Assembly: GCA_003611875.1 (NCBI GenBank)
Contig: RAYY01000002.1
Span: forward strand, 124,001-188,000
DNA: 64,000 nucleotides
Direction of reading: 5' to 3'
DNA from: a bacterium D16-56
GTDB taxonomy: Bacteria > Bacillota > Clostridia > Lachnospirales > Lachnospiraceae
The notes under the pieces: generated by a model
The model's input: the letters and a program-made list of their open reading frames with translations, nothing else
The model's database searches: none
What the model was told of the DNA's origin: nothing
Made by a program: the position numbers and the translations under genes
In this document: positions 1 through 64,000 of the stretch, piece after piece
How positions within the stretch are numbered: position 1 is the stretch's first letter
Layout: every line of letters starts with the position of its first letter

Positions 1-116
1 GGTTCCTCCTTTTCCCGTACACAAAAAATCTGCCGCAGCCATCCCTTTCTAAAAAAAAGAAAAAGGTCCTGCGGTTTATCTGCACACTCCTCTCTGCATC
101 TGCCTACCATTATAAA

Positions 117-156
117 ATCCGTAATACGAAATGTCAAATATTTTCGTATTACGGAT
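117..156. repeat. 15-bp perfect inverted repeat (operator-like)
   Basis: The arms ATCCGTAATACGAAA (117-131) and TTTCGTATTACGGAT (142-156) are perfect complements around a 10-nt loop. A third partial copy, ATTACGGAT, follows at 162-170. There is no T-tract, so this looks more like a protein-binding dyad or an element end than a terminator. It lies downstream of the decayed 3' end of the sugar operon. No regulator can be assigned. Confidence 0.5.
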
Positions 157-182
157 CAAGAATTACGGATAAAGTAAACTGC

Positions 183-287
183 TTACAGCTTCTCCATGGG
201 TTCCCCATTCTTCAGCATATTGGATGCTGTTTTCTTTGCCTGTTTATAGCGGTCTCCCTTGTGGATCATCTGCATGATCCGCTTCAT
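183..287 (-). pseudogene. Short fragment, possibly the C-terminal end of an Rpn/PD-(D/E)XK-type protein
   Basis: A 34-codon frame ends in ASNMLKNGEPMEKL. This resembles the linker near the C-terminus of Rpn/PD-(D/E)XK nuclease-transposase proteins of Lachnospiraceae, recognised by eye only. No ribosome site precedes it, and its ATG overlaps the stop of the HPr-like stub (TAATG). It is best read as debris at the end of the sugar operon. It could equally be chance coding. Confidence 0.25.
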
Positions 288-406
288 TATATTCTGTAAT
301 ACACAAATATAAATGCGTCACTCAGCTTCAGAATCCGGTCATCCATTCCTGCCGGACCTGCATGGATTCCCAGTTTATCAATAATTGCATATTCAAATGT
401 TCTCAT
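287..406 (-). pseudogene. Truncated HPr-like phosphocarrier stub
   Basis: The frame starts 11 nt after the HAD gene with a good ribosome site (AGGAGAAAATAAA then ATG). The first 20 residues match the HPr start: an MRTFEYAI strand followed by LGIHAGPAG. The phosphorylation histidine falls at position 15 as in HPr, but the conserved Arg17 of the HARPA motif is Gly. After residue 20 the HPr pattern is lost and a stop follows at codon 40, less than half of the usual 85-88 residues. The helices and C-terminal sheet are absent, so it cannot fold as HPr. It probably once encoded an operon-specific phosphocarrier for the PTS permease upstream. Confidence 0.55.
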
Positions 407-417
407 TTTATTTTCTC

Positions 418-1257
418 CTATATCAAATTCATTCTCTTAAATTCAAAATAAACCCCATCTTCCTCAACGCTCTCGCAGACAATATCTGCTATGTCTTTCA
501 ATTCCTGGCAGGAATTCCCCATTGCAACGGCAGCCCCCGCATATTCCAGCATCTGCTGATCATTCATACTGTCGCCAAAGGCAACCGTATCTGCCATATC
601 CGCACCATAGTATTCACAGACACGTTCCATGGCCTCGCCCTTATCCATATCCTTCCGTATAATCTCGCCATTATAGCAGTCTGCATCTTCTGCATAGGGA
701 TGCACTACATAATGAAACTCCTGCTCCAGATACGGTTTTGTTTTCTCAAGATCGGCCAGATCCGTACAGATAAAGCCCAGCTTATATGCTCCCTTGTGGG
801 GATATTCCGTATACGGTTTTACCCCCACATCCGAATCCAGTTCCCTCTTCATTCGGATTAACTCCGAATTTGACAGATCTGCCGTTGTGCTTGTAAGGAT
901 TTCCTGAAGGCTGTCATCAATATAAATCCCCTCCGGACTTTCTATGCGGCAATAAATCCCAAATCGATGAAAAATTTCCAGGCACTTCTTAATGGTTTCT
1001 TCCGGAAGTACACTGTCACGGATTACTTTCCCATTAATTTCTATATGCCTTCCCGCACTGGCCACCACACCGTCAAATCCTACTTTCAAAACATCCTCGC
1101 TTACAATCGGCATATTACGCCCTGTGCTGATCAGAATCCTGTGCCCATTTTTTCTTGCCTCCTGTACTGCCCTTGTCGCAAGCTCCGTCGGTTTTTCCAA
1201 CGGGACAGTAAATGTCCCGTCGATATCTAAAAATACAATTTTTTTATCTGCCATCAT
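418..1257 (-). CDS. Cof-type HAD-IIB phosphatase
   Basis: This 279-residue protein has the HAD nucleophile motif FLDIDGTF near the N-terminus, STGR as motif II, and AFGDSMNDQQM plus a preceding Lys for motifs III/IV. The long insert between them is the C2B cap typical of Cof/YbiV-type sugar-phosphate phosphatases. Members are cytosolic, Mg-dependent and often broad in specificity. Its ATG overlaps the stop of the PTS gene (ATGA) behind GGAGGAG, so the two are translationally coupled. In this operon it may relieve sugar-phosphate build-up, which is inference from context. The length is complete. The start could be either of two adjacent ATG codons. Confidence 0.85.
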   Translation of the reverse strand: MMADKKIVFLDIDGTFTVPLEKPTELATRAVQEARKNGHRILISTGRNMPIVSEDVLKVGFDGVVASAGRHIEINGKVIRDSVLPEETIKKCLEIFHRFGIYCRIESPEGIYIDDSLQEILTSTTADLSNSELIRMKRELDSDVGVKPYTEYPHKGAYKLGFICTDLADLEKTKPYLEQEFHYVVHPYAEDADCYNGEIIRKDMDKGEAMERVCEYYGADMADTVAFGDSMNDQQMLEYAGAAVAMGNSCQELKDIADIVCESVEEDGVYFEFKRMNLI

Positions 1258-3215
1258 GACTCCTCCAGTTTAATAATGGGCTCCATGCAGTGAATCTCAC
1301 CATTCTTCAGCCCCTCCACATTTTTATAATCGTGTGTATTGGCAATAATTACCGGAGTGGCCACTGAATAACCTGCTTCCTGGATTTTCTGGATGTCAAA
1401 CGTAAGAAGCAACTGTCCGGGCTTTACCTGATCGCCCTGTGCCACATGAGCCTCATAATATTTTCCTTTAAGTTCTACCGTATTGATGCCCACATGAATC
1501 AGTAATTCTACTCCGTCTTTCGTTGTAATGCCAATGGCATGTTTCGTATCAAACAGTGCAGAGATCACACCATGACAGGGTGCTGCCACTTTCCCCTCTG
1601 AAGGAATGACTGCCATTCCCTTCCCTAATACTTCTGCGGCAAATGTATCGTCCGGCACCTCGCTCATCGGAATCGCTTTTCCTGTAAGGGGACTGCAGAT
1701 CACACCTTTCTCTGCTTCCGGGAAAATGTCCGCAGACGTATCCGCTGTTTCTTTTTCCGCTATTTCTTCTTCCGCAGTTTCTTTTTTCTCCAATTCTCTA
1801 TTAAATTTTTTCATATTTGACATAATATAGGTAAAAATAAATCCTGTTGCAATAGAAATAGCCGTACCAATCAAAAAGTTCAGCATACTGGACGCAGGAA
1901 CACAGACAAACCCGACAATTCCCGCAGTTCCCGGAGCCGTGTTCAGAACATTTGTCAGCGTTACATACCCGCCTCCAAAAGCCGCGCCGATCATAGCGCC
2001 ATAGAACGGATATTTCAGTTTCAGGTTTACGCCAAACATAGCAGGCTCTGTGATACCCAGCATAGCAGACACACCCGAAGTCGCCGCAACACTCTTTAGC
2101 TTCTTATCCTTTGTCCGAAGCATGGCGCAAAGAGTTGCGCCGCCCTGCGCCACATTATTACAGGACGCAATCGCAAGCAGGAAAGAACCTCCCGCCGCCA
2201 CCATCTGGATATCCACCGGAAGCAGGCTGTGGTGCATACCGGTCATGGTAAGAGGCGAATATAAGAAGCCCAGGACCATACCGCCCACAATCCCCAATGT
2301 ATCATGCATCCACACAAAGCTGTTTGTCAGCATATCACCGGCAGTCCTCATTATCCCGCCTACCACCGTAAAAGTAACAAAACCGGTGATCATAACGGTA
2401 AGCAGCGGGGTCAGAAGATTGTCCAGAATCTCCGGAATATACTTATGCAGTTTCTTCTCCGCAAACGAAAGGATATACGAAGCAGCCAGCACCGGCAGAA
2501 CCGTTCCCTGGTATCCTACTTTTTCAATCGTAAGTCCCAAAATGTTCCATACCGGAATTGTCCCTTCTGTTACGGCAGTACCGTAGGCATAGGCATTCAG
2601 CAGATCCCCCGAAACCATGATCATGCCCATAACCGCTCCCAGATACGGATTGCCCCCAAACATTTTTGTGGCGGAAAATCCAATCAGGATAGGCAGAAAC
2701 GCATATGCGGCACTGGCAAACGTATTAATCATAGCGGCAATGTCAGAAAGGGCCGGATAGGCTTCTACTAAAGACTGTCCCGGAATAAACAGCCCGTTTG
2801 CCGTAAGCACATTATTTAAACCCATCATCAGACCGCTGGCAACCAATGCCGGAATCAGCGGTACAAATACGTCAGACAGCGTTTTTACAAGACGCTGCAG
2901 TGGATTCATCTTCTGGGCAGCCGCCTGCTTTACCTCATTCTTTGTCGCTTCGGCTATCCCTCCTGTTTCTATGAAACGTTTGTAAACCTCGTTTACGGTG
3001 CCGCTGCCGATAATTATCTGAAACTGGCCTCCATTGGCAAACTGGCCTTTCACCAGATCCACCTTCAGGATTCCGTCCACATCTGCCTTTGACTCATCTT
3101 TCAGAACCAGCCTGAGTCTGGTTGCGCAGTGAGCGGCACTGATAATGTTTTCTTTTCCGCCAACCAGCTTCAAAAGTTCTTCGGCAGACGCCTGATAGCG
3201 TTCTTCCTTTGTCAT
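1254..3215 (-). CDS. PTS alpha-glucoside permease, EIIBCA fusion (beta-glucoside/sucrose/trehalose family)
   Basis: This 653-residue fusion carries three PTS domains in the order B-C-A. EIIB (about 1-85) has the phosphorylation Cys30 in AAHCATRLR. EIIC (about 105-465) is a membrane domain of about ten hydrophobic segments. After an Ala/Glu-rich linker, the Crr-like EIIA (about 500-653) carries active His574 in LLIHVGINTV. The protein takes up and phosphorylates a disaccharide at the cytoplasmic membrane using phosphate from HPr. The Glc/trehalose/sucrose family alone does not fix the sugar. The co-transcribed GH13 enzyme 23 bp upstream points to an alpha-glucoside such as trehalose, isomaltose or sucrose isomers. 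The downstream HAD gene overlaps by 4 bp. Confidence 0.9.
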   Translation of the reverse strand: MTKEERYQASAEELLKLVGGKENIISAAHCATRLRLVLKDESKADVDGILKVDLVKGQFANGGQFQIIIGSGTVNEVYKRFIETGGIAEATKNEVKQAAAQKMNPLQRLVKTLSDVFVPLIPALVASGLMMGLNNVLTANGLFIPGQSLVEAYPALSDIAAMINTFASAAYAFLPILIGFSATKMFGGNPYLGAVMGMIMVSGDLLNAYAYGTAVTEGTIPVWNILGLTIEKVGYQGTVLPVLAASYILSFAEKKLHKYIPEILDNLLTPLLTVMITGFVTFTVVGGIMRTAGDMLTNSFVWMHDTLGIVGGMVLGFLYSPLTMTGMHHSLLPVDIQMVAAGGSFLLAIASCNNVAQGGATLCAMLRTKDKKLKSVAATSGVSAMLGITEPAMFGVNLKLKYPFYGAMIGAAFGGGYVTLTNVLNTAPGTAGIVGFVCVPASSMLNFLIGTAISIATGFIFTYIMSNMKKFNRELEKKETAEEEIAEKETADTSADIFPEAEKGVICSPLTGKAIPMSEVPDDTFAAEVLGKGMAVIPSEGKVAAPCHGVISALFDTKHAIGITTKDGVELLIHVGINTVELKGKYYEAHVAQGDQVKPGQLLLTFDIQKIQEAGYSVATPVIIANTHDYKNVEGLKNGEIHCMEPIIKLEES

Positions 3216-3238
3216 GATTCTTTCTTCCTCCTTTTAGA

Positions 3239-4873
3239 TTATATGATTTCATAGATAGCTGCTTCATAGGGACGCAATTTCATCTGTTCCAGCCGGGTTT
3301 CAGATTCCTGTTCATAATTGGACAGGAGCACCCTGCCTTTTCCAGGGTAATCAAAACGTGCCGGTTTCTCATAGAAATTACCTGCTACCAGCCACTTTTT
3401 CCCCTTCCATTCCCTTGTATACGCAAAGACATGCTCATCCTCCGGGCAGAGCAGTTCAAAAGTCCCATAAATCAATATAGGCTCTTCTTTTCGGAGTCTG
3501 ATCAGCTTTTTATAATAATAGAAAACGGAATTCTGATCCTTTAATGCCTCTTCCGCATTAATTTTTGTATAATTGGGATTTACCCTGCACCATGGTATCC
3601 CTTCCGTAAATCCTGCACCTGGGCCGTTGTTCCACTGCATGGGTGTTCTCGCATTATCCCTTGACTTAGCGCAGAGGGATTTCATGATTTCTTCTTCGGG
3701 ATATCCCATCTGCTTCCGTTCCCGGTACATATTGACAGACTCTACATCAAAAAAATCCTCAATACCTGAAAACGGATAGTTGGTCATCCCTATTTCTTCG
3801 CCCTGATAAATATAAGGCGTCCCCTTCATGCCATGAAGCACGGTTGCCAGCATCTTTGCAGATTCCACCCGGTACTCCTTATCATTCCCCCATCTGGAAA
3901 CGATTCTTGGAAGGTCATGGCTGTTCCAGAAAAGACTGTTCCATCCTTTCCCTTCCAATGCCTTCTGCCATTTCGCAAACGCCTGTTTTAACTGTTTCAA
4001 TTCCAGGGGCTTTAAATCCCACTTCTGTTTTCCCGGAACCTGATCCAGCAGCATCTGCTCAAACTGAAAAATCATATCCAGTTCCTTCCGCTCCGGATCC
4101 GAATATAAACTTCCATTCTCAATATCTGCTCCCCAGCATTCTCCTACAGTCATCAGGTCTTTTCCCCCGAATGTTTCCCTGTTCATTTCCTGGAGGTATT
4201 CATGCAGCTTTGGTCCGTTTTCTTTTATCTCCTGATCCGGGATTTTTCCAATGACATCAATCACATCCATCCGGAAACCGCCAATGCCCATATCAATCCA
4301 GAAATTCATCATTTTCCATATTTCTTTCCGCATCGCTTCATTTTCCCAGTTGAGATCCGGCTGCTTTTTATGATAGAAGTGCAGATAATACTCCCCTGTT
4401 TCTTCCGAGTATTCCCATGCATTACCGCCAAAGCAGGATTCCAGTTGGTTAGGCGGACTGCCTTTTTTCCCTTCTCTCCAGACATAATAGTCCCTGTACG
4501 GATTGTCCTTCGATTTTTTCGCTTCCACAAACCACGGATGCTCATCCGAAGTATGGTTCACAACAAGATCCATGATAATCCTAATACCACAATTTTCACA
4601 TTCACGGATTAGAGTCTTCATATCCTCCATCGATCCGTACTCCGGTGATATTCCATAATAATCGGATATATCATAGCCATTATCCGCATTGGGAGAGACA
4701 TACACCGGACTGAGCCATATCACGTCGATCCCCAGTTTCTTCAGATACCACAATTTGGAGCGGATACCGTTAATATCGCCGATTCCATCGCCATTGCTGT
4801 CACAGAAGCTTCGTGGATATATCTGATATACAACACTGCTTTTCCACCACTTTTCTTTCACTGTTCTTTTCAC
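3239..4873 (-). CDS. GH13 alpha-glucosidase (oligo-1,6-glucosidase / phospho-alpha-glucosidase type)
   Basis: A full-length GH13 enzyme (544 residues) opens with WWKSSVVYQIYPRSF. Visible catalytic residues are nucleophile Asp203 in GGFRMDVID, acid/base Glu245 in MTVGECWG, and Asp320 in WNSHD, with region I as DLVVNHTSDEH. The Val after Asp203 is the residue linked in this subfamily to alpha-1,6 or trehalose-6-phosphate specificity rather than alpha-1,4. Overall it reads closer to MalL-type oligo-1,6-glucosidases than to TreA/TreC, but the PTS partner implies a phosphorylated substrate. It is first in the operon, so it is cytosolic and is expected to split the imported sugar phosphate. The trehalose versus isomaltose/isomaltulose choice is unresolved. 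Confidence 0.85.
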   Translation of the reverse strand: MKRTVKEKWWKSSVVYQIYPRSFCDSNGDGIGDINGIRSKLWYLKKLGIDVIWLSPVYVSPNADNGYDISDYYGISPEYGSMEDMKTLIRECENCGIRIIMDLVVNHTSDEHPWFVEAKKSKDNPYRDYYVWREGKKGSPPNQLESCFGGNAWEYSEETGEYYLHFYHKKQPDLNWENEAMRKEIWKMMNFWIDMGIGGFRMDVIDVIGKIPDQEIKENGPKLHEYLQEMNRETFGGKDLMTVGECWGADIENGSLYSDPERKELDMIFQFEQMLLDQVPGKQKWDLKPLELKQLKQAFAKWQKALEGKGWNSLFWNSHDLPRIVSRWGNDKEYRVESAKMLATVLHGMKGTPYIYQGEEIGMTNYPFSGIEDFFDVESVNMYRERKQMGYPEEEIMKSLCAKSRDNARTPMQWNNGPGAGFTEGIPWCRVNPNYTKINAEEALKDQNSVFYYYKKLIRLRKEEPILIYGTFELLCPEDEHVFAYTREWKGKKWLVAGNFYEKPARFDYPGKGRVLLSNYEQESETRLEQMKLRPYEAAIYEII

Positions 4874-4981
4874 CTCTCTTGTTTTTCTTCGGTGATTTTA
4901 GTATACTGGAAAAGAAGCCCTGATTGCTTGCATAATTTTACTCAATCATAACACAAATTTACGATTCAGGAGTTGATACCC
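4874..4981. promoter_or_regulatory. Divergent promoter region between the glucosidase operon and AraC regulator
   Basis: On the minus strand a TATACT -10 box (4900-4905) sits about 26 nt before the glucosidase start. No good -35 lies 17 bp upstream, as expected for an activator-dependent promoter. The AraC-type gene diverges from the same 108-bp gap. The likely arrangement is that the regulator binds here and activates the sugar operon (inference). Confidence 0.4.
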
Positions 4982-5854
4982 ATGTCACGAGCTTATCATG
5001 AAGATAAAATCCACGGTACTTCTGTTTTTCCTTTACAGGTATATTCTCATCATGACAAAGACGGATTTTATTTTGTATCACAGCACTGGCACGAAGAACT
5101 GGAATGGGTATATGCAGAATATGGAATTCTTAATCTGACTATCCGCGGAAAATCCCTTGTCTTGAACCCGGGGGAATTCTGTTTTATCAATTCCGGAGAA
5201 CTGCATGAAATTAAATCCGTGGGCGAGTCCCTGCACCATGCCGTTGTATTCAATCCCGGCTTTTTAGACTTTTCATTGTATGATGCCTGCCAGCATAATT
5301 TTATCCGGCCGATTACCAGCGGAACACTGCTGTTTCCAACCTTCTGCTCCACGCTTTCACCCGAAGACCATAAACAAGTCCTGCTCCATATGCAGGAGAT
5401 TATCAAACTTTACCACACATTGCCCACCTGTGCCCTTTTAAGCATTAAGCTCCACATATTACACATGATTGAATTATTCTTTCAGGCGGATTATTTCTAT
5501 AAGAATACGTTATCGCCCAAAGGAAAGGACTCCTTAAACAAATTAAAACAAGTGATTGAATATATTCACATCCATTACCCGGAATCAATCGCTTTGCAGA
5601 CATTGTCTGAAATATGCTTTATGAGTCCCAATTATTTCTGCCACTACTTTAAACAGGAAATTGGAAAGACGCCGATCAGTTTTATCAATGAATATAGAAT
5701 AGAAAAAGCCTGTGAAATGCTGTCAGAATCAAAAGTACCGATTTCTAATATCGCACTTTCTGTTGGATTTGATAATTTTAGTTACTTTATACGAAAATTC
5801 CGGGAATATAAAGGGGTTGCGCCGAATAAGTACCGTTCTCTCTGCTTGAAATAG
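4982..5854 (+). CDS. AraC-family sugar-responsive regulator (cupin + two HTH)
   Basis: The N-terminal half (about 1-150) is an AraC-type cupin: it has an HWHEELEW motif, the conserved LNPGEFCFINSGELHEI stretch and HHAVVF. The C-terminal 100 residues hold two helix-turn-helices; the first is LQTLSEICFMSPNYFCHYFKQEIGK and the second reads ISNIALSVGFDNFSYFIRKF, followed by the family ending GVAPNKYR. I chose ATG 4982 over TTG 4973 because CAGGAG ends nine bases before it. It is divergent from the GH13/PTS operon and is expected to control it in response to the sugar or its phosphate. It is cytosolic, DNA-binding and full length at about 290 residues. Confidence 0.85.
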   Translation: MSRAYHEDKIHGTSVFPLQVYSHHDKDGFYFVSQHWHEELEWVYAEYGILNLTIRGKSLVLNPGEFCFINSGELHEIKSVGESLHHAVVFNPGFLDFSLYDACQHNFIRPITSGTLLFPTFCSTLSPEDHKQVLLHMQEIIKLYHTLPTCALLSIKLHILHMIELFFQADYFYKNTLSPKGKDSLNKLKQVIEYIHIHYPESIALQTLSEICFMSPNYFCHYFKQEIGKTPISFINEYRIEKACEMLSESKVPISNIALSVGFDNFSYFIRKFREYKGVAPNKYRSLCLK

Positions 5855-5962
5855 TATGGAGTTTAGCTGTGCCGTTTCTAGTTTCTAAATCATGCACAGC
5901 TGAATTTCATTACTCCTGTGGATTTTTTCCTGATAAATGCACCAAATTCCTATCATTAAAAG

Positions 5963-5990
5963 ATGCACCCAAAGTCAGCCTTGGGTGCAT
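5963..5990 (-). terminator. Hairpin terminator, minus strand
   Basis: The arms ATGCACCCAA and TTGGGTGCAT pair perfectly around an 8-nt loop. On the minus strand CTTTT follows. It lies over the 3' end of the flavodoxin-like remnant, whose last codons read through it. It is probably the old operon terminator onto which a deletion was joined. Confidence 0.5.
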
Positions 5991-6160
5991 TGTATCAAAT
6001 TGTGGTACGCAAGCCAGTTAGGAAAACCCAAAAATATCGTATCATAATCATCCATATTCTGTATATGAGAAGCGAGTTCCGGCCGTGTTCTTTCTCCTGT
6101 ATATAGTAGAATCAGACTCATAATACGCAGTTGATCCGGAAATTCCGAAAGGGAAAGCAT
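5975..6160 (-). pseudogene. Flavodoxin-like fragment
   Basis: Sixty-one codons include RPELASHIQNMDDYD and TIFLGFPNW. This is the central strand and FMN-proximal loop of long-type flavodoxins, where a WWGT motif normally follows. Here NW is followed by unrelated LAYHNL and a stop inside a terminator hairpin. The N-terminal FMN phosphate loop is also missing; the residues before RPELAS (LSEFPDQLRIM) look like a different protein. The piece is a chimeric remnant broken at both ends and not functional. Confidence 0.5.
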
Positions 6161-6309
6161 AAGCAGATCCAGCTTCTTATCCAGGTTTTTAACTTCACAA
6201 TTCTTCGGATAGCTTTTCTTTTTATAAAAAAATAGGTATCGTAAAATGATTTATATCATCTTTCACCTGCAGATATTGGAGAAATATCGTAACCGCCCGA
6301 ATCTTATTA

Positions 6310-6899
6310 TTATAACCTTGAGGGCTGATCCTCTGCATACTCAACCACTTCATCATCTTTAGATGCACATAATATCATTCCAACACTCGGATTCTCATTT
6401 TTCTTTTTCTTCTGTCGATCGAGCGCTTCCAGATAAAAATCCATTTTCGATATATATTCTGGCTTAAATTTCCCAATTTTCAATTCAAACGCCACAAGAC
6501 ACTGTAATCCCCGATGAAAGAACAGCAAATCTTATTATCCTCACCGCCAACCTGGACTATGAATTCTTCATCAATAAACGTAAAGTCCCTTCCAGCCTCC
6601 AGAATAAAATCCTTCATATTTCTGATCAGACCTTTTCTTAGATCAGGTTCTTTAAGGTTAGATGGCAAATCCAGAAATGGATTTTCTTTCAATCCTTTTA
6701 TCGGCTCAGGTAACAGTTTTTCTTTGGATAACATATATCGTTCATAATATCCACTGTCAATCTGGCGGGATAGTTCTCGTGCCGGATAATTTTCTTTTAT
6801 ACAAAGCGTTATATAAAAATGACGTTCTTCGGGTGTTTTCGCTTTTGAAATTATAGCCAGATGGTTTGACCAACTTATTTGTGTCAACACTGTTGTCAC
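6310..6899 (-). pseudogene. DUF1016 (YhcG-type) PD-(D/E)XK nuclease remnant, frameshifted
   Basis: Two frames together cover the central part of a DUF1016 protein. 6480-6899 encodes the segment ending in the strand FIDEEFIVQVGGED. The reading shifts near 6500-6530 into 6310-6528, which gives LLFFHRGLQCLVAFELKIG, the nuclease core with the E-x-K signature, then GMILCASKDDEVVEYA. The N-terminal third and the C-terminal end are missing, and the tail PSRL is out of family. A frameshift plus truncation at both ends makes it a pseudogene. The only start is a GTG without a ribosome site. Such proteins often sit in mobile or defence islands, fitting the debris around it. Confidence 0.7.
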
Positions 6900-7220
6900 A
6901 AATCAATGTATCCCATATCTATCTTACCACCCTGAACATTTACAAAACTATAAAACAATTTTAACTACTCATTACGTCTGGATTCTTTCCATTTTATAAC
7001 TGGTTCTCTGCCATGCATTTTCTCCCACCCAAATTTAAAAATCATAATTCTTTGACTCTTTGCACTTGTTTCTTCATTTCTATCTAATAACCGTCTTTGA
7101 TACAATGTAACTTTGCCTTAAACCTTTTAATTTTGCCCCATACTTTATGACTTTGCCTCCAAGGGATATACACGGAATAAAAAGCGTTGCTGAAAATCTG
7201 TTTTTATGCCGAAAAAACAC

Positions 7221-7261
7221 AAAAAGGTGGCTTCTAAAAGTCAGAGCCGCCTTTTCTTTTT
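7221..7261. terminator. Bidirectional terminator after the ABC transporter pair
   Basis: GGTGGCT (7226-7232) pairs with AGCCGCC (7245-7251), with one G-U, around a 12-nt loop. The stem is flanked by A5 on one side and TTTTCTTTTT on the other, so it can act on both strands. It is 27 bp past the stop of the second ABC gene. The rest of 6900-7287 shows nothing convincing. Confidence 0.65.
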
Positions 7262-7287
7262 GAAAAATATTTCGCACATCAACCTTA

Positions 7288-9024
7288 CTATTCCATCGCC
7301 CAATTCTGGCTCTGCGTCTGCAGCTTCACCATGCGGGCATAGATACCATTCTTTTTCAGAAGCGTATCGGAACCGCCCTGCTCCGCCACTGTGCCTTCCG
7401 AGAGAACAACAATCTTATCTGCCCCGGCAACGGTACGCATACGGTGGGCAATAATCATAACCGTCTTATTCTCAATCAGCCTTGACAGGGATTCCTGAAT
7501 CAGCGTCTCATTTTCCACGTCAAGGCTTGCCGTCGCCTCATCCAGCAGGATAATCGGGGCGTTCTTCAGAAATGCCCTGGCAATCGAGATACGCTGGCGT
7601 TCCCCGCCGGACAGCTCGCAGCCGTTCTCCCCGATCAGGGTGTTCCACTTGTCCGGGAGCTTCTTGGCAAATTCGTCCACATTGGCAAGCCTTGCCGCCT
7701 CAAGTACATCTTCATCGGTCGCATCCTTTCGCCCCAGGCGGATATTCTCCATGACCGTATTGTTAAACAGCGTCACATCCTGGAACACGATGGAATACAG
7801 GGACATAAGCGTCTCGGGTTCGATTTTCGAGATATCCATGCCCCCTACCGTGATCTTCCCTTTCTGGATATCCCAGAACCTTGAGGCAAGGCGGGAAACT
7901 GTCGTCTTTCCGCCGCCGGAAGGCCCCACCAGCGCGGTGACCTGCCCCTGCTTCGCGGTAAAGGACACATCCTTTAAGACCGTTTCCCCGCTGTTATAGG
8001 AAAATCCCACATGGTCAAAGACAATGTCATAGCCTTTATTGGCCAGCTTCCCCGCGCCTTCCTGTTCCGGGTGGCTTAGGATTTCATCCATCCGCCTGCA
8101 CTGGATATTCCTTATCATAATGACCGCGCTTAAATTATCCAATGCGGCGATCAATGGGTCGTATACACGGGAAACCAGAATCATAAAGACAAAGAACGTG
8201 AGCAGGGTAATCTTTCCATCCGCTAACAGCGCGCCTCCCGCCAGTACGGTCGTGGCAATGCCGACTTTAAGCACCATGCGCCCGCAGGTATGGAATACCG
8301 CATTGGTAAGCTCGCCGATTACCGTGTACTTCTCCACGTCCTTTATTTTTTTGTCCAGCCCTTTCAGGTATCCAGCCTCCGCATTGTTCGCTTTCAGGTC
8401 GCGCAGCGTTTCCAGGCATTCCTGGATGCCGTCCGAACACGCAATGGATACCTCCGTCACCTTTTCCTGCCTGCTGCGCATGACTCCCGCCGATGCCAGT
8501 ATAATTCCGAAGGAAACAGGCAGCACCCACAATGAGGCAAGCGCCATGCGCCAGTCAAAGACAAAGAGCCCTGCCGCAATCAAAAGGGTGGAAATAACCG
8601 ATCCTATCAATTCCGGCACCCAGTGGGACAGCCCGCTCTCCAAGGTCGCGCAGTCCGTCATAAGAACCGTTGTCAGGTCGGACAGATCTTTTTTTCCGAA
8701 AAAAGACAGGGGGATCTTCCGCAGCTTCTCCGCAAGGGACAGCCTGCGCACACCGCTCTCCACATAGGTGGCAAAAAAGGTGGCGTTGTACTGGATATAG
8801 TAGGTCAGCATTATGAGTCCAAGGGCAATGGCAAGCCCTGCGATGTAAAATGTACTTTTCCCTTCCGGGATGCCCCCGCCCAGCAGATCACCGATGAGGC
8901 TATATAACAGCACCACCGGAACCATCAGGGAAAGGTTATGCAGGATGCAGGCAAAAAACGCCTTTACCATATCCTTTGCGCCCTTGTCAGACAGGGCAAA
9001 CGTGTGCTTTAATTTCTCATGCAT
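7288..9024 (-). CDS. ABC transporter, fused membrane and ATPase domains (subunit 2 of heterodimer)
   Basis: This type IV (exporter-fold) half-transporter of about 578 residues has an N-terminal six-helix domain (about 20-300) and a C-terminal ATPase. The ATPase has Walker A GPSGGGKTT, Q-loop VFQD, signature LSGGERQR, Walker B IILLDEA and switch IIAHR, all canonical. It overlaps the partner gene, so the two form a heterodimer. The family includes drug exporters and the exporter-fold siderophore importers YbtPQ and IrtAB, and sequence reading cannot decide between them. ATG 9024 is preferred (AGGTG six bases upstream) over GTG 9033. Usage of GC-rich codons such as GCG and CCC differs from neighbouring genes, suggesting transfer as a unit with the TetR gene. 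Confidence 0.85.
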   Translation of the reverse strand: MHEKLKHTFALSDKGAKDMVKAFFACILHNLSLMVPVVLLYSLIGDLLGGGIPEGKSTFYIAGLAIALGLIMLTYYIQYNATFFATYVESGVRRLSLAEKLRKIPLSFFGKKDLSDLTTVLMTDCATLESGLSHWVPELIGSVISTLLIAAGLFVFDWRMALASLWVLPVSFGIILASAGVMRSRQEKVTEVSIACSDGIQECLETLRDLKANNAEAGYLKGLDKKIKDVEKYTVIGELTNAVFHTCGRMVLKVGIATTVLAGGALLADGKITLLTFFVFMILVSRVYDPLIAALDNLSAVIMIRNIQCRRMDEILSHPEQEGAGKLANKGYDIVFDHVGFSYNSGETVLKDVSFTAKQGQVTALVGPSGGGKTTVSRLASRFWDIQKGKITVGGMDISKIEPETLMSLYSIVFQDVTLFNNTVMENIRLGRKDATDEDVLEAARLANVDEFAKKLPDKWNTLIGENGCELSGGERQRISIARAFLKNAPIILLDEATASLDVENETLIQESLSRLIENKTVMIIAHRMRTVAGADKIVVLSEGTVAEQGGSDTLLKKNGIYARMVKLQTQSQNWAME

Positions 9025-10792
9025 TTGAAACACCTACCTTCCATTTTGCGGCTTTGTTGTACTGCTTCCACATTTCGGCATACAGGCCGTCCTTATCCTT
9101 AAGCTGGTCGTGTGTGCCTGTATCTTCTATCTTCCCGTCTTTGATTACCACAATCCTGTCCGCGCCGATAACCGTGGAGAGCCTGTGGGCGATCATCAGC
9201 ACAGTTTTTCCTTTTGCAAGCACAGAAAACGCCGCCTGCACCTTTGCCTCGTTGTCCGGGTCAGCGAAAGCAGTCGCCTCGTCCAGTATCAGGACCGGCG
9301 CATTTTTCAGCATCACTCTTGCAATGGAGATACGCTGCTGCTCCCCGCCCGACAAATACACGCCTTTTGCACCTACCACTGTATCTACGCCTTGCGGCAG
9401 TTTTTCAAGGATATCATCGCACTGTGCGTCATGGAGGGCTTTTTGAATTTCTTCACGGGAAGCGTCCGGCTTTGCCATCCGCACATTTTCCAGGATTGAT
9501 GTTTTCAAAAGTTTCGAATCTTGAAAAACAAAGGATACCGTATCCATCAGATCTTCTTTTGCAATCTCCTTTACATTGACGCCGCCAATCTTCACACTGC
9601 CGCTTTCTGCGTCCCAGAACCTTGCCACGATGCTGGCAAGGGTGGTCTTTCCCCCGCCTGACGGCCCCACGAAAGCAACGTGTTCGCCTGGTTTAATCGT
9701 GAGGGAGATATTTTCCAGCGCATTCCTCCCGGCGTCCTTATACCGGAAGGAAACTCCGGAAAGCTCCACGGAATTGTCTTTCGGATGTTTCGGGTGATTT
9801 GTTTCCGGCAGCGGCTCCATTTCCAGAATGGTGTCAATGCGGGACATGGTGTCCGCCACGATCAGCTTATTTTCGCTGGCATACATGATCTTTGTCAGCG
9901 TCAGCGTAATGATCGGCGTGATGATGATGTAATACATCAAATTCAGCAAAAACTCATTTGTCACCCCATCCGATGTCATCACCAGCGCCGCCGCAATCAG
10001 GACGGCAAAAATCCCGTTCACCAGTGTGGTGTAGCACATCATGGGGAAACGCAGGTCTTTTGTATAGGCAATCACCCATTTTTCATAATTGTCGATGGCT
10101 TCCTTGAACCGCCTGAAAGAGAAAACCGACTGGCCGAAGGTTTTGACCACCGAAATGCCCCTTACATACTCCACCGCCTCACCCGCCATCTGCCCCAGGG
10201 CGTTGTTGTATTCTTCCATTTTCTTTGCCATACGTTTTCCCGTCATGACGCTCATGATGACAAACGCCGCCGCCACCGGCAGGAGGCTTAAAAGCCCCAG
10301 CCGCCAGTCAAAGACAAGCAGAAGAACGATAAGCCCCACAGGTGTCGCAAGGGCATTCGCCTTGTCGGGAAGCTGGTGGGCAAGGTAGGTTTCCGTTGCC
10401 GCACTGGATTCATAAACGATCTTCCTGACTTTGCCGCTGCCAGAGCCGCTCATGAAACCCATGGGCAGGGTCACGATGTGGTGCATTGCCTTTGTCCGCA
10501 TATTTGCCTGCACCCGGAACGCCGCCAGGTGGGAACAGATCAGGGCAGCAATATAAATCAGGATCGCCGCCGCTGCGAAAACTACTGCCATCCAGCCGTT
10601 ATGGGACAGGTTCCGCACTGCCCCGTAATCCGGGGCCACATCCAAAACCTCTTTAATGACTTTCCAGATGTACACAAACGGGAGCAATGCCACCAGTGCG
10701 CTCAGTGCGCTTAAAATCCATGACGCTATGGTCAGGTACTTATAGCCCCCGGCATACTCCAGGAGCCGCTTTAAATTGGATTCTTTTTTCAA
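9017..10792 (-). CDS. ABC transporter, fused membrane and ATPase domains (subunit 1 of heterodimer)
   Basis: The 591-residue partner of the gene downstream has six hydrophobic segments in about 15-310. Its ATPase shows Walker A GPSGGGKTT, Q-loop VFQD, signature LSGGEQQR, Walker B LILDEA and MIAHRLS. Translation starts at TTG 10792, eight bases after a perfect AAGGAGG; no ATG is nearby. The stop overlaps the next start. Both ATP sites of the pair look complete. A promoter with an operator between its boxes lies upstream, and a TetR regulator follows in the same orientation, so repression relieved by a ligand or metal is likely (inference). Confidence 0.85.
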   Translation of the reverse strand: MKKESNLKRLLEYAGGYKYLTIASWILSALSALVALLPFVYIWKVIKEVLDVAPDYGAVRNLSHNGWMAVVFAAAAILIYIAALICSHLAAFRVQANMRTKAMHHIVTLPMGFMSGSGSGKVRKIVYESSAATETYLAHQLPDKANALATPVGLIVLLLVFDWRLGLLSLLPVAAAFVIMSVMTGKRMAKKMEEYNNALGQMAGEAVEYVRGISVVKTFGQSVFSFRRFKEAIDNYEKWVIAYTKDLRFPMMCYTTLVNGIFAVLIAAALVMTSDGVTNEFLLNLMYYIIITPIITLTLTKIMYASENKLIVADTMSRIDTILEMEPLPETNHPKHPKDNSVELSGVSFRYKDAGRNALENISLTIKPGEHVAFVGPSGGGKTTLASIVARFWDAESGSVKIGGVNVKEIAKEDLMDTVSFVFQDSKLLKTSILENVRMAKPDASREEIQKALHDAQCDDILEKLPQGVDTVVGAKGVYLSGGEQQRISIARVMLKNAPVLILDEATAFADPDNEAKVQAAFSVLAKGKTVLMIAHRLSTVIGADRIVVIKDGKIEDTGTHDQLKDKDGLYAEMWKQYNKAAKWKVGVSNA

Positions 10793-10924
10793 AGATAAGA
10801 CCTCCTTGTATGTTTTTTATACCTTGACGGACAAAGTCCGCCCGTCCCGCGGGGACACGCATTACGGTATGCCCTTTGGGTATGATAAAGGGAACGCTGC
10901 AGTCATTCCCCATTACCCCTATAA

Positions 10925-10953
10925 AATATTAGTTAGTTTTGGCTAACCAACAA
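10925..10953 (-). promoter_or_regulatory. ABC transporter promoter with operator GTTAG-N6-CTAAC between the boxes
   Basis: The minus strand has TTGTTG (10948-10953), a 17-bp spacer, then AATATT (10925-10930). The spacer contains the dyad GTTAG-N6-CTAAC; in longer form the half-sites are TTGGTTAG and CTAACTAA. A repressor bound there would block polymerase. The same half-sites and spacing occur at 15090-15105. Confidence 0.5.
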
Positions 10954-11012
10954 GAAAAATATAATAGAAAGCCCGCAATGCAAACTTTCTATATATTAGC
11001 TGTTGGATCGGA

Positions 11013-11630
11013 TCACTGTCCCATGATTTTCATCCACCCTGCGGTATAAAAATCATTTAACTGCTGCAAAAACACCTTTGCGTCGTCAAAAGGCATCCTA
11101 TGGAGGACCATTTCAAAAAAAGCGCCTATCATCCCCGTTGCCATGATATGTTCCAGCCTTTCGTCAATTTTGGGTGAAGGAGTCCCAAGCTGCTTTAAGA
11201 CTTCATAATAATGATGGGTAGCCTCCACCTCAATCTCCACCATGTCATCAATCATGGAAGCGTATTTCGTACCCGCCGAACATTTCAGGATCAGGTAAAA
11301 TTCATCCATATGTTCACAAGAAAAACCAAGCAGATCATACATACACTCTGATGACATTTTTCCTATCTGTTCCGGCTGCTTTTCCATGGGCAGGCTTTCA
11401 AAAGATTCATGGGCCTGCCGGTACCGCTTCATCATATACTCATAGGACGGATCCACCAAAGCCGCAAACAGTTCTTCTTTGCTGTCATAGTAACCGTAAA
11501 ACGCCCCGGTGGTCACGCCTGCGGTTTTGACGATATTGCGCAGGGAGGCCGCCTGAAACCCCTTTTCCATAAATTCTGCTTTGGCTGCTGTATGAATCAG
11601 CTCCAATGTGTTTCTTTCTGTCTCGCTCAT
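11013..11630 (-). CDS. TetR-family transcriptional regulator
   Basis: A 205-residue protein has the TetR helix-turn-helix near residues 28-55 (LRNIVKTAGVTTGAFYGYY then SKEELF) and an all-helical ligand domain after it. The first residues SETERNTLELIHTAAKAEFMEKGF fit the family start. It sits upstream of, and in the same direction as, the ABC transporter genes but has its own consensus promoter with a perfect palindrome over the start site, so it should regulate itself. The palindrome differs in sequence from the GTTAG-type dyad at the transporter promoter. It is therefore not certain that this protein controls the transporter. Confidence 0.85.
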   Translation of the reverse strand: MSETERNTLELIHTAAKAEFMEKGFQAASLRNIVKTAGVTTGAFYGYYDSKEELFAALVDPSYEYMMKRYRQAHESFESLPMEKQPEQIGKMSSECMYDLLGFSCEHMDEFYLILKCSAGTKYASMIDDMVEIEVEATHHYYEVLKQLGTPSPKIDERLEHIMATGMIGAFFEMVLHRMPFDDAKVFLQQLNDFYTAGWMKIMGQ

Positions 11631-11653
11631 TCTGCCCTACTCCCCTCTTTTCC

Positions 11654-11709
11654 TATAACAGTGCTATAGAACACTGTTATATTATATCCATTCTCAGCGC
11701 TTTTGTCAA
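11654..11709 (-). promoter_or_regulatory. Consensus promoter and 10-bp-arm operator of the TetR gene
   Basis: The minus strand carries TTGACA (11704-11709), a 17-bp spacer and TATAAT (11681-11686). Immediately downstream lies the perfect dyad TATAACAGTG-N8-CACTGTTATA (11654-11681), covering the expected start of transcription. This is a textbook autoregulatory layout. Confidence 0.75.
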
Positions 11710-11775
11710 GAAAAAATGGTGGAGCAAATCAGAGATACAGGAAACATTTTTCAGGATCAGGGTAATCTTTATTTG

Positions 11776-12786
11776 TCATGGCGTCCCTTCCCGCTCTTTC
11801 AGCGGCAAGTGGCTTTCTAATTTTCCGATTGCCGCCAAACCGTCTCCTGCCCTTACTCCTGACGCAGTGGTATAATACAATACAATCCCGGCTTGCTTTG
11901 CCTTGTACCTGTGGATCAGCTCACCATCCATACGATAAAGTTCACCAATTATATCCCCAGCTTTTAAATGCTGTCCCGCGGTTACTGACGGATACCAGAT
12001 TCCGTCAGCAGGAAATTTCAGATATTCTGTATGCAGGATTTCTCTCTGTTCTTTCCCTGCTTCCGTTTCCTTATCCTTTCTGGCTATATTTCTTTTATTC
12101 TTCCACGTTTTACTTTCCCCTTTCTCATCTTCCTGGATCATGCCGAGATGAACCATCAGCTCCCGTATATTCTTCTTACATTCTTTTATTTCCTCCGCAG
12201 ACCACAGACCGCCGCCGCCCCGCTCCAACAATAAGGAAGGGATTCCCTGCTGTGCCGCCTGACTGTACAGACCATTCCTGGCAGAAGAAGCTGTCCGGAC
12301 AGAAACAGACAAGGAAGAAGCAGCCCTGCGGGACGCCTCCGTCACCCCTGTCCCCGCACATGCAGAGAAATAGACAAATGGCATGGCCATCTCATTGTCA
12401 TCTCCGCCGTGAAGATCCAAAAGAAAATCCGCCTTCGGATATAGACAAGTCTCCAATGCCGCTGCCAGCCGCCATGTTCTTGTTCCATGAATGTCTCCAG
12501 GAAAGGCCCGATTTAAATTGATGCCGTCTGCCGGCACAATCTGTCTGGAGCCCTGATAAAATCCCTCCTCATTTACCACCGGAATCAGAATCAACCGGCC
12601 GTTTATTTCCTCACGCAAAATATCCTCCGCAAAAGTGAATAATGTCTGGATCCCCACATATTCCCTCCCATGCACACCAGCTGTCACCACCAGGGTTTTC
12701 CCTGGATTCTTTCCGGTCATCTCCATTCCCTGACAAAAAAACTCTCCTGAAATTTCTATGCTAAATTTCTTTTTCTCTGTTTTCAT
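11776..12786 (-). CDS. M14-type succinylglutamate desuccinylase/aspartoacylase family protein
   Basis: The 336-residue protein shows the zinc ligands of this carboxypeptidase-like family: His and Glu in TAGVHGREYVGI and a later His in LLDLHGGDDN. The signature NLNRAFPG precedes the latter, and a Glu in SLLLERGG is the likely catalytic base. The C-terminal part (about 250-336) resembles the small beta domain of such enzymes. Members deacylate N-acyl amino acids or cleave small amides in the cytosol. It overlaps the upstream ATPase gene by 4 bp (ATGA), so it was co-translated with a peptide/nickel-type ABC transporter that is now broken. The gene itself is intact, but its supply route appears lost. 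The substrate is unknown. Confidence 0.75.
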   Translation of the reverse strand: MKTEKKKFSIEISGEFFCQGMEMTGKNPGKTLVVTAGVHGREYVGIQTLFTFAEDILREEINGRLILIPVVNEEGFYQGSRQIVPADGINLNRAFPGDIHGTRTWRLAAALETCLYPKADFLLDLHGGDDNEMAMPFVYFSACAGTGVTEASRRAASSLSVSVRTASSARNGLYSQAAQQGIPSLLLERGGGGLWSAEEIKECKKNIRELMVHLGMIQEDEKGESKTWKNKRNIARKDKETEAGKEQREILHTEYLKFPADGIWYPSVTAGQHLKAGDIIGELYRMDGELIHRYKAKQAGIVLYYTTASGVRAGDGLAAIGKLESHLPLKEREGTP

Positions 12787-13559
12787 GATTTATCTCCTTC
12801 AAATTCAATCACTGAAGAGAGTAATTGAACAGCATAGGGATGTTTCGCTTCCCGAATTCTGCTGACCGCAATATGCTCTACCCCAGTTCCTTGATACAAA
12901 AGCAGCACTTGATCGCAAAAATATGTCACGGAAGTCAGTTCATGGGTAATAAAAATATAGGTCAACCCAAGAAGTTTTTTCAGTTCTGTCAGCAAATCCA
13001 TAATTTGTACCTGCGTGTGGGCATCCAGGGAGGATATAGGCTCGTCCAGCAGAATTATCTCCGGCCTGCTGGCCACCGCCCTTGCAATACACACTCTCTG
13101 CAGCTGGCCGCCAGACAATTCATGGGGAAAACGATCCGCAAAGTCTCCTGAAAGGCCAACCTGGTTCAAAAGTCGTTCCGACTCCTTACACCGTTCCAGA
13201 CGCTCTCCACTTTTTCTCTCCCAAGCAGAAATCCCTTCCATCAGAATATCTCTTACCCGAAATCTTGGATTAGCCGATGTGGTATAATCCTGAAACACCA
13301 CGCTCATCTGGCTCTGCAGCATCTTTCTTCCCTGGAATCATAAATGGAAACTCCGTCCAAAATAACCTGACCACTGTCTGGTTTTAACAGGCCGCTGATC
13401 CCCCGCCCTATGGTGGACTTTCCGCTGCCAGACTCCCCCAGAATCCCCAGACACTCACCCTGCCCCACAAAAAAAACTTACATTCTTCACCAACTGCTTC
13501 TCTTCTTTTCCCTCTGTTAAGTAAACCTGTAAGTTCTTTGTTTCAAGCACTGTATTCAT
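12783..13559 (-). pseudogene. Oligopeptide/nickel-type ABC ATPase, two frameshifts
   Basis: The ATG at 13559 overlaps the stop of the permease upstream (ATGA). The first frame runs to KNVSFF, then breaks in a run of eight T (near 13470). The next frame gives GILGESGSGKSTI (Walker A), and a second break near 13330 leads into the 179-codon frame with VVFQD, HELSGGQLQR, IILLDEP and TYIFITHE. Parts together make one complete OppF/NikE-like ATPase of about 258 residues. With two independent breaks the ATPase is dead unless these are sequence errors. The poly-T position is a typical slip site. Confidence 0.7.
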
Positions 13560-14379
13560 CCTTCTGCCTCCTTTGGATCCAGTACGTCTCTTAAAGCATC
13601 CCCCATTAGATTAAAGGCAGATACCACCAGAACAATAGCGATTCCAGGAGCCAGCATCTGTACCGGATTACTTGTTAGTACGTTTTTTGCCTCATTCAAC
13701 ATAGCTCCCCACTCTGGCACTGGCGGCTGAACCCCCAGCCCCAGAAAGGAAAGGGTAGAAATATTGATGATCGCCCACCCCACATCCAGAGACGCCAATA
13801 CGACCAGGTCCGCGGCAATGGACGGAACCAGGTGACGAAACAGAACAAACCGTTCCGGTGTCCCGATACACCGGGAAAATTGAATAAAATTCCGATCCCG
13901 GTATTGCATCACTCCAGTGCGTATCATTCGGGCATACCATGCCCACTTAATAAAAATATTGGCCAGGATCACATTCTGCACATTCACTCCCAGAAGGGCC
14001 ACCGCCGCAAACACCATGATTTGGCTTGGGAATGATAGCATCACATCTACGGTACGCATGATCAACTCCTCTGGTATGCCACGGAAATATCCGGCCAGAA
14101 GCCCCATAAGCGTCCCAATTCCGATAGTCCCCAACATGGTAAGCAGAGAAAGCCCAAGGTAGGACGGATTCCGTATATCATCCTGGACAGCATACAGCGT
14201 CCCAGATTGTCAGTCCCCAATGGGTACTCCAGGCTAAAACCGGAAAATTTATTCAAAATATCCGTTTCATATGGGTCGTGAGGAGCCAACACCGGCGCCA
14301 AAACTCCCGTAAGTGCCACCAGCAGCAAGAAGGTTACCGTTACCACCGCGGTTTTATTATGAAAAAAACGCCGTACCAT
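13556..14379 (-). pseudogene. Oligopeptide/nickel-type ABC permease (DppC/NikC family), frameshifted
   Basis: The N-terminal frame (14062-14379) begins MVRRFFHNKTAVVTV and has the family signature PLGTDNLGRCMLSRMIYGIR. Near 14165 the reading moves to a second frame (to 13556) that supplies LGLSLLTMLG, the EAA-like loop, and the ending NLMGDALRDVLDP. A single-base loss at the junction explains the break. The start overlaps the previous stop (TGATG). All other family features are intact, so the damage is recent or a sequencing error. Confidence 0.7.
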
Positions 14380-15056
14380 CAGGCTTCCCCCTTTCTCATT
14401 CTCGGATCCGATATGGTCTGTAAAATATCAAACAGCAGATTGAATGCTACAAACAGCACACCGATCAACAGCACATAAGTCTGGATAACCGGATAATCCC
14501 TGTTAAAAATCGAACTGATACAGAGCGTTCCCAGACCTGGCCACGCAAACACATTTTCCACCACAATGGTTCCGGAAATCAGTTGAGGAATGCTCATGCC
14601 GATCGCCACAATACAGGTATGCATGGAATTTTTTAAAATATGCCGCATCAGAATGTTCTTCTGTGGGAGTCCCCGCACATTTGCATACATCACATAATCC
14701 TGCTTCATATTTTCCAGCATGTTGTTGCGTATCAAGCGGATATAAGTGGAAAGCGAAAATTTCTGTTTCGGTGACTCATCCCGCATGGAATTGATCACCC
14801 CCACATTTTTCAAAATATTCCCGGCATATTCCTGGATGGTTTCCCCGTATGGGGTGATTTTTATGCCCTTGCTTGTACGTTCAAGCAAAGCCCGTCCCAA
14901 TTCCTGCTCCAGACCTCCAATCACCTTGCTTACATTGGGCTGAGTTGTATATAGACTTTCCGCAGCCTGATTAAAGCTGCCATGCCTTCCACGATCCTCA
15001 CTTTCGCTTTCCGATACATGGATTTCAGCAGTTTTCCAGGCTGTACGCCGTTTCAT
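14379..15056 (-). pseudogene. Chimeric frame: LysR DNA-binding domain fused in frame to DppB/NikB permease C-terminus
   Basis: Residues about 27-93 are a LysR-type winged helix (GSFNQAAESLYTTQPNVSKV, then ALLERTSKGIKITPYGE). From about residue 100 the sequence is the second half of a DppB/NikB permease: MLENMKQDYVMYANVRGLPQ is the EAA loop, ISGTIVVENVFAWPGLG and FNLLFDILQTISDP follow. A deletion has removed the rest of LysR, the intergenic DNA and the first four or so permease helices, yet left one open frame of 225 codons. The start MKRRTAWKTAE is itself out of family, so the LysR part also lost its true N-terminus. A functional fusion is unlikely but cannot be excluded. Confidence 0.65.
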
Positions 15057-15085
15057 AGGGAGGTGTAAAATATCCTTCTTTATTT

Positions 15086-15109
15086 ATGAGTTAGCTTATA
15101 CTAACTCAT
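15086..15109. promoter_or_regulatory. 9-bp-arm palindrome upstream of the decayed ABC operon
   Basis: ATGAGTTAG (15086-15094) and CTAACTCAT (15101-15109) are perfect complements with a 6-bp spacer. The core GTTAG-N6-CTAAC is identical in arms and spacing to the dyad in the ABC transporter promoter at 10932-10947. This suggests that one regulator once controlled both. Confidence 0.45.
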
Positions 15110-15140
15110 TTTCAAGTATACCGCTTCTGCCTTATCTTTG

Positions 15141-15791
15141 TCAATAGACTGGAAAATATCCAGGCCGCTTTTTCATTCCTTCGATTACAAACATTCGAGC
15201 TTGTCCGAGATCGTATTGGGGGCCATATTCATTCTCATACAGAAACGCGTTGTATTTTGCGTAAAGGGCATCGATGGTGTCGAGCAGACCGGCCAGATGA
15301 TAGTGTATACTTCCCCGCCATACAAACGTGCAGCGGTTGGCGTTCGCTTCTATCTATGTCCCGTCGATGCAGAGCTCCTTCAGCGTAATGAGTCCTTCCT
15401 TCTGCAGGCGGCGCATAAACTGGTAGTTCCGTTCATCCGGAATCTCGCCGGTCAGTTTTTTTCCTTTAAAATCATAAAAAGCATCCCTCTGAGGCTTCTG
15501 CCCTTTGGTTAGCCAGATAAAAGCAAGATCCCTCTGGCACAGATCCACGATACGGTCAACCGCCCTGACTCCGCGCATGTTTGCGTAGGCAACCACAGAA
15601 TACAACATGATTGGATTATACCCGGTTCTTCCCTTATCCGAATAACAGGCCAGAAGGCCCGAAAAATCGAATTCCTCCATCACTTTTTTCAGGGTAAAGA
15701 CTGGATCGTCGTCGGGTAAACTCAATTCGTAAAAACGGAAGTTAAGTTTTTGTTGACCAATGTCAAAAAAGTCATTATAATAATCTTGTTT
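15141..15791 (-). pseudogene. IS1182-type transposase remnant
   Basis: Frame sections read NDFFDIGQQKLNFRFYELS, then LPDDDPVFTLKKVMEEFDFS, GYNPIMLYSVVAYANMRGV and KGQKPQRDAFYDFKGKKLTG. An in-frame TAG (near 15353) interrupts LCIDGT-IEANANRCTF where a Lys codon is expected, and the frame then continues to MFVIEGMKKRPGYF and a stop at 15141. Only the N-terminal third of an IS1182/DUF772 transposase is present. The catalytic C-terminal acidic residues are gone. No clear terminal repeats were found. Confidence 0.7.
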
Positions 15792-15822
15792 TTACATAGT
15801 TCCATTATATCATGGAACGGAG

Positions 15823-15859
15823 AAAAGATGGTTATTGTCAGCCATCTTTTTTCTTTTTA
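15823..15859 (+). terminator. Hairpin with T-tract, plus strand
   Basis: AAAAGATGG (15823-15831) pairs with CCATCTTTT (15842-15850), followed by TTTCTTTTT. No plus-strand gene ends here, so it may be the relic of a lost gene or belong to the end of the IS1182-type element. Confidence 0.5.
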
Positions 15860-15871
15860 ATGAATAAATTT

Positions 15872-15911
15872 CAGGAGCCGGCGTGATCCATATGGACCAC
15901 GCCGGCTCCTG
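15872..15911. repeat. 40-nt near-perfect palindrome
   Basis: The outer arms CAGGAGCCGGCGTG and CACGCCGGCTCCTG are exact complements. Between them lies TCCATATGGA, itself a perfect palindrome, flanked by one A/C mismatch. The whole can fold with almost no loop. It is GC-rich beside AT-rich surroundings and lies next to the IS remnant. It could be an element end, a target hairpin of a single-strand transposase, or an RNA hairpin. From 15912 to 16061 I see no gene. Confidence 0.6.
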
Positions 15912-16061
15912 TGCAGAGCTATCTATTTCCCGACAGCCCCAAGCCATTAGCCACTTGTGATATGATTTTTTGAAATTGATGAAGTAGACGTCATTGACGC
16001 CGGTCTGATCACCAAGGCATTATATGTCAATAAAGGCATAACCGATAAATGGGAATCAGCC

Positions 16062-16451
16062 CTATTTTTTACTGCGGTAATACCCAAAACATATCATTGT
16101 CCAAATTCCTGGCACAACTGCATAGCCTGCATTCACTTGTCCATGATTGGCAAGTACATAAAAAACACCTATAAATGTTAAAGTCAGAAAAACAATCCCT
16201 AAAATCAAAGCTATTTTGGGGATCCGTTTCATCTTTTTCATAAGAATGACTTTTACTATCATGCAAACTGCCAATAATACAAGTACTAATAATCCATTTA
16301 TCAAAATGCCAGTATACCATGGAGCAGATTGTATAACATATAAATCCGGATATTTTTGAAAATGCCAATATTTATATAGTCCTGAGCCAATGAACACCCC
16401 AATAAAAGAGCCCATGATGATATTCAGCATCTGATTTATCTTCTTTCTCAT
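16062..16451 (-). CDS. Small membrane protein, unknown function
   Basis: I do not recognise a named family. The 129-residue product has four predicted membrane segments: IIMGSFIGVFIGSGLY, ILINGLLVLVLLAVCMIV, IALILGIVFLTLTFIGVF and a weaker one near GYAVVPGIWTMICFGYY. Short basic loops follow. ATG 16451 is chosen because GGAGGATAACC precedes it; the frame also runs back to a TTG at 16466. A consensus promoter lies directly upstream, so it is probably expressed despite sitting among pseudogenes. Confidence 0.6.
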   Translation of the reverse strand: MRKKINQMLNIIMGSFIGVFIGSGLYKYWHFQKYPDLYVIQSAPWYTGILINGLLVLVLLAVCMIVKVILMKKMKRIPKIALILGIVFLTLTFIGVFYVLANHGQVNAGYAVVPGIWTMICFGYYRSKK

Positions 16452-16478
16452 GGTTATCCTCCTCAAAAAGTATTTTAT

Positions 16479-16507
16479 ATTATACTATATTTTACTGCAT
16501 GTTTCAA
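16479..16507 (-). promoter_or_regulatory. Promoter of the small membrane protein gene
   Basis: Minus strand TTGAAA (16502-16507), a 17-bp spacer, then TATAAT (16479-16484). The box is 28 bp from the chosen ATG and precedes GAGGAGG. Confidence 0.65.
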
Positions 16508-16666
16508 TGCATGGAAAATAGCTGGAATGCGTTTTTATTCATTGAAATCATATATTTATAGGTTCGTTTTCAGTGGGTACACAATTCCGAAAAGGGAGTT
16601 TCTTTTTCTACAAAAATCCAATCAGGAGGCTTTATGCTCCAAAGAGGAATACCGACTTCAAACCCA

Positions 16667-16695
16667 TTGACTTATAGCCGATTGGTGACTATACT
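16667..16695 (+). promoter_or_regulatory. Promoter of the metal ATPase remnant
   Basis: Plus strand TTGACT (16667-16672), a 17-bp spacer and TATACT (16690-16695), about 85 bp before the ATPase start. It probably survives from the intact gene. Short AT-rich stretches after the -10 could hold a metal-regulator site, but no clear dyad was found. Confidence 0.55.
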
Positions 16696-16779
16696 TTGCG
16701 CTGATCGATTAAACATATCTTTAATTATTCGGCCATGCCAAACCAACAAAAACATTTTAGAAAGGTGGATGATTCCCAT

Positions 16780-17624
16780 GAAAAAAACAATCAAACTTAT
16801 GGACTTGGATTGCAGTCACTGCGCAGATAAGATTCAGAACGCAGTGCAGAAATTTCTGCTTCTATCAAAAAAGCCTATGACAAAAAAACAGCCCCGAACC
16901 GCATATCTGATGTTCAGGAGATAGCAGGTCATGGTGTTCAGGCAGTGACAGACGGAAAGAAAGTCCTTGCGGGAAACGCAAAACTCATGGAACGGGAACA
17001 GATCCGCTGCCAGCCTTCCGGTGCAGTTGGAACCGTGATTTATCCCGCCTGTGACGGAACATATTCCGGTTCCATTGTCATAGAAGATGAAATCAAGCAG
17101 GACGCTCCGTCTGCAATCCGCCAGCTCAAATCCTCCGGCATACAGAAAACGGTTATGCTGACCGGAGATGCTGACGCAGTAAGGCAGAAAGTTTCAGGGC
17201 GCCTTGGACTGGATCAGGCTTATACTGAGCTGCTCCCCGCCGACAAAGTTGACCGGGTAAAAGCACTGTTAAGGGAAAAAGCAGAAAATGGCAAACTTGT
17301 CTTTGTCGGGGACGGAATCAATGATGTCCCCGTACTGGCAAGGGCAGATGTCGGTATCGCTATGGGTGGTCTTGGCTCTGATGCCGCTATCGAAGCCGCA
17401 GATGTGGTCTTAATGACAGATGAGCCTTCAAAAATGCAGTTATGAAGATTGCCCGAAAGACAATCCATATTGCTAACCAGAACATTGTATCTGCCTTGGG
17501 AGTTAAGTTTTTAGTTCTGATATTGGGAGCTTTGGGATATGCCAATATGTGGGCAGCGGTATTTGCCGATGTAGGCGTTTCCGTTATCGCAATCCTGAAC
17601 GCAATCCGGGCAATGCGGGTATAA
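16780..17624 (+). pseudogene. CadA/ZntA-type heavy-metal P1B-ATPase with large internal deletion
   Basis: The first 25 codons are the start of a metal-binding domain, MKKTIKLMDLDCSHCADKIQ, with the CxxC pair and a good AGAAAGGTGG site. The sequence then jumps directly to the ATP-binding domain: SIKKAYDKKTAPNRISDVQE, IAGHGV, VLAGNAKLM, VMLTGDAD and VGDGINDVPVLARADVGIAM. It ends with the last two membrane helices (NQNIVSALGVKFLVLILGAL). The transmembrane core, the CPC metal site and the DKTGT phosphorylation motif are missing (about 400 residues). Two frame changes occur, near 16850 and 17440. It is non-functional. Confidence 0.8.
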
Positions 17625-17717
17625 GACAGGGAGTTATACATATTGCCCACAATGGCGAAGGAGCGGAATCCCACCCACTCCCTACATTTTATCTCAATAT
17701 TCTTTTAGGCATAAATA

Positions 17718-18158
17718 TTAATCCGGCCTATGCCCAATACGGTGATAATCAGATATGATGTTTCCTAATGTGATGCTTTCTAAACTTTGGCATAGGTCAT
17801 TTCTTATTTTCTCATAAGAGCAGTCCAATACATTATGGATATTTTTTCCTATGGGGCATAGCTGCGAGGGCAGTGAATGAATGCCTATAAGTTTGGAACT
17901 AAAGGCTGGCTCTATCGCTTTACATATACGGTATAAGGTCACTTCATCCGGCGGACAGTTCAGTGTTGTTCCGCCTGTCCCGAATTTCACAGATATTATG
18001 CCATCCTTTTTCAATGAACTTATAATATTGCGGATTGTGACAGGATTGATCCCGGCTGATAACGCCAGAAGCTCACTGGTTACCTTCTGCTTATCCCCAT
18101 ATTCATAAATAAAAATCAGGCAGTGAATCGCAACCGAACATTTTGTACTGATATGCAT
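17718..18158 (-). CDS. Rrf2-family regulator (YwnA-like)
   Basis: The 146-residue protein starts MHISTKCSVAIHCLIF, the usual Rrf2 opening. It has a winged helix (about 20-75) with VTSELLALSAGINPVTIRNI and the wing GIISVKFGTGGTTLNCPP. The C-terminal part has CPIGKNIHNVLDCSYEKI, close to the CPVG motif of YwnA-type members and unlike the three-cysteine IscR cluster, so iron-sulfur binding is doubtful. ATG 18158 is picked because AAGGAG lies seven bases upstream; the longer frame to 18191 would cover this site. It is divergent from the EFR1 gene, whose promoter carries two nested palindromes, so it likely represses that gene. Confidence 0.8.
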   Translation of the reverse strand: MHISTKCSVAIHCLIFIYEYGDKQKVTSELLALSAGINPVTIRNIISSLKKDGIISVKFGTGGTTLNCPPDEVTLYRICKAIEPAFSSKLIGIHSLPSQLCPIGKNIHNVLDCSYEKIRNDLCQSLESITLGNIISDYHRIGHRPD

Positions 18159-18203
18159 GACATTACTCCTTTCCACGTTAGATTGTAGCATATATTTTTA
18201 TTA

Positions 18204-18263
18204 CTGTAAATCTTGACACTACACCATGCGCCTGTTATAATGGTGTAAATTTTAGATTTACAG
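18204..18263 (+). promoter_or_regulatory. Consensus promoter enclosed by two nested inverted repeats
   Basis: TTGACA (18213-18218), a 17-bp spacer and TATAAT (18236-18241) lead to the EFR1 gene. The outer arms CTGTAAATCT (18204-18213) and AGATTTACAG (18254-18263) are perfect. So are the inner arms TACACCAT (18220-18227) and ATGGTGTA (18240-18247). The inner dyad overlaps the -10 box and the outer one brackets the promoter. The divergent Rrf2 regulator is the natural binder. Confidence 0.75.
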
Positions 18264-18274
18264 GAGGAACAAGC

Positions 18275-19042
18275 ATGAAAATTTCACAGATTATTTTTAG
18301 CCCGACAGGAGGAACGGAAAAGGTTGCAGATGCCATAACAAATACATGGGGACTGCCTGTAAATAAAATTGACTTGTCCAATGCAGAAACCGATTATTCC
18401 TCGCTTAGTTTTGAAAAAGATGATATTGCGCTTATTGCAGCTCCGTCTTTTGGCGGACGTGTTCCAAGCCTTGCCACTCAGAGAATCTCAAATATTCATG
18501 GCAGTCATACCCCCTGTATAATTGTCTGCGTATATGGTAACAGGGCATATGAGGATACCCTGATTGAATTAAGCGATGCTGCTGAAAAAAGCGGCTTTCA
18601 GGTAATTGCTGCCATTGCCGCCATCGCAGAACATTCTATAATGCACCAGTACGCTGCAGGCAGACCGGACACTAAGGATAAAAAAGAATTAAGCAGCTTT
18701 ACGAAAAAAATATCAGAGAAAATAAACAATAACCTGACCAGTCTTTCCACACCGCAGATTCCGGGAAACCGCCCCTACAAGAAAGCGGCTGGAATCGGCT
18801 TAGTACCCAAAGCGGACAATAAATGCACAGACTGTGGTCTTTGCGCCAGACAGTGCCCTGCACAGGCAATCAGCAAAGAAAATCCAAAAGTTACGGACAG
18901 TAAAAAATGTATTTCCTGTATGCGCTGTGTCGTACAATGCCCGCAGTCATCCCGTAAAGTAAATGGAGCTATGGTTTCTGTTGCGGCATTGGCAATGAAA
19001 AAAGCCTGTTCAACAAGGAAAGAAAATGAGCTTTATATTTAA
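18275..19042 (+). CDS. EFR1-type flavodoxin/ferredoxin fusion
   Basis: Residues 1-150 form a flavodoxin-like domain with the FMN phosphate loop SPTGGTEKVA and a later IAAPSFGGRVPS. Near 185-235 two 4Fe-4S motifs follow: CTDCGLCARQCP and CISCMRCVVQCP. This arrangement and the 255-residue length are typical of EFR1-family ferrodoxins of anaerobes, which are soluble electron carriers of unsettled partner. The start has a strong CAGGAGG. It is single-gene, driven by its own consensus promoter and probably controlled by the divergent Rrf2 regulator. It looks intact within a decayed region. Confidence 0.85.
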   Translation: MKISQIIFSPTGGTEKVADAITNTWGLPVNKIDLSNAETDYSSLSFEKDDIALIAAPSFGGRVPSLATQRISNIHGSHTPCIIVCVYGNRAYEDTLIELSDAAEKSGFQVIAAIAAIAEHSIMHQYAAGRPDTKDKKELSSFTKKISEKINNNLTSLSTPQIPGNRPYKKAAGIGLVPKADNKCTDCGLCARQCPAQAISKENPKVTDSKKCISCMRCVVQCPQSSRKVNGAMVSVAALAMKKACSTRKENELYI

Positions 19043-19371
19043 TTTGCTTCCGGTTCTATCCAATGCCATATGATATAGTCTAAAAACCGTAAAAAATAGG
19101 AGTGCCGAAGCACCCCCATTCCCTAAACCCTCTTGCAAAATCCGCAGTGTTGGTTTATAATCATCTTAGAAGCCGAAGGATTCAAGCACGTCCGACGGTT
19201 GTTCAATCGGAAACAATAATCAGTTTAAAAAGCAAACGGATCACCGGCTATTCTCTATACGCAGTGGTTCTTTGTGAACTTTGGGTATAGGCAACAAAAA
19301 TTGTAGGTTGAAATCACATCTGATTTCAGCCTGAATTTTTGCCTATATCCGTTTAGATAATTCAAATCCTT

Positions 19372-19893
19372 TCATCTTGGGCATAAAAGCAAGAAAACAT
19401 TTTTTGAAAGGTTGACTAATTTCGCTCTGCCATATACAATACGTTTGATGAGTTTGAATTTGTTGTTGTTTCCTTCAACAAATCCTGAACTTACTTCCAA
19501 AGATATCGCGTTCTTGACCGGGGCGATATCTTTTTTTATACATCCGCAAAACCCTTTGAGAGAGGAATCTGTATATTTTTCTAAAAAGTCATCTATTTTA
19601 GAGGGTTCTTTTTCCATCAGCGCAGAATGAAATGTTTGGAATACATCCTCTGTCCATCTGACTGCGGGATAATGCTCCTTTATCAAGTTTATATGTTCTT
19701 CTACGGTTTTATTTCTTTTTGACTTAGGATTTTTTGTGAGTATGTACTTTAATATCCCATCCCTTTTTATTACAGTAACATCGTCCGGATAACAGTCCTC
19801 CAGCATTTTCATGGAATGTATCTTTTTTCTGGCGTCTGTGAAGGGTGCGGCTCCATATCCATCCACTATAATTCCTGCCGCAATATTCCCCAA
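19372..19893 (-). pseudogene. ISL3-family transposase C-terminal fragment
   Basis: The frame contains PDDVTVIKRDGILKYIL, NPKSKRNKTVEEHINLIKEH and the ISL3 DDE-domain ending SSGFVEGNNNKFKLIKRIVY. This is the last third or so of a transposase. The zinc-ribbon and first catalytic Asp regions are missing. Its apparent TTG start lies inside another small frame, so the 5' end is a junction rather than a real start. Between 19043 and 19371 I see no gene. Confidence 0.7.
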
Positions 19894-19946
19894 ACGACAC
19901 CAACAAGCAAAAGGAACATGATAACAAATAAAACCTTTTCATTCAT
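19866..19946 (-). CDS. Possible 26-residue membrane peptide or truncated gene start
   Basis: After AAGGGGGAATG an ATG opens MNEKVLFVIMFLLLVGVVWG and ends ILRQEL. This is one hydrophobic helix after a short charged start. The ribosome site is strong. The frame overlaps the junction with the ISL3 fragment by 28 bp, so it may be the first codons of a membrane protein cut by the insertion. An in-frame ATG at 19952 is an alternative start. Confidence 0.35.
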   Translation of the reverse strand: MNEKVLFVIMFLLLVGVVWGILRQEL

Positions 19947-19998
19947 AATCATTCCCCCTTGTTTACAATAGAACAATACAACATATGAAAACCATACT

Positions 19999-21504
19999 CT
20001 AAAAACTGTATTCAAGAAGTTTCCGTTTTCTCTCAATCATCTCGTCGATTCTTTCTATGAAAGAAGACACATCTTTAACATTCTCGCATCTCTCGATCCG
20101 TCCGTCAGGGTATACCCTTTTCGATGTGCTTCCGGCGCCGCAGCCAATGATGGTCTGCTGTTCCTCCATAATCAGGATATTGTAAATGCACTCTTTGTCC
20201 GGCAGGGCATACCCTACATTTTCAAAATTCCCCGCCATATTTTTCTGCCGATACAGATAATAAGGTTCCATTCCCATTTCCCGTGCATACCGGACAGTCA
20301 TGTCAAGAATCTCTTGGGTTCCCACAATCTTATAATCCCTGTAAGCTTCCCGCATGGTATTCAGCCGGGCCGCCCGCTTGATGGCTAACGAGTGGACCGT
20401 CAGACTGTCAGGTCCCAAAGCCTTCACGGCCTCCAGGGTCCTTTTCACGTCCTCCCTTTCCTCCTGGGGCAGTCCTACAATCAGATCCATATTAATATTG
20501 TCAAACCCCATTTCCCTTGCCAGCCAAAACCGTTCCTGCACATCCTCCGCCGTGTGCTGCCGTCCGATCAGATCCAGGGTCTTCTGGTTCATGGTTTGAG
20601 GATTGATAGAAATCCGGGTGACTCCGTATTGTCTCAGCACGGCCAGCTTTTCCTTCGTAATACTGTCCGGCCTTCCCGCCTCTACCGTAAATTCTGCTGC
20701 TCCTGCACAGTCAAAGGTATGGGTCAGCTTTTCCAGAAGCAGCCGAAGCTCATCCGAAGGCAGGGATGTGGGTGTGCCCCCTCCTACATAGATGGAAGAC
20801 GGATGCCTTCCTGCCTGCTCTGCCGCATAATCAAGCTCATGAAACAAAGCAGCCCGGTATTCCTTTAGATGCCCGATCCATTTTTCTATGGGATATGAGG
20901 TAAAAGAGCAGTAAAGACACGTAGTCGGGCAAAAAGGGATTCCCACATACAGGCTGTATCCTTCTGCATGTTTCTCTGGGCATCCAAAAAAACGGGATAA
21001 AAGCTGTCTCTCCCGTCTTGCGGTCTCCACGCACAGCCGAATCTTTTCATCGTCGGCAAAATACATTTCCTTCATGTAATCCGCAATCTCTTCCTGAGTT
21101 TTCCCCTCCTCCAACAAGGTCAGGGCAATCTTTGCCGGACGGATCCCGGTCAGGGAACCCCAGGGAAGGCTTTTGCCGGTCACTGCCTTCAGGATCACAT
21201 ACAGCCTGCGCTTGATCTTATTTTTCGTCTCGGGCCGGTTGTCATAATCCACTGACAAAGGCTCATCAAAATGATCCAGCTCCCTTCGCTCTGCCGGTAT
21301 GGTGCTTCGAAAGCAGCAATGCTCCCCGCCCCGAAACACTACCTGGATGGCAAAGCTTTTCCGGTCCTTTGAAAGCCTCCCCACCACACAAAGGCTCAAA
21401 TCCGGCGCCTCCTCATATGCAAACCCCTCTCCGGGGAAAAATGCCATCAAAAGCTCCCGAATATCCTGTTCATATCCATTATCGTTTAACAATATTCCAA
21501 TCAT
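19999..21504 (-). CDS. hemZ: Coproporphyrinogen III dehydrogenase-like radical SAM protein HemZ
   Basis: The 501-residue protein has an N-terminal domain (about 1-175) specific to clostridial and Bacillus HemZ. A radical SAM core follows with Cys192, Cys196 and Cys199 in GIPFCPTTCLYCSF, then YVGGGTPTSL, SINPQTMN and LIVGLPQE. A C-terminal HemN-like part reads NVGYALP. HemN-family enzymes oxidise coproporphyrinogen III without oxygen, though HemZ proteins are not all proven to do so and no other haem genes are nearby. It lies 83 bp after a metallo-hydrolase gene in the same direction, with a short GCTGCT/AGCAGC hairpin between them. Confidence 0.85.
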   Translation of the reverse strand: MIGILLNDNGYEQDIRELLMAFFPGEGFAYEEAPDLSLCVVGRLSKDRKSFAIQVVFRGGEHCCFRSTIPAERRELDHFDEPLSVDYDNRPETKNKIKRRLYVILKAVTGKSLPWGSLTGIRPAKIALTLLEEGKTQEEIADYMKEMYFADDEKIRLCVETARRERQLLSRFFGCPEKHAEGYSLYVGIPFCPTTCLYCSFTSYPIEKWIGHLKEYRAALFHELDYAAEQAGRHPSSIYVGGGTPTSLPSDELRLLLEKLTHTFDCAGAAEFTVEAGRPDSITKEKLAVLRQYGVTRISINPQTMNQKTLDLIGRQHTAEDVQERFWLAREMGFDNINMDLIVGLPQEEREDVKRTLEAVKALGPDSLTVHSLAIKRAARLNTMREAYRDYKIVGTQEILDMTVRYAREMGMEPYYLYRQKNMAGNFENVGYALPDKECIYNILIMEEQQTIIGCGAGSTSKRVYPDGRIERCENVKDVSSFIERIDEMIERKRKLLEYSF

Positions 21505-21586
21505 CGCTTCTGCCTATTTGTTTCTCGCCTTTCTGTTGCTGCTTCGCAGCAGCTTTGTATAAGTTGTGAACTGTCCAAAAGCCGCC

Positions 21587-22234
21587 CTACTTTCTCCGAT
21601 ATACTGCCGCCGGATTATATCGTTTTTCGTGGCCAATGGTCGTGACCTCTCCATGTCCCGGATAGACCATGGTATCCTCCGGCAAAGTCAGAAGCTTTTC
21701 TGTGATAGAACGTACAATGGCCTGCAGATCCCCGGTCGGCAGATCCGTCCGCCCCAGAGAATCTGCAAACAAGGTATCTCCGCTGAGCAGCACATCCTCT
21801 GACTCCACATAGTAACACACAGACCCGGCTGTATGTCCCGGCGTTTCCAGCACCTTCCAGGAAAAACCGACAAGCGAAAGCACATCCCCATCCTTCACCA
21901 GCACATCAGCCTCAATGACGGTCTGCTCCGTCCCCATACTCCCGCTGAGATTTAAGGAAGCATCCTGCAAAAGCCGGTCCTCCTCCCGCCCTGCATATAC
22001 CTTACAGGGAAATGCCCGGCAGATATCCTTCACAGCCAGAATATGGTCAAAATGCCCGTGGGTCAAAAGCACTGCCGTGGGATGCACTCCCAACTCCCGG
22101 CATTTGTTCAGCACATAGGCCCCGTTGTCCGCCGGATCCACTACCACAGCCTCCCTTGTGCCGTCATGAAAAATCAGGTAGCAGTTGGTGCTGACTCCTC
22201 CCAGCACATACGTCTGAATCCGAAAATCACTCAT
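21587..22234 (-). CDS. MBL-fold metallo-hydrolase (glyoxalase II-like)
   Basis: The 215-residue protein carries the metal-binding motif THGHFDHI, a further His in ETPGHTAGS, Asp in LLSGDTLF and His in VYPGHGEVT, all of the class B/glyoxalase II pattern. It is shorter than true glyoxalase II, lacking the C-terminal glutathione-binding helices, and matches the YcbL/GloB-like type of hydrolases. It is cytosolic, with thioester hydrolysis likely but the substrate unknown. ATG 22234 is chosen because GGAGG sits just before it; the longer frame (22246) would include this site. It is co-directional with hemZ. Confidence 0.85.
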   Translation of the reverse strand: MSDFRIQTYVLGGVSTNCYLIFHDGTREAVVVDPADNGAYVLNKCRELGVHPTAVLLTHGHFDHILAVKDICRAFPCKVYAGREEDRLLQDASLNLSGSMGTEQTVIEADVLVKDGDVLSLVGFSWKVLETPGHTAGSVCYYVESEDVLLSGDTLFADSLGRTDLPTGDLQAIVRSITEKLLTLPEDTMVYPGHGEVTTIGHEKRYNPAAVYRRK

Positions 22235-22386
22235 TTTTTCCTCCATTCTTTACCATAGCCTCCCGCAATCTCTAAGCTTTATTTCATGGGGACTTTGAGA
22301 TTCCGATTTTACGGATCCCCCCACATTTCATGGAAAATACGGATATAAAACGCCTATTTTCCGATAAATGCTTCCGAGAATCCATT

Positions 22387-22480
22387 ACATATCTCACAGC
22401 ACATCCTACTATGCGAGTATTGCATACCCTGCTTTATCAGGTATAAACAGGTATGGGTGAAACGCTTTTCTTTCACCCCT
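22387..22480 (+). repeat. Dispersed intergenic repeat, long copy 1
   Basis: The unit runs from CTCACAGCACATCCTACT through GAGTATTGCAT and GCTTTATC to the hairpin GGGTGAAA-N8-TTTCACCC (22455-22478). It aligns without gaps over about 85 bp with the copy at 54402-54500. Shorter relatives are at 26175, 32523 and 61405. It stands in the 353-bp gap between rel and the MBL gene, opposite to their direction. Nothing else was seen in that gap. Confidence 0.6.
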
Positions 22481-22587
22481 TCCTCTTTCCCAACACACCT
22501 TCTGCGTCCTATCATTCTGAAAATTCTAAAAACGATTCTTTGCTGAAAATCCCCATGAGAAAAAGCGCCGGCCGCGCTTTTCTGCCC

Positions 22588-24867
22588 TTATCCGGCAGTC
22601 CGCTCGATATCCAGCACTCCCTCAATCTGTCTTATCTTATCTGTCAGCCGGTTCAGCTCCTCCTTGCCATGAATGTCAAAGGTCATGAGAATAGTTGCCT
22701 TCCCCTGCTTGCTGGTACGCACATTAATCGAAGTAATATCAATCTGCCTTTCCGTAAACACCTTGGAAATATCCACAAAAATCCCGATCCGATTGTTGGC
22801 ATAGATCTGGATCTCCGTGGAATACCGCTCCTTGCCATCGTCCCCGTCCCCCTGCTGCCACTCTGCATCAATCAGCCTGACCCGCTCCTCCTCCGGCAGG
22901 TTGATCACATTGATGCAGTCCGTGCGATGAATGGAAACGCCTCGTCCTCTGGTGACGAATCCCACAATCTCATCTCCCGGAACCGGGCTGCAGCATCGGG
23001 AAAACCGCACCGCCACATCGTGAATACCCTTGACCACAATCCCGCTTTTGGACCTTTTGGAAACCGGGACCCGGCTGCTGATATCATTTAATCCATCCAG
23101 AATATTCTTGTCCGTGACCTGGCTTCTGAGCTTTTTGTTCCGCTCCTCCAGCATCTTGTTGATGACCTGGCCTTCCTTTAGCCCTCCGTGTCCGATGGAA
23201 GCCAGCACAGAATCCCAATCCTTGAACGCATACCGGACCATCACCTTTTGCTGCAGCTCCGGCCTGTTAAGCTCCGGAAAATTAATCCCCTTCCCCTTGC
23301 AGTAGCGGTCGATCATCTCCTTTCCCTTAATGATATTGTCCTCTTTCAGCTCTGTCTTAAACCATTGATTGATCTTATTCCTGGCCTGGGTACTCTTGAC
23401 CAATGTCAGCCAGTCCCGGCTGGGCCCCTTAGAATTCTGAGAGGTAATGACCTCGATCTGATCCCCGTTCTGGATCACATAGTCAATATTTACCAGCTTG
23501 CCGTTGACCCTGGCTCCCACCATCTTGTTGCCCACTGCACTGTGTATGGCATAGGCAAAATCAATCGGCGTGGAACCGCTGGGCAGATTTTTCACGTCCC
23601 CTGACGGTGTAAAGCAGTACACATTATCCGAGAACAGATCCAAATCTCCCTTGACCAGGCTTAAAAACTCCCTGGAATCGTCGGTATCCCTCTGCCACTC
23701 CAGAATCTGCCGCAGCCAGCTCATCTTGGCTTCCTCATCCCCTGCCGCGATCTTGCCGCTTCCGCTTTCCTTGTACTTCCAGTGGGCGGCAATCCCGTAC
23801 TCAGCCGTCCGGTGCATGTCAAAGGTCCGGATCTGGATCTCAAAAGGCTGTCCGGTACTGCCGATCAGGGTGGTGTGAAGGGACTGGTACATATTGGGCT
23901 TGGGCATAGCGATATAATCCTTGAACCGTCCCGGAATCGGTTTGTAAAGCTCATGGATCACCCCCAAAGCCCCATAGCAATCCTTCACCGTCTCCACAAT
24001 AATCCTGACAGCAAATAAATCATAGATCTGGTCCACTGTCTTGTCCTGGTTCACCATCTTCTTATAAATGCTGAAAAAATGCTTCACCCGTCCTTCCACA
24101 CTGGCACAAATCCCTGCCTCCATCATGTGATTCCGCACATCATCCACAATTTCCCGGACAAACTGCTCTCTGGCGCCTTTGCGCAGATTCACCTTTTCCA
24201 CCAGGTCATAATACACCTCCGGCTTTAAAAACCGCAGAGACAGATCGTCAAGCTCTGTCTTAATACGGGAAATACCCAGACGATCTGCAATCGGAGCATA
24301 GATCTCCAAGGTCTCCCTGGCCTTTTCCTTCTGCTTCTCCGGCTTCCAGAACTGCCCGGTCCGCATATTGTGAAGCCGGTCCGCCAGCTTGATAATAATC
24401 ACCCGGATATCCCTGGCCATAGCCAAAAACATCTTCCGCAGGTTCTCTGCCTGGATCTCCACCTTGTCCTTGTCCCAGGAAAGCTGGGTCAGCTTGGTAA
24501 CGCCGTCCACTAAAAAGGCCACCTCAGAGCCAAACTCCCTGGTAGTATCCTCCAGGGTCATGGCCGTATCCTCCACCACATCATGCAGAAGCCCGGAGGC
24601 AATCGTCTCTTTATCCATCTCTAAATCTGCCAGGATAATCGCCACACATAAAGGATGAATAATATAAGGCTCTCCTGATTTGCGCTTCTGGTCCTTATGA
24701 GCATCACGGGCAATCTTGTATGCCTTTTCAATCATTGTAATATCATCCGAAGGATGATACTTGCCAATTGTCTGAACCAGCCTTTGATACAATTCCTCCG
24801 GACTGGTAAAATCCGCAGGATTCTCCAGCTCGTTGTTGGTTTTCTTACCCGCATATTCATTCGTCAT
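22588..24867 (-). CDS. rel: Bifunctional (p)ppGpp synthetase/hydrolase
   Basis: The full-length Rel (759 residues) has an HD hydrolase domain (about 40-190; SGLLHDVVEDT and the HNMRTGQFW helix) and the synthetase domain with YQSLHTTLIG, about 230-345. The RFKDYIAMPKPN stretch, rather than an EXDD-type change, suggests a bifunctional enzyme. A TGS domain (VYCFTPSGDVKNLP), a helical/zinc-finger part (RFSRCCSPVPGDEI with HRTDC) and a C-terminal ACT domain follow. It makes and degrades the stringent-response alarmone at the ribosome. ATG 24867 has AGGTGG eight bases upstream; the frame also opens at GTG 24879. Confidence 0.93.
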   Translation of the reverse strand: MTNEYAGKKTNNELENPADFTSPEELYQRLVQTIGKYHPSDDITMIEKAYKIARDAHKDQKRKSGEPYIIHPLCVAIILADLEMDKETIASGLLHDVVEDTAMTLEDTTREFGSEVAFLVDGVTKLTQLSWDKDKVEIQAENLRKMFLAMARDIRVIIIKLADRLHNMRTGQFWKPEKQKEKARETLEIYAPIADRLGISRIKTELDDLSLRFLKPEVYYDLVEKVNLRKGAREQFVREIVDDVRNHMMEAGICASVEGRVKHFFSIYKKMVNQDKTVDQIYDLFAVRIIVETVKDCYGALGVIHELYKPIPGRFKDYIAMPKPNMYQSLHTTLIGSTGQPFEIQIRTFDMHRTAEYGIAAHWKYKESGSGKIAAGDEEAKMSWLRQILEWQRDTDDSREFLSLVKGDLDLFSDNVYCFTPSGDVKNLPSGSTPIDFAYAIHSAVGNKMVGARVNGKLVNIDYVIQNGDQIEVITSQNSKGPSRDWLTLVKSTQARNKINQWFKTELKEDNIIKGKEMIDRYCKGKGINFPELNRPELQQKVMVRYAFKDWDSVLASIGHGGLKEGQVINKMLEERNKKLRSQVTDKNILDGLNDISSRVPVSKRSKSGIVVKGIHDVAVRFSRCCSPVPGDEIVGFVTRGRGVSIHRTDCINVINLPEEERVRLIDAEWQQGDGDDGKERYSTEIQIYANNRIGIFVDISKVFTERQIDITSINVRTSKQGKATILMTFDIHGKEELNRLTDKIRQIEGVLDIERTAG

Positions 24868-25001
24868 AGAAAAAGCCACCTTTTCTGAGCATTCTGTTTC
24901 GCAAAAGATTATTTCGTTCTATTTTACACAAAATGCTGTTGATTATCAAGTCCTTTTTCCAGGCTTGCCGCAATTTGCCGCAATTCGTGGATTTTGCCGG
25001 T

Positions 25002-25451
25002 TCATATAAAGGGTTCTTTACTGCTTCCCCGTCTCTTAAGCGCCTCCTTCAGGTACTGGTACCGCTGCCGCTTCTCCTCCTTTGCAAAATGTGTCTCTCT
25101 GAACTGCTCCAGGTTATTTTCATAGTTTAAAGCCTTTTCACCGAACTGCTCGCTGGTAAGGTCAAACGTACAGCCATCCACCACATTATAGCAATGGTAA
25201 TTCCCCTCAGGGAGAAGGATTCCATAAACCTTTCCCCCAAAAATATCCTGAGCCAGAAATGACGTGACGGAACATTGTCCAAGGGTTCGGTTCTCCCTGG
25301 ACCACTGGTCACGCAGTCTGGGTGCGCAGGTATGTTCACACCAGATGTCAAAAAGCGCATCATACAAATCCTGCGGCGTCCGGATTCCCTTATATTCCTC
25401 GGTTATTGCGAAAACCTTTCCATGCTTCCAGCCATAATAGGCATAATTCAT
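25002..25451 (-). CDS. YunG-like protein with papain-like Cys-His-Asp pattern
   Basis: The 149-residue protein has GQCSVTSFLAQDIFGGKVYG, then NYHCYNVVDG and FDLTSEQF. The order Cys, His, Asp with FDLT is what I recall for the small YunG family, whose fold resembles cysteine peptidases or transglutaminases; the function is unknown. The C-terminal 40 residues are charged and helical. It may have a hydrolase or regulatory role, but no partner gene is obvious. It stands alone downstream of rel's start region, on the same strand, behind a GGGCGGAAG site. Confidence 0.6.
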   Translation of the reverse strand: MNYAYYGWKHGKVFAITEEYKGIRTPQDLYDALFDIWCEHTCAPRLRDQWSRENRTLGQCSVTSFLAQDIFGGKVYGILLPEGNYHCYNVVDGCTFDLTSEQFGEKALNYENNLEQFRETHFAKEEKRQRYQYLKEALKRRGSSKEPFI

Positions 25452-25533
25452 TTTTCTTCCGCCCTTTCCTTATTTTTCATTGAACCTGAATATTTTCCTG
25501 TCATCCTGCTTGATATGCCTGATTAGGCTGTAT

Positions 25534-25974
25534 TTAGAGCGCATCCATATCAATCAGTGTGATCGAACTACTAAAGAAAAGGATGATAAGAATCAGGAGA
25601 AGAAATACGCAAGCTCCTGCAAAAATCAAATACTTGAAGATCCTCTTCTGCCTGATAAATGCCAGGTAATTCAGTATTCCGATTCCCACCCAGAGAACCA
25701 AACGCTTCACATCACTCCAAATAAAATCATAGATACCCCAATCCTTATACGTGTCATAACTAGGACCGCCTACATCATCATAAGTGCTCAAGATAAAAAT
25801 GCTCAAGATAAAAAGATGAACAAAAGCAGTACAAACACAGAATCCCATCACACATACAGGCAGCCATATATACCGAAAGGTCTTATGATTATATGCATAA
25901 ATACTTCCGGCAAACAAGCTTATTAAAAAGCCTGCAACGCTAATCAGACAGACTAACCACCCATATGTTTCCAA
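25534..25974 (-). CDS. Membrane protein of unknown function
   Basis: About 146 residues with four hydrophobic segments: WLVCLISVAGFLISLFAG, IWLPVCVMGFCVCTAFVHLF, LVLWVGIGILNYLAFI and YLIFAGACVFLLLILIILFF. I recognise no family. A TTG start at 25974 is proposed because AGGAGG lies eight bases upstream and fits the first helix. The frame extends to 26082 but has no other ribosome site. It is flanked by the YunG-like gene and the amino-acid transporter operon, both on the same strand. Confidence 0.5.
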   Translation of the reverse strand: METYGWLVCLISVAGFLISLFAGSIYAYNHKTFRYIWLPVCVMGFCVCTAFVHLFILSIFILSTYDDVGGPSYDTYKDWGIYDFIWSDVKRLVLWVGIGILNYLAFIRQKRIFKYLIFAGACVFLLLILIILFFSSSITLIDMDAL

Positions 25975-26174
25975 ATCATCTTCCCTCCTGTTTTCCAGAT
26001 ATTTGCCCATTCGAATATACATATACAGAACACATGGCCTATGCGGTCCCAGCAGAATTACAGCTGCACAGACTCTGTACATTCTTTTTCTTCTCTATTG
26101 TATCATTTTTTCACAAAAAAGCCACCAGATTATTTTCCAGCGGCCTAAATCCTATTCATTCTGCTCATTTTTCT

Positions 26175-26220
26175 CTATGCGGTGCATGCTTCACAATGCA
26201 TCGTGCTATGGGAGGATTGC
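26175..26220 (+). repeat. Dispersed intergenic repeat, short copy 2
   Basis: CTATGCGGTGCATGCTTCAC and then AATGCATCGTGCTATGGGAG match the 5' half of the repeat family. The TGCAT/ATGCA arms around GCTTCAC keep the first hairpin seen in the 61405 copy. The terminal GGGTGAAA hairpin is absent. It abuts the stop of the amino-acid ABC ATPase gene. Confidence 0.45.
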
Positions 26221-26955
26221 TTAAAGCACCTTATTCAAAAAGCTGATGGTTCTCTCCTCCTTGGGATTCCCAAAGATCTCCTCCGGCGTCCCTTCCTCCA
26301 CAATAACCCCTTCATCCATAAAGATCACCCGATCAGCCACCTCTCTGGCAAATCCCATCTCATGAGTCACCACCACCATGGTCATTCCGTCTGCCGCAAG
26401 CTGCTTCATCACCTCCAGCACCTCTCCCACCATCTCCGGGTCCAGGGCACTGGTAGGCTCGTCAAACAGCATAATATCCGGATTCATGGCCAGCGCCCGG
26501 GCAATGGCCACCCTCTGCTTCTGTCCTCCGGAAAGCTGTCCCGGATGCACCTTTGCTTTATCGGCAAGCCCAACCCGCTCCAAAAGCTCTATGGCCTTTT
26601 TTGCTGCGCTCTCTTTATCCATCTTCTTTAGCTCCACCGGAGCCAAGGTAATATTCTCCTGAACAGTCAGATGAGGGAACAGGTTAAAATGCTGGAAAAC
26701 CATTCCGATATTCTCCCGCACCTTATTAATATTCACATTCGAGTCCGATATGGGATGCCCATCCACAATGACCTCTCCTGCCGTAATGCTCTCTAATCGG
26801 TTCAGGCACCGCAAAAATGTACTTTTTCCTGATCCGGAAGGCCCGATCAGGCATACGACCTCACCCTCTGCCACCTCCAGGCTGATTTTTTTCAGCACCT
26901 CAAGCTGACCAAAATTTTTCTTCAGGTTCTTTACTGTGATTTTTTTATTTTCCAT
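26221..26955 (-). CDS. Polar amino-acid ABC transporter, ATPase
   Basis: The 244-residue GlnQ/ArtP-type ATPase has Walker [17 protein letters not shown]-loop [13 protein letters not shown], signature LSGGQKQR, Walker [15 protein letters not shown] and VTHEMGF. Its start lies within the last codons of the permease gene (11-bp overlap). It powers the uptake system made with the next two genes upstream. All motifs are intact and the length is typical. Confidence 0.93.
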
Positions 26956-27625
26956 AGGACACCTTCCTCTCCACCATCAGCGCCAGCTTGGACAGCACCG
27001 TACATACTACCAAGTAAAATGCCGCCACTACCAACCAGATCGCCATTACCTTAGAGGCCGAGTTCGCAGCAATAATCTTACCGTTCTGGGTAAGCTCCCG
27101 GATTCCGATCACGGAAATCAGGGATGTGTCCTTCATGGAAATAATAAACTGGTTAATGATGGACGGCAGCATGGTTCGGAATGCCTGGGGCAGGATCACC
27201 TTGCTCATGGCTTTCCCATAAGGAAGACCCAGACTGCGGGCCGCCTCCATCTGTCCCTTATCTACCGCCTCAATGCCTCCCCGGATAATCTCTGCCATAT
27301 AGGCTCCTGCATTCAGACTTAAGGTAACGGCTCCTGCTGTAAAATTCCCGCCGATATTTCCCCAGGAAAACCCATAAGGACGTAAAACCTGGCTAAGCCC
27401 GTAGAAGATGATCATCACCTGAACCATTAAGGGAGTTCCCCTGATAATGTCAATATAAAGATTGGCAATCAGCTTCAAAGGGCCAATTCCCGACACCTTA
27501 AAAAGCCCGAAAATCACCCCCAAAACCGTTGCACAGATCAGCGAAATCGCAGTCAGTTTTATCGTCTCTACAAGCGCTATGCTAAAAGACGGAAAATATT
27601 GTATCAATACCTCTACAAAAGCCAT
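26945..27625 (-). CDS. Polar amino-acid ABC transporter, permease
   Basis: The 226-residue HisM/GlnP-type permease has five membrane segments and the EAA loop [23 protein letters not shown]. Another family stretch is [16 protein letters not shown]. Only one permease gene is present, so a homodimer is expected. A 260-bp gap with a strong hairpin separates it from the binding-protein gene, which probably lowers its expression relative to that gene. Confidence 0.92.
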
Positions 27626-27750
27626 CTTACCATCACCTTTTCTCTAGATTATCCTTCTCGCATAAAACTTCTGCCCCATGAACTCCCCGGTCCGGTATAG
27701 ACTGCTGGACTGTTTTGACACAGGACGTTATCATACCGCTGTATGGCACA

Positions 27751-27794
27751 AAATGCCCGGATCCTTACCATATCATAGTTGTCTCCGGGCATTT
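27751..27794 (-). terminator. Intercistronic hairpin between binding protein and permease
   Basis: AAATGCCCGGA (27751-27761) pairs perfectly with TCCGGGCATTT (27784-27794). On the minus strand TTTTG follows. It likely reduces read-through or protects the mRNA of the binding-protein gene, the usual way to keep binding protein in excess. The rest of 27626-27885 shows no gene. Confidence 0.55.
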
Positions 27795-27885
27795 CGATCT
27801 CATTTTCTTTTCATAGAAAGCTCCATTGCCTAAGTCTGGGCATACCTTCCTTCATGGCAGCACAGCCCATAAAGCGCATGGAGGT

Positions 27886-28764
27886 TTACTTGGAAATATA
27901 GGTATCTAAAATCTCATCATACTTTCCGCTGTCCTTCATGTTCTTGAGACCCGCATCAAACTTCTCCAAAAGCTCTGTGTTCTGTCCCTTCATCACGGCA
28001 AAGCCATAAGAGTTGCCATGCTCCATTTCCAAAGGCATCTTAAATGCAGTCCCTCTGGAGATCTCATATCCCAGCACCGGGTAGTCCTCAAAACATGCTG
28101 CCGAGTTGCCTGCCAGCACATCCTGATACATGCTGGAGGAATCCTCAAACTGCATAATGGTAAATCCATACTGATCTGCAATGGACTCTGCAAAGGTACA
28201 TCCTTCTGTGCCGATCTTTGCTGCAACCGTCTTGCCGTTTAAATCCTCGTAGGAAGCGATGTCAGAATCTGCATTGACTGCCATACCCACGCCGGAATCA
28301 TAATACGGCTCTGAAAAATCATATTTCTCTTTTCTGGCATCCGTGATGGACATCCCGGCAATAACCGCATCATACTCACCAGCCTCCAGACCGGTAGTCG
28401 CTGCGGAAAAGCCTGCAACCACCAGCTCATACTCAAAGCCCTGATCCTCGGCAATGGCCTTTAACAGGTCTAAGTCGATCCCTACCATCTCACCCTTATC
28501 ATTCTCAAACTCGAAAGGTGCAAAGGTGGTATCGGTTGCAATCTTATATACCTTGCCCTCTGTATCGGCTGCAGCGTCCTGTCCTTCTGCATTCTCTGCC
28601 TCTGTGGTATCTTCTGCATCTGCATTAGACTCTGCTGCGGTAGTATCGGCTGCTGTGGTTGCCCCTGCATCAGAAGAAGGCGCATTACTCGTGCCGCCTC
28701 CGCAGGCGCTTAAAGATGCTGCCATCAGCATGGACATGGTTAAGGCTATGATTTTCTTTTTCAT
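27886..28764 (-). CDS. Amino-acid ABC transporter substrate-binding lipoprotein
   Basis: The protein has a type II signal peptide with lipobox LSAC (about residue 21), then a low-complexity Thr/Ala/Glu linker to about residue 65, then a SBP_bac_3 domain. Visible motifs are YKIATDTTFAPFEFE, GIDLDLLKAIA, EAGEYDAVIAGMSITDARK and KIGTEGCTFAESI. It is extracellular and membrane-anchored. The general Asp/Arg pattern fits polar amino acids (Gln, Glu, Arg or cystine); the exact ligand is not readable. The gene has a GGAGGAG site and follows a long leader with a hairpin terminator and a possible leader peptide. Confidence 0.9.
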   Translation of the reverse strand: MKKKIIALTMSMLMAASLSACGGGTSNAPSSDAGATTAADTTAAESNADAEDTTEAENAEGQDAAADTEGKVYKIATDTTFAPFEFENDKGEMVGIDLDLLKAIAEDQGFEYELVVAGFSAATTGLEAGEYDAVIAGMSITDARKEKYDFSEPYYDSGVGMAVNADSDIASYEDLNGKTVAAKIGTEGCTFAESIADQYGFTIMQFEDSSSMYQDVLAGNSAACFEDYPVLGYEISRGTAFKMPLEMEHGNSYGFAVMKGQNTELLEKFDAGLKNMKDSGKYDEILDTYISK

Positions 28765-28797
28765 AATTGTCTCCTCCTCGTTTTGAAGTTATGCCCC

Positions 28798-28848
28798 TCA
28801 CATAGGTTCGGCGGCAGGTCCCGGAAGACATTTTGAGAATATTCCCAT
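28798..28848 (-). CDS. Possible 16-residue leader peptide of the amino-acid ABC operon
   Basis: A very good site, AGAGGAGGGCAG, precedes ATG and the peptide MGIFSKCLPGPAAEPM, which ends 33 bp before the binding-protein ATG. A short frame with one Cys and four Pro codons in an amino-acid transporter leader could act in attenuation or stalling. No alternative hairpins were worked out. The longer overlapping frame that runs into the binding-protein gene has no ribosome site. Confidence 0.4.
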   Translation of the reverse strand: MGIFSKCLPGPAAEPM

Positions 28849-28939
28849 CTGCCCTCCTCTTCATGAAATAATAGAAAAAGTGAAGGGAGCCTTCGTCCGA
28901 GAGTACATCGCAAATGGATCTTGCCATATACCTTCTAAT

Positions 28940-28968
28940 AAAAAAGACAACGCAAAAAAAGCGATGTC
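28940..28968 (-). terminator. Leader terminator (attenuator candidate)
   Basis: On the minus strand GACATCGC, a T7 loop, and GCGTTGTC form a stem with one U-U mismatch, followed by T6. It lies only 30-60 nt after the predicted transcription start and about 175 nt before the binding-protein gene. So it either ends a small RNA or attenuates the operon. Confidence 0.6.
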
Positions 28969-29005
28969 CCCCTCGACTGCCAGCTTCCCGTAAGCCACGA
29001 ATGTG

Positions 29006-29034
29006 ATTCTATCACAAGTTGGTGGTAAAGTCAA
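29006..29034 (-). promoter_or_regulatory. Promoter of the amino-acid ABC operon with overlapping dyad
   Basis: Minus strand TTGACT (29029-29034), a 17-bp spacer and TAGAAT (29006-29011). The dyad TGTGA-N5-TCACA (29002-29016) overlaps the -10 box, so a repressor site is plausible. Confidence 0.65.
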
Positions 29035-29085
29035 GTGATTGTTGTTGCTACAAGGAAAAAATTGTGATTTTTATAAAATCATATT

Positions 29086-29583
29086 TTAAATCTCCTGGCT
29101 GGAATACACCACCCTCTGCGCCTTTACAAACCGATGGACAGCGGGAATCCATGCCACTGCTGCCAGAAAGCTGATATCCAGGCATAATACTGCCATGGTC
29201 GTAACCCACCATAAATCTCCCCAGAAATTCAGATAAAGAAGGCTGGGAAGAGTCCGAAACAAAGTCCGTACCAGCTCACCGCCGCGCAGAATCAGAAAAG
29301 CCCAGGAAATCTCCCACCGATTTCGGATGCAGACCAGATAAAATCCCAAACAAAACAGCAAATTCAGCGGAGCCAGAAACATCACAAGTCCTCTTTCCGC
29401 TCCCAAAATAATACTGAGCCCATGAAGAAACATTCTCCCGATCAATACAAATCCAAGCCAGGTTCCCAGCCGTACATCCCAAGCCAGATATCCTGGATGA
29501 AGCTGCTCCATCCTTATCTTTCTCTCCTCCAGCTGTTCCTTTGTCCAGTATGCGATATCCTCTTTCTGTCTTTTCTTTCTCAT
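29086..29583 (-). CDS. Membrane protein of unknown function
   Basis: The 165-residue product has a basic N-terminus (MRKKRQKEDIAYW) and about four hydrophobic segments: WLGFVLIGRMFLHGLSIIL, VMFLAPLNLLFCLGFYLVC, LLYLNFWGDLWWVTTMAVLC and ISFLAAVAWIPAVHRF. I recognise no family. The start follows a weak ribosome site. It lies after the lipase gene on the same strand and could be the last gene of that operon. Confidence 0.6.
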   Translation of the reverse strand: MRKKRQKEDIAYWTKEQLEERKIRMEQLHPGYLAWDVRLGTWLGFVLIGRMFLHGLSIILGAERGLVMFLAPLNLLFCLGFYLVCIRNRWEISWAFLILRGGELVRTLFRTLPSLLYLNFWGDLWWVTTMAVLCLDISFLAAVAWIPAVHRFVKAQRVVYSSQEI

Positions 29584-29671
29584 TTTGACGCCATTCCTTT
29601 CTGCCCCTTTTTATCTTTTAAGTCCAAATTTCGAATCCTTCTTCCCCGTTCCCGGGCTTTCTTCCGCCTCC

Positions 29672-30871
29672 CTAAAGCCCCATCTCTCCCAGTTCCTTCA
29701 CCAGCCCTATATAAAACTCGATCACCTTAAAGTCCCGATAATCCTCCCTGGTCAGATCAATCATATCTCCATGGGAAATCCCTCTGAGATACCGGTTTTT
29801 CAAGGTTCCGCGGAAATTGGTCCACTTGGCCGATTCCTCGGTCACAAGTCCGTCATTGGGTCCGTCCAATGCTTTGAGTATCCAATAAGGAATACATAAA
29901 AGCTTGCTGCTGAATCCACATTTCATCAGGCTGGCATAGCTTTGGTAATAAACCTGGCTGTCATCCGGATACCTTTGGTTAAATTCTGCCGCATACCTGC
30001 AGGAAAGCTGATGACTGGCTGCGTATGTATTTGGCTTCTTATCCCCGAGCTTTCCAAAATACCGGTCAATAAGGCGGCAGATATAACGATAAATCCCATC
30101 TGGAAGACCCATAAGAAATTCTACCAGAGCCGAACCGTGGTGAGGCGTATTGATCGTTGTAAGGCTTGCCACATAAGGGGCCATGGAAAGGCCGCTGATC
30201 AGATAACGAGAATCCAGACCGCCCTTGGAGTGAGCAATAATATTGACCTTTTCTGCTCCTGTCTCCCTGCAGATTCCAAGGATTTCTTCCTTTAAAATCT
30301 CTCCGTTGTCCTCCACGGTTCCCCACGCCTCCTGGTGTCCGTAATGCACCTGAGCGCCGTTTCTTACCAGCTCTCTGGGGATTCTCCCCCAATAGTTAAA
30401 ATAACGGTAATCCCGAAATCCCACTCCGTGTACAAGAATCAAAGGATATTTTGTCCGGCAGATCTGACGCTCCACCCGCACATCGTCCAGGCGGATTTTG
30501 TGAAGATTATGGTCAATTTCCTGCCTGGCCAGCGCCCACACATAAAAGGCCAGACCATAATTCAAAACCGGAATCCAGATCACACACCACACAATAAGCC
30601 TTTTTGCGATACGCAGTCTCCTGCTCACAAGGCAGAGCCAGAACAAGGCTGTAAACATTCCCAGATAGCACAGCAAAAACGCCAGCAGTGATCCCACAGA
30701 AGACCAGTGCCGCACATATCCTCCAAAATCCCGAAGCATGGAGCAGCGTCTCATCTGAGACAGCATCCAAAGTCCGCTGACCGGCGTAAGTACCAGAAAA
30801 ACAGACAGGATCCCGGTGAGAACACGCAGCAGCCATAAATGCAGACGCCCTGCAGCATCCAATAGCTTCAT
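29672..30871 (-). CDS. Membrane-anchored lipase-like alpha/beta hydrolase
   Basis: The first 115 residues hold three or four hydrophobic segments. The hydrolase domain starts at PLILVHGVGFRDYR (oxyanion loop). Nucleophile Ser215 lies in NIIAHSKGGLDSRY, a bacterial-lipase elbow with Ala in place of the first Gly. The acid is probably Asp in LDGPNDGLV and the base His in RGISHGDMID. TTINTPHHGSALVEF is typical of family I lipases. It may act on membrane or exogenous acyl esters. Its ATG overlaps the stop of the pseudouridine synthase gene (ATGA). Confidence 0.75.
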   Translation of the reverse strand: MKLLDAAGRLHLWLLRVLTGILSVFLVLTPVSGLWMLSQMRRCSMLRDFGGYVRHWSSVGSLLAFLLCYLGMFTALFWLCLVSRRLRIAKRLIVWCVIWIPVLNYGLAFYVWALARQEIDHNLHKIRLDDVRVERQICRTKYPLILVHGVGFRDYRYFNYWGRIPRELVRNGAQVHYGHQEAWGTVEDNGEILKEEILGICRETGAEKVNIIAHSKGGLDSRYLISGLSMAPYVASLTTINTPHHGSALVEFLMGLPDGIYRYICRLIDRYFGKLGDKKPNTYAASHQLSCRYAAEFNQRYPDDSQVYYQSYASLMKCGFSSKLLCIPYWILKALDGPNDGLVTEESAKWTNFRGTLKNRYLRGISHGDMIDLTREDYRDFKVIEFYIGLVKELGEMGL

Positions 30872-31926
30872 ATCGTCAAAACCACCTCCCCAAACATTCT
30901 CTCAAACTCCCCAGGCAAGGGTGCCTCAAAGCTTTTCCCGCTTAGATAGGCAAGAGGCTCTGGCATCTCAGGAAATACCATCCGAAAGGAATGAAGCATC
31001 TGAGAAGTCACATTGTATTTTTTCCTGACTTCTTCATTTACTTCCCTGTCTCCATACTTGTAATCTCCCGCAATCGGGTATCCTACACAAGCCAAATGCG
31101 CCCGAATCTGATGGGTTTTTCCGGTAATTAAGGTCACCTTCAAAAGCGTATACCCGTCTCTGTAATCCAGCGGTTCATATTCCGTACAGATCTTGGATCC
31201 GTTTTGTCCGTCTGCCCTCCCTTTGTCCCCGCTTATGGAAGGCGGCCGCCTGCCTTGGTTCTGTGAGAAAGCTGCCGGTCTTTTCTCCTGGTCTGCCCTT
31301 TCAGGAAGAATCGTCACTTGATTGGTTCTCTCATCCTTTATCAGAAGCCCTTCTATCCTTTTTTGCTCCAGCACCCTTCCCCGGACTGCACAGAGATAAT
31401 ACTTATGAAGCGAGCGGTCCCTCAATACTGCTGACAGACCCTGAAGCCCTGCTAAGGATTTTCCCGCAGCCACCAGGCCGCTGGTGTTCCGGTCCAGGCG
31501 ATTGCACACCGAAGGGCGAAAGAACCGAAGATCCTCCCTGGCAAGCTGCCCGGAATCCAGAAGATAATCAATCAAATACTCCACCAGAGACACATCCGTA
31601 TCCCTGGCCTTTTGGGAAAGCATTCCTGCAGGCTTATTGACCAGCAAAATATGCTTGTCCTCATAGACAACATCCAACAGCTTCTTGTCCACCTTCTGCA
31701 CCTTAGTCTGGGAAAATTTCTCTATGGTCTCATCTGCCAGAAACAGCCGGATTTGATCCCCTGCCTCAAGCCGTTCGGAACCGTCACATTTCCTTCCATT
31801 TAAGGTAATGTTCTTTTTTCTCATCATTTTATAAAGGAAATTCTTTCCCGCAAGATTTAAATATTTCCCAAGAAACTTATCCAGTCTCTGCCCTGCTTCC
31901 TTTTCACCGACCGAAACACATCTCAT
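30868..31926 (-). CDS. RluA-family 23S rRNA pseudouridine synthase (RluC/RluD type)
   Basis: An N-terminal S4 RNA-binding domain (about 8-70; GQRLDKFLGKYL) is followed by the synthase core with catalytic Asp in CNRLDRNTSGLV and later motifs GKTHQIRAHLACVGYPIAGD. A charged insert of about 40 residues (EKRPAAFSQNQGRRPPSI and on) sits between the two core halves and is unusual in length. ATG 31926 is preferred since GGGAAGG precedes it; the frame also opens at GTG 31947, overlapping the upstream stop. The target uridines are not predictable. Confidence 0.85.
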   Translation of the reverse strand: MRCVSVGEKEAGQRLDKFLGKYLNLAGKNFLYKMMRKKNITLNGRKCDGSERLEAGDQIRLFLADETIEKFSQTKVQKVDKKLLDVVYEDKHILLVNKPAGMLSQKARDTDVSLVEYLIDYLLDSGQLAREDLRFFRPSVCNRLDRNTSGLVAAGKSLAGLQGLSAVLRDRSLHKYYLCAVRGRVLEQKRIEGLLIKDERTNQVTILPERADQEKRPAAFSQNQGRRPPSISGDKGRADGQNGSKICTEYEPLDYRDGYTLLKVTLITGKTHQIRAHLACVGYPIAGDYKYGDREVNEEVRKKYNVTSQMLHSFRMVFPEMPEPLAYLSGKSFEAPLPGEFERMFGEVVLTI

Positions 31927-31943
31927 AATCCTTCCCAGACCTT

Positions 31944-32510
31944 TCACATGGACAAGCTTTTCAGCAAGGCTGTCCCATATTCCACTGTCCCGTCATTTTC
32001 ACATTCCTTCCATGGCTTCAGGCTGTCCAGCCGCCGCAAAAAGCTTCTTTCCTCCAAAAACAGCTTCATGTTCGGGTCCAGCCGGTTGGCTGTAAACAGC
32101 TTATTTAAAGACTGTTCTGCCTCCTTTACCTTCAGCTTTCCTGCTGTACAGTATCCGTATACCCCTCCCGGATGCACGGCAATGGCGTCCATAGGCATCA
32201 CAAACTCCTTTGTTGTCAGAATCAGATCGTAAAGAATCACACACTTTTCCTCATATGGCTTTATTTTCTCATAAAATTCTCTTGGCGGCGTCCGATATCG
32301 CCAGGATACCAAAAGCGGCGATGCCATATTGGCAAAAGGAAGCACCGTCAAAATCGCCATCACGGTCAAAATATTCTTCGCCGCCTGATTCTCGGTCAGA
32401 TACCTGGCCCCAAGCTGGGCCAAAACACCCAGTCCAAGAACAATGGTAATCATCAGTCTCATTCTCCGGACACTGTCCCGATACCCATACTGTCCCTTTT
32501 CCCGTCTCAT
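31944..32510 (-). CDS. Conserved membrane protein of unknown function
   Basis: The 188-residue protein has two membrane helices near the start (MITIVLGLGVLAQLGARYL and ILTVMAILTVLPFANMASPL), then a soluble domain of about 115 residues containing CVILYDLILTTKEFVMP and HPGGVYGYCT. I do not recognise the family. ATG 32510 is used because GGAGG lies nine bases upstream. The extra 14 codons of the longer frame are encoded by the dispersed repeat copy here. Four-base overlap with the pseudouridine synthase gene suggests coupling. Confidence 0.6.
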   Translation of the reverse strand: MRREKGQYGYRDSVRRMRLMITIVLGLGVLAQLGARYLTENQAAKNILTVMAILTVLPFANMASPLLVSWRYRTPPREFYEKIKPYEEKCVILYDLILTTKEFVMPMDAIAVHPGGVYGYCTAGKLKVKEAEQSLNKLFTANRLDPNMKLFLEERSFLRRLDSLKPWKECENDGTVEYGTALLKSLSM

Positions 32511-32522
32511 TCCTGTTTTCCT

Positions 32523-32588
32523 CCACACTGTGTACGCTTCAGGGCACATCATACTCTGTAAGTATTACATGCTTTTTCTCTCACCCTT
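32523..32588 (+). repeat. Dispersed intergenic repeat, copy 3
   Basis: CCACACTGTGTACGCTTCAG and then GGCACATCATACTCTGTAAG and TATTACATG align closely with the copy at 61405. A TTTTTCTCTCACCC end resembles the last arm of the long copies, with the middle part missing. It overlaps the upstream region of the 188-residue protein gene, including its ribosome site. Confidence 0.55.
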
Positions 32589-32655
32589 TGCCCCTGTCTT
32601 GTCCTTCCCTGCCCCTTCTCCCTGCCATTCCCATGGTAATCTCATTTTTCTGCTC

Positions 32656-33432
32656 TCAAAGCTCACGTTTTTTACAATCTCCCAGACGAAGCAGCACCTC
32701 ATGAGGAACTACCTTGCACACCCCCATAAAGCCTTTCATCATCCATCCATAGATAGAAACCGATTTCCCCATCATACTGTCTCTAAGCGCCTTTTTCACC
32801 ACCCGCCTGGGATTTGCCATAACCAGCTTTTTATAAAAAGGAAGCTCCCCCTTCATCCCCTTCGTCTCAAAAAACTCTGTCCTTACCGGACCAGGACAGA
32901 CGGAAGTCACCACAATATCCCGGTGCTTCAGCTCTGCATTCAGCGCCCGGCCAAAGCTGACCACAAACGCCTTGGTCGCCGCGTACACCGCAAACCCCGG
33001 CTGAGGCAGAAATCCTGCCGCAGACCCGAACAAAAGAATCCTGCCATGATCCGCCATGTATGGAAGCACCAACTGTGTAACTCCGCACAGAGCCTGGCAA
33101 TTCAGTCTTATCATGCCTGTTTCTCCTGACAGATCTCCATCCTCCACCCTTCCCCGTCTGCCATACCCGGCGGCATTTACCAAGATCTTCACCTTGGGCG
33201 CCCGTTTTGTCAGCTCTCGATTCAGCACATCCAGAGAATCCTCCCTGGTCAGATCCAGGGCAAACAGCCTCAGCGGAACCGCTGCCTGACGCCGCAGCCT
33301 CTGAAGCCTGTCCAATCGCCTGGCAATTACCCAGATTTCCTCAATTCCATTCCCGCCAAAACGGTCCCCTAACTGAATCACGGTCTCCCACCCCATACCG
33401 GAAGAAGCCCCGGTAACGATCGCAATACTCAT
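32656..33432 (-). CDS. Short-chain dehydrogenase/reductase
   Basis: The 258-residue classical SDR has the cofactor motif TGASSGMG (7-14), LVNAAGYG, catalytic Ser in LFGSAAGF and YAATK. The Arg pair after the first strand (IARRLDRL) favours NADP. DltE-like members of this type act on unknown carbonyl substrates. The C-terminal KALRDSMMGKSVSIYGWMMK segment is conserved in the DltE-type group. It overlaps the YgiQ gene by 4 bp (ATGA). Confidence 0.85.
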   Translation of the reverse strand: MSIAIVTGASSGMGWETVIQLGDRFGGNGIEEIWVIARRLDRLQRLRRQAAVPLRLFALDLTREDSLDVLNRELTKRAPKVKILVNAAGYGRRGRVEDGDLSGETGMIRLNCQALCGVTQLVLPYMADHGRILLFGSAAGFLPQPGFAVYAATKAFVVSFGRALNAELKHRDIVVTSVCPGPVRTEFFETKGMKGELPFYKKLVMANPRRVVKKALRDSMMGKSVSIYGWMMKGFMGVCKVVPHEVLLRLGDCKKREL

Positions 33433-35537
33433 ACCGCTTTTCCTGCCTTTCCTTTCTGTCTTCCTCCCCTTTTCCCATCTCTACGCGGTCTGCCGCTCCT
33501 TGCTGTATTTTTTTTGGGCTCTGCCTCTATGCGGACTTCCGTTCTTCCTTGTGCTTTTGGGGACTCTGCCTTTACGCGGCCTGCTGCTCTGCCTTGTGCT
33601 TTTGGGGACTCTGCCTTTACGCGGCCCGGGCTTCTCCCTCCCTCTGTCTTAGACCTTCCCTGGCCATGCCTGCTATCCCCACCGTCTTTCCTCTGCTTCC
33701 CATCTTTTCTCCTGTCTCCTCCTAAACTGTCCCCCACTCTGGGCGGAATCAGGCATTCTTTTCCATACCCAACCAGATCCAGACGTCCTGCCTCTCTTAG
33801 CGCTTTTAAAACCAGACCGTGATTCTTCGGGTCCCGATACTGAATCAATGCCCGCTGCATGGCCTTCTCCCGAGGCTTGACAGGAACATACACCGGCTCC
33901 ATATTTCTCGGATCCAGCCCGGTATAATACATACAGGTAGAAATGGTAGACGGAGTAGGATAAAAATCCTGCACCTGTTCCGGCATATACCCCAGCTCCC
34001 GCAGATACTCTGCCAGCTCCACCGCCTCCAAAAGAGTGGAGCCAGGGTGAGAGGACATCAGATAAGGTACCAGATACTGATCCTTTTTAAGCCGCCGGTT
34101 CATGGCCTGATACTCCTTCACAAACTGCTGGTATACCTGATTCTCCGGCTTTCCCATCCGCGCCAGCACCACATCCGACACATGCTCCGGAGCCACCTTA
34201 AGCTGGCCGCTCACATGATGCTCACAAAGCTCCCGCAAAAACTCCCGGCTTTGATCTGCCAGCAGATAATCAAACCGGATTCCGGAACGGATAAACACCT
34301 TCTTCACCTTAGGCAAAGCCCGAAGCTTTCTTAACAGCGCAATATAATCCCCATGATCTGCTTTCAGGTTCTTGCAGGGTTTTGGAAAAAGGCACTGCTT
34401 TTTTGGACATGCCCCCTTCTTTTTCTGCTTTTCACAGGCAGGAAAGCGAAAATCAGCCGTTGGTCCTCCCACATCATGAATATATCCCTTAAAATCCGGA
34501 TCCTCTGTCAGCTTTTTCGCCTCCTCCACCAAAGATTCATGGCTTCTGGCCTGAATGATCCGCCCCTGGTGAAAAGTCAAAGCACAAAAGCTGCACGCCC
34601 CAAAGCATCCTCGATTGCTGATCAGGCTAAACTGGATCTCCTTCACTGCAGGCACCCCGCCCGCTTCTTCGTAGGACGGATGATAGCTCCGCATATAAGG
34701 AAGCCCATAGACCTGATCCATTTCCTCCATCGACAAAGGCTTTGACGGCGGATTCTGTACCACATATTCCATATAGCTCCTGCCCCCATACGGTTCCACC
34801 AGACGCCTGCCCGAAAAAGGATCCGTATTGGAAATCTGCACTCCAAAGCTGCGGGCATAGGCCTTCTTATCCCGCTTCATTTCCTCATAATCCGGCAGCA
34901 GCTCGTAATCATAGACATTTTCCAGGCTTCTGGTCCTGTAAACAGTCCCGTCCACAAATGTAATCATCTTCACATCAATTCCTGCATCCAGCGCCTGGGC
35001 AATCTCCACAATAGAATGCTCCCCCATCCCATAGGATACCAGATCCGCCTGGGAATCCAAAAGCACCGAACGCTTCAGCCGGTCTGACCAATAATCATAA
35101 TGGGCCAGCCGCCGCAGGCTTGCCTCAATCCCTCCGATTATAATCGGAATATCCTTATACACAGACCGGATCAGATTTCCATACACCACCACTGCATAAT
35201 CGGGCCGTTTCCCCATCACTCCGCCCGGCGTATAAAGATCCTGCTTCCTCCGTTTTTTGGAGACAGAGTAATGATTCACCATGGAATCCATATTTCCGCC
35301 AGATACCAGAAATCCCAGCCGGGGCTTTCCCAATACCTGAATACTTTCCCTGTCTTTCCAGTCCGGCTGGGCTATCATTCCCACCCGATACCCCTTTGCC
35401 TCCAAAAGCCTGCTGATAATCCCTGTCCCAAAAGAAGGATGATCCACATAGGCATCCCCTGTCACATAAACAAAATCGCATTGATCCCATCCGCGTCTTT
35501 CCATATCCTGTCTGCAAACCGGCAGAAAACCGCCCAT
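33429..35537 (-). CDS. YgiQ-family radical SAM protein
   Basis: The 702-residue protein has an N-terminal UPF0313 domain (TGDAYVDHPSFGTGIISRLL, VSGGNMDSMVNHYS). The radical SAM cysteines are in NRGCFGACSFCALTFHQGR, with downstream DVGGPTADFR and the second Cys group PACEKQKKKGACPKKQC. The last 90 residues are a Lys/Arg/Gly/Ser-rich tail with a duplicated 15-residue unit (RVKAESPKAQGR...). The core is complete; the function of YgiQ proteins is not settled. The tail may bind RNA (inference). The SDR gene follows with a 4-bp overlap. Confidence 0.9.
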   Translation of the reverse strand: MGGFLPVCRQDMERRGWDQCDFVYVTGDAYVDHPSFGTGIISRLLEAKGYRVGMIAQPDWKDRESIQVLGKPRLGFLVSGGNMDSMVNHYSVSKKRRKQDLYTPGGVMGKRPDYAVVVYGNLIRSVYKDIPIIIGGIEASLRRLAHYDYWSDRLKRSVLLDSQADLVSYGMGEHSIVEIAQALDAGIDVKMITFVDGTVYRTRSLENVYDYELLPDYEEMKRDKKAYARSFGVQISNTDPFSGRRLVEPYGGRSYMEYVVQNPPSKPLSMEEMDQVYGLPYMRSYHPSYEEAGGVPAVKEIQFSLISNRGCFGACSFCALTFHQGRIIQARSHESLVEEAKKLTEDPDFKGYIHDVGGPTADFRFPACEKQKKKGACPKKQCLFPKPCKNLKADHGDYIALLRKLRALPKVKKVFIRSGIRFDYLLADQSREFLRELCEHHVSGQLKVAPEHVSDVVLARMGKPENQVYQQFVKEYQAMNRRLKKDQYLVPYLMSSHPGSTLLEAVELAEYLRELGYMPEQVQDFYPTPSTISTCMYYTGLDPRNMEPVYVPVKPREKAMQRALIQYRDPKNHGLVLKALREAGRLDLVGYGKECLIPPRVGDSLGGDRRKDGKQRKDGGDSRHGQGRSKTEGGRSPGRVKAESPKAQGRAAGRVKAESPKAQGRTEVRIEAEPKKNTARSGRPRRDGKRGGRQKGKAGKAV
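33547..33626. repeat. Two direct copies of a 35-bp coding repeat (period 45 bp)
   Basis: The identical 35-bp segments are at 33547-33581 and 33592-33626. The period is 15 codons and keeps the frame, so it duplicates part of the basic tail of the YgiQ protein. Part of a third degenerate unit follows on the 5' plus side. Confidence 0.7.
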
Positions 35538-35571
35538 TGCCTGTCATCCTCCTTAAACGTCAAAAGCTCAA

Positions 35572-36282
35572 TCACCCTCTGTCAGCGTCCTCAAACAGCT
35601 CCCCATACCCTTCAATAAAATAATCTGCCATCCCCATCTTTTCATCCCGCATATAAGCAGAATATGCATCCTCCACCGCACACACGGTCATCCCGGCTGC
35701 TTTCCCCGCCGCAATCCCTGCAGGCACATCCTCAAACACCATACACCGGTTTGGCTCCGCAGCAAGCTGCCTGGCCACATAAAGATAAATATCCGGCGCC
35801 GGTTTTCCCGCAGCCACCTCACAGGCTGTGGCAATCACCTGAAAATAATTCCGGATCCCCAGACTATCCAGCACCACATCCACCATTTCCCTTCCATTGC
35901 TGGTGGCGATTCCGGCCCGAATCCCAGACTCTTTTAAGAACTCCAAAAGCTGCCTGGCCCCATCCTTTAACGGAACCTCTGACCGATACTTTTCAATACT
36001 CATTTCCACCCAGGTATCCTTGATCTTTTCCAGGGAATCCAAAATCCCAAACTCCTTTTTAAAATAAACCGCAGTCTCGGAAAAACTCATTCCCTCGATT
36101 TTTCTCTGCAGATGAGGCGGATATTCGTGACCGTGCCTGCCTAAATATTCAATGTCAATGGCCTTCCACATCCACATAGAATCCACCAGTGTGCCGTCCA
36201 GATCAAAAATCACCGCATCCTTGTGGGAAAGCTCCCGGAGCACCCTCTGTCCGTCGCTCCTCCCCCTTCCATCCATTGCCAT
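35572..36282 (-). CDS. HAD-IA hydrolase (beta-phosphoglucomutase-like)
   Basis: The motifs are the nucleophile VIFDLDGTLVDSM, motif II GIATSNGREM, motif III Lys in AGKPAPDIY, and motif IV VFEDVPAGIAAGKAAGM. The cap after motif I is the four-helix type of phosphoglucomutase/phosphatase members. The substrate is unknown. The start at ATG 36282 follows GGGGCAGGAAG; the frame also has ATG 36324 with a more distant site. It is 34 bp upstream of the YgiQ start on the same strand. Confidence 0.8.
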   Translation of the reverse strand: MAMDGRGRSDGQRVLRELSHKDAVIFDLDGTLVDSMWMWKAIDIEYLGRHGHEYPPHLQRKIEGMSFSETAVYFKKEFGILDSLEKIKDTWVEMSIEKYRSEVPLKDGARQLLEFLKESGIRAGIATSNGREMVDVVLDSLGIRNYFQVIATACEVAAGKPAPDIYLYVARQLAAEPNRCMVFEDVPAGIAAGKAAGMTVCAVEDAYSAYMRDEKMGMADYFIEGYGELFEDADRG

Positions 36283-36450
36283 CTTCCTGCCCCTTTCTTC
36301 TTCCTTTGCCGCTTTTTTATACATGCTTGGTATCTTTTTTCTCCTTTTGAGGAGAATTTTCTTTCTGCCCTGCCATCCCTTCTCCTTGTTTAGCGGAAAT
36401 TTCTTTCCACGCCGTCGGTTTTCTCCCTTTTTGGCTGAATTTCCTCTCAG

Positions 36451-37221
36451 CTATATCCTTTCTTCCCTCTGTTTAACTGAATTTTCTCTCAGCGCCTCCA
36501 CTTCTTCCTCCGTAAGTCTCCGGTACTGTCCCGGCGAGAGTCCTTCGTCCAAAGTCAGTGTCCCAAAAGACACCCTTTTTAAATATTCCACCTGACACCC
36601 CAGCACCTGAAACATCCTCTTAACCTGATGGAACTTTCCTTCCTGGATAGTCAAAAAAACCTCGGCCGCCGTTTCCTCCATATTTCCGGCATTTTCACCC
36701 TGACCCACAATCTCCAGCCGTCCCGGCAGCACCTTTGTCCCATCCTCCAGCGTCATTCCCTGGGCCATCGTAAGAGCCGCATCCTTTGGCAGACGCCCTG
36801 ATATCCGGGCATAATACCTTTTATCCACATGCTTTTTAGGCGAAAGCAGCCGATGAGCCAGCTCCCCGTCATTGGTCAGCAAAAGCAGCCCCTCTGTATC
36901 CCGATCCAGCCGTCCCACCGGAAACACATCCCGCCTTCCATCCTCTCCCAAAAGGTCCACTACCGTTCCATACCGCTTGTCTTCTGTAGCAGAAACCACC
37001 CCTTTCGGTTTATTCAACAGAAAATACTCCCATTTCCGGTACAACACCTTCTCCCCATCCAAAGCCACCTGATCCGCATCCGGGTCAATCTTTCTCTTAA
37101 GGGTCTTTTCCACCTGTCCGTTCACCTGGACCCGTCCCTTTTTCCCGGCTTCCTTCACCTGGGAACGGCTTCCCTTTCCCATATCCACCAAAAACTTATC
37201 AAGGCGTATAGTCTCTCCCAT
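36451..37221 (-). CDS. RsuA/RluB-family pseudouridine synthase
   Basis: An S4 domain (about 5-55; IRLDKFLVDMGKGSRSQV) is followed by the synthase core with catalytic Asp in VGRLDRDTEGLLLLTNDG and later KFHQVKRMFQVLGC. The length and RsuA-type motifs are typical. It modifies 16S or 23S rRNA, but the site cannot be read. ATG 37221 overlaps the previous stop (TGATG), favouring it over the ATG at 37236. Confidence 0.88.
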   Translation of the reverse strand: MGETIRLDKFLVDMGKGSRSQVKEAGKKGRVQVNGQVEKTLKRKIDPDADQVALDGEKVLYRKWEYFLLNKPKGVVSATEDKRYGTVVDLLGEDGRRDVFPVGRLDRDTEGLLLLTNDGELAHRLLSPKKHVDKRYYARISGRLPKDAALTMAQGMTLEDGTKVLPGRLEIVGQGENAGNMEETAAEVFLTIQEGKFHQVKRMFQVLGCQVEYLKRVSFGTLTLDEGLSPGQYRRLTEEEVEALRENSVKQREERI

Positions 37222-38729
37222 CACTGCCACCGCCATCCCGGATAATATTTATTTTTCAGTCCGTTTCCTCCTGACTTGGCCCAGCCAAGCGGGAATCGGT
37301 CCACACAGACCAGGACCCAGCCTTTGGGAAGCTGCTCATGCTCTTTGAAAACAAGACTCTCCCCTTTCAGATACCGGATCACACGGTCATCCTCTCTTTT
37401 CATAGACAAGGTTCTGGCAAACGCTCCCTCATGCAGGGTCATGGCCATAGCCTGAGACGGCTCGAACCTGCCCCGCTTTATGCTTCCCACGAAAAGCCCT
37501 GTCCTTAGAAAGCGCAGGTGCCAATTTCTGTCAAAGACTTCCGGAAGCACATACACCTGTCCTTCCTGCACCATCATCCTTTCCCTGTCCAAGGGTTCGG
37601 AAAGCAGCTTTTCCCACTCCGAAAAATCACTTTCCCTCTCCAGCCAAAATACTGCCTCCCTTCCGGTCAGCCATTGTCTCTTTCTTCCGTCTGGCCCCTC
37701 TCCCCAATTTCTGGTTTTCTTTCCGCCGTCTTTCCTTTTTTCCAATGCTCCGATTCTACCGGCGCCAGTTTCCCCTTCCTGCGGCACTCCGATCCGTCCG
37801 GTACCGTCCTCCCCTCCTCCTTCCATCCCCGCCTTCCGTCTTCCGTCTGCTCTTTTCCTCAGCAGCGCCGCAAAATGCCCCTCTCCCCATACCTTATGGG
37901 GAAACAGCCGGATCACCGGCTTTCCGTCCGTCCCGCCGGATGCCCCGTTCCAAAGCTGTACCGGAACCAGCTCCAGCTTTGGTTCCTGCTCCAAAATCCA
38001 GTCAACCGTCCCCTCATTCTCCTCCACCGAAAAGGTACAGGTAGAATACACCAGCTCCCCTCCTGGCTTCAGCATTCTCACTGCCTGTCTCAGGATCTCC
38101 CTCTGAAGGGGTACATAACACTCCGGCCCTCTCTCCGTCCAGCTTTTCACCAGCTCCGGCTCCTTTCGGAACATCCCTTCCCCAGAACAGGGAGCATCCA
38201 CCAGAATCTTATCAAAATATTCCCCAAACACCTTTGCCAATGTTTCCGGTTCTTCAGCCGTCACACAAACATTTCCGATTCCTGCCATCTCCAGATTCTT
38301 CAAAAGAGCCTTGGCCCGCGATGCGCTGATATCATTGGCTACCAAAAGCCCTTTTCCCGAAAGCCTGGCTCCCAGCTCTGTGCTTTTCCCTCCCGGCGCA
38401 GCACACAGATCCAAAACCCTCTGCCCCGGCTCTGCCTTGAGAATCGCCGCCGGAGCCATGGCACTGGGCTCCTGAACATAATAAAGCCCTCCGTAATAAT
38501 ACACATCCTTTGCCGGGCGGCTTCCCTGCTCACCATAATAACCATTCTCGTTCCAGGGCACCCTTTTTACCTTCCAGGGACAGATCCTTTCCCATTCCTC
38601 CCTGTCAAGCTTGGCCGGATTTATCCGAATCCCTGTCGCCGGAGCCTGTCCATAAGACTCCAGCCACGGATCATACTCCTCTCCCAGCAGTCCTCTCATT
38701 CTCTGAAGAAAATCCTCCGGCAATCTCAT
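37221..38729 (-). CDS. RsmF/NOL1-type rRNA cytosine-C5 methyltransferase
   Basis: Motifs of the SAM-binding core are LDLCAAPGGKS, NDISASRAK and the catalytic pair in DAPCSGEGMFRKE (motif IV) and YSTCTFSVEENEG (motif VI). The C-terminal RsmF-type RNA-binding domain (about 390-500) ends LGWAKSGGNGLKNKYYP. A Gly/Lys/Arg-rich insert of about 60 residues (RKAGMEGGGEDGTGRIG and on) lies between core and RNA domain. It acts on rRNA, probably 16S. ATG 38729 follows AAGGGGAATAAGG. The start lies inside the last codons of the LysR gene (59-bp overlap). Confidence 0.88.
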   Translation of the reverse strand: MRLPEDFLQRMRGLLGEEYDPWLESYGQAPATGIRINPAKLDREEWERICPWKVKRVPWNENGYYGEQGSRPAKDVYYYGGLYYVQEPSAMAPAAILKAEPGQRVLDLCAAPGGKSTELGARLSGKGLLVANDISASRAKALLKNLEMAGIGNVCVTAEEPETLAKVFGEYFDKILVDAPCSGEGMFRKEPELVKSWTERGPECYVPLQREILRQAVRMLKPGGELVYSTCTFSVEENEGTVDWILEQEPKLELVPVQLWNGASGGTDGKPVIRLFPHKVWGEGHFAALLRKRADGRRKAGMEGGGEDGTGRIGVPQEGETGAGRIGALEKRKDGGKKTRNWGEGPDGRKRQWLTGREAVFWLERESDFSEWEKLLSEPLDRERMMVQEGQVYVLPEVFDRNWHLRFLRTGLFVGSIKRGRFEPSQAMAMTLHEGAFARTLSMKREDDRVIRYLKGESLVFKEHEQLPKGWVLVCVDRFPLGWAKSGGNGLKNKYYPGWRWQ

Positions 38730-39624
38730 CCTTATTCCCCTTTCCCTCAACCCCCATACAAAACTCCATCACCCTCTCCATGGACGGCGACACCCATTTA
38801 TCCCTGTGATACAGCACCTGCTTCCACACCTCCACCTGAAAATCCCTTACATCCAGGTATACCATCTTTCCTTCCCTGACAGCCTCAGCCGTAGCATAAT
38901 CCGGCAGAAAAGAAATTCCCAGTCCCTGTCTCACCATCTGGCAGATCAAGTCCGTGTTCCCAATCTCCAAAACCGGCGATACCTCCAGCGAAAGGGCAGC
39001 CAGCCGTTCATCCATAAGCCGCCGGTAGCTCATCCCTTTCTCCGTCAAAATAAACGGCTCCCCCAGAATCTCTCCGATGGATAACCCCTTTTTCCCTGCC
39101 CAGAAGGAATCTGCCCCTGCCACAAAATGCACATCAAACCGTTCCTCTTCGGCGATCACATATTCCATATTGTAGATATGCTTATCCAGGGTCAGAACCA
39201 GATCCACCTCATTATGATCCAGCAGCCGAAACATTTCCTCGGTTCCCACTGCCCGGATCTTCAGCGTAATATCCGGATAATGGCAGCGGAAATCCCGAAA
39301 ATCCTCCCACAGAAGCGGTTTCACCAGAGAATCTGCCATGGCAAGCCGGATATGGCCGCCCACCTTGGCGTCCGAGCGGATCGCCGCTTCCATCTCCTGG
39401 GTCATCCGTCTTACACCATGGGCATACCGCAGCATCTCCCGCCCCTTTTCCGTCAGGGAAATATTGTGGCTGATCCTCTCAAACAATTGGATTTTCCACT
39501 CCTCCTCCAGCTGCCTGATCTGAAAAGACACGGTTGACTGAGAATATCCCAGGATCCTGGCTGCCTTTGTAAAGCTGCTCATCTCTGCCACCTGGATGAA
39601 CGTATTTAAATTTTTTAAGTCCAT
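38671..39624 (-). CDS. LysR-family transcriptional regulator
   Basis: An N-terminal winged helix (SSFTKAARILGYSQSTVSFQ, then LFERISHNISLTEKGREML) and a periplasmic-binding-like effector domain (about 90-300) are complete. It is divergent from an AGCS amino-acid symporter gene, whose promoter bears the dyad ACAAAT-N2-ATTTGT. So control of that symporter in response to its substrate is likely. The last 20 residues (GNKDEIAGGFSSENERTAG) are polar, outside the family and overlap the methyltransferase gene. Confidence 0.85.
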   Translation of the reverse strand: MDLKNLNTFIQVAEMSSFTKAARILGYSQSTVSFQIRQLEEEWKIQLFERISHNISLTEKGREMLRYAHGVRRMTQEMEAAIRSDAKVGGHIRLAMADSLVKPLLWEDFRDFRCHYPDITLKIRAVGTEEMFRLLDHNEVDLVLTLDKHIYNMEYVIAEEERFDVHFVAGADSFWAGKKGLSIGEILGEPFILTEKGMSYRRLMDERLAALSLEVSPVLEIGNTDLICQMVRQGLGISFLPDYATAEAVREGKMVYLDVRDFQVEVWKQVLYHRDKWVSPSMERVMEFCMGVEGKGNKDEIAGGFSSENERTAGRGV

Positions 39625-39721
39625 ATTCCGTCCCCACCTATCATGAACCTTCTCCCATTATTTTGGGATACTTGGACCGCTTCCATCTAAATATTCAATC
39701 ATGCTCATCGTTACTATGAAT

Positions 39722-39750
39722 TTTACAAATACATTTGTCTATTATATACT
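39722..39750 (+). promoter_or_regulatory. Promoter of the AGCS symporter with LysR-type dyad
   Basis: TTTACA (39722-39727), a 17-bp spacer and TATACT (39745-39750). The dyad ACAAAT-AC-ATTTGT (39725-39738) overlaps the -35 box and spacer, a position where a LysR regulator could repress or activate. Confidence 0.55.
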
Positions 39751-39806
39751 AAAACCTGGGAATAATCAATGAAAAGCCCTTACCAAAAGAAAACCAGGAG
39801 GTTCCT

Positions 39807-41201
39807 ATGAATTTGATTACTGCTGTTTACAATCTGCTTTGGGGAGATCTGATCTTTATCCCGCTGCCTGGCGGAGGAAGCGCCGGGCTTTCGCTGCTGG
39901 TGCTGATCTTAATCCCATCCGGCATTTACTTTACCCTGCGCAGCCGCTTTCTCCCTGTGCGCCTGTTCCCTGACATGCTGAAGGTCACTCTGGAAAAAAA
40001 GACCGGAAAATCCTCGGATGCCATTTCCGGACTGCAGGCGCTGATCGTATCCACCGCCACCCGGGTGGGCATGGGAAACCTGGTAGGTGTGGTGGCTGCC
40101 ATCTCCGCAGGCGGCGCCGGGGCAGTCTTCTGGATGTGGGTCACTGCTCTGATCGGCTCCTCCACTGCCTTCATGGAAGCCACCCTGGCACAGCTTTATA
40201 AACAAAAGGATCCCCTTTACGGCGGATACCGAGGCGGTCCGGCGTATTATATCCAACACTTTATTCAGCAGAAAAAAGGTCCCGGCGCACCAGTACGGCG
40301 CAGTCTTCTCGCCATCCTGTTTGCAGTGTCCGGGCTGATCTGCTGGTGCGGAATCAGCCAGGTCATCAGCAACTCCGTGTCCTCGGCATTTGAGAATGCC
40401 TTCCGGATTCCGCCTATCCTCTCCACGATCGTGATGGTCGTCCTGGCTGCTGTTATTGTACTGCGCAAAAATGCCACTGTAAAGGTTCTGGACATTATTG
40501 TTCCGATTATGGCCGGATGCTATTTTTTCATCACCCTGTTTATCATTGTGAAAAACCTGTCTCTGCTTCCCAATGTATTCGGACGCATTTTCTCCGAAGC
40601 CTTCGGTATCCGTCAGGCGGCGGCAGGCGGTCTGGGGGCTGTGATCATGAATGGGGTAAAACGAGGGCTGTTTTCCAATGAAGCCGGATCCGGCTCTGCC
40701 CCCTGCGCTGCTGCTGCCGCCGACATCAGTCATCCTGCCAAGGAAGGGCTTTTACAGGCTTTCGGCGTATTTATCGACACTATTGTGATCTGCAGCTGTT
40801 CTGCCATGATTATGCTGCTGGCGCCCGAGGATCTGACCTTTGGCCTTGGAGGCATGGATCTTCTCCAAACTGCCATGGCACACCATCTTGGCTCTTTCGG
40901 AGTGGTTTTCATTGCTGTTACCTTGTGGCTGTTCAGCTATTCCACCTTTATCGGGATCCTGTTTTATGCCCGCTCCAATGTGGCCTATTTGTTTGGGGAT
41001 AACTGGCTGTCTCAGACCCTTTATAAGATTCTGGCTCTTGTCATGCTTTTTATCGGCGGGCTTGCCGCCTATACATTTGTGTGGGATCTGGGAGATGTGG
41101 GCGTGGGACTTATGACGGTTTTCAACATGATGGTTCTTCTCCCCATGTCCAAAGAGGCAATCCTTTCCTTAAAGGAATACGAAAACAAAATTTCATCGTA
41201 A
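39807..41201 (+). CDS. AGCS-family sodium:alanine/glycine symporter
   Basis: The 464-residue protein has about eleven membrane helices and the family signatures VSTATRVGMGNLVGVVAAIS, GGPAYYIQ and GLFSNEAGSGSAPCAAAAAD. It couples Na+ or H+ to import of alanine, glycine or a related small amino acid at the cytoplasmic membrane. CCAGGAGG precedes the ATG. A LysR regulator is divergent. An Rrf2 gene follows after its own promoter. It is full length with no unusual residues noted. Confidence 0.9.
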   Translation: MNLITAVYNLLWGDLIFIPLPGGGSAGLSLLVLILIPSGIYFTLRSRFLPVRLFPDMLKVTLEKKTGKSSDAISGLQALIVSTATRVGMGNLVGVVAAISAGGAGAVFWMWVTALIGSSTAFMEATLAQLYKQKDPLYGGYRGGPAYYIQHFIQQKKGPGAPVRRSLLAILFAVSGLICWCGISQVISNSVSSAFENAFRIPPILSTIVMVVLAAVIVLRKNATVKVLDIIVPIMAGCYFFITLFIIVKNLSLLPNVFGRIFSEAFGIRQAAAGGLGAVIMNGVKRGLFSNEAGSGSAPCAAAAADISHPAKEGLLQAFGVFIDTIVICSCSAMIMLLAPEDLTFGLGGMDLLQTAMAHHLGSFGVVFIAVTLWLFSYSTFIGILFYARSNVAYLFGDNWLSQTLYKILALVMLFIGGLAAYTFVWDLGDVGVGLMTVFNMMVLLPMSKEAILSLKEYENKISS

Positions 41202-41209
41202 GGATACTG

Positions 41210-41238
41210 TTTACTTTTGGCAGATTTTTTTGTACAAT
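41210..41238 (+). promoter_or_regulatory. Promoter of the IscR-like gene
   Basis: TTTACT (41210-41215), a 17-bp spacer and TACAAT (41233-41238), about 53 bp before the ATG. It separates this gene from the symporter upstream. Confidence 0.5.
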
Positions 41239-41290
41239 GGTAATGTAAGCTACCACATACACTTGCCCAACGGATAAGGAGAGTGGAAGT

Positions 41291-41722
41291 ATGAAAATTT
41301 CTACCAAGGGGCGGTACGCCCTGCGCATGATGATTGAGTTTGGTATGAACCTGGATCAATGTACCAAGATCAGCCAGGTAGCTGCCCGACAGGGCATATC
41401 TGACAAGTACCTGGAACAGATCGTAACCCTGCTGCATCGTGCCGGATACGTCCGCAGCAGCCGAGGCGCACAGGGAGGCTATATGCTGACCCGGAAGCCA
41501 GAGGAATACACGGTAGGCATGATTCTCCGCCAGGTTGAAGGCAGCCTTTCCCCGGTTCCTTGTCTGGACGGCGAGAGCAACCAATGCGAGCGTGCTTCTT
41601 ACTGTGCGGCGCTGACATTCTGGCAGCAGCTGAAGGATGCCATTGATCAGACAGTTGACAGCGTAACCTTGGCAGATCTGGTTGAGGAACAGAAAAAACG
41701 GCCTCACGACAACCTAATGTGA
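41291..41722 (+). CDS. Rrf2-family regulator with IscR-like cysteines
   Basis: The 143-residue protein opens MKISTKGRYALRMMIEF and has a winged helix with ISQVAARQGISDKYLEQIV and wing RGAQGGYML. Cys91, Cys99 and Cys105 lie where IscR has its three cluster ligands (92, 98, 104), so it probably binds an Fe-S cluster and senses iron-sulfur or redox status. No isc or suf genes are in the window, so its targets lie elsewhere. TcdA follows 46 bp downstream, probably co-transcribed. Confidence 0.85.
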   Translation: MKISTKGRYALRMMIEFGMNLDQCTKISQVAARQGISDKYLEQIVTLLHRAGYVRSSRGAQGGYMLTRKPEEYTVGMILRQVEGSLSPVPCLDGESNQCERASYCAALTFWQQLKDAIDQTVDSVTLADLVEEQKKRPHDNLM

Positions 41723-41768
41723 ACATGACCGACGAATAAAACATAATGTAAAATTCAAGGAGTGCAGC

Positions 41769-42521
41769 ATGCATGAATTTTCCAGAACAGAACGGTTAAT
41801 CGGAACCGAAAACCAACAGCGTCTTGCCGACGCCTCCATCGCCGTATTTGGCGTTGGGGGCGTCGGCTCTCACTGTATTGAAGCACTGGCCCGGTGCGGC
41901 GTGGGACACCTGATTCTTATAGACAATGATGTAGTCACCCTGACCAACATCAACCGTCAGAGCATTGCCTGCCACAGCACCTTAGGACTTCCCAAAGTCC
42001 AGGTCATGAAGGACCGGATTCATGATATTAATCCCGGCGCACAGGTCGATACCTTTCAGACCTTTGTCCTGCCGGAAACCTTAGACCCTCTGATGGCTGC
42101 CATAGGTTCTGTGGATTATCTGATCGATGCCATTGACACGGTATCCGCAAAGCTTGCCATCGCACAGTTTGCCCATGATAAAGGACTCTCTCTGATCTCC
42201 TCCATGGGAACCGGCAATAAGCTTCACGGAGAACTGTTTGAGATCACAGACATTTCCAAGACCTCGGTCTGCCCTTTATGCCGCGTTATGCGCCGGGAGC
42301 TGAAAAAAATGGGGATCCGACATTTAAAGGTTCTCTACTCAAAAGAGCCGCCCACGATCCCCATGGCTGCCTTGGGGGAAAATGACGGCAGGGAAGCTGC
42401 TGACAGCGCTTTGGCAGCAGGCTCCCTTCGTCCTGTCCCGGGAAGCATCTCCTTTGTTCCTCCGGCCGCAGGACTTTTGATTGCCGGCGAGGTGGTGCGA
42501 GAGCTTTTGAAGCTCTCATAG
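41769..42521 (+). CDS. tcdA: tRNA threonylcarbamoyladenosine dehydratase
   Basis: The ThiF/E1-like fold shows the nucleotide loop VFGVGGVGSHCIEALARCG, ligand Asp in LIDNDVVTLTNINRQ and LIDAIDT. TSVCPLCRVMRRELKK and the family end GSISFVPPAAGLLIAGEVVR are as in TcdA/CsdL. It uses ATP to cyclise t6A37 of tRNA to ct6A. Its length, 250 residues, is normal. It lies between a regulator and an NSS symporter; the link seems positional only. Confidence 0.9.
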   Translation: MHEFSRTERLIGTENQQRLADASIAVFGVGGVGSHCIEALARCGVGHLILIDNDVVTLTNINRQSIACHSTLGLPKVQVMKDRIHDINPGAQVDTFQTFVLPETLDPLMAAIGSVDYLIDAIDTVSAKLAIAQFAHDKGLSLISSMGTGNKLHGELFEITDISKTSVCPLCRVMRRELKKMGIRHLKVLYSKEPPTIPMAALGENDGREAADSALAAGSLRPVPGSISFVPPAAGLLIAGEVVRELLKLS

Positions 42522-42592
42522 AGATGATGCAGGCCGCTGCCGGTTCTTCCATCAAGCAGCTAAGAAATATTCAAACTACAACAGGGGGTAAC

Positions 42593-43927
42593 ATGAATAT
42601 GAAATCTACCAACAAATGGGCAAGCAAAATGGGCTTTATTCTGGCTACCGCCGGAGCTGCCATCGGGCTGGGGAACCTGTGGAAATTCCCCTATCTCATG
42701 GGACGCAACGGCGGTTTCCCTTTTCTTGCCGCCTATCTTTTTTTCATCTGTCTTTTGGGCATTCCGGTCATGATCACCGAGATGTCCCTGGGCCGAAAGA
42801 CCGGACACAATCCGGTTCTGGCCTATGACACCGTGCATCCCCGCGCACGGATTGCCGGCTGCTTCGGTGTTCTGGCAGCCTTTTTCATCCTATCCTATTA
42901 TGCTGTTATCGGCGGATGGATCATCAAGTATTTCATCAGCTATACCTTTACCTTCCAGGCGCCAAAGGATTTTAACGCCTTTATCGGCCATCCCACAGAG
43001 CCTCTTTTCTGGTTCTTTCTTTTTATGCTTTTTACTGGGTTAATCTGCTATTTCGGCGTAAGCGGAATTGAAAAAGCCAGCAAATTCATGATGCCTGCCC
43101 TTTTTATCATCCTGCTGGCCATTATCCTTCGGGGCGTGACCATGCCGGGGGCATCAGAAGGGCTTGCCTTTATTTTCTCCCCAAAGCTTGGAGATTTTGA
43201 CCTTAATTCTGTCAGCGCTGCCCTGGGACAAGTCTTTTATTCCCTGAGTCTGTGCATGGGAATCACCATTACCTATGGCAGCTATCTTGGCAAGGATGTA
43301 AACATTCCCAAAGGCTGCCTGCAGATTGCCCTTTTGGATACCTGCATGGCTGTACTGGCCGGCATTGCCATCTTTCCGGCCGTATTTTCCTGTGGCCTGG
43401 AACCTGCCTCCGGCCCGGGACTGATCTTTGTCACTCTTCCCAAAGTATTCGAAGCCATGACAGGAGGCGCCGTCTTTGCCGCTTTGTTCTTTTTGCTGGT
43501 ATTGTTTGCCGCTGTCACCAGCGCTGTGGCTCTTTTGGAGGTATCCGTATCCTATGTCATGGGCAGCTGGCACTGGAGCCGGAGGAAATCCGTGCTGGTT
43601 CTGTCAGTAGCAATCTTCCTTCTAGGCGTCCCCAGTTCCTTATCCTTTGGGCCTCTGGCAGAAATCTCGATTTTAAATTACAATCTCTTTGATTTTGTTT
43701 GTATGCTCACCGACAATATTTTCCTGCCCCTTGGCGGAATTTTCATGTGCTATTATATTGGTTGGAAATGGACCCCTGAATTATTAGTGGAAGAAATCAA
43801 TCACAGCGGTAAGCCTTTTCCTCTTGCTAAGCCCTGGCTGTTCTTAATCCGCTTTGTGGTGCCGGTTATGGTAATCATTGTATCCCTGACTGGGTTTTTA
43901 AGTATCTATCATACGGTAAGCGCCTGA
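42593..43927 (+). CDS. NSS-family sodium-dependent amino-acid symporter
   Basis: The 444-residue protein shows the NSS signature at helix 1: FILATAGAAIGLGNLWKFPY, and later GGFPFLAAYL and LGQVFYSLSLCMGITITYGSY (helix 6). About eleven helices are expected, as in bacterial Tyt1/MhsT-type members that lack helix 12. It imports a neutral or aromatic amino acid with Na+. ATG 42593 follows GGGGGTAAC; the frame extends 23 codons upstream without a site. A 21-bp-stem hairpin starts two bases after the stop. Confidence 0.9.
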   Translation: MNMKSTNKWASKMGFILATAGAAIGLGNLWKFPYLMGRNGGFPFLAAYLFFICLLGIPVMITEMSLGRKTGHNPVLAYDTVHPRARIAGCFGVLAAFFILSYYAVIGGWIIKYFISYTFTFQAPKDFNAFIGHPTEPLFWFFLFMLFTGLICYFGVSGIEKASKFMMPALFIILLAIILRGVTMPGASEGLAFIFSPKLGDFDLNSVSAALGQVFYSLSLCMGITITYGSYLGKDVNIPKGCLQIALLDTCMAVLAGIAIFPAVFSCGLEPASGPGLIFVTLPKVFEAMTGGAVFAALFFLLVLFAAVTSAVALLEVSVSYVMGSWHWSRRKSVLVLSVAIFLLGVPSSLSFGPLAEISILNYNLFDFVCMLTDNIFLPLGGIFMCYYIGWKWTPELLVEEINHSGKPFPLAKPWLFLIRFVVPVMVIIVSLTGFLSIYHTVSA

Positions 43928-43928
43928 T

Positions 43929-43990
43929 ACAGCGCTGCCGGAAAATCAGGCCCATAGCGGGCTATGTAACTGATTTTCCGGCGGCGCTGT
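43929..43990 (+). terminator. Large compound hairpin after the NSS symporter gene
   Basis: The 21-nt arms (43929-43949 and 43970-43990), ACAGCGCTGCCGG...ATCAG and its complement, pair with one G-U. The 20-nt apex holds GCCC/GGGC. There is no T-tract (CGAAAAAATCC follows), so it is either an mRNA-protecting hairpin or a terminator of unusual kind. Confidence 0.55.
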
Positions 43991-44027
43991 CGAAAAAATC
44001 CTCTTAAAAAACCCCAGCCCAGAACCA

Positions 44028-44056
44028 TTGTCATCCGCCCCCATTTCTGCTATAGT
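44028..44056 (+). promoter_or_regulatory. Promoter of the secreted protein gene
   Basis: TTGTCA (44028-44033), a 17-bp spacer and TATAGT (44051-44056), 52 bp before the ATG with CAGGAGG. Confidence 0.5.
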
Positions 44057-44108
44057 TAAAATATCCGGTTAATCAAAATCATCATATTTTCACAGGAGGG
44101 ATTCTACC

Positions 44109-45023
44109 ATGAAAAAAATTCTTAAAAAAGCATTATCCACATCCGCTGCCGTCAGCCTGCTGTCGTCTCTGCTTCTGATCACACCCCTTTATGCTGCCGA
44201 GCCAGAGGACCAGACCCCGATTGTAGCCTTTGAATATTGCGGGATCGCGTCTGTTCCGGACAAAATCGGACCGGACGGCGTGCCATATCGGTATCTGCAC
44301 AATGATTTGTTCTATATTGAATATCCTGGCAGCTGGGTCTTTGGCACAAACAGCATCTGCCCCATTGTTTTCTACAATGATTCAGAGGTATCCAAAACCG
44401 TCCATGATTTTGAATCCTTCCATGACACTGCCCTGATCGGCACAGAGGACCAGATCGACCAGTACATACAGGGCGGGGGAATTGACCAGTATTTAAAACA
44501 GGTCCTGCAAATCCAGGACACTGCAGGATATCAGTTTGACACCCAGTCCAAGGAACAGACCATTCTGGTCTATTCTTTGAAAAAGGATGGAGAAACCGTG
44601 GCTTCTGTCATTGTCTGGACTGCCCTTGGAAAGCTGACCATCCGAGATGAACGCTCTGACGTTTCCATGAATCCGGTTCGGGATTATGGACACATTATGG
44701 TTATGCCTGTATCCGACTCCGAAGACTTCAGCTCCATGGAAGCCATCCAGGCATATGTGGACAGCGGGAAGCTTAACGACCGCCTGCATTTAGACACTAC
44801 GTATCTCACATGGACCACAAAGCCATTTGAAACAGAGTATCATACCTATCTTCTGTGTGAAGGCTCCTGTGATTTTTTAAGTACCTCTGTCTATATTCCG
44901 GTAGCGCCCGCAGGCAAAAAGAAATGGATGGTCAGCTTTGATGCATACATAAACAGTGAAATCACCTATAATGCATACCAGATTCGGGAGGATATCATAA
45001 GTACCTTTCAGGTATTAAAATAG
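44109..45023 (+). CDS. Secreted protein of unknown function
   Basis: The 304-residue protein has a Sec signal peptide: basic MKKILKKALSTSA, a hydrophobic core and an AXA-like site at LYAAEP (about residue 30). The mature part is acidic and aromatic-rich (DLFYIEYPGSWVFGTNSICP). It resembles in style small extracellular PsbP/DUF-type domains, but I recognise no family. No lipobox, anchor or repeat is seen. It is transcribed alone, between two strong hairpins. Its last codons form part of the terminator stem. Confidence 0.65.
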   Translation: MKKILKKALSTSAAVSLLSSLLLITPLYAAEPEDQTPIVAFEYCGIASVPDKIGPDGVPYRYLHNDLFYIEYPGSWVFGTNSICPIVFYNDSEVSKTVHDFESFHDTALIGTEDQIDQYIQGGGIDQYLKQVLQIQDTAGYQFDTQSKEQTILVYSLKKDGETVASVIVWTALGKLTIRDERSDVSMNPVRDYGHIMVMPVSDSEDFSSMEAIQAYVDSGKLNDRLHLDTTYLTWTTKPFETEYHTYLLCEGSCDFLSTSVYIPVAPAGKKKWMVSFDAYINSEITYNAYQIREDIISTFQVLK

Positions 45024-45071
45024 CAGTAAAAAATAAGGGCAGATGCCCTTATTTTTTACTGCTATTTTAAT
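45014..45071. terminator. 28-bp perfect bidirectional terminator between convergent genes
   Basis: The arms 45014-45041 and 45044-45071 are perfect complements around a 2-nt loop (core AAGGGCA-GA-TGCCCTT). A6 and T6 tracts lie inside the stem on both sides, so it works on both strands. It includes the stop codon and the last two codons of the secreted protein gene, and faces the 150-residue protein gene coming from the right. Confidence 0.85.
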
Positions 45072-45124
45072 TTCCGCATTGTGTGAAAATCTTGTCTCAG
45101 CCGGAAATTTCAACGGCCTTCTTT

Positions 45125-45577
45125 TTAAGAAAACACGGTGTGCTGCCGTCTGTATCCGTCATTATCCTTCTGTCTCAGCTCTCTTTCCACCTGAGCCAGC
45201 TGACTCTCCAGGGATTTTCTTTTGCCTTCATCTTCTACCGTGCGAAGCTGACTCTCCAATTCCTTTTTCCTCTTCTTCAGCTTTTCGATCTCCCGATCCA
45301 CCTTATCCGTATTGCCTGTGCATTTCTCTGTCTTTTTGCCAGAATCCTTGTTTTTCAGGTTGTCGCCGTCCGGCTTTGCCTCAGGCTGCCCCACCTTCTT
45401 CCCGTCCGCTTCCGGGGAATCGCTGCCTTTTTCCGGAATATACTGATCCATATCCGGTTTTCTCACGTTATTCTTTGCTGCCTTTACTTCCTTTTGCTCC
45501 TGGGGTACCTCTTTTTTGTCCTGTGCTCCCCTAATCCCGGAAACATAGTCCATGGGTCTTGCATCCACTCTGATCAT
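45125..45577 (-). CDS. Small hydrophilic protein with C-terminal coiled coil
   Basis: The 150-residue product is very rich in Lys, Glu and Asp. Residues about 90-140 (DREIEKLKKRKKELESQL and on) predict a coiled coil. No signal peptide, membrane helix or known domain was seen. It is preceded by GGAGGAAGGAACT. It follows a LytTR/AgrC-type pair, as does the 158-residue protein at 54.6 kb, but the two small proteins are not clearly related. Function is unknown. Confidence 0.55.
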   Translation of the reverse strand: MIRVDARPMDYVSGIRGAQDKKEVPQEQKEVKAAKNNVRKPDMDQYIPEKGSDSPEADGKKVGQPEAKPDGDNLKNKDSGKKTEKCTGNTDKVDREIEKLKKRKKELESQLRTVEDEGKRKSLESQLAQVERELRQKDNDGYRRQHTVFS

Positions 45578-45767
45578 AGTTCCTTCCTCCTGTCAAAAAA
45601 TCCATGCTGGCGCCGAAGCGTGTCCCCAGAACGGTTCATTTCCGCTGTCTGCGCCGTAAATTCATTACCGTTTTTAGTTTATCATTTTCCTATGAAATTG
45701 CAATCCTTCTGACATGAGCTGCCTTTTAACGGTAATGAAATGCAAGGACAAAGCCAAAGGAACTGTC

Positions 45768-47045
45768 CTAAACCAAATTCAAAAGCACATTTAAGGAAAA
45801 CCAATTTTCTGTCTTCTCCGTCATCATAACCCCCCGATATTTTTCTGCCGCTGCCTTCACATTAAAAAGCCCGGTGCCGGCAGGCGAAATCGGTCCAAAG
45901 CTGCAGGTATTTCCAAACTCCAGACGGTAAAAATCCCCCTGCCCCTCTCCTCTGATACAGATCCGTTTCTCCCCGGCTAAATTCTCACAAGCCGCTATGG
46001 CATTATCCAACCCATTGGCAAAGATCACGCACCAGTCAAAATCATCGATCCCACAATCCTTGGGCAAAATGGCAGAGATCTCCCACTTGATTCCCTTCAT
46101 CCCTGCCAGCTCCAGCTTTTCCCCTAAGAGAACATCCACTGCCGGATTACCTGTCTGACAAGGAAAAGACAAAGCAGCAGCCGTGGTTTCCAGCTTTTTC
46201 AGATACTCTTTTGCCTCCTGGATCCTCCCGCTGCCTAAAAGGCCGTCCAGCACCAAAAAATGGTTCCTCACATCATGACGGAAGGATCGGGTCTTTTCGT
46301 ACCTGGCTCTGGCCTCTGCAACATAAGTCTTCTGAGCCTGGGCCGCCTGTTCCAGAGAATCAAGCTCTGCCTGGATTCGAAAGCTGCGGCAAGCATGCTC
46401 ATATGCATACAGGGTGCCGATCAGCGCCCCCATGCCCATGACCTGAAGCATCAGAAGCACCATGTGCTTTGCCGGCTCCTGCTTTATGGGAAGATACGTA
46501 TAGGAGGTCTGGATAATATAAAGCTCCGCAGAAAAGAAGAATAATCCGGACATCAAAAGAATCCAGGCGTAAGGCGCAAAGGTCCCCTCCTTTAAGGATA
46601 AAAAGCGTAAAACCAGCCAATAACACCCTGCACAGAGAAACACGGAAATCCATGCTGCCAAAGATACCAGCACATACAGCCTCCATCCTCTCAGTGCAGG
46701 AGGAATCATCATGGCCTCCATAGAATTTGCCATGCCAAAAGAAAGCTGGGATACATAGACGGCAAGAACAGAGGCTGTCAGGGACGCAGACCGGCTGTTT
46801 CCCATGGCAAGGCTTACAAAAAATAAGGCTGCCAGCTCTGCCCCAATCGGAATAATCTCTCCCCATGTCCCGTTGGAAAAGACGATCTGAAGAACCGTCA
46901 GCAGAAAAAGATATCCTGCAAAATACCGCAGCCTTTTGTCCTTTCCTGACAAACAGCAGAGAAAGCCCACATGGAGAATCCCCAGGGAAGCAATCGTAAA
47001 GCCCTCAAGGCACAAACTGAACCAATCTATACCGTTCCTCCCCAT
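45768..47045 (-). CDS. AgrC-like GHKL sensor histidine kinase
   Basis: The first 215 residues contain about six membrane segments. A short coiled linker (LEQAAQAQKTYVAEARARYE) leads to the phospho-acceptor His257 in TRSFRHDVRNHFLVLDGLL. The ATPase domain follows with N-box FANGLDNAIAACENL and G-box GTGLFNVKAAAEKYRG. This is the HPK10/GHKL group that works with LytTR regulators. The stop of the regulator gene lies one base before its ATG, so the two are coupled. The stimulus is unknown. Confidence 0.88.
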   Translation of the reverse strand: MGRNGIDWFSLCLEGFTIASLGILHVGFLCCLSGKDKRLRYFAGYLFLLTVLQIVFSNGTWGEIIPIGAELAALFFVSLAMGNSRSASLTASVLAVYVSQLSFGMANSMEAMMIPPALRGWRLYVLVSLAAWISVFLCAGCYWLVLRFLSLKEGTFAPYAWILLMSGLFFFSAELYIIQTSYTYLPIKQEPAKHMVLLMLQVMGMGALIGTLYAYEHACRSFRIQAELDSLEQAAQAQKTYVAEARARYEKTRSFRHDVRNHFLVLDGLLGSGRIQEAKEYLKKLETTAAALSFPCQTGNPAVDVLLGEKLELAGMKGIKWEISAILPKDCGIDDFDWCVIFANGLDNAIAACENLAGEKRICIRGEGQGDFYRLEFGNTCSFGPISPAGTGLFNVKAAAEKYRGVMMTEKTENWFSLNVLLNLV

Positions 47046-47046
47046 A

Positions 47047-47772
47047 TCAGGACACCCCTCCGTTCTGTCTCTCCTTCATATGACGCAAAAGGGCCTGGGC
47101 CAACTCCCTCTCCCGCAGCCGGGACACCGGGATTTGATCCCCGCCTGACAGAAAAACCTGCCCGCCTCCACATCCGCGCACATAGTCAAGATTCACAAGA
47201 AAGCTTCTGTGGCACCGATAAAACCGTCCGTCCACACGCCTTTCCAGCTCCTCCAGCCTTTCATAGTATTCTGTCACCGTTTTATCCTTTTCATGAATAT
47301 AGATCTTCCGTCCCAAAACCTCGCAGTACACAATTCGTGACAGCAAAATAACCTGGCAGGAATTTCTCTTTTGTATAAAAACAGACCTGCTAGATCTCCG
47401 GCTCAACTCTCCCAGCGCCCGGTCCATAGTACGCCATAAAAGCCCCTGCTCTAAAGGCTTTACCAGATAATCAAACGCCTGAACCTGAAATGCTTCAAAA
47501 ACCGGCTCCTTTAATACGGTCACGAAAACCAGCAGGCTGCTCTCCTCCCTCTCCCGCAGCCGTCTGGCTGTTTCCATCCCGTCCGGCTGCTCCATCTGAA
47601 TATCCAAAAAGATCAAATCAAAGCGGTCTCTGCTCTCCAAGAGAGCCTTTCCATTTTCAAACTCTGCGATATCATAGGAAGAAAAACACCTTTCTTCCAT
47701 ATATTTGGAGACAAGGCTGCACAGCTCCTCCCGCATATAGGATTCATCATCACAGACTGCAAGCCTTATCAT
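47047..47772 (-). CDS. LytTR-family response regulator
   Basis: The receiver domain (1-125) has acidic CDDE, phospho-acceptor Asp57 in LIFLDIQM, and the Lys in YLVKPL. The LytTR DNA-binding domain (about 140-238) shows VYCEVLGRKIYIHE, FYRCHRSFLVNLDYV and ISGGDQIPVSR-like ending. Its ATG sits one base after the pxpA stop (TGATATG), so it is made with the 5-oxoproline operon, while the kinase follows it. LytTR proteins bind paired direct repeats; none was found with confidence. Confidence 0.88.
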   Translation of the reverse strand: MIRLAVCDDESYMREELCSLVSKYMEERCFSSYDIAEFENGKALLESRDRFDLIFLDIQMEQPDGMETARRLREREESSLLVFVTVLKEPVFEAFQVQAFDYLVKPLEQGLLWRTMDRALGELSRRSSRSVFIQKRNSCQVILLSRIVYCEVLGRKIYIHEKDKTVTEYYERLEELERRVDGRFYRCHRSFLVNLDYVRGCGGGQVFLSGGDQIPVSRLRERELAQALLRHMKERQNGGVS

Positions 47773-47773
47773 A

Positions 47774-48544
47774 TCACAGTCTCAGCTCCCTGAGCGGACA
47801 TACCTGTATGTCCTCTTTCTTTAACGCCTCTCGGATCCGCTCCACAAAGGCAAGCGCCTTCTCCCCGTCTCCGTGGACACAGACCGAGTCTGCCTGAATG
47901 GGAATATCCTTTCCGCTGACAGCCGTCACCGTCCCTTCCTTCACCATCCGAATCACTCGGGCAATGGCCTGCTCCTCATCCGTAATCATGGCTCCGGGCC
48001 TGCCCCTCCCCACCAGGGTTCCGTCCTCCTCATAAGCCCGGTCCGCAAACACCTCCAAGGCTGTCCCAAGTCCCATATCCCTGGCCGCACGGGCAAGCTC
48101 TCCTCCGCTTAAAGCCAGCACGATCAAATTCGGGTCAAAATCCTTCACCGCCTGACAGATTCCCTTTGACAGCGCATAATCCTTTGCTGCCATATTGTAC
48201 AGGGCACCGTGAGGCTTTACATGCTGCAGCCTTATTCCCGCCGAACGGCAGAAGCCGTCTAAAGAGCCAAGCTGGTACAGCACATAGGCATAAGCCTCCT
48301 CTGGCGTCACGGCCATGTTCCTTCTTCCAAACCCCATCAGATCCGGAAATCCCGGATGGGCTCCTACCGAAACCCCTGCTTTCTCTGCCATGGAAACGGT
48401 TTTTACCATCACCACAGGATCCGACGCATGGTAGCCGCACGCCACATTGGCAGAGGTAATAAACGGAAGGATTCTCTCGTCCATCCCCAGGGTATATCTT
48501 CCAAAGCTCTCACCTAAATCACAATTCAAATCAACGCGATCCAT
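47774..48544 (-). CDS. pxpA: 5-oxoprolinase subunit PxpA (LamB/YcsF family)
   Basis: The 256-residue protein begins MDRVDLNCDLGESFGRYTLG and has NVACGYHASDP, GAHPGFPDLMGFGRR, KPHGALYN and ADRAYEEDGTLVGR, all YcsF-family signatures. With PxpB and PxpC it hydrolyses 5-oxoproline (pyroglutamate) to glutamate using ATP. The start is set at ATG 48544 behind AGGAG; the frame reads 14 codons further. It is the most distal pxp gene, separated from accC by about 180 bp with two hairpins, and directly precedes the response regulator. Confidence 0.9.
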   Translation of the reverse strand: MDRVDLNCDLGESFGRYTLGMDERILPFITSANVACGYHASDPVVMVKTVSMAEKAGVSVGAHPGFPDLMGFGRRNMAVTPEEAYAYVLYQLGSLDGFCRSAGIRLQHVKPHGALYNMAAKDYALSKGICQAVKDFDPNLIVLALSGGELARAARDMGLGTALEVFADRAYEEDGTLVGRGRPGAMITDEEQAIARVIRMVKEGTVTAVSGKDIPIQADSVCVHGDGEKALAFVERIREALKKEDIQVCPLRELRL

Positions 48545-48635
48545 ACTTCTCCTCATTTCCTGCAGCCGCCTTCTGCCTGCTGCCATGCTTTTTTACAATG
48601 GTTTTGCTCCTGCTGACCATTCCTGCGAAAATCCC

Positions 48636-48719
48636 ATCGCCGGAGGCGATCTATATTCAGGAATTCCAAATGCGCCCGCAGACTTTCACGGTTGGTGGTG
48701 CGTCTGCGGCCGGGCGCAT
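48636..48719. repeat. Two intercistronic hairpins between accC and pxpA
   Basis: ATCGCC-GGA-GGCGAT (48636-48650) is one perfect small hairpin. ATGCGCCCGCAGAC (48670-48683) pairs with the segment 48702-48719 apart from a 4-nt bulge. Together they may shield the accC message or tune pxpA expression. No T-tract is present. Confidence 0.5.
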
Positions 48720-48725
48720 GCAGGT

Positions 48726-50099
48726 TTACAATTCCGGCACATCAAAAACCGGCTGCTTCATTTTCATAAACTTCTCAATAAACCCGGTATCTGCCTTTCC
48801 CTCCCGAAACACCTTGCTCCGTATGATCTGGAACTGAAAGTCAAGATTCGTATCCACCCCGGTCACCACCATCTCGTCTAAGGCAGTCAGCATTTTACGG
48901 ATGGCTGCCTGCCGGTCCGGTCCGTGGACAATCACCTTGGCAATCATGGAATCATACTCTGCCGGTATCCGGTATCCGGTATACAGAGCCGTATCCACCC
49001 GCACTCCGTTGCCTGCCGGGAGATGAATGTTCTGAACCACGCCGGGACTGGGCATAAAGTTGCGCCCCGGCACCTCTGCGTTAATGCGGCATTCAATGGC
49101 ATGTCCCCGGAGCTTGATATCCTCCTGGGAAAAGCTCAGCGGCTCTCCCATGGATGTCCGAATCTGCTCTATGATCAAATCCGTGCCTGTCACCATCTCC
49201 GTAACCCCATGCTCCACCTGAATCCGGGTATTCATTTCCATAAAATAAAATTCTCCCTGGGGACTTACAATATACTCAATCGTCCCTGCATTGGAGTACC
49301 CCACGGTTTTGGCCGCTAAAACCGCATATTCATTCATCTTCTGGCGCATGGTATTATCAATGGCCGGGGACGGAGATTCCTCAATCAGCTTCTGGTGGTT
49401 TCGCTGCACCGAACAGTCCCTCTCTCCCAGGGCCACCACATTTCCATAGGTATCTGCCATGATCTGAATCTCCACATGGCGGGGGTTCTCAATAAAGCGC
49501 TCCAGATACATGGTATCGTCCCCAAAGGCATTGGCAGACTCTCTTTGAGCCAGATTAAACTGAAATTCAAAGTCATCCTCACTAAAAGCCACCCGCATCC
49601 CCTTGCCGCCTCCTCCGGAGGATGCCTTGATTATCACCGGGTATCCGACTTCTTCTGCCAGCCTTCGGCCGGTTTCTGGGTCATACACCGGATCTCTTGT
49701 CCCCGGCACCACCGGCACCCCGGCATCCATCATGGTCTGCCTGGCCTGAGATTTATTCCCCATCCGGTCTATCACATCCGGGTCCGGACCAATGAAAATA
49801 ATCTCGTTCTCCCTGCATTTACGGGCAAAGGCACTGTTTTCCGAAAGAAATCCAAACCCCGGATGAATGGCGTCTGCATCCACATTCAGCGCTGCACTGA
49901 TGATCCGGTCCATATTCAGATAGCTGTCCTTAGCCGGCCCCTCCCCCACACAGACTTTCTGGTCTGCCAACTGGGTATGCAGGCTGTTCTCATCCTCCTT
50001 TGAGTAGATAGCCACACTGTAAATCCCCATATTCCGGCAGGCACGGATAATGCGCACGGCAATCTCGCCCCGGTTGGCAATCAAAATCTTTTTCATCAT
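48726..50099 (-). CDS. accC: Biotin carboxylase
   Basis: The 457-residue ATP-grasp protein reads MMKKILIANRGEIAVRIIRA, has IHPGFGFLSEN, the Gly-rich ATP loop KASSGGGGKGMRV, EMNTRIQVEHGVTEM and a C-terminal RAAIRKMLTALDEM region. It matches AccC: it carboxylates biotin on a carrier protein using ATP and bicarbonate. The carrier gene lies 20 bp upstream. No acetyl-CoA carboxyltransferase (accA/accD) is in the window; the only carboxyltransferase-like proteins nearby are PxpB and PxpC. So it may serve the lactam pathway (inference). Confidence 0.9.
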   Translation of the reverse strand: MMKKILIANRGEIAVRIIRACRNMGIYSVAIYSKEDENSLHTQLADQKVCVGEGPAKDSYLNMDRIISAALNVDADAIHPGFGFLSENSAFARKCRENEIIFIGPDPDVIDRMGNKSQARQTMMDAGVPVVPGTRDPVYDPETGRRLAEEVGYPVIIKASSGGGGKGMRVAFSEDDFEFQFNLAQRESANAFGDDTMYLERFIENPRHVEIQIMADTYGNVVALGERDCSVQRNHQKLIEESPSPAIDNTMRQKMNEYAVLAAKTVGYSNAGTIEYIVSPQGEFYFMEMNTRIQVEHGVTEMVTGTDLIIEQIRTSMGEPLSFSQEDIKLRGHAIECRINAEVPGRNFMPSPGVVQNIHLPAGNGVRVDTALYTGYRIPAEYDSMIAKVIVHGPDRQAAIRKMLTALDEMVVTGVDTNLDFQFQIIRSKVFREGKADTGFIEKFMKMKQPVFDVPEL

Positions 50100-50119
50100 C
50101 CTTCCAACCTCCTTGGCGC

Positions 50120-50569
50120 TTAGATTTTCTTTACCCGGAACAAGGGCTGGCCATACTCCACCTTCTGCTCATTGCTCACCAGCACTGCCTCGATCTCACA
50201 ATCATACTCACACTGAATCTCATTCATCAGCTTCATGGCCTCCAGGATACACACCGTCTGTCCCTCCTTGACCCGGTCTCCCACCCGCACAAAAGCAGGC
50301 ACATCCGGGGCGGATGCCGAATAAAAGGTTCCCACAATGGGGGAGGTAATAAAAAGAGATTCCTCCTCTCCTTCCTCTGCCTTTTCCTGTACCGGGACCG
50401 TGATCTGCGGTGCGCTTACCCCTGCCATAGCCGGAACCCCTGCCGCCACAATCGGCGGGTGGTCCAGCTTGCTCATGGTGATCTTCACGTCCCCTTCCTT
50501 ATACGTAAACTCCTTCAAAGAAGAGTCCTCAATCAGCTTTACCAAACCTGCAATCTTTTCCAAATCCAT
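50120..50569 (-). CDS. accB: Biotin carboxyl carrier protein
   Basis: The 149-residue protein has the N-terminal helix MDLEKIAGLVKLIEDSSLKE, an Ala/Pro/Glu linker and a biotinyl domain (about 73-149). Lys113 in LEAMKLMNEI is the expected biotinylation site. IVGTFYSASAPD is the AccB thumb region. ATG 50569 follows GGAAAGGAAG; the longer frame has 52 codons of unlikely protein. It should carry carboxybiotin between AccC and a carboxyltransferase. Confidence 0.92.
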   Translation of the reverse strand: MDLEKIAGLVKLIEDSSLKEFTYKEGDVKITMSKLDHPPIVAAGVPAMAGVSAPQITVPVQEKAEEGEEESLFITSPIVGTFYSASAPDVPAFVRVGDRVKEGQTVCILEAMKLMNEIQCEYDCEIEAVLVSNEQKVEYGQPLFRVKKI

Positions 50570-50673
50570 ATTTTCGTCTTCCTTTCCTGTGAAAGTCTCG
50601 ATTCCCTGCTGTAGGTCTGCGCAGGGTCTGCCCCAGCGAAGCGAGGGTACTGGCTGCTCTGACCATATGACGC

Positions 50674-50694
50674 GCCAAAATGCCCGGTTTTGGC
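50674..50694. repeat. Hairpin between pxpC and accB
   Basis: GCCAAAA (50674-50680) pairs with TTTTGGC (50688-50694) around TGCCCGG. It lies in the 156-bp gap between pxpC and accB, the largest gap within the pxpB-accC stretch. It may be a processing or partial termination site. Confidence 0.4.
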
Positions 50695-50725
50695 ATTTAT
50701 CCCTCTTGCAATCCCTGCCGAACAT

Positions 50726-51730
50726 TTATGAAAACAATTTCCGAATCCTTCTGGAAACCTGGCGGCACTCCAGCACCTCTTTACATGGCTGGTGAATCAT
50801 TTTCCTCATCCGGCTGAACTCTTTGGACTCCTCCAGATAAAGTCTCTGAGCCTCCTCCACGCTGACTGCCTTAAACCGGACCTTGTGATCGGTCTTGCGC
50901 TGAACCAGCCAGGGAATATCCACCGACGCCACCGTAGCAATCTTAGGATATCCGCCTGTGGTCTGACGGTCAGCCAAAAGTATAATAGGCTTTCCATGGG
51001 AAGGCACCTGCACAGAGCCAAAGGCAATTCCGTCCGAAATCATGTCCGAGGTCTCCTTCCTGGCAATATAGGGCCCCTCCAATCTGCACCCCATACGGTC
51101 AAAGTCACTGGTCACCGTATATTCGCTGTTTAAAAATGTCTCGATTCCCTGTTTGCTGAACCGGTCCTCCTGGGGTCCCAGCACCACCCGCAGCGTCACG
51201 TCCTCCTGGTTAAATTCATCCAGCTCCAGTGTCCTGGAAAGAAAGAACGGAAGATATCTCCGTTTAATGCGAAAGCCGATATAATCCCCGTCCTGCAGCT
51301 TCCTTCCCTTAAATCCTCCAATAGAACTCTTCATGTTGGTACAGCGGCTTCCCATGACCACCGGAATTTTCAGATAGCTGGAAAAGGCAATATAGCCCCG
51401 GCTGCCTGTGCGGGCGCTGCCGAATTTCAGCACATCTCCCTTATGAACGTCAATGGCCGTGTACATAGGCGCCGGCTCTCCGTTGATAACAGGCTGGAAA
51501 TCCCCTCCTGTAATGGCAATCAAAGTCCCGTCTGTAAATTCCAGGGTGGGGCCGATCAAGGAAAATTCCAGCACAGCCTCATTTTCCGGATTGTCAAGAA
51601 GCAGGTTGGCAAGCTTAAAGGAGCGCACATCCATCACACCTGCCACGGAAAAGCCCTGGCTCTGATAGCCGGTCCGCCCCAGATCCTGCACGGTAGTCAT
51701 CATACCGGCTTTTATAATGCGAATCCCCAT
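50726..51730 (-). CDS. pxpC: 5-oxoprolinase subunit PxpC (KipA/biotin-dependent carboxyltransferase family)
   Basis: The 334-residue protein has the family opening MGIRIIKAGMMTTVQDLGRT and YQSQGFSVAGVMD. Later come VLEFSLIGPTLEF, ITGGDF, SDGIAFGSVQVPSHGKPIIL, DRQTTGGYPKIATVASVD. It is related to the carboxyltransferase part of urea carboxylase. With PxpB it forms the ATP-using complex acting with PxpA. ATG 51730 has GAGGAGG ten bases upstream, located in the end of pxpB. Neighbouring biotin genes make a biotin-linked role possible but unproven. Confidence 0.9.
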   Translation of the reverse strand: MGIRIIKAGMMTTVQDLGRTGYQSQGFSVAGVMDVRSFKLANLLLDNPENEAVLEFSLIGPTLEFTDGTLIAITGGDFQPVINGEPAPMYTAIDVHKGDVLKFGSARTGSRGYIAFSSYLKIPVVMGSRCTNMKSSIGGFKGRKLQDGDYIGFRIKRRYLPFFLSRTLELDEFNQEDVTLRVVLGPQEDRFSKQGIETFLNSEYTVTSDFDRMGCRLEGPYIARKETSDMISDGIAFGSVQVPSHGKPIILLADRQTTGGYPKIATVASVDIPWLVQRKTDHKVRFKAVSVEEAQRLYLEESKEFSRMRKMIHQPCKEVLECRQVSRRIRKLFS

Positions 51731-51731
51731 G

Positions 51732-52457
51732 CTACACCTCCTCGTGAGTGACACATTGATAGCTTCCATCTTCCACCTGCGCCTGAATCTGTTTGTACTG
51801 TTCTTCATCAATCGGAACAAAACGAATGTAATTTCCCGCCTCCACCAAAATGGGGATCTCCCGCTCCGGGTCGTAGGTTTTTACCGGCGTCATGCCCATA
51901 AGCTGCCATCCTCCCGGAGAATCTAAGGGATAGATTCCTGTCTGGGATCCTCCGATCCCCACGCTTCCCGCACGAATCCTTAATCGGGGGTTGGAAAGCC
52001 TTGGAGTGTGTATCCGCTCATCCAGCCCGCCAAGATAGCAAAAGCCTGGCAGAAATCCCAGCATATAGATCAGATAATCCCTGGAGCTGTGAATGGCAAT
52101 CACTTCATCCTGGCTGATGCCGGCATGCTCTGCAATGGATGCCAGGTCAGGGCCATACTCACCTCCGTATAAGACCGGAATCTCAAAAATCTTCCGTTTT
52201 ACCTGTCCGACCTTAATGTCCACCCTCACCAGGCTCTCCAGCCGTTTCTTCATCTTCTCATAGCCTGCCACCCGCGGGTCATAATTTACCAACAGCGAAC
52301 AGAATGCCGGAATCACATCCACCACTCCTTCAATATGCTGTTCCCTCATCAGCTCCACAACTGCCGCAATCCTGCGGTTGATCTCCGGGCTGATCTCATT
52401 TCCAAACTCAATCAGGAGAGAAGAATCTCCTGCGGTCAAAATTCTGATGTTCTGCAT
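51732..52457 (-). CDS. pxpB: 5-oxoprolinase subunit PxpB (KipI family)
   Basis: The 241-residue protein shows LTAGDSSLLIEFGNEISPEI, FCSLLVNYDP, IPVLYGGEYGPDL, YLIYMLGFLPGFCYLGGLDE, PRLSNPRLRIRAGSVGIGGSQ and GIYPLDSPGGWQLMG. These are the KipI/PxpB signatures. It pairs with PxpC, whose ATG follows its stop by one base. ATG 52457 is proposed behind GGAAAG; a longer frame opens at 52490. KipI of Bacillus also inhibits a sporulation kinase, so a regulatory side role is possible. Confidence 0.9.
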   Translation of the reverse strand: MQNIRILTAGDSSLLIEFGNEISPEINRRIAAVVELMREQHIEGVVDVIPAFCSLLVNYDPRVAGYEKMKKRLESLVRVDIKVGQVKRKIFEIPVLYGGEYGPDLASIAEHAGISQDEVIAIHSSRDYLIYMLGFLPGFCYLGGLDERIHTPRLSNPRLRIRAGSVGIGGSQTGIYPLDSPGGWQLMGMTPVKTYDPEREIPILVEAGNYIRFVPIDEEQYKQIQAQVEDGSYQCVTHEEV

Positions 52458-52568
52458 AATCTTTCCAGCTAGCTCTCCTTTCTGAGACATTGCTCATTGG
52501 CTCTTTGCTATACTCCAAAAAGGCGTAACCCATACTGCGATCACACCTTTATGAAGTATTTTTGTTCC

Positions 52569-53777
52569 TTATATCAGCTTTCCCATATTAGATACAAATG
52601 TAGTGATTCCCAGGTAAGCGGAAATAACCACTACAATCACTCCCAAAATCAGCAAAACCATAGGATGGGAATAGGCTTCTCCCATGATGGATTTTTTCTT
52701 TGCCGCTATCAGGCAGATTCCTAAGGTAATGGGCAGAATCAATCCATTCAAAGCTCCTGCCAGAACCAAAAGCTTTGCCGGCTGTCCTAAAAGAATCATG
52801 ATAATGGTGGAAACCGCGATAAAGCCAATGATCACCCAGTTCTCATTTTTGTCAATCGCCGGATGGAAGGTCTTTAAAAAGGACACGGAGGTGTAGGCCG
52901 CACCGATGATCGAGGTAACTGCGGCACACAACAGCACCAGACCGGCAAAACGATATCCCATCTCTCCTGCACCCAGCCGGAATGCATCTGCCGCCGGGTT
53001 GGATGCATCCAGTACAGCGCCATCTGCCAGCCTTGCCACCACACCTAATACTGCCAGGAAAAGGAAAATGCGGACAATGGTCGCAATCAGCATTCCCATG
53101 AGAGAACTCTTATTGATCTCCTTCAGATTATCCATGCCAGTAACCCCTCCGTCGATCAGCCGGTGCGCGCCGGAGAAGGTAATATAACCTCCCACGGTTC
53201 CTCCCAGAAGGGTAATAATAGCCGGAACCAGATTGGAAACGCCTGCAGACGGAACAAAGGTATTCTTTAAGGCATCCCCCATGGGCGGCTTTATCACAAT
53301 AATAATGCCGAAGATAACCACAATCATAATTCCCCCCAGCACCTTGGCCAGGGTATCCATGGCAGACTTGGCATTCTTAACCAGAAATACTGCTATGGCG
53401 ATCAGGCCAGCCAGGGCACATCCCACAGGGGTAGGAATCCCTAACAGAGTGTTAAAGCCCAGGGCGCCTCCGCCTACATTGCCAATATTAAATGCCAGGC
53501 CGCCCAAGGCCACCATAAATGCCACAAAATATCCCAATCCCGGAAGAACCTTATTGGCCACATCCTGCCCCCGAAGGCCGGATACACAGAGCACCCGCCA
53601 GATATTGATCTGTGCAATGGCAGACAGGATAATCGAAACCAGAATGACGAATCCAAAGCTGCCTGCATGTGTGCCTGTAAACTGAGCTGTCTGAGTCAGA
53701 AAGCCCGGCCCGATAGCAGATGTGGCCATCAAAAATGCTGCTCCAAGTAGCGCGCCGCCGCTTTTTTTCTCTTTCAT
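52569..53777 (-). CDS. NRAMP-fold transporter, non-canonical (YcsG-like)
   Basis: The 402-residue protein has about eleven membrane segments of the NRAMP/LeuT fold. At helix 1 the canonical DPGN metal motif is replaced by SAIGPGFLTQTAQ, and at helix 6 the usual MPH motif is TFSGAHRLID. Both changes remove known metal ligands, so Mn/Fe transport is doubtful. Related genes sit beside pxp genes in Bacillus (ycsG), and here it is the first gene of the operon. Import of 5-oxoproline or another lactam is a reasonable hypothesis. The start follows AAAAGGAGG. Confidence 0.8.
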   Translation of the reverse strand: MKEKKSGGALLGAAFLMATSAIGPGFLTQTAQFTGTHAGSFGFVILVSIILSAIAQINIWRVLCVSGLRGQDVANKVLPGLGYFVAFMVALGGLAFNIGNVGGGALGFNTLLGIPTPVGCALAGLIAIAVFLVKNAKSAMDTLAKVLGGIMIVVIFGIIIVIKPPMGDALKNTFVPSAGVSNLVPAIITLLGGTVGGYITFSGAHRLIDGGVTGMDNLKEINKSSLMGMLIATIVRIFLFLAVLGVVARLADGAVLDASNPAADAFRLGAGEMGYRFAGLVLLCAAVTSIIGAAYTSVSFLKTFHPAIDKNENWVIIGFIAVSTIIMILLGQPAKLLVLAGALNGLILPITLGICLIAAKKKSIMGEAYSHPMVLLILGVIVVVISAYLGITTFVSNMGKLI

Positions 53778-53831
53778 AGGAAAATCCTCCTTTTATTCAG
53801 ATATTTTGCAGCAGTTCTCTGTACGTTGCCT

Positions 53832-53857
53832 TCCGGAATCCTCACCCTCCGGAATCC
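53832..53857 (-). repeat. Direct repeat in the 5' leader of the pxp operon
   Basis: TCCGGAATCC occurs at 53832-53841 and 53848-53857. The minus-strand leader is about 127 nt long, and the repeats can pair as TTCCGGA/TCCGGAA. They may be protein sites or an RNA hairpin. No known riboswitch was recognised. Confidence 0.35.
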
Positions 53858-53910
53858 TTAAAAAGCTTCTGTACCGGTCCTTTATCACTGCAATGCTTTA
53901 GCTTACGGCA

Positions 53911-53939
53911 ATTATATACGCACCAGCCGGAAATGTCAA
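53911..53939 (-). promoter_or_regulatory. Consensus promoter of the pxp operon
   Basis: The minus strand has TTGACA (53934-53939), exactly 17 bp, and TATAAT (53911-53916). All genes from the NRAMP-like transporter to the histidine kinase (about 8 kb) could be read from it. From 53940 to 54400 I see no gene; there is only a run of CTGGAAAA-like units near 54030-54060. Confidence 0.75.
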
Positions 53940-54401
53940 TCGTTTTAACAACTTTTTTACTGTTTTTATTACAACTTTTTAGTTGTGATAATTCGTATGT
54001 TCTTCTATCCCCCGGGATTTTTCCTGATTTTTCCAGTGTTTCCAGATTTTCCAGGCTTTCCGGGCAGCTGTCTTCGGATTCCATTTCCCATGGAATAATG
54101 ACTGTCATGGCCGGCCTTCTGTGCTGCCTTTTCTGTCTCACAGGCTGCTGCCGTGTACCCCATTTTTTCATCTCCTGCATAATCCAGGTAGAGCCCAAGA
54201 GCCTTTTCAGCTTGACCATTGAAAAATCAGGTCATAGGCTCCTTTGCTTATTTCGGTTTTTCCTTTTTATGCTCTGGCGCAGCATGTTCATGCGCTATAG
54301 GATAATTCCTATTCTACAAGAAACCGAATGTAAAAGAAAGGTATTTTCAGGGAAAATATCCTTACTGATATCCACAAAATTTTACAAAGGATGAAGACAA
54401 C

Positions 54402-54500
54402 AAAAAAAGGGTGAAAGAAAAACATTTCACCCATACTGTTTTGTATCCGATAAAGCGGAACCTGCAATGCTTACAGAGTACGATGTACAGCGAAGTGCGG
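54402..54500 (-). repeat. Dispersed intergenic repeat, long copy 4, ending in a terminator
   Basis: In minus-strand reading the unit ends GTATGGGTGAAA-N8-TTTCACCC-TTTTTTT. The stem is 54409-54416/54425-54432 with T7 at 54402-54408, a classical intrinsic terminator. It aligns with the copy at 22387 without gaps over about 85 bp. It lies downstream of the 158-residue protein gene and likely ends its transcript. Confidence 0.65.
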
Positions 54501-54583
54501 CCTGGTTCTCTGCCATCCTATGTCTCCTCCCGGCTAATCAGCGCAGTGATAGCCGGAGGTAAACAGTCACTGTATTCTTCGTC

Positions 54584-55060
54584 CTATACACTCACATTTA
54601 CAGCTTCCCCGGTCTGCTGTGCAGCCTCCACAGCTTCTCCCGTTTTGTCATAGACCATGTTCTCCATGCTGTCCACGGATCCGGAGGCTGCAGCCGCCAT
54701 TTCCGCCTGAAATTTTCCTTCCTCGCTAAATTCTGCTGAATCGTAAGAAGCTTCCTGCTTACCGCCTGCCTCGATCCGTTTCTCCTGTTCTGCCCGTTCT
54801 TCCTTCCTTGCCTGAATCAGTTCCTCCTGCTGAAGCTTTTCTTTTTCCTTTGCCTCCTGGGCGTCTGCCTTCATTCCCTGGCTGGCCTTTTCATTATATC
54901 CCTCTGCCTGCCCTGTCATTTCGGCCGCATACCCTAAAGCCCGCTGCATTTTATCCGTATCTCCTTTGCGTTCCGCCTCCTGCGCTGCACTCATAGGCGT
55001 AGATACCATACGGATACTGGTGCTGGCGCCTGCCAAGCCTTCCATTGTTTTTACATTCAT
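54584..55060 (-). CDS. Small hydrophilic helical protein, unknown function
   Basis: The 158-residue product is Ala/Glu/Lys/Gln-rich. About 80-115 (AKEKEKLQQEELIQARKE and on) is a predicted long helix or coiled coil. There is no signal peptide or membrane segment. An excellent site, AAGGAGGTCACAGT, precedes the ATG. It follows an AgrC-like kinase gene, in parallel with the small protein at 45.1 kb. I do not recognise the family. Confidence 0.55.
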   Translation of the reverse strand: MNVKTMEGLAGASTSIRMVSTPMSAAQEAERKGDTDKMQRALGYAAEMTGQAEGYNEKASQGMKADAQEAKEKEKLQQEELIQARKEERAEQEKRIEAGGKQEASYDSAEFSEEGKFQAEMAAAASGSVDSMENMVYDKTGEAVEAAQQTGEAVNVSV

Positions 55061-55077
55061 ACTGTGACCTCCTTCAT

Positions 55078-55185
55078 TTAGTAGGTACGTTCGGCAGCTT
55101 TTGTCTGGATCACGAACCTCCTGCCTGTTTCTTCGTCCTGTAAAATAAAGAATCTAAGCGCCATGTCACATACGGATTTTTCCAT
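55078..55185 (-). CDS. Possible 35-residue protein
   Basis: The frame MEKSVCDMALRFFILQDEET and then GRRFVIQTKAAERTY has a protein-like composition and ends 17 bp before the next gene. The ribosome site is uncertain: GAGGAGG lies 14 bases upstream, and the frame also extends upstream in EEDAVYD. It may be a real small protein of the same operon. Confidence 0.35.
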   Translation of the reverse strand: MEKSVCDMALRFFILQDEETGRRFVIQTKAAERTY

Positions 55186-55281
55186 GTCATATACGGCATC
55201 CTCCTCTACCCTATGACACAAAGTCCCCCTGCTCTGAAGGAGCATGGATCAGGAAATATCCCTGCTTTAAACAAACATCTG

Positions 55282-56706
55282 TCAGGCTGGCCCCATAGGT
55301 TCTTCCTTGTACAAGGGCAGCAGAACGGATATGGCAAATACCCTGTTTTTCACCTCCATGTGTACCGCACCATGATACCTGGCCGCAGCCGTCTTAATAT
55401 TCATCAATCCCAGTCCATGCTCCTTTGGGCTGGCCTTTCTGGTTCTGCAAAATTCCAGTTCGTCTGGCAGATCCGTACTATTTCGCACCTCCAAAAAAAG
55501 GCATTTCTTGATCGTCCCCATATAGATTTCAATAAAGGATTCCGCCTGGTCTTTTGTCTTTTTTGTATCTTCGCCCCCATCCCCCTTTTCCGGCTTTTTT
55601 TCTTGGAGCTTAAAGCATGCCTCCAATGCATTGTCCAAAATATTTCCCACAATAATGCACAGATCCATCTCCTTAACCTTACAATCCTTTGGCAGCCTTG
55701 CATCGCACTGCCAGCGGATTCCCATGCTCATGGCCTGCCGTCTTTTATGGTAAAGAAGGGCGTCGATCACCAGGCTTCCGGTTATCTCATCTCCTGCCTC
55801 CACGCCTCCGGCCTCTGTCATCTCCTTCAGATAGCAGCCGGCATTCTCCCACTGCCGGTTCTGTACCAGATTGTCCAGAGCCAGCATATGGTTTTTCATG
55901 TCGTGTCTCAAACGTTCCATCCGGCTGTATTGCTCCTCCATCATCTGATAGTACATTACCTGAGACCGATACTGTTCTCCTGCTCTTTCCTCCTGATCGA
56001 TCCGGTTCATGGCGAACACGAAAAATCCTGCTGCCGCCATAGCCAGCCCGGTGAAGATACACATCGCTCCATGGCTGAAAAGCTGGTTTTCATACAATCC
56101 GTACTTTCCCCATGCCTGGACCATAATGCCGTTGCTGGCAGCCCAGTTGACAAAATCCGTCACAAGGATCATACAGGAAAGGGGAACCGACAGACTGAGA
56201 TACCAGCTTTTCCTCTTGTCCTCCAAAGCATCTGCACAAGGCTTTGACAACCGGTTTATAACCAGGATCCCTGCCCCATAGGTCATCAATAAGACGGCTC
56301 TTTCCACCCACCCTCCCATAACAGTTATGTGATCGTTTCCGACTGCAGCATGAATTCCGATCAGTCCCAGGCAGGAAAAAAAGGACTCGGTAAAATTCCA
56401 AACCAACACGGTCATAGCTGCCAGCATAACTGCTGCCAGGAATTTCTTTTCTCTCTCCCCCCGAAACACCGCCATAGTCAGACCTACAAGCGCCCCATGG
56501 CTGCATATGGCATAGAAAATATAAGGAACGCCGCTTAAGAAAAAAGCCAACGCTCCGTAAATGCAAAAAAGAAGCCCTCCAAAGACTCCCTCCTCCCGTT
56601 TCTTACCCTGCAGCTGATTTTTCAAAAAGCAGGAAGCACACCAAGCATAGAAAAAGTAAAGGATCAGCATCAAAAAAACATCCCAAACATTTACAGCCTC
56701 ACTCAT
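55282..56706 (-). CDS. AgrC-like GHKL sensor histidine kinase
   Basis: The 474-residue protein has six or so membrane segments (about 8-235), a helical linker and His268 in MERLRHDMKNHMLALDNL. The ATPase domain has IVGNILDNALEACFKL and HGLGLMNIKTAAARYHGAV. An insert of about 25 charged residues (LQEKKPEKGDGGEDTKKTK) follows the N-box. It overlaps the LytTR regulator gene by 4 bp. It is a paralogue in layout of the kinase at 45.8 kb. Confidence 0.88.
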   Translation of the reverse strand: MSEAVNVWDVFLMLILYFFYAWCASCFLKNQLQGKKREEGVFGGLLFCIYGALAFFLSGVPYIFYAICSHGALVGLTMAVFRGEREKKFLAAVMLAAMTVLVWNFTESFFSCLGLIGIHAAVGNDHITVMGGWVERAVLLMTYGAGILVINRLSKPCADALEDKRKSWYLSLSVPLSCMILVTDFVNWAASNGIMVQAWGKYGLYENQLFSHGAMCIFTGLAMAAAGFFVFAMNRIDQEERAGEQYRSQVMYYQMMEEQYSRMERLRHDMKNHMLALDNLVQNRQWENAGCYLKEMTEAGGVEAGDEITGSLVIDALLYHKRRQAMSMGIRWQCDARLPKDCKVKEMDLCIIVGNILDNALEACFKLQEKKPEKGDGGEDTKKTKDQAESFIEIYMGTIKKCLFLEVRNSTDLPDELEFCRTRKASPKEHGLGLMNIKTAAARYHGAVHMEVKNRVFAISVLLPLYKEEPMGPA

Positions 56707-57419
56707 ACGATTCCTCCGTTCTTCCTCATATAAGCAAGGATCTCCTGACAGAACGCCTCGTATCTGCGCTTGGCAATCAAGATCCGATCCCCGTTATCCA
56801 GGAACGCTTCCTGCCGGTTGTAAGCCTCCACATGCTTTAAGTTCAGAAGATAGCTTTTATGGCAGCGGAAAAATCCTTTTCCCATAAGCTGCTTCTCCAA
56901 AATCCCGATCTGTTCATAATAGGTAAAAATTCCTTTTTCCTCATGAACATCAATCTTTCTTCCCCTGATCTCAAAATATCGGATTGAATCTAAAAACAGC
57001 TTCCTCCTCTGCCGCTCCCGGCTCACCACAATATAATCGGAAGAATGCTGCCGCTCCTTCTCCACCGCCCGTTTCAGGACGTGCCTCAGCTTCCCATCCT
57101 CCACCGGCTTTACCAGATAATGAAACGCCTCCACATCATAAGCATCAAACACATACCGTCGGCTGGATGTCAGAAAGATCAGGGTCTTTTCAAAAGCAAG
57201 CTCCCGGCACCGTCTGGCTGTCTCCATGCCATCCATTCCCTTCATAAGAATATCCAGAAAAATAATGTCAAACCGTTCCAGAGACGAAAGAAGCTCTTGT
57301 CCGCTGCAGAATCTCTCAACGCTGCAGGTAATCTGCATTTCCTCCATAAGGGTCTGGATCCTTGCCGATATATGAAAGGCTTCCAGAAGCTCATCATCGC
57401 AAACCCCAATTGTTATCAT
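56703..57419 (-). CDS. LytTR-family response regulator
   Basis: The receiver has CDDE near the start, phospho-acceptor Asp56 in IIFLDILM and YLVKPVEDGKL. The LytTR domain (about 140-236) shows IRYFEIRGRKIDVHE, FFRCHKSYLLNLKHV and RILIAKRRYEAFCQEILAY. It is the first gene of the second regulator/kinase/small-protein module. The 207-bp upstream gap has an imperfect inverted repeat AGGAAC(T/G)GTCC about 90 bp apart. Target genes are unknown. Confidence 0.88.
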   Translation of the reverse strand: MITIGVCDDELLEAFHISARIQTLMEEMQITCSVERFCSGQELLSSLERFDIIFLDILMKGMDGMETARRCRELAFEKTLIFLTSSRRYVFDAYDVEAFHYLVKPVEDGKLRHVLKRAVEKERQHSSDYIVVSRERQRRKLFLDSIRYFEIRGRKIDVHEEKGIFTYYEQIGILEKQLMGKGFFRCHKSYLLNLKHVEAYNRQEAFLDNGDRILIAKRRYEAFCQEILAYMRKNGGIV

Positions 57420-57626
57420 GCTTTTGCCCTCCTCTTCCCGGAACCCTTAGGAACTGTCCCAAAATAACTAACCATATTCCTTGTCTTCTCCTCTGAGAGC
57501 ACCGCTCTCGAAAAACATCCTGCGGACTATTGGTAAATTATTTCAGGACCGTTCCTTAGCACACAGGTGTATATCGGCAAAAAACCCAAAAAAATTCTGA
57601 ACATGCAATAAACGGGCAAAAACATG

Positions 57627-58277
57627 TCACAACTGTACTTTTTCCTGTGTCTTCATAAAATAGCATATCCTAACATGCCCTGCTTCCCACAGACGGACCG
57701 TAATTCTCTGCATCCGCCGGTTCAGACGATGATATGCCATTTTCCGCTCCCAGGGAATGCCCAGAATATACTCCCTTTCCTCAGGCTCCAAAACCTCCAA
57801 AAGCTTTTCGAATCCCTGTGGATCCCTCTTGCTCTGCAGGCCAAATTCACAGGAAACATAAGAAAATTCTTCCCCATTTTCCGTACATCGCTTCTCCAGA
57901 AAACCCAAAAGCTTTTTACTGTCCGTTTCTTCATATCGGCTTTCCCTCCAGCGAATCGTCTCTGGGCTCCGCTCCTTCAGCACTACCCTGCGAAAGCTTT
58001 TCTTCCCAAAAGCGTCATAATCCGTCACGTAACCATATTTTTCTTCCTCGGCTTCCCGTTCCGGCTCCTTTAAAAGCACGATCCCCTCCTCCAGGAAATG
58101 CTTCCACACGGTCTGCTGTACCCGGTCATAGGGTGTCGGAAAATCCAGCATCCTTACAATCTGGTTCACGGTATATCCTCGGTCTGCCAGATGCCGGACA
58201 GCATCAAGGCTTGCCACATCAAAGGTGAAATCCGATAGTGATTTTTTAAAATATTTCTGTTGTGGTTCCTCCCTCAT
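57627..58277 (-). CDS. Conserved protein of unknown function with HTH-like start
   Basis: The 216-residue soluble protein has near residues 25-65 ASLDAVRHLADRGYTVNQIV and then RMLDFPTPYDRVQQTVWKHF. This looks like a DNA-binding or repeat-type helix pair. The remainder is charged and contains SRYEETDSKKLLGFLEKRC and REYILGIPWERKMAYHRL. I recognise no domain. A 16-bp perfect palindrome lies about 50 bp upstream of its start, which would fit self-regulation if it binds DNA (speculative). Confidence 0.55.
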   Translation of the reverse strand: MREEPQQKYFKKSLSDFTFDVASLDAVRHLADRGYTVNQIVRMLDFPTPYDRVQQTVWKHFLEEGIVLLKEPEREAEEEKYGYVTDYDAFGKKSFRRVVLKERSPETIRWRESRYEETDSKKLLGFLEKRCTENGEEFSYVSCEFGLQSKRDPQGFEKLLEVLEPEEREYILGIPWERKMAYHRLNRRMQRITVRLWEAGHVRICYFMKTQEKVQL

Positions 58278-58324
58278 ATGCGCCTCCCTTTGATCTGCCT
58301 TTTTGATTCTCCGTTACTTTCTTT

Positions 58325-58340
58325 AATAAAATATTTTATT
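58325..58340. promoter_or_regulatory. 16-bp perfect AT palindrome
   Basis: AATAAAATATTTTATT is self-complementary, in an AT-rich stretch between recO and the unknown 216-residue gene. It may be an operator or a promoter-proximal bent segment. Confidence 0.4.
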
Positions 58341-58425
58341 TATGTTTTTAGTAAAACATTTTTTAATTCATAAAAGCCGTTTTTCCTTTGCTCCCCCTGT
58401 ATTGTAAGGAGCTTATAACATTTCC

Positions 58426-59076
58426 TCATCCCTGCAGATCCCGCAAAATCCCCAGAGACTTAAACTCCCGATCCACATACCTTCTCTTGTTTATCTCTAC
58501 ACACTCCCGCAGCTCCCTCCAGACCTCATCCTTTAATACAAAGGTGTACAGCCTTTCAAGCGGCGAAGAAAGGATAAACTCCCACGCATAAGCCGCCGAA
58601 TCCCCCACTTTTTTCGGCGGATACGCCGTATACTCCCCATTGACTGCCATGGCCCGCAGTTCAAATACAGTCTGGATCAAAGGGTTGGGAAGGGATGGTT
58701 TTAAAAGCGCCCGCATGGACTGATAGAGAAGCAGCAAAAGCTCTGTCCCCTCCACATTTTCCCGTCCATAGTAATCAGCAAATTCCAGAAAATAGGAGCC
58801 ATAGCAAGCCGCCTCCACATCTTCCCCGATCTCAGTAAAATAATTTTTCACCTCTGCCGAGGCAAGGCTGTAGGAATCCCGTCCCTCATAAAGCTTAAAT
58901 TTCCCAAACACAAAAGCCTGGCTCACTGCCATCAGGCTGCTTCCGGGCCGCTTGGCCCCCCGCGCAAAAGCCGTGATCTTTCCCCTCTCCCGCGTCAGAA
59001 TCACCAGCCTTCTGTCATATTCTCCCACCGGACCGGATTTTAACACCATCCCTGCAAGACTTACTGCTTCCCTCAA
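58426..59076 (-). CDS. recO: DNA repair protein RecO, without zinc cysteines
   Basis: The OB-fold N-terminus reads MVLKSGPVGEYDRRLVILTR, then GKITAFARGAKRPGSSLMA and FVFGKFKLYEGRDSYSLASAEV, all RecO-like, followed by the helical domain. The usual zinc-finger cysteines (two CxxC) in the C-terminal half are absent; that region reads AVNGEYTAYPPKKVGDSAAY. At 216 residues it is shorter than the usual 240-260. RecO loads RecA with RecR. Translation starts at TTG 59076 behind AGGAAAG. Confidence 0.85.
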   Translation of the reverse strand: MREAVSLAGMVLKSGPVGEYDRRLVILTRERGKITAFARGAKRPGSSLMAVSQAFVFGKFKLYEGRDSYSLASAEVKNYFTEIGEDVEAACYGSYFLEFADYYGRENVEGTELLLLLYQSMRALLKPSLPNPLIQTVFELRAMAVNGEYTAYPPKKVGDSAAYAWEFILSSPLERLYTFVLKDEVWRELRECVEINKRRYVDREFKSLGILRDLQG

Positions 59077-59124
59077 GGTTCTTTCCTGCCTTTCCTCTCC
59101 TAGTACATCGTTTTAAATAACCTT

Positions 59125-59320
59125 TCTGTTCCAAACCCGCAGTTTTACAAATCAATCTCCACACTGTCCCGGATATCCCGTTTGGTATACAGGATCAGAT
59201 CTCCATGTAAAGATCTGTAAAGTCAAAGGCAATACTGATCCCGTCCTAATCTCTGCCGATCTGAAAGATCTCAAATATCCGGCGCTTTCCATTCCTCACA
59301 GCCTTTTCTCCTGTCCCCTG
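59125..59320 (-). pseudogene. Degraded coding remnant, family unknown
   Basis: After GGACAGGAG, a GTG opens VRNGKRRIFEIFQIGRD. The frame then shows a stop, DGISIAFDFTDLYMEI, another stop, and in the next frame DLILYTKRDIRDSVEIDL with a final stop. The start RRIFEIFQIG is reminiscent of ion-channel N-termini. The protein-like text with stops suggests a small decayed gene between recO and the NusG-II gene. The family is not secure. Confidence 0.3.
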
Positions 59321-59341
59321 GCAGCTTGTGCCCTTCTTTTA

Positions 59342-59716
59342 TCATCTCTCTCCCGTCACCTTCACAAACATACGATTCGGCAGGCACACAATCTGTCCCC
59401 CATCCTGAGCCTGCTTTCCCTGCCGCACACACACCTTATCCGGACAGGATGCCTCTGCACACCAAATCTTCCCATCCTCTACTACAAGTCGGTTCATGCC
59501 TCCTCCGGCCCCTTCAATCGTCACTTCCTGGTTCTTGGACAGCTCTAAGGTCTCCACCAGATCCCCGTCCACCATAACCTCTGCCCGCAGAGCCGGGGTC
59601 CTGTGCATCAAAAAATATCCTCCGCCAAAAACCGCTGCCAATACGATCAGCCCTGCAGCCAGCAAGGCATCATTCCTTTTCTGCTTTCTTACTGCTGTTT
59701 TTTCACCATCCCCCAT
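59342..59716 (-). CDS. NusG domain II (NusG_II) membrane-anchored protein
   Basis: The 124-residue protein has a cytosolic basic start, one membrane helix (ALLAAGLIVLAAVFGGGYFL) and an extracellular NusG_II-type beta domain with NRLVVEDGKIWCAEASCPD and QIVCLPNRMFVKV. Three cysteines are typical. The family is common in Firmicutes near rnf/heme or cell-wall genes, with unknown role. It lies 332 bp after the cupin start region, in the same direction, three bases past the cupin stop. Confidence 0.8.
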   Translation of the reverse strand: MGDGEKTAVRKQKRNDALLAAGLIVLAAVFGGGYFLMHRTPALRAEVMVDGDLVETLELSKNQEVTIEGAGGGMNRLVVEDGKIWCAEASCPDKVCVRQGKQAQDGGQIVCLPNRMFVKVTGER

Positions 59717-59719
59717 ACG

Positions 59720-60049
59720 CTACTGCTCCGGCACTACAGCAAAAAACACCAAATCCTCATGACCATGATTCCTCATGGAATGGCTGTGTCCCTTTGGGCA
59801 ATAATGGCATTGGCCTGCAGCGATTTCCTCTGTCCCTTCATCATACAGAATATCCGCCCTGCCGCTGAGAATATAAATAATCTCACTGTTCGTCTCATGC
59901 TTATGAAATCCAATCGAAGATCCTGGCTCCAATCTGCCATACATGATTTTCCCCATCTCATCCACATGCATCCGGGCAATCGTATCTCCTTTTCCTCCCT
60001 TAAACGCTGATAACCTTTTTTCCTCCATCCCACCAAAATCAATCTTCAT
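59720..60049 (-). CDS. Cupin-domain protein
   Basis: A single-domain cupin of 109 residues. Metal ligands appear in GFHKHETNSEIIYILSG (motif 1; His, His, Glu) and His in PKGHSHSMRNHG (motif 2). Small cupins of this kind are cytosolic enzymes or sensors of unknown substrate. The ATG 60049 is preceded by AAAGGAGTAATT, which lies inside the first unit of the tandem repeat array. The upstream array therefore contains seven more copies of this ribosome site. Confidence 0.8.
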   Translation of the reverse strand: MKIDFGGMEEKRLSAFKGGKGDTIARMHVDEMGKIMYGRLEPGSSIGFHKHETNSEIIYILSGRADILYDEGTEEIAAGQCHYCPKGHSHSMRNHGHEDLVFFAVVPEQ

Positions 60050-60050
60050 A

Positions 60051-60434
60051 ATTACTCCTTTCCTGTCCATGATTTTTGGACATCTTGGGATCCCCATGGG
60101 GGATTACTCCTTTTCTGTCCATGGTTTTTGGACATCTTGGGATCCCCATGGGGGATTACTCCTTTCCTGTCCATGATTTTTGGACATCTTGGGATCCCCA
60201 TGGGGGATTACTCCTTTCCTGTCCATGATTTTTGGACATCTTGGGATCCCCATGGGGGATTACTCCTTTTCTGTCCATGGTTTTTGGACATCTTGGGATC
60301 CCCATGGGGGATTACTCCTTTCCTGTCCATGATTTTTGGACATCCTGGGATCCCCATGGGGATTACTCCTTTCCTGTCCATGATTTTTGGACATCCTGGG
60401 ATCCCCATGGGGATTACTCCTTTCCTGTCCATGG
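60051..60434. repeat. 52-bp tandem repeat array (7 full units plus a partial)
   Basis: Units start at 60051, 60103, 60155, 60207, 60259, 60311, 60362 and 60413; the last is partial and the last two full units are 51 bp (one G fewer). Each contains, on the minus strand, CCCCATGGGGATCCCA, a TGTCC/GGACA hairpin and AAAGGAGTAAT. Two sequence types alternate: CTTTCCTGTCCATGATTTTT and CTTTTCTGTCCATGGTTTTT. It lies between era and the cupin gene on the same strand. There are no unique spacers, so it is not CRISPR. Confidence 0.9.
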
Positions 60435-60456
60435 TCCTGCATACAAAAAAATATTC

Positions 60457-61368
60457 CTACACATCTCCTCGATACCCATAATTTTTCATCAGCAGCTCAT
60501 TATCCCTCCACTCCCTGCGCACCTTAACCCAAAGCTGAAGATTCACCTTCGTCTCCATCATTTCCTCCATATCCCGCCGCGCCGCAGTGCCGATTCGTTT
60601 CAGCATACTGCCGCCCTTGCCGATAATAATCCCCTTATGGGAATCCCGCTCACAGACAATGGTAGCCTCGATATCCATCATACCGTTTTTGCGCTCTGAC
60701 ATTTTCTCCACCGTCACCGCAATTCCATGAGGAATCTCCTCCTCCAGAAGCCGCAGCGCCTTCTCCCTCACCAGCTCCGCTGCAATCTGACGCATAGGCT
60801 GGTCTGTCACCGTATCCTCATCATAAAACTGGGGGCCATAAGGAAGGTATTGAAAAATCACTTTGGTCAGCTCATCCATATTTTTCTTCTTCAGCGCAGA
60901 CACTGGTACGATCTCTGCAAAAGAGCAGACATCCTTGTAGGCATCCATAAAAGTCAGGATTTCCTGTGAATCCTTTAATGTATCGATCTTATTGATCACC
61001 AGGATCACCGGCTGCTTTACCTTATTTAACTGTTCTGCAATATGCCGCTCACCAGCCCCGATAAAAGTGGACGGTTCCACCAGCCACAAGATCACATCTA
61101 CCTCTGAAAGCGTATGCTCCGCCACATTGACCATATATTCTCCCAGACGGTTCTTCGCCTTGTGGATTCCCGGTGTGTCCAGAAACACGATCTGTCCCCG
61201 CTCATCTGTATACACCGTCTGAATCCGGTTGCGGGTAGTCTGGGGCTTTGCTGAGGTGATGGCAATCTTCTGTCCGATCAAATGATTCATCAGTGTGGAT
61301 TTTCCCACATTGGGTCTGCCGATCAGGGTGACAAAACCCGATTTTTTCTGCTCTTTATTTTGTTCCAT
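60457..61368 (-). CDS. era: GTPase Era
   Basis: The 303-residue protein has G1 GRPNVGKST, G3 DTPG, G4 NKID and G5 VSALKKKN. The effector region is ITSAKPQTTRNRI. The C-terminal KH domain has GIIIGKGGSMLKRIGTAARRDM. It binds 16S rRNA and assists 30S assembly. An AAAGGAAATAT site precedes the ATG. It is full length with no unusual features. Confidence 0.95.
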   Translation of the reverse strand: MEQNKEQKKSGFVTLIGRPNVGKSTLMNHLIGQKIAITSAKPQTTRNRIQTVYTDERGQIVFLDTPGIHKAKNRLGEYMVNVAEHTLSEVDVILWLVEPSTFIGAGERHIAEQLNKVKQPVILVINKIDTLKDSQEILTFMDAYKDVCSFAEIVPVSALKKKNMDELTKVIFQYLPYGPQFYDEDTVTDQPMRQIAAELVREKALRLLEEEIPHGIAVTVEKMSERKNGMMDIEATIVCERDSHKGIIIGKGGSMLKRIGTAARRDMEEMMETKVNLQLWVKVRREWRDNELLMKNYGYRGDV

Positions 61369-61404
61369 ATATTTCCTTTGTTATTCCTTTCTCCCGTTTT
61401 TCCT

Positions 61405-61453
61405 CCACCCTGTGCACGCTTCACAGCACATCATACTCTGTGAGTATTGCATG
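61405..61453 (+). repeat. Dispersed intergenic repeat, copy 5
   Basis: CCACCCTGTGCACGCTTCAC, then AGCACATCATACTCTGTGAG and TATTGCATG. The hairpins GTGC/GCAC and ATACTC-TGT-GAGTAT are both perfect. It closely matches the copy at 32523 (about 43 of 49 bases by eye). It lies upstream of era in the 404-bp gap before the M16C peptidase stop. Confidence 0.6.
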
Positions 61454-61513
61454 TCCTATTCGCCATAGCACTTTTCCCAAATCGCCGCGGCCTTGTAATG
61501 CAAAAATACGGAT

Positions 61514-61572
61514 CCTTTTTTCCGGTTGTGGGAATCCGTTCTTGGATCGATTCTGATTGATCGGAAAAAAGG
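61514..61572. repeat. 11-bp inverted repeat with 37-nt spacer
   Basis: CCTTTTTTCCG (61514-61524) and CGGAAAAAAGG (61562-61572) are perfect complements. It is in the gap upstream of era. It may be a regulatory or element-end structure. No gene was found around it. Confidence 0.4.
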
Positions 61573-61740
61573 CTCGGAAGCTGTCTCACAATAGTCTCCA
61601 TAAGACATTTTGCTGTTTAGAAACCGTCCCACTTTCCATCACCTCCTTCATCGGGCCAAATCCCCTTTCACCAGCCTTCTTTCATCATAACATAAATCCC
61701 TGATTCTTCCAATACCAGATCCATACGGCAAATGGATTTT

Positions 61741-61770
61741 AAAGGGCGCTGCCCAAAAGCAGCGCCCTTT
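61741..61770 (-). terminator. Terminator of the M16C peptidase gene
   Basis: AAAGGGCGCTGC and GCAGCGCCCTTT pair perfectly around a 6-nt loop, two bases after the peptidase stop codon on the minus strand. The T-tract is short (TTTAAAAT). Confidence 0.65.
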
Positions 61771-61772
61771 CT

Positions 61773-64000
61773 TCATCCCACGCTTCCAGAAAGGTTTTTC
61801 ACCTCCCCGAATACCTTCCGGTTCGCCTCGATTTTATCCTCATTTCCCACTACGCAGAAGCTGTTGGTATCCAGAATAGCCTGAATCATACCGGCTAAAG
61901 CGCGGATATCCTCCTTGCATGCGCCCAAAATCTGATCCCTCTCCTCCTGCAGCATATCCTCTGTCACCCCTGACAGATAGGCCGACAAAGCCCGGCTTCC
62001 TTTAATGAACGGAGTGAGAGGTGTGTCTAAGCTGCTGATGGCGCCAATCACATACTTGGTCATATCCCTCTCATCCGGATCAAATTCCTCCAGATACTTT
62101 ACAATCCCCTCATAGACCTGATTTGTTTCTGTTAGGTTGGGATCCCGATAAGACACCAGATATCCCTCTCCAGACCGCCCAAAGCCGCTCATACACCCAT
62201 ACGCTCCGCCCTTTACCCGGATATTGAGCCACAGATAATCATAGCTTAAGATCACCTGCAAAATCTTTAAGACGCCTGTATACTCATACCCTTTCTTTCG
62301 GAAATCTCCACACCGGGCCACGTAATTCACTTGAGAAGATGTTTTTAAGCCTTCATTGCGGTTCTCTACCGGATGGACAAACTCATACCGTTTCCCGCTT
62401 CCCTCCGGCAGGCAGTCCGTCAGCTTTCTCATGGAATCAGGCAGCTTCTCATATCCCTTCTCGTCTGCCGTATAGCTGATCAATAGATTGGAGCGGGTAA
62501 ACAGTATGCTGCTGACCTGTAAAAGCTTATCCATCACCTGCTCCTTCTTTGCATCAAAGTTCCGGCAGACATCCTCCAAGAACTGAAAATAAGCGGTTCC
62601 GCCCACAATTTCGTTAAAATACGCAGTAGGAGAAAAATAGGAAGTGGCCCGTGACACTGCCGTGCTGTGTCCTGCATTTTCCAGTCTCATCTTTGCCCGG
62701 GAACGAGTCTCCTCCAAAACCTCCCGAAGACGCTTCTCATCACGAAAAACAGACCGGCACAAAATTTCCTCCAGAATCTCAAATCCAAAATCCAGCCGGT
62801 CATACAAGACCCTGACCACTGCCACAAGAGCTCCCGTAAAATGCTCCGGCTCCTTCAGATTCCCATAAGAAGCCACGGAAAAATCCACGCCCCCGCTGTT
62901 TAAATAAATCTCACTGGTCAGGTCTGCATAGCTGTAATGCTCCGTATCCACGCCGCCCAGAACCGATTTTAAGAGCCCCACATAGTACAGATCCTCCTGG
63001 GGAACCACATCAGTCCGAAACAAAACCTTCAGATATCCAATCCCCGATGTGAAAATATTGTGGTGCAGCACCGTGATTCCATGCTCCTGTTTTTCGGTCC
63101 AGCAAAGCTTCTCCCCCTGTTTTCCGATATCCTCCCTTTCCAGAAGCGGAATCTTTGCCAGATCCTCCGGAGAAGAAGGCATATCCTGATAAGCCTCCAG
63201 CTCCCTCGTGGCTTTCACAAGCTCTTTCACCTGCCCGCCGCTTAACGATTCCTTGTAGGCAGCAAGGCTTTTTGCCGTCTTCTCCTCCTGCTTTGCCGTC
63301 AAATTTCTCTCAGGGCTTAAGATCACCACTGCCTCAAACGGATTATCCAGAAGATATTCTCGGATCAGGTTTTCAAAATATCCTTCCTCCACCCGCTTTT
63401 TCAGCTCATCAAAGGTATGCTGGTACTCTAAATGCATCATGGGATCCCCGTCATACAGCCAACTGTCCAAGCTTTGTATACCCCACATCAACCCCTTTGG
63501 AGTAGAGCCATAATCCGCTTCCCGGTATTTAAATTCATAATAATTCATACCAGCCATCAGGCTCTTTTTATTGATTCCCTGATCTGCCAGCCTGCGCAGG
63601 GTTCCCTTTACCACTGCCAGAAATTCTCCCCGCTGCTCCCGCCCGGCATCCTTGGCAATCACCGTAAAATAGGGCTGCAGAATCCCGCTCTCATACCCGC
63701 CCAGCACGTCCTTTCCGATTCCGGCATCAAGAAGCGCCTGCTTCAAAGGAGCTCCCGGCGCTCCTAAAAGCGTATATTCCAAAATCTGAAAAGCCACATA
63801 AAGCATAGGGTCCAGATCCGTGCCCACCACAGTGCTTAAAGAAAGATAGGTCTTATTTTCCTCCGGCTCCTCCCCGGTAATGGAGTAAAAAATCTCCCGC
63901 TCCTGCGGCTTTTCAAAAGGCTTCTGCTCCGGAATATGAGAATCCACCTGTCTTTCATCATAATGACACAAGTATTCCTCATCCAGCCAAGTAAGCTTCT
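61773..64000 (-). CDS. M16C insulinase-family (presequence protease-like) peptidase, N-terminus outside window
   Basis: At least 742 residues of an open frame that runs off the right edge. The sequence matches the M16C/PreP type: LDPMLYVAFQILEYTLLGAP, LYDGDPMMHLEYQHTFDELK, the second M16 half with ITVLHHNIFTSGIGYLKVLF, NSGGVDFSV and NIRVKGGAYGCMSGFGRSG. The zinc-binding HxxEH motif would lie in the missing N-terminal part. Family members of nearly 1000 residues degrade peptides. The stop is followed directly by a terminator, and era lies downstream with its own gap. Confidence 0.88.
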   Translation of the reverse strand, partial: KLTWLDEEYLCHYDERQVDSHIPEQKPFEKPQEREIFYSITGEEPEENKTYLSLSTVVGTDLDPMLYVAFQILEYTLLGAPGAPLKQALLDAGIGKDVLGGYESGILQPYFTVIAKDAGREQRGEFLAVVKGTLRRLADQGINKKSLMAGMNYYEFKYREADYGSTPKGLMWGIQSLDSWLYDGDPMMHLEYQHTFDELKKRVEEGYFENLIREYLLDNPFEAVVILSPERNLTAKQEEKTAKSLAAYKESLSGGQVKELVKATRELEAYQDMPSSPEDLAKIPLLEREDIGKQGEKLCWTEKQEHGITVLHHNIFTSGIGYLKVLFRTDVVPQEDLYYVGLLKSVLGGVDTEHYSYADLTSEIYLNSGGVDFSVASYGNLKEPEHFTGALVAVVRVLYDRLDFGFEILEEILCRSVFRDEKRLREVLEETRSRAKMRLENAGHSTAVSRATSYFSPTAYFNEIVGGTAYFQFLEDVCRNFDAKKEQVMDKLLQVSSILFTRSNLLISYTADEKGYEKLPDSMRKLTDCLPEGSGKRYEFVHPVENRNEGLKTSSQVNYVARCGDFRKKGYEYTGVLKILQVILSYDYLWLNIRVKGGAYGCMSGFGRSGEGYLVSYRDPNLTETNQVYEGIVKYLEEFDPDERDMTKYVIGAISSLDTPLTPFIKGSRALSAYLSGVTEDMLQEERDQILGACKEDIRALAGMIQAILDTNSFCVVGNEDKIEANRKVFGEVKNLSGSVG

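Follow-up and report, generated by a model that had tools for sequence, protein, structure and literature searches.

A pxp operon with its own accB and accC genes in Lachnospiraceae bacterium D16-56 suggests a biotin-carboxylase module coupled to PxpABC

Introduction

5-Oxoproline is a waste lactam, and the host of the locus described here is a gut bacterium. The PxpABC 5-oxoprolinases of B. subtilis, E. coli and C. glutamicum have the PxpA, PxpB and PxpC protein families in common with this locus, and the B. subtilis enzyme was reportedly reconstituted from three proteins by Niehaus in 2017. PxpABC consumes ATP but is not known to contain an ATP-binding domain.

In B. subtilis, PxpABC also has an NRAMP partner, and import of Mn2+ has been reported for YcsG of this species (available text of PMC10448178). 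The accessible part of a paper on C. glutamicum (PMC13274462) does not link biotin carboxylase to PxpABC there. A six-gene operon of S. aureus controlled by CcpE, which includes pxpB, pxpC, pxpA, accB and accC, has the same gene set as the operon reported below, a likeness based on published gene content and not on sequence comparison (PMC11315280, available part). The gene set is therefore already in print; in that study, accBC is ascribed to the synthesis of fatty acids, and the available part of it does not mention a PxpBC-accBC link. No proposal of a biotin-dependent PxpABC was recognised in the open-licence papers searched.

The operon in D16-56

The window (the whole stretch analysed, 64,000 nucleotides of contig RAYY01000002.1) includes six genes in the order NRAMP-PxpB-PxpC-AccB-AccC-PxpA, all found as open reading frames (ORFs) and assigned using family models:

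53911..53939, minus strand, candidate promoter TTGACA-17-TATAAT, consensus match 12/12
52569..53777, minus strand, NRAMP-family transporter, relative of B. subtilis YcsG/MntG (PF01566)
51732..52490, minus strand, PxpB, carboxyltransferase subdomain C/D (PF02682; TIGR00370 above cut-off)
50726..51730, minus strand, PxpC, carboxyltransferase subdomain A/B (PF02626; TIGR00724 above cut-off)
50120..50569, minus strand, AccB, biotin carboxyl carrier protein (TIGR00531 above cut-off)
48726..50099, minus strand, AccC, biotin carboxylase (TIGR00514 above cut-off)
47774..48544, minus strand, PxpA, LamB/YcsF family ring-opening subunit (PF03746; NF003814 above cut-off)

The gene content given in an earlier note on this DNA was thus borne out. 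All parts of a biotin-dependent carboxylase named there, i.e. a biotin carboxylase (BC), a biotin carrier and a carboxyltransferase (CT)-like pair, are indeed seen in one operon with PxpA, and accA and accD were not found within it; hence the operon does not hold the AccA and AccD that accompany AccB and AccC in a housekeeping acetyl-CoA carboxylase (ACC). The note had further suggested a single promoter. Between positions 45500 and 54600 there is a lone 12/12 site of the sigma-70 type; the runner-up sites score 10/12, and 10 sites were counted in all, close to the 8.5 expected from shuffles. Transcription of the NRAMP to PxpA genes as one unit is plausible. Gaps of 1, 156, 20 and 181 nt separate PxpB/PxpC, PxpC/AccB, AccB/AccC and AccC/PxpA, respectively.

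By analogy with MntG, the transporter probably supplies Mn2+. PxpB retains the canonical motifs of its family and has relatives in the PDB (2phc, 5dud_B and 9yx5_W). PxpC falls below the cut-off of the equivalog model NF045499 (236.9 bits, cut-off 500) and exceeds that of the broader TIGR00724. Its predicted fold aligns with that of K. lactis urea amidolyase over 308 residues (Z 36.3, 2.4 Å) and matches chain A of E. coli YbgJK (Z 38.7). PxpB and PxpC have the fold of the CT half of urea carboxylase. The operon thus combines the three PxpABC families with a CT of the CT_A_B/CT_C_D fold and, as judged from sequence, a BC and a biotinylated carrier, as in enzymes of the urea carboxylase type.

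The start and ribosome-binding site of PxpA were taken from the sequence. A longer AccB ORF begins at position 50725, which is probably not the true start; ATG 50569 is preferred because AGGAAAGGA stands just ahead of it. The biotin site EAMKLM of AccB is intact (Lys113, codon 50233-50231), and EAMK[LM] is present in all 44 distinct AccB ORFs that adjoin PxpC. Four motifs, which we take to be those of a BC, occur together in 42 of the 44 AccC ORFs adjoining PxpC, including those of the window's type. In comparisons with five relatives, dN/dS was 0.03-0.09 for AccB and 0.03-0.07 for AccC, as low as for PxpA, PxpB and PxpC, these values being rough as dS was mostly >1.

Second acc gene set in the D16-56 genome

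The earlier note had named accA/accD elsewhere with no other accB/accC as the pattern of housekeeping genes. This did not hold. The D16-56 genome gave two BC matches (PF02785), one in the operon and the other on C116, where it adjoins an AccB match and an AccA match. Therefore, the operon AccB and AccC are not the housekeeping copies, and that assignment was rejected for this genome.

Recurrence of the arrangement

The survey for accB/accC within pxp operons that the note had called for was run with PxpC as bait. The identical six-gene order is complete in 25 of the 61 named loci, and hence the arrangement is not due to chance. A further 4 of the 61 have AccB at a cut or split locus (L017, L027, L030 and L038), and L037 ends before accB. 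PxpB-PxpC-AccB-AccC blocks also occur on two other PxpC backgrounds, so that linked PxpC rows comprise a main Lachnospiraceae clade, a dehydrogenase-type group (L119 and L122) and family f34 (L102).

In a PxpC tree of 62 rows (L103, L141, L071 and L083 were too short to be included), linkage to accBC must have been gained or lost 5 times, and well-supported branches force at least 4 of these changes. The pxp AccCs require 3 changes, at least 2 forced, in an AccC tree of 36 rows. Alignment A1 retained 36 of 39 rows, with L041, L045 and L071 left out. Repeated gains are not distinguishable from repeated losses by the PxpC and AccC trees alone. One locus, L138 of genome G381, is nested in the main linked clade and has lost AccBC; this genome keeps PxpABC, and a BC was not detected in it. 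More broadly, no BC match was found in 39 of 80 PxpC-bearing genomes (91 PxpC-positive genomes minus 3 fragmentary and 8 mostly same-genus ones). Therefore, PxpABC needs no BC in general.

The operon pair might be a second ACC pair, regulated by nitrogen or carbon and supplying the fatty-acid AccD/AccA, with PxpABC acting independently. The best family models for AccB and AccC are those of ACC, and the S. aureus assignment agrees with this explanation. Four genomes (G447, G511, G512 and G521) have AccA and the pxp BC as their only BC, which indicates that ACC can probably be served by the pxp AccB and AccC; in G447 (99% complete), accD, accA and fab genes are clustered, as judged by eye from translations, and accB/accC are not there. 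However, two Lachnospiraceae genomes, G395 (98% complete) and G444 (93%), retain the pxp pair with its BC as the sole BC found, and have no true AccA (ACCA matches ≤41 bits) and no FabF match; the ACCA search covered 30 of 37 genomes and the FabF search 16. Among the 30 genomes reached via named loci, 10 have no BC besides that of the pxp operon and lack true AccA; one of the 10, G525, seems to be G395 again. Most sole-BC genomes are assemblies of uncertain completeness. Moreover, pxp AccCs branch apart from fatty-acid AccCs even within the same genomes. The main-clade PxpC tail and the PxpC-AccB fusion described below would also be left unexplained. Hence, a second ACC pair is considered unlikely.

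Alternatively, AccB and AccC could feed another CT elsewhere, e.g. an MmdA- or PycB-like one, the operon reflecting only co-regulation. Weak ACCA-family matches are found in nearly all genomes searched, including G395 and G444, and are mostly ORFs of ~500 aa resembling decarboxylase-type CT subunits. However, such matches in the D16-56 genome have their own carriers nearby (L107 and L108), no ACCA-family match at all was seen in G505, which carries the pxp pair, and it is PxpC that is the repeated neighbour. This makes a CT elsewhere very improbable.

A third explanation is that PxpB-PxpC-AccB-AccC is a four-subunit, urea carboxylase-like enzyme for an amide or lactam other than 5-oxoproline. 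At L119 and L122, AccBC and divergent PxpABC are joined by a 2-hydroxyacid dehydrogenase and an SDF symporter, and thus the module can serve something else. Against this stand the canonical motifs of the window PxpB. In addition, the linked operons L102, L103, L124 and L129 have a D-glutamate cyclase relative adjoining AccC (confirmed with Pfam in L102), which ties the linked operon to 5-oxoproline. Another substrate for the D16-56 operon therefore appears quite improbable. As a separate observation, no PxpA match among ORFs >250 aa was seen near the fused urea carboxylases of G411, G441 and G465, which were set aside.

PxpC tails and active-site residues

PxpC of the main accBC-linked clade is extended at its C-terminus:

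50729..50818, minus strand, PxpC C-terminal tail, residues ~305-334, IHxPCKEVL...R..KLF, main accBC-linked clade only

As judged by eye, the tail motif is present in 39/39 linked rows of the main clade vs 0/44 unlinked rows, the latter including L138, the main-clade member without AccBC. It is absent from all 4 rows of the other two linked groups, and a search of family models and the PDB with the tail gave nothing above chance.

Other tails occur on unlinked PxpC. That of G293 (family f43) ends in an AccB N-terminal domain with 38% identity to the window AccB over 34 residues; when it was searched against 18,096 ORFs, all 24 others among the matches listed were AccB. A hairpin tail on 22 other PxpC rows resembles the start of decarboxylase gamma subunits. 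A profile of these 22 tails, picked by eye, gave one significant non-PxpC match in the same 18,096 ORFs, the decarboxylase carrier L006/L107 of the genome itself (E 1.6e-4; next 0.95), and two tails run singly gave weak matches to carrier models (E 0.07 and 0.09). A profile of 20 tails found no biotin carrier in the PDB; a repeat of an antifreeze protein came out on top (E 2.6e-4), with no individual stretch passing, and the others were at ≥0.27. Origin of the hairpin from a carrier is suggestive only. A motif scan of 18 PxpC regions without adjacent AccBC revealed no clear biotin site.

The general base Lys of urea carboxylase (Lys1605 in the K. lactis enzyme) is replaced by Arg164 in the window PxpB. 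In an alignment with four urea carboxylases, every one of the 52 PxpB rows has Arg at this position, whether linked to accBC or not, and L113, L119 and L122 have Lys one position before it. Comparison of linked with unlinked PxpB rows revealed no residues specific to the former, and the residues that set linked PxpC rows apart are mostly common to unlinked sister rows. An active-site signature for linked PxpBC was thus sought in alignments, and none marks linked over unlinked proteins.

Proposed mechanism

It is likely that the operon AccB and AccC constitute a biotin-carboxylase module dedicated to PxpABC. Carboxylation chemistry on 5-oxoproline is a possibility for which we put the odds slightly below even. 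The best reading overall, a dedicated AccBC module coupled to PxpABC with a carboxybiotin mechanism, is given a probability of about 0.5. The complete gene set in one operon, its non-housekeeping nature, its recurrence and PDB 9YX5 (see below) partly support the interpretation of the earlier note. Speaking against a general biotin requirement of PxpABC are the 39 of 80 genomes without a BC match, the Arg of PxpB in place of the general base Lys, and the lack of an active-site signature in linked PxpBC.

In such a mechanism, AccC would use ATP and bicarbonate to carboxylate the biotin carried by AccB, and carboxybiotin would go to PxpB-PxpC, the fold of which is that of the urea carboxylase CT. 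The carboxyl group may activate 5-oxoproline at the lactam N (or O), PxpA would open the activated ring, and N-carboxyglutamate would shed CO2 to give glutamate. Physical docking, carboxyl transfer to 5-oxoproline and a carboxylated intermediate are each plausible. The net reaction would be that of known 5-oxoprolinases with one ATP per 5-oxoproline, bicarbonate acting as a catalyst, in parallel with urea amidolyase. Hence, the difference from known ATP-dependent hydrolysis expected in the earlier note is weaker than claimed, as the net ATP stoichiometry would be the same.

A more tentative proposal is that PxpB-PxpC is a true CT and that, more broadly, PxpC docks biotin carriers and bears exchangeable carrier-derived tails as a mark of this, such as the AccB N-terminal domain in G293 and the hairpin of the 22 PxpC rows. 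In several bacterial lineages, carboxybiotin would then activate 5-oxoproline or a related lactam for opening by PxpA, making the complex a biotin-dependent lactam carboxylase-hydrolase.

The data suggest that some bacteria may open the 5-oxoproline ring through a carboxylation step. A natural version of PxpABC with its own BC offers a direct test system for a carboxylation mechanism. If true, carboxylation would account for the old 'allophanate hydrolase' kinship of PxpBC, and some extra accBC genes of Bacillota would have been misread as fatty-acid genes.

Comparison with known systems

The operon differs from PxpABC loci in the presence of accB and accC between pxpC and pxpA and in the extra C-terminal tail of PxpC. 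Caprolactamase CapAB resembles the proposed system in its bicarbonate-requiring, ATP-dependent lactam hydrolysis, for which a carboxylated lactim is one proposed intermediate, but belongs to an unrelated family of the acetone/acetophenone carboxylase type and works without biotin (available text of PMC8453981). PDB 9YX5, known here by its title and chains, is a long chain acyl-CoA carboxylase complex of M. smegmatis with MSMEG_0435-MSMEG_0436 bound, and holds PxpB/PxpC homologues in one structure with AccA3; it differs in being actinobacterial and in having a fused BC-BCCP subunit. Urea carboxylase/urea amidolyase shares BC, BCCP and the same CT fold with the D16-56 operon, which in turn has separate polypeptides, a LamB/YcsF hydrolase in place of allophanate hydrolase, and Arg in place of Lys1605.

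Organisation of the operon

The D16-56 genome (G000) is a 5.54-Mb draft, and the window lies on its contig C124. In the named collection, the sequences closest to its PxpC come from Lachnospiraceae. All features reported for the operon in the earlier note, including a promoter and six genes, are present:

53939 to 47774, minus strand: pxp-accBC operon; promoter match (12/12), then genes for NRAMP, PxpB, PxpC, AccB, AccC and PxpA

The starts of AccB and PxpC are at 50569 and 51730, not at 50725 and 51820 as in the mechanical ORF list. A single transcript for the whole operon is plausible. The NRAMP gene product is probably a Mn2+ importer, by analogy with MntG (PMC10448178), and the Mn2+ would perhaps serve PxpA or the carboxylase. 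Genes for a LytTR response regulator and then a GHKL histidine kinase follow on the minus strand (47772-45768), the former beginning 1 base past the pxpA stop, and may belong to the same transcription unit as the operon. In related loci fetched with PxpC as bait, neither had a relative above 60 bits.

Conservation and frequency

Among 61 named loci fetched with PxpC as bait, 25 have the identical complete order NRAMP-PxpB-PxpC-AccB-AccC-PxpA. Four more (L017, L027, L030 and L038) include AccB in a locus that is split or cut by contig ends, and L037 ends ahead of accB. The block was not seen in the remaining 31, which are pxp operons lacking AccBC, urea-carboxylase-type loci and fragments. All 44 distinct AccB ORFs adjoining PxpC carry EAMK[LM], and the four motifs that we take to mark a biotin carboxylase (BC) occur in 42/44 adjoining AccC ORFs, the exceptions being at L059, which is of the urea-carboxylase type, and at the divergent L116. 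Against five relatives, dN/dS for AccB and AccC is 0.03 to 0.09, a rough estimate as dS is mostly >1, and resembles that of PxpA, PxpB, PxpC and NRAMP.

In the phylum sample, the PxpC family CT_A_B was matched in 91/299 genomes; BC is present in 41 and absent in 39 of 80 such genomes examined, and lies beside PxpC by coordinates in three (G000, G158 and G228). In the family sample, CT_A_B was found in 37/200 genomes. These include 14 with a PxpB-PxpC-AccB-AccC block (BC ≤3 kb away on the same strand), three with a fused urea carboxylase-like ORF (G411, G441 and G465), two with a divergent arrangement (G311 and G321), and 18 with no linked BC, including G414 on a 3-kb contig. By our own estimate, which ignores kinship and assumes about two BCs in 3 Mb, chance adjacency would give well under one pair per sample. 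A second BC is present in 11 of the 14 genomes with the block.

At the divergent loci L117 (G321) and L116 (G311), PxpB/PxpC-like genes occur with BC and a Cys/Met PLP enzyme. L117 further encodes a biotin ligase and PxpA, and has a BC ORF fused in frame with a cytidylate-kinase-like domain.

Relation to the housekeeping carboxylase

The operon AccB and AccC could instead be the housekeeping subunits. However, G000 has two BC matches, the operon AccC and another on contig C116 adjoining AccB and AccA matches; hence the operon pair is not the housekeeping set in this genome. The finding named in the earlier note as a refutation, accA/accD elsewhere with no other accB/accC copy, is thus not what G000 shows, and the idea is not refuted by it.

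The pxp BC is the sole BC found in G395 (98% complete) and G444 (93%), where no ACCA match exceeds 41 bits and FabF was not found. FabF was also not found in G381, G419, G486 and G495, all with PxpC and no BC. Therefore, family members lacking fatty-acid synthesis (FAS) seem to exist, and some apparently FAS-less genomes keep PxpABC though they have no BC. Named loci led to 30 genomes, of unstated completeness; 15 have both a second BC and AccA, whereas in 10 (G496, G501, G503, G504, G505, G506, G507, G510, G524 and G525) the pxp BC is alone and true AccA is missing. G525 is probably G395 again, given identical hit coordinates, and an assembly gap is likely in G496 and G501, whose close relatives carry the FAS set. 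G502, where part of a BC lies at the edge of a contig, probably also has the pxp BC alone without true AccA; G515 is cut. AccA is present but the pxp BC is the sole BC in three (G511, G512 and G521). G447 (99% complete) clusters accD, accA and fab genes without accB/accC and has only the pxp BC; the pxp pair is therefore probably shared with the FAS carboxylase there.

L132 (G356) and G483 have AccA-type matches, yet no BC was found in the whole genome; the L132 match, read by eye, sits inside a fab gene cluster.

Origins of the linkage

In the PxpC tree (62 rows), linkage to accB/accC takes five gains or losses to explain, and well-supported branches force four or more of them. Linked rows form a main Lachnospiraceae clade, which also includes the unlinked L138; the others are L119 and L122, from a group otherwise without linkage, and L102, from family f34. 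In the AccC tree (36 rows), pxp AccCs are set apart from fatty-acid AccCs and require three changes, of which two or more are forced. Together, the trees favour repeated recruitment of AccBC to pxp operons and remain compatible with repeated loss. A further case, in S. aureus, comes from the literature (PMC11315280). Lactiplantibacillus pentosus, likewise a literature case (PMC12427679), is described with extra BCCP and BC copies and with pxpB and pxpC only. The pxp-accBC operon is real and conserved, recurs on several backgrounds and, in G000, is not the housekeeping set.

L119 and L122 carry a variant:

L119 5075-11879 and L122 2669-9369: PxpB'-PxpC'-AccB-AccC-2-hydroxyacid dehydrogenase-PxpA'-SDF symporter, and a LysR gene

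L135, L139, L150 and L153 have a similar gene between PxpC' and PxpA', and lack AccBC. As PxpB' of L119 and L122 has lost the canonical PxpB motifs, the substrate of this variant may differ.

Shortly past the f34 pxp-accBC operon (L102 13030-15657), translations read by eye indicate ORFs resembling bioA, bioD and bioY, encoded on the other strand.

PxpC structure and tails

The predicted window PxpC (mean pLDDT 86.8) matches E. coli YbgJK and K. lactis urea amidolyase structurally. PDB 9YX5, titled as MSMEG_0435-0436 bound to a long chain acyl-CoA carboxylase complex, holds AccA3 with these PxpB/PxpC homologues. In the main linked clade, 39/39 PxpC rows have a conserved tail past about residue 305. 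The tail is absent from all 44 unlinked rows, including L138, which lies within that clade and has lost AccBC, and from the four rows that make up the other two linked groups. PxpC of G293 (L166 5475-6662) is fused C-terminally to an N-terminal AccB domain that has no biotin site, matches TIGR00531 (E 3.4e-4) and shows 38% identity to the window AccB over 34 residues. PxpC of G272, of family f43 like that of G293, and further unlinked PxpCs finish in a hairpin resembling the start of decarboxylase gamma subunits, a likeness that a PDB search did not support.

Proposed role of AccB and AccC

Linked PxpABC is hypothesised to act by lactam carboxylation. In a scheme modelled on urea amidolyase, carboxybiotin would be loaded by AccC-AccB and the lactam carboxylated by PxpBC; hydrolysis of the carboxylated lactam by PxpA would follow, with CO2 leaving.

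Several data speak against a biotin mechanism. Pxp operons are kept in genomes with no BC match, often beside D-glutamate cyclase. The Lys proposed as general base of urea carboxylase (PMC5770610) aligns to Arg in 52/52 PxpB rows. Linked and unlinked PxpB do not differ consistently at any aligned position, and most differences in PxpC track descent. Operons without BC, Arg in place of Lys and the lack of a linked PxpB signature indicate that biotin is dispensable for the core chemistry of PxpABC, and AccBC would be at most an alternative or added route for lactam activation. A BC module dedicated to PxpABC is the best explanation of the operon AccB and AccC.

The gene set has already been published for S. 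aureus under a different reading (PMC11315280). Caprolactamase offers a precedent for bicarbonate-dependent, ATP-driven hydrolysis of a lactam, and a carboxylated lactim is one of the intermediates proposed for it (PMC8453981).
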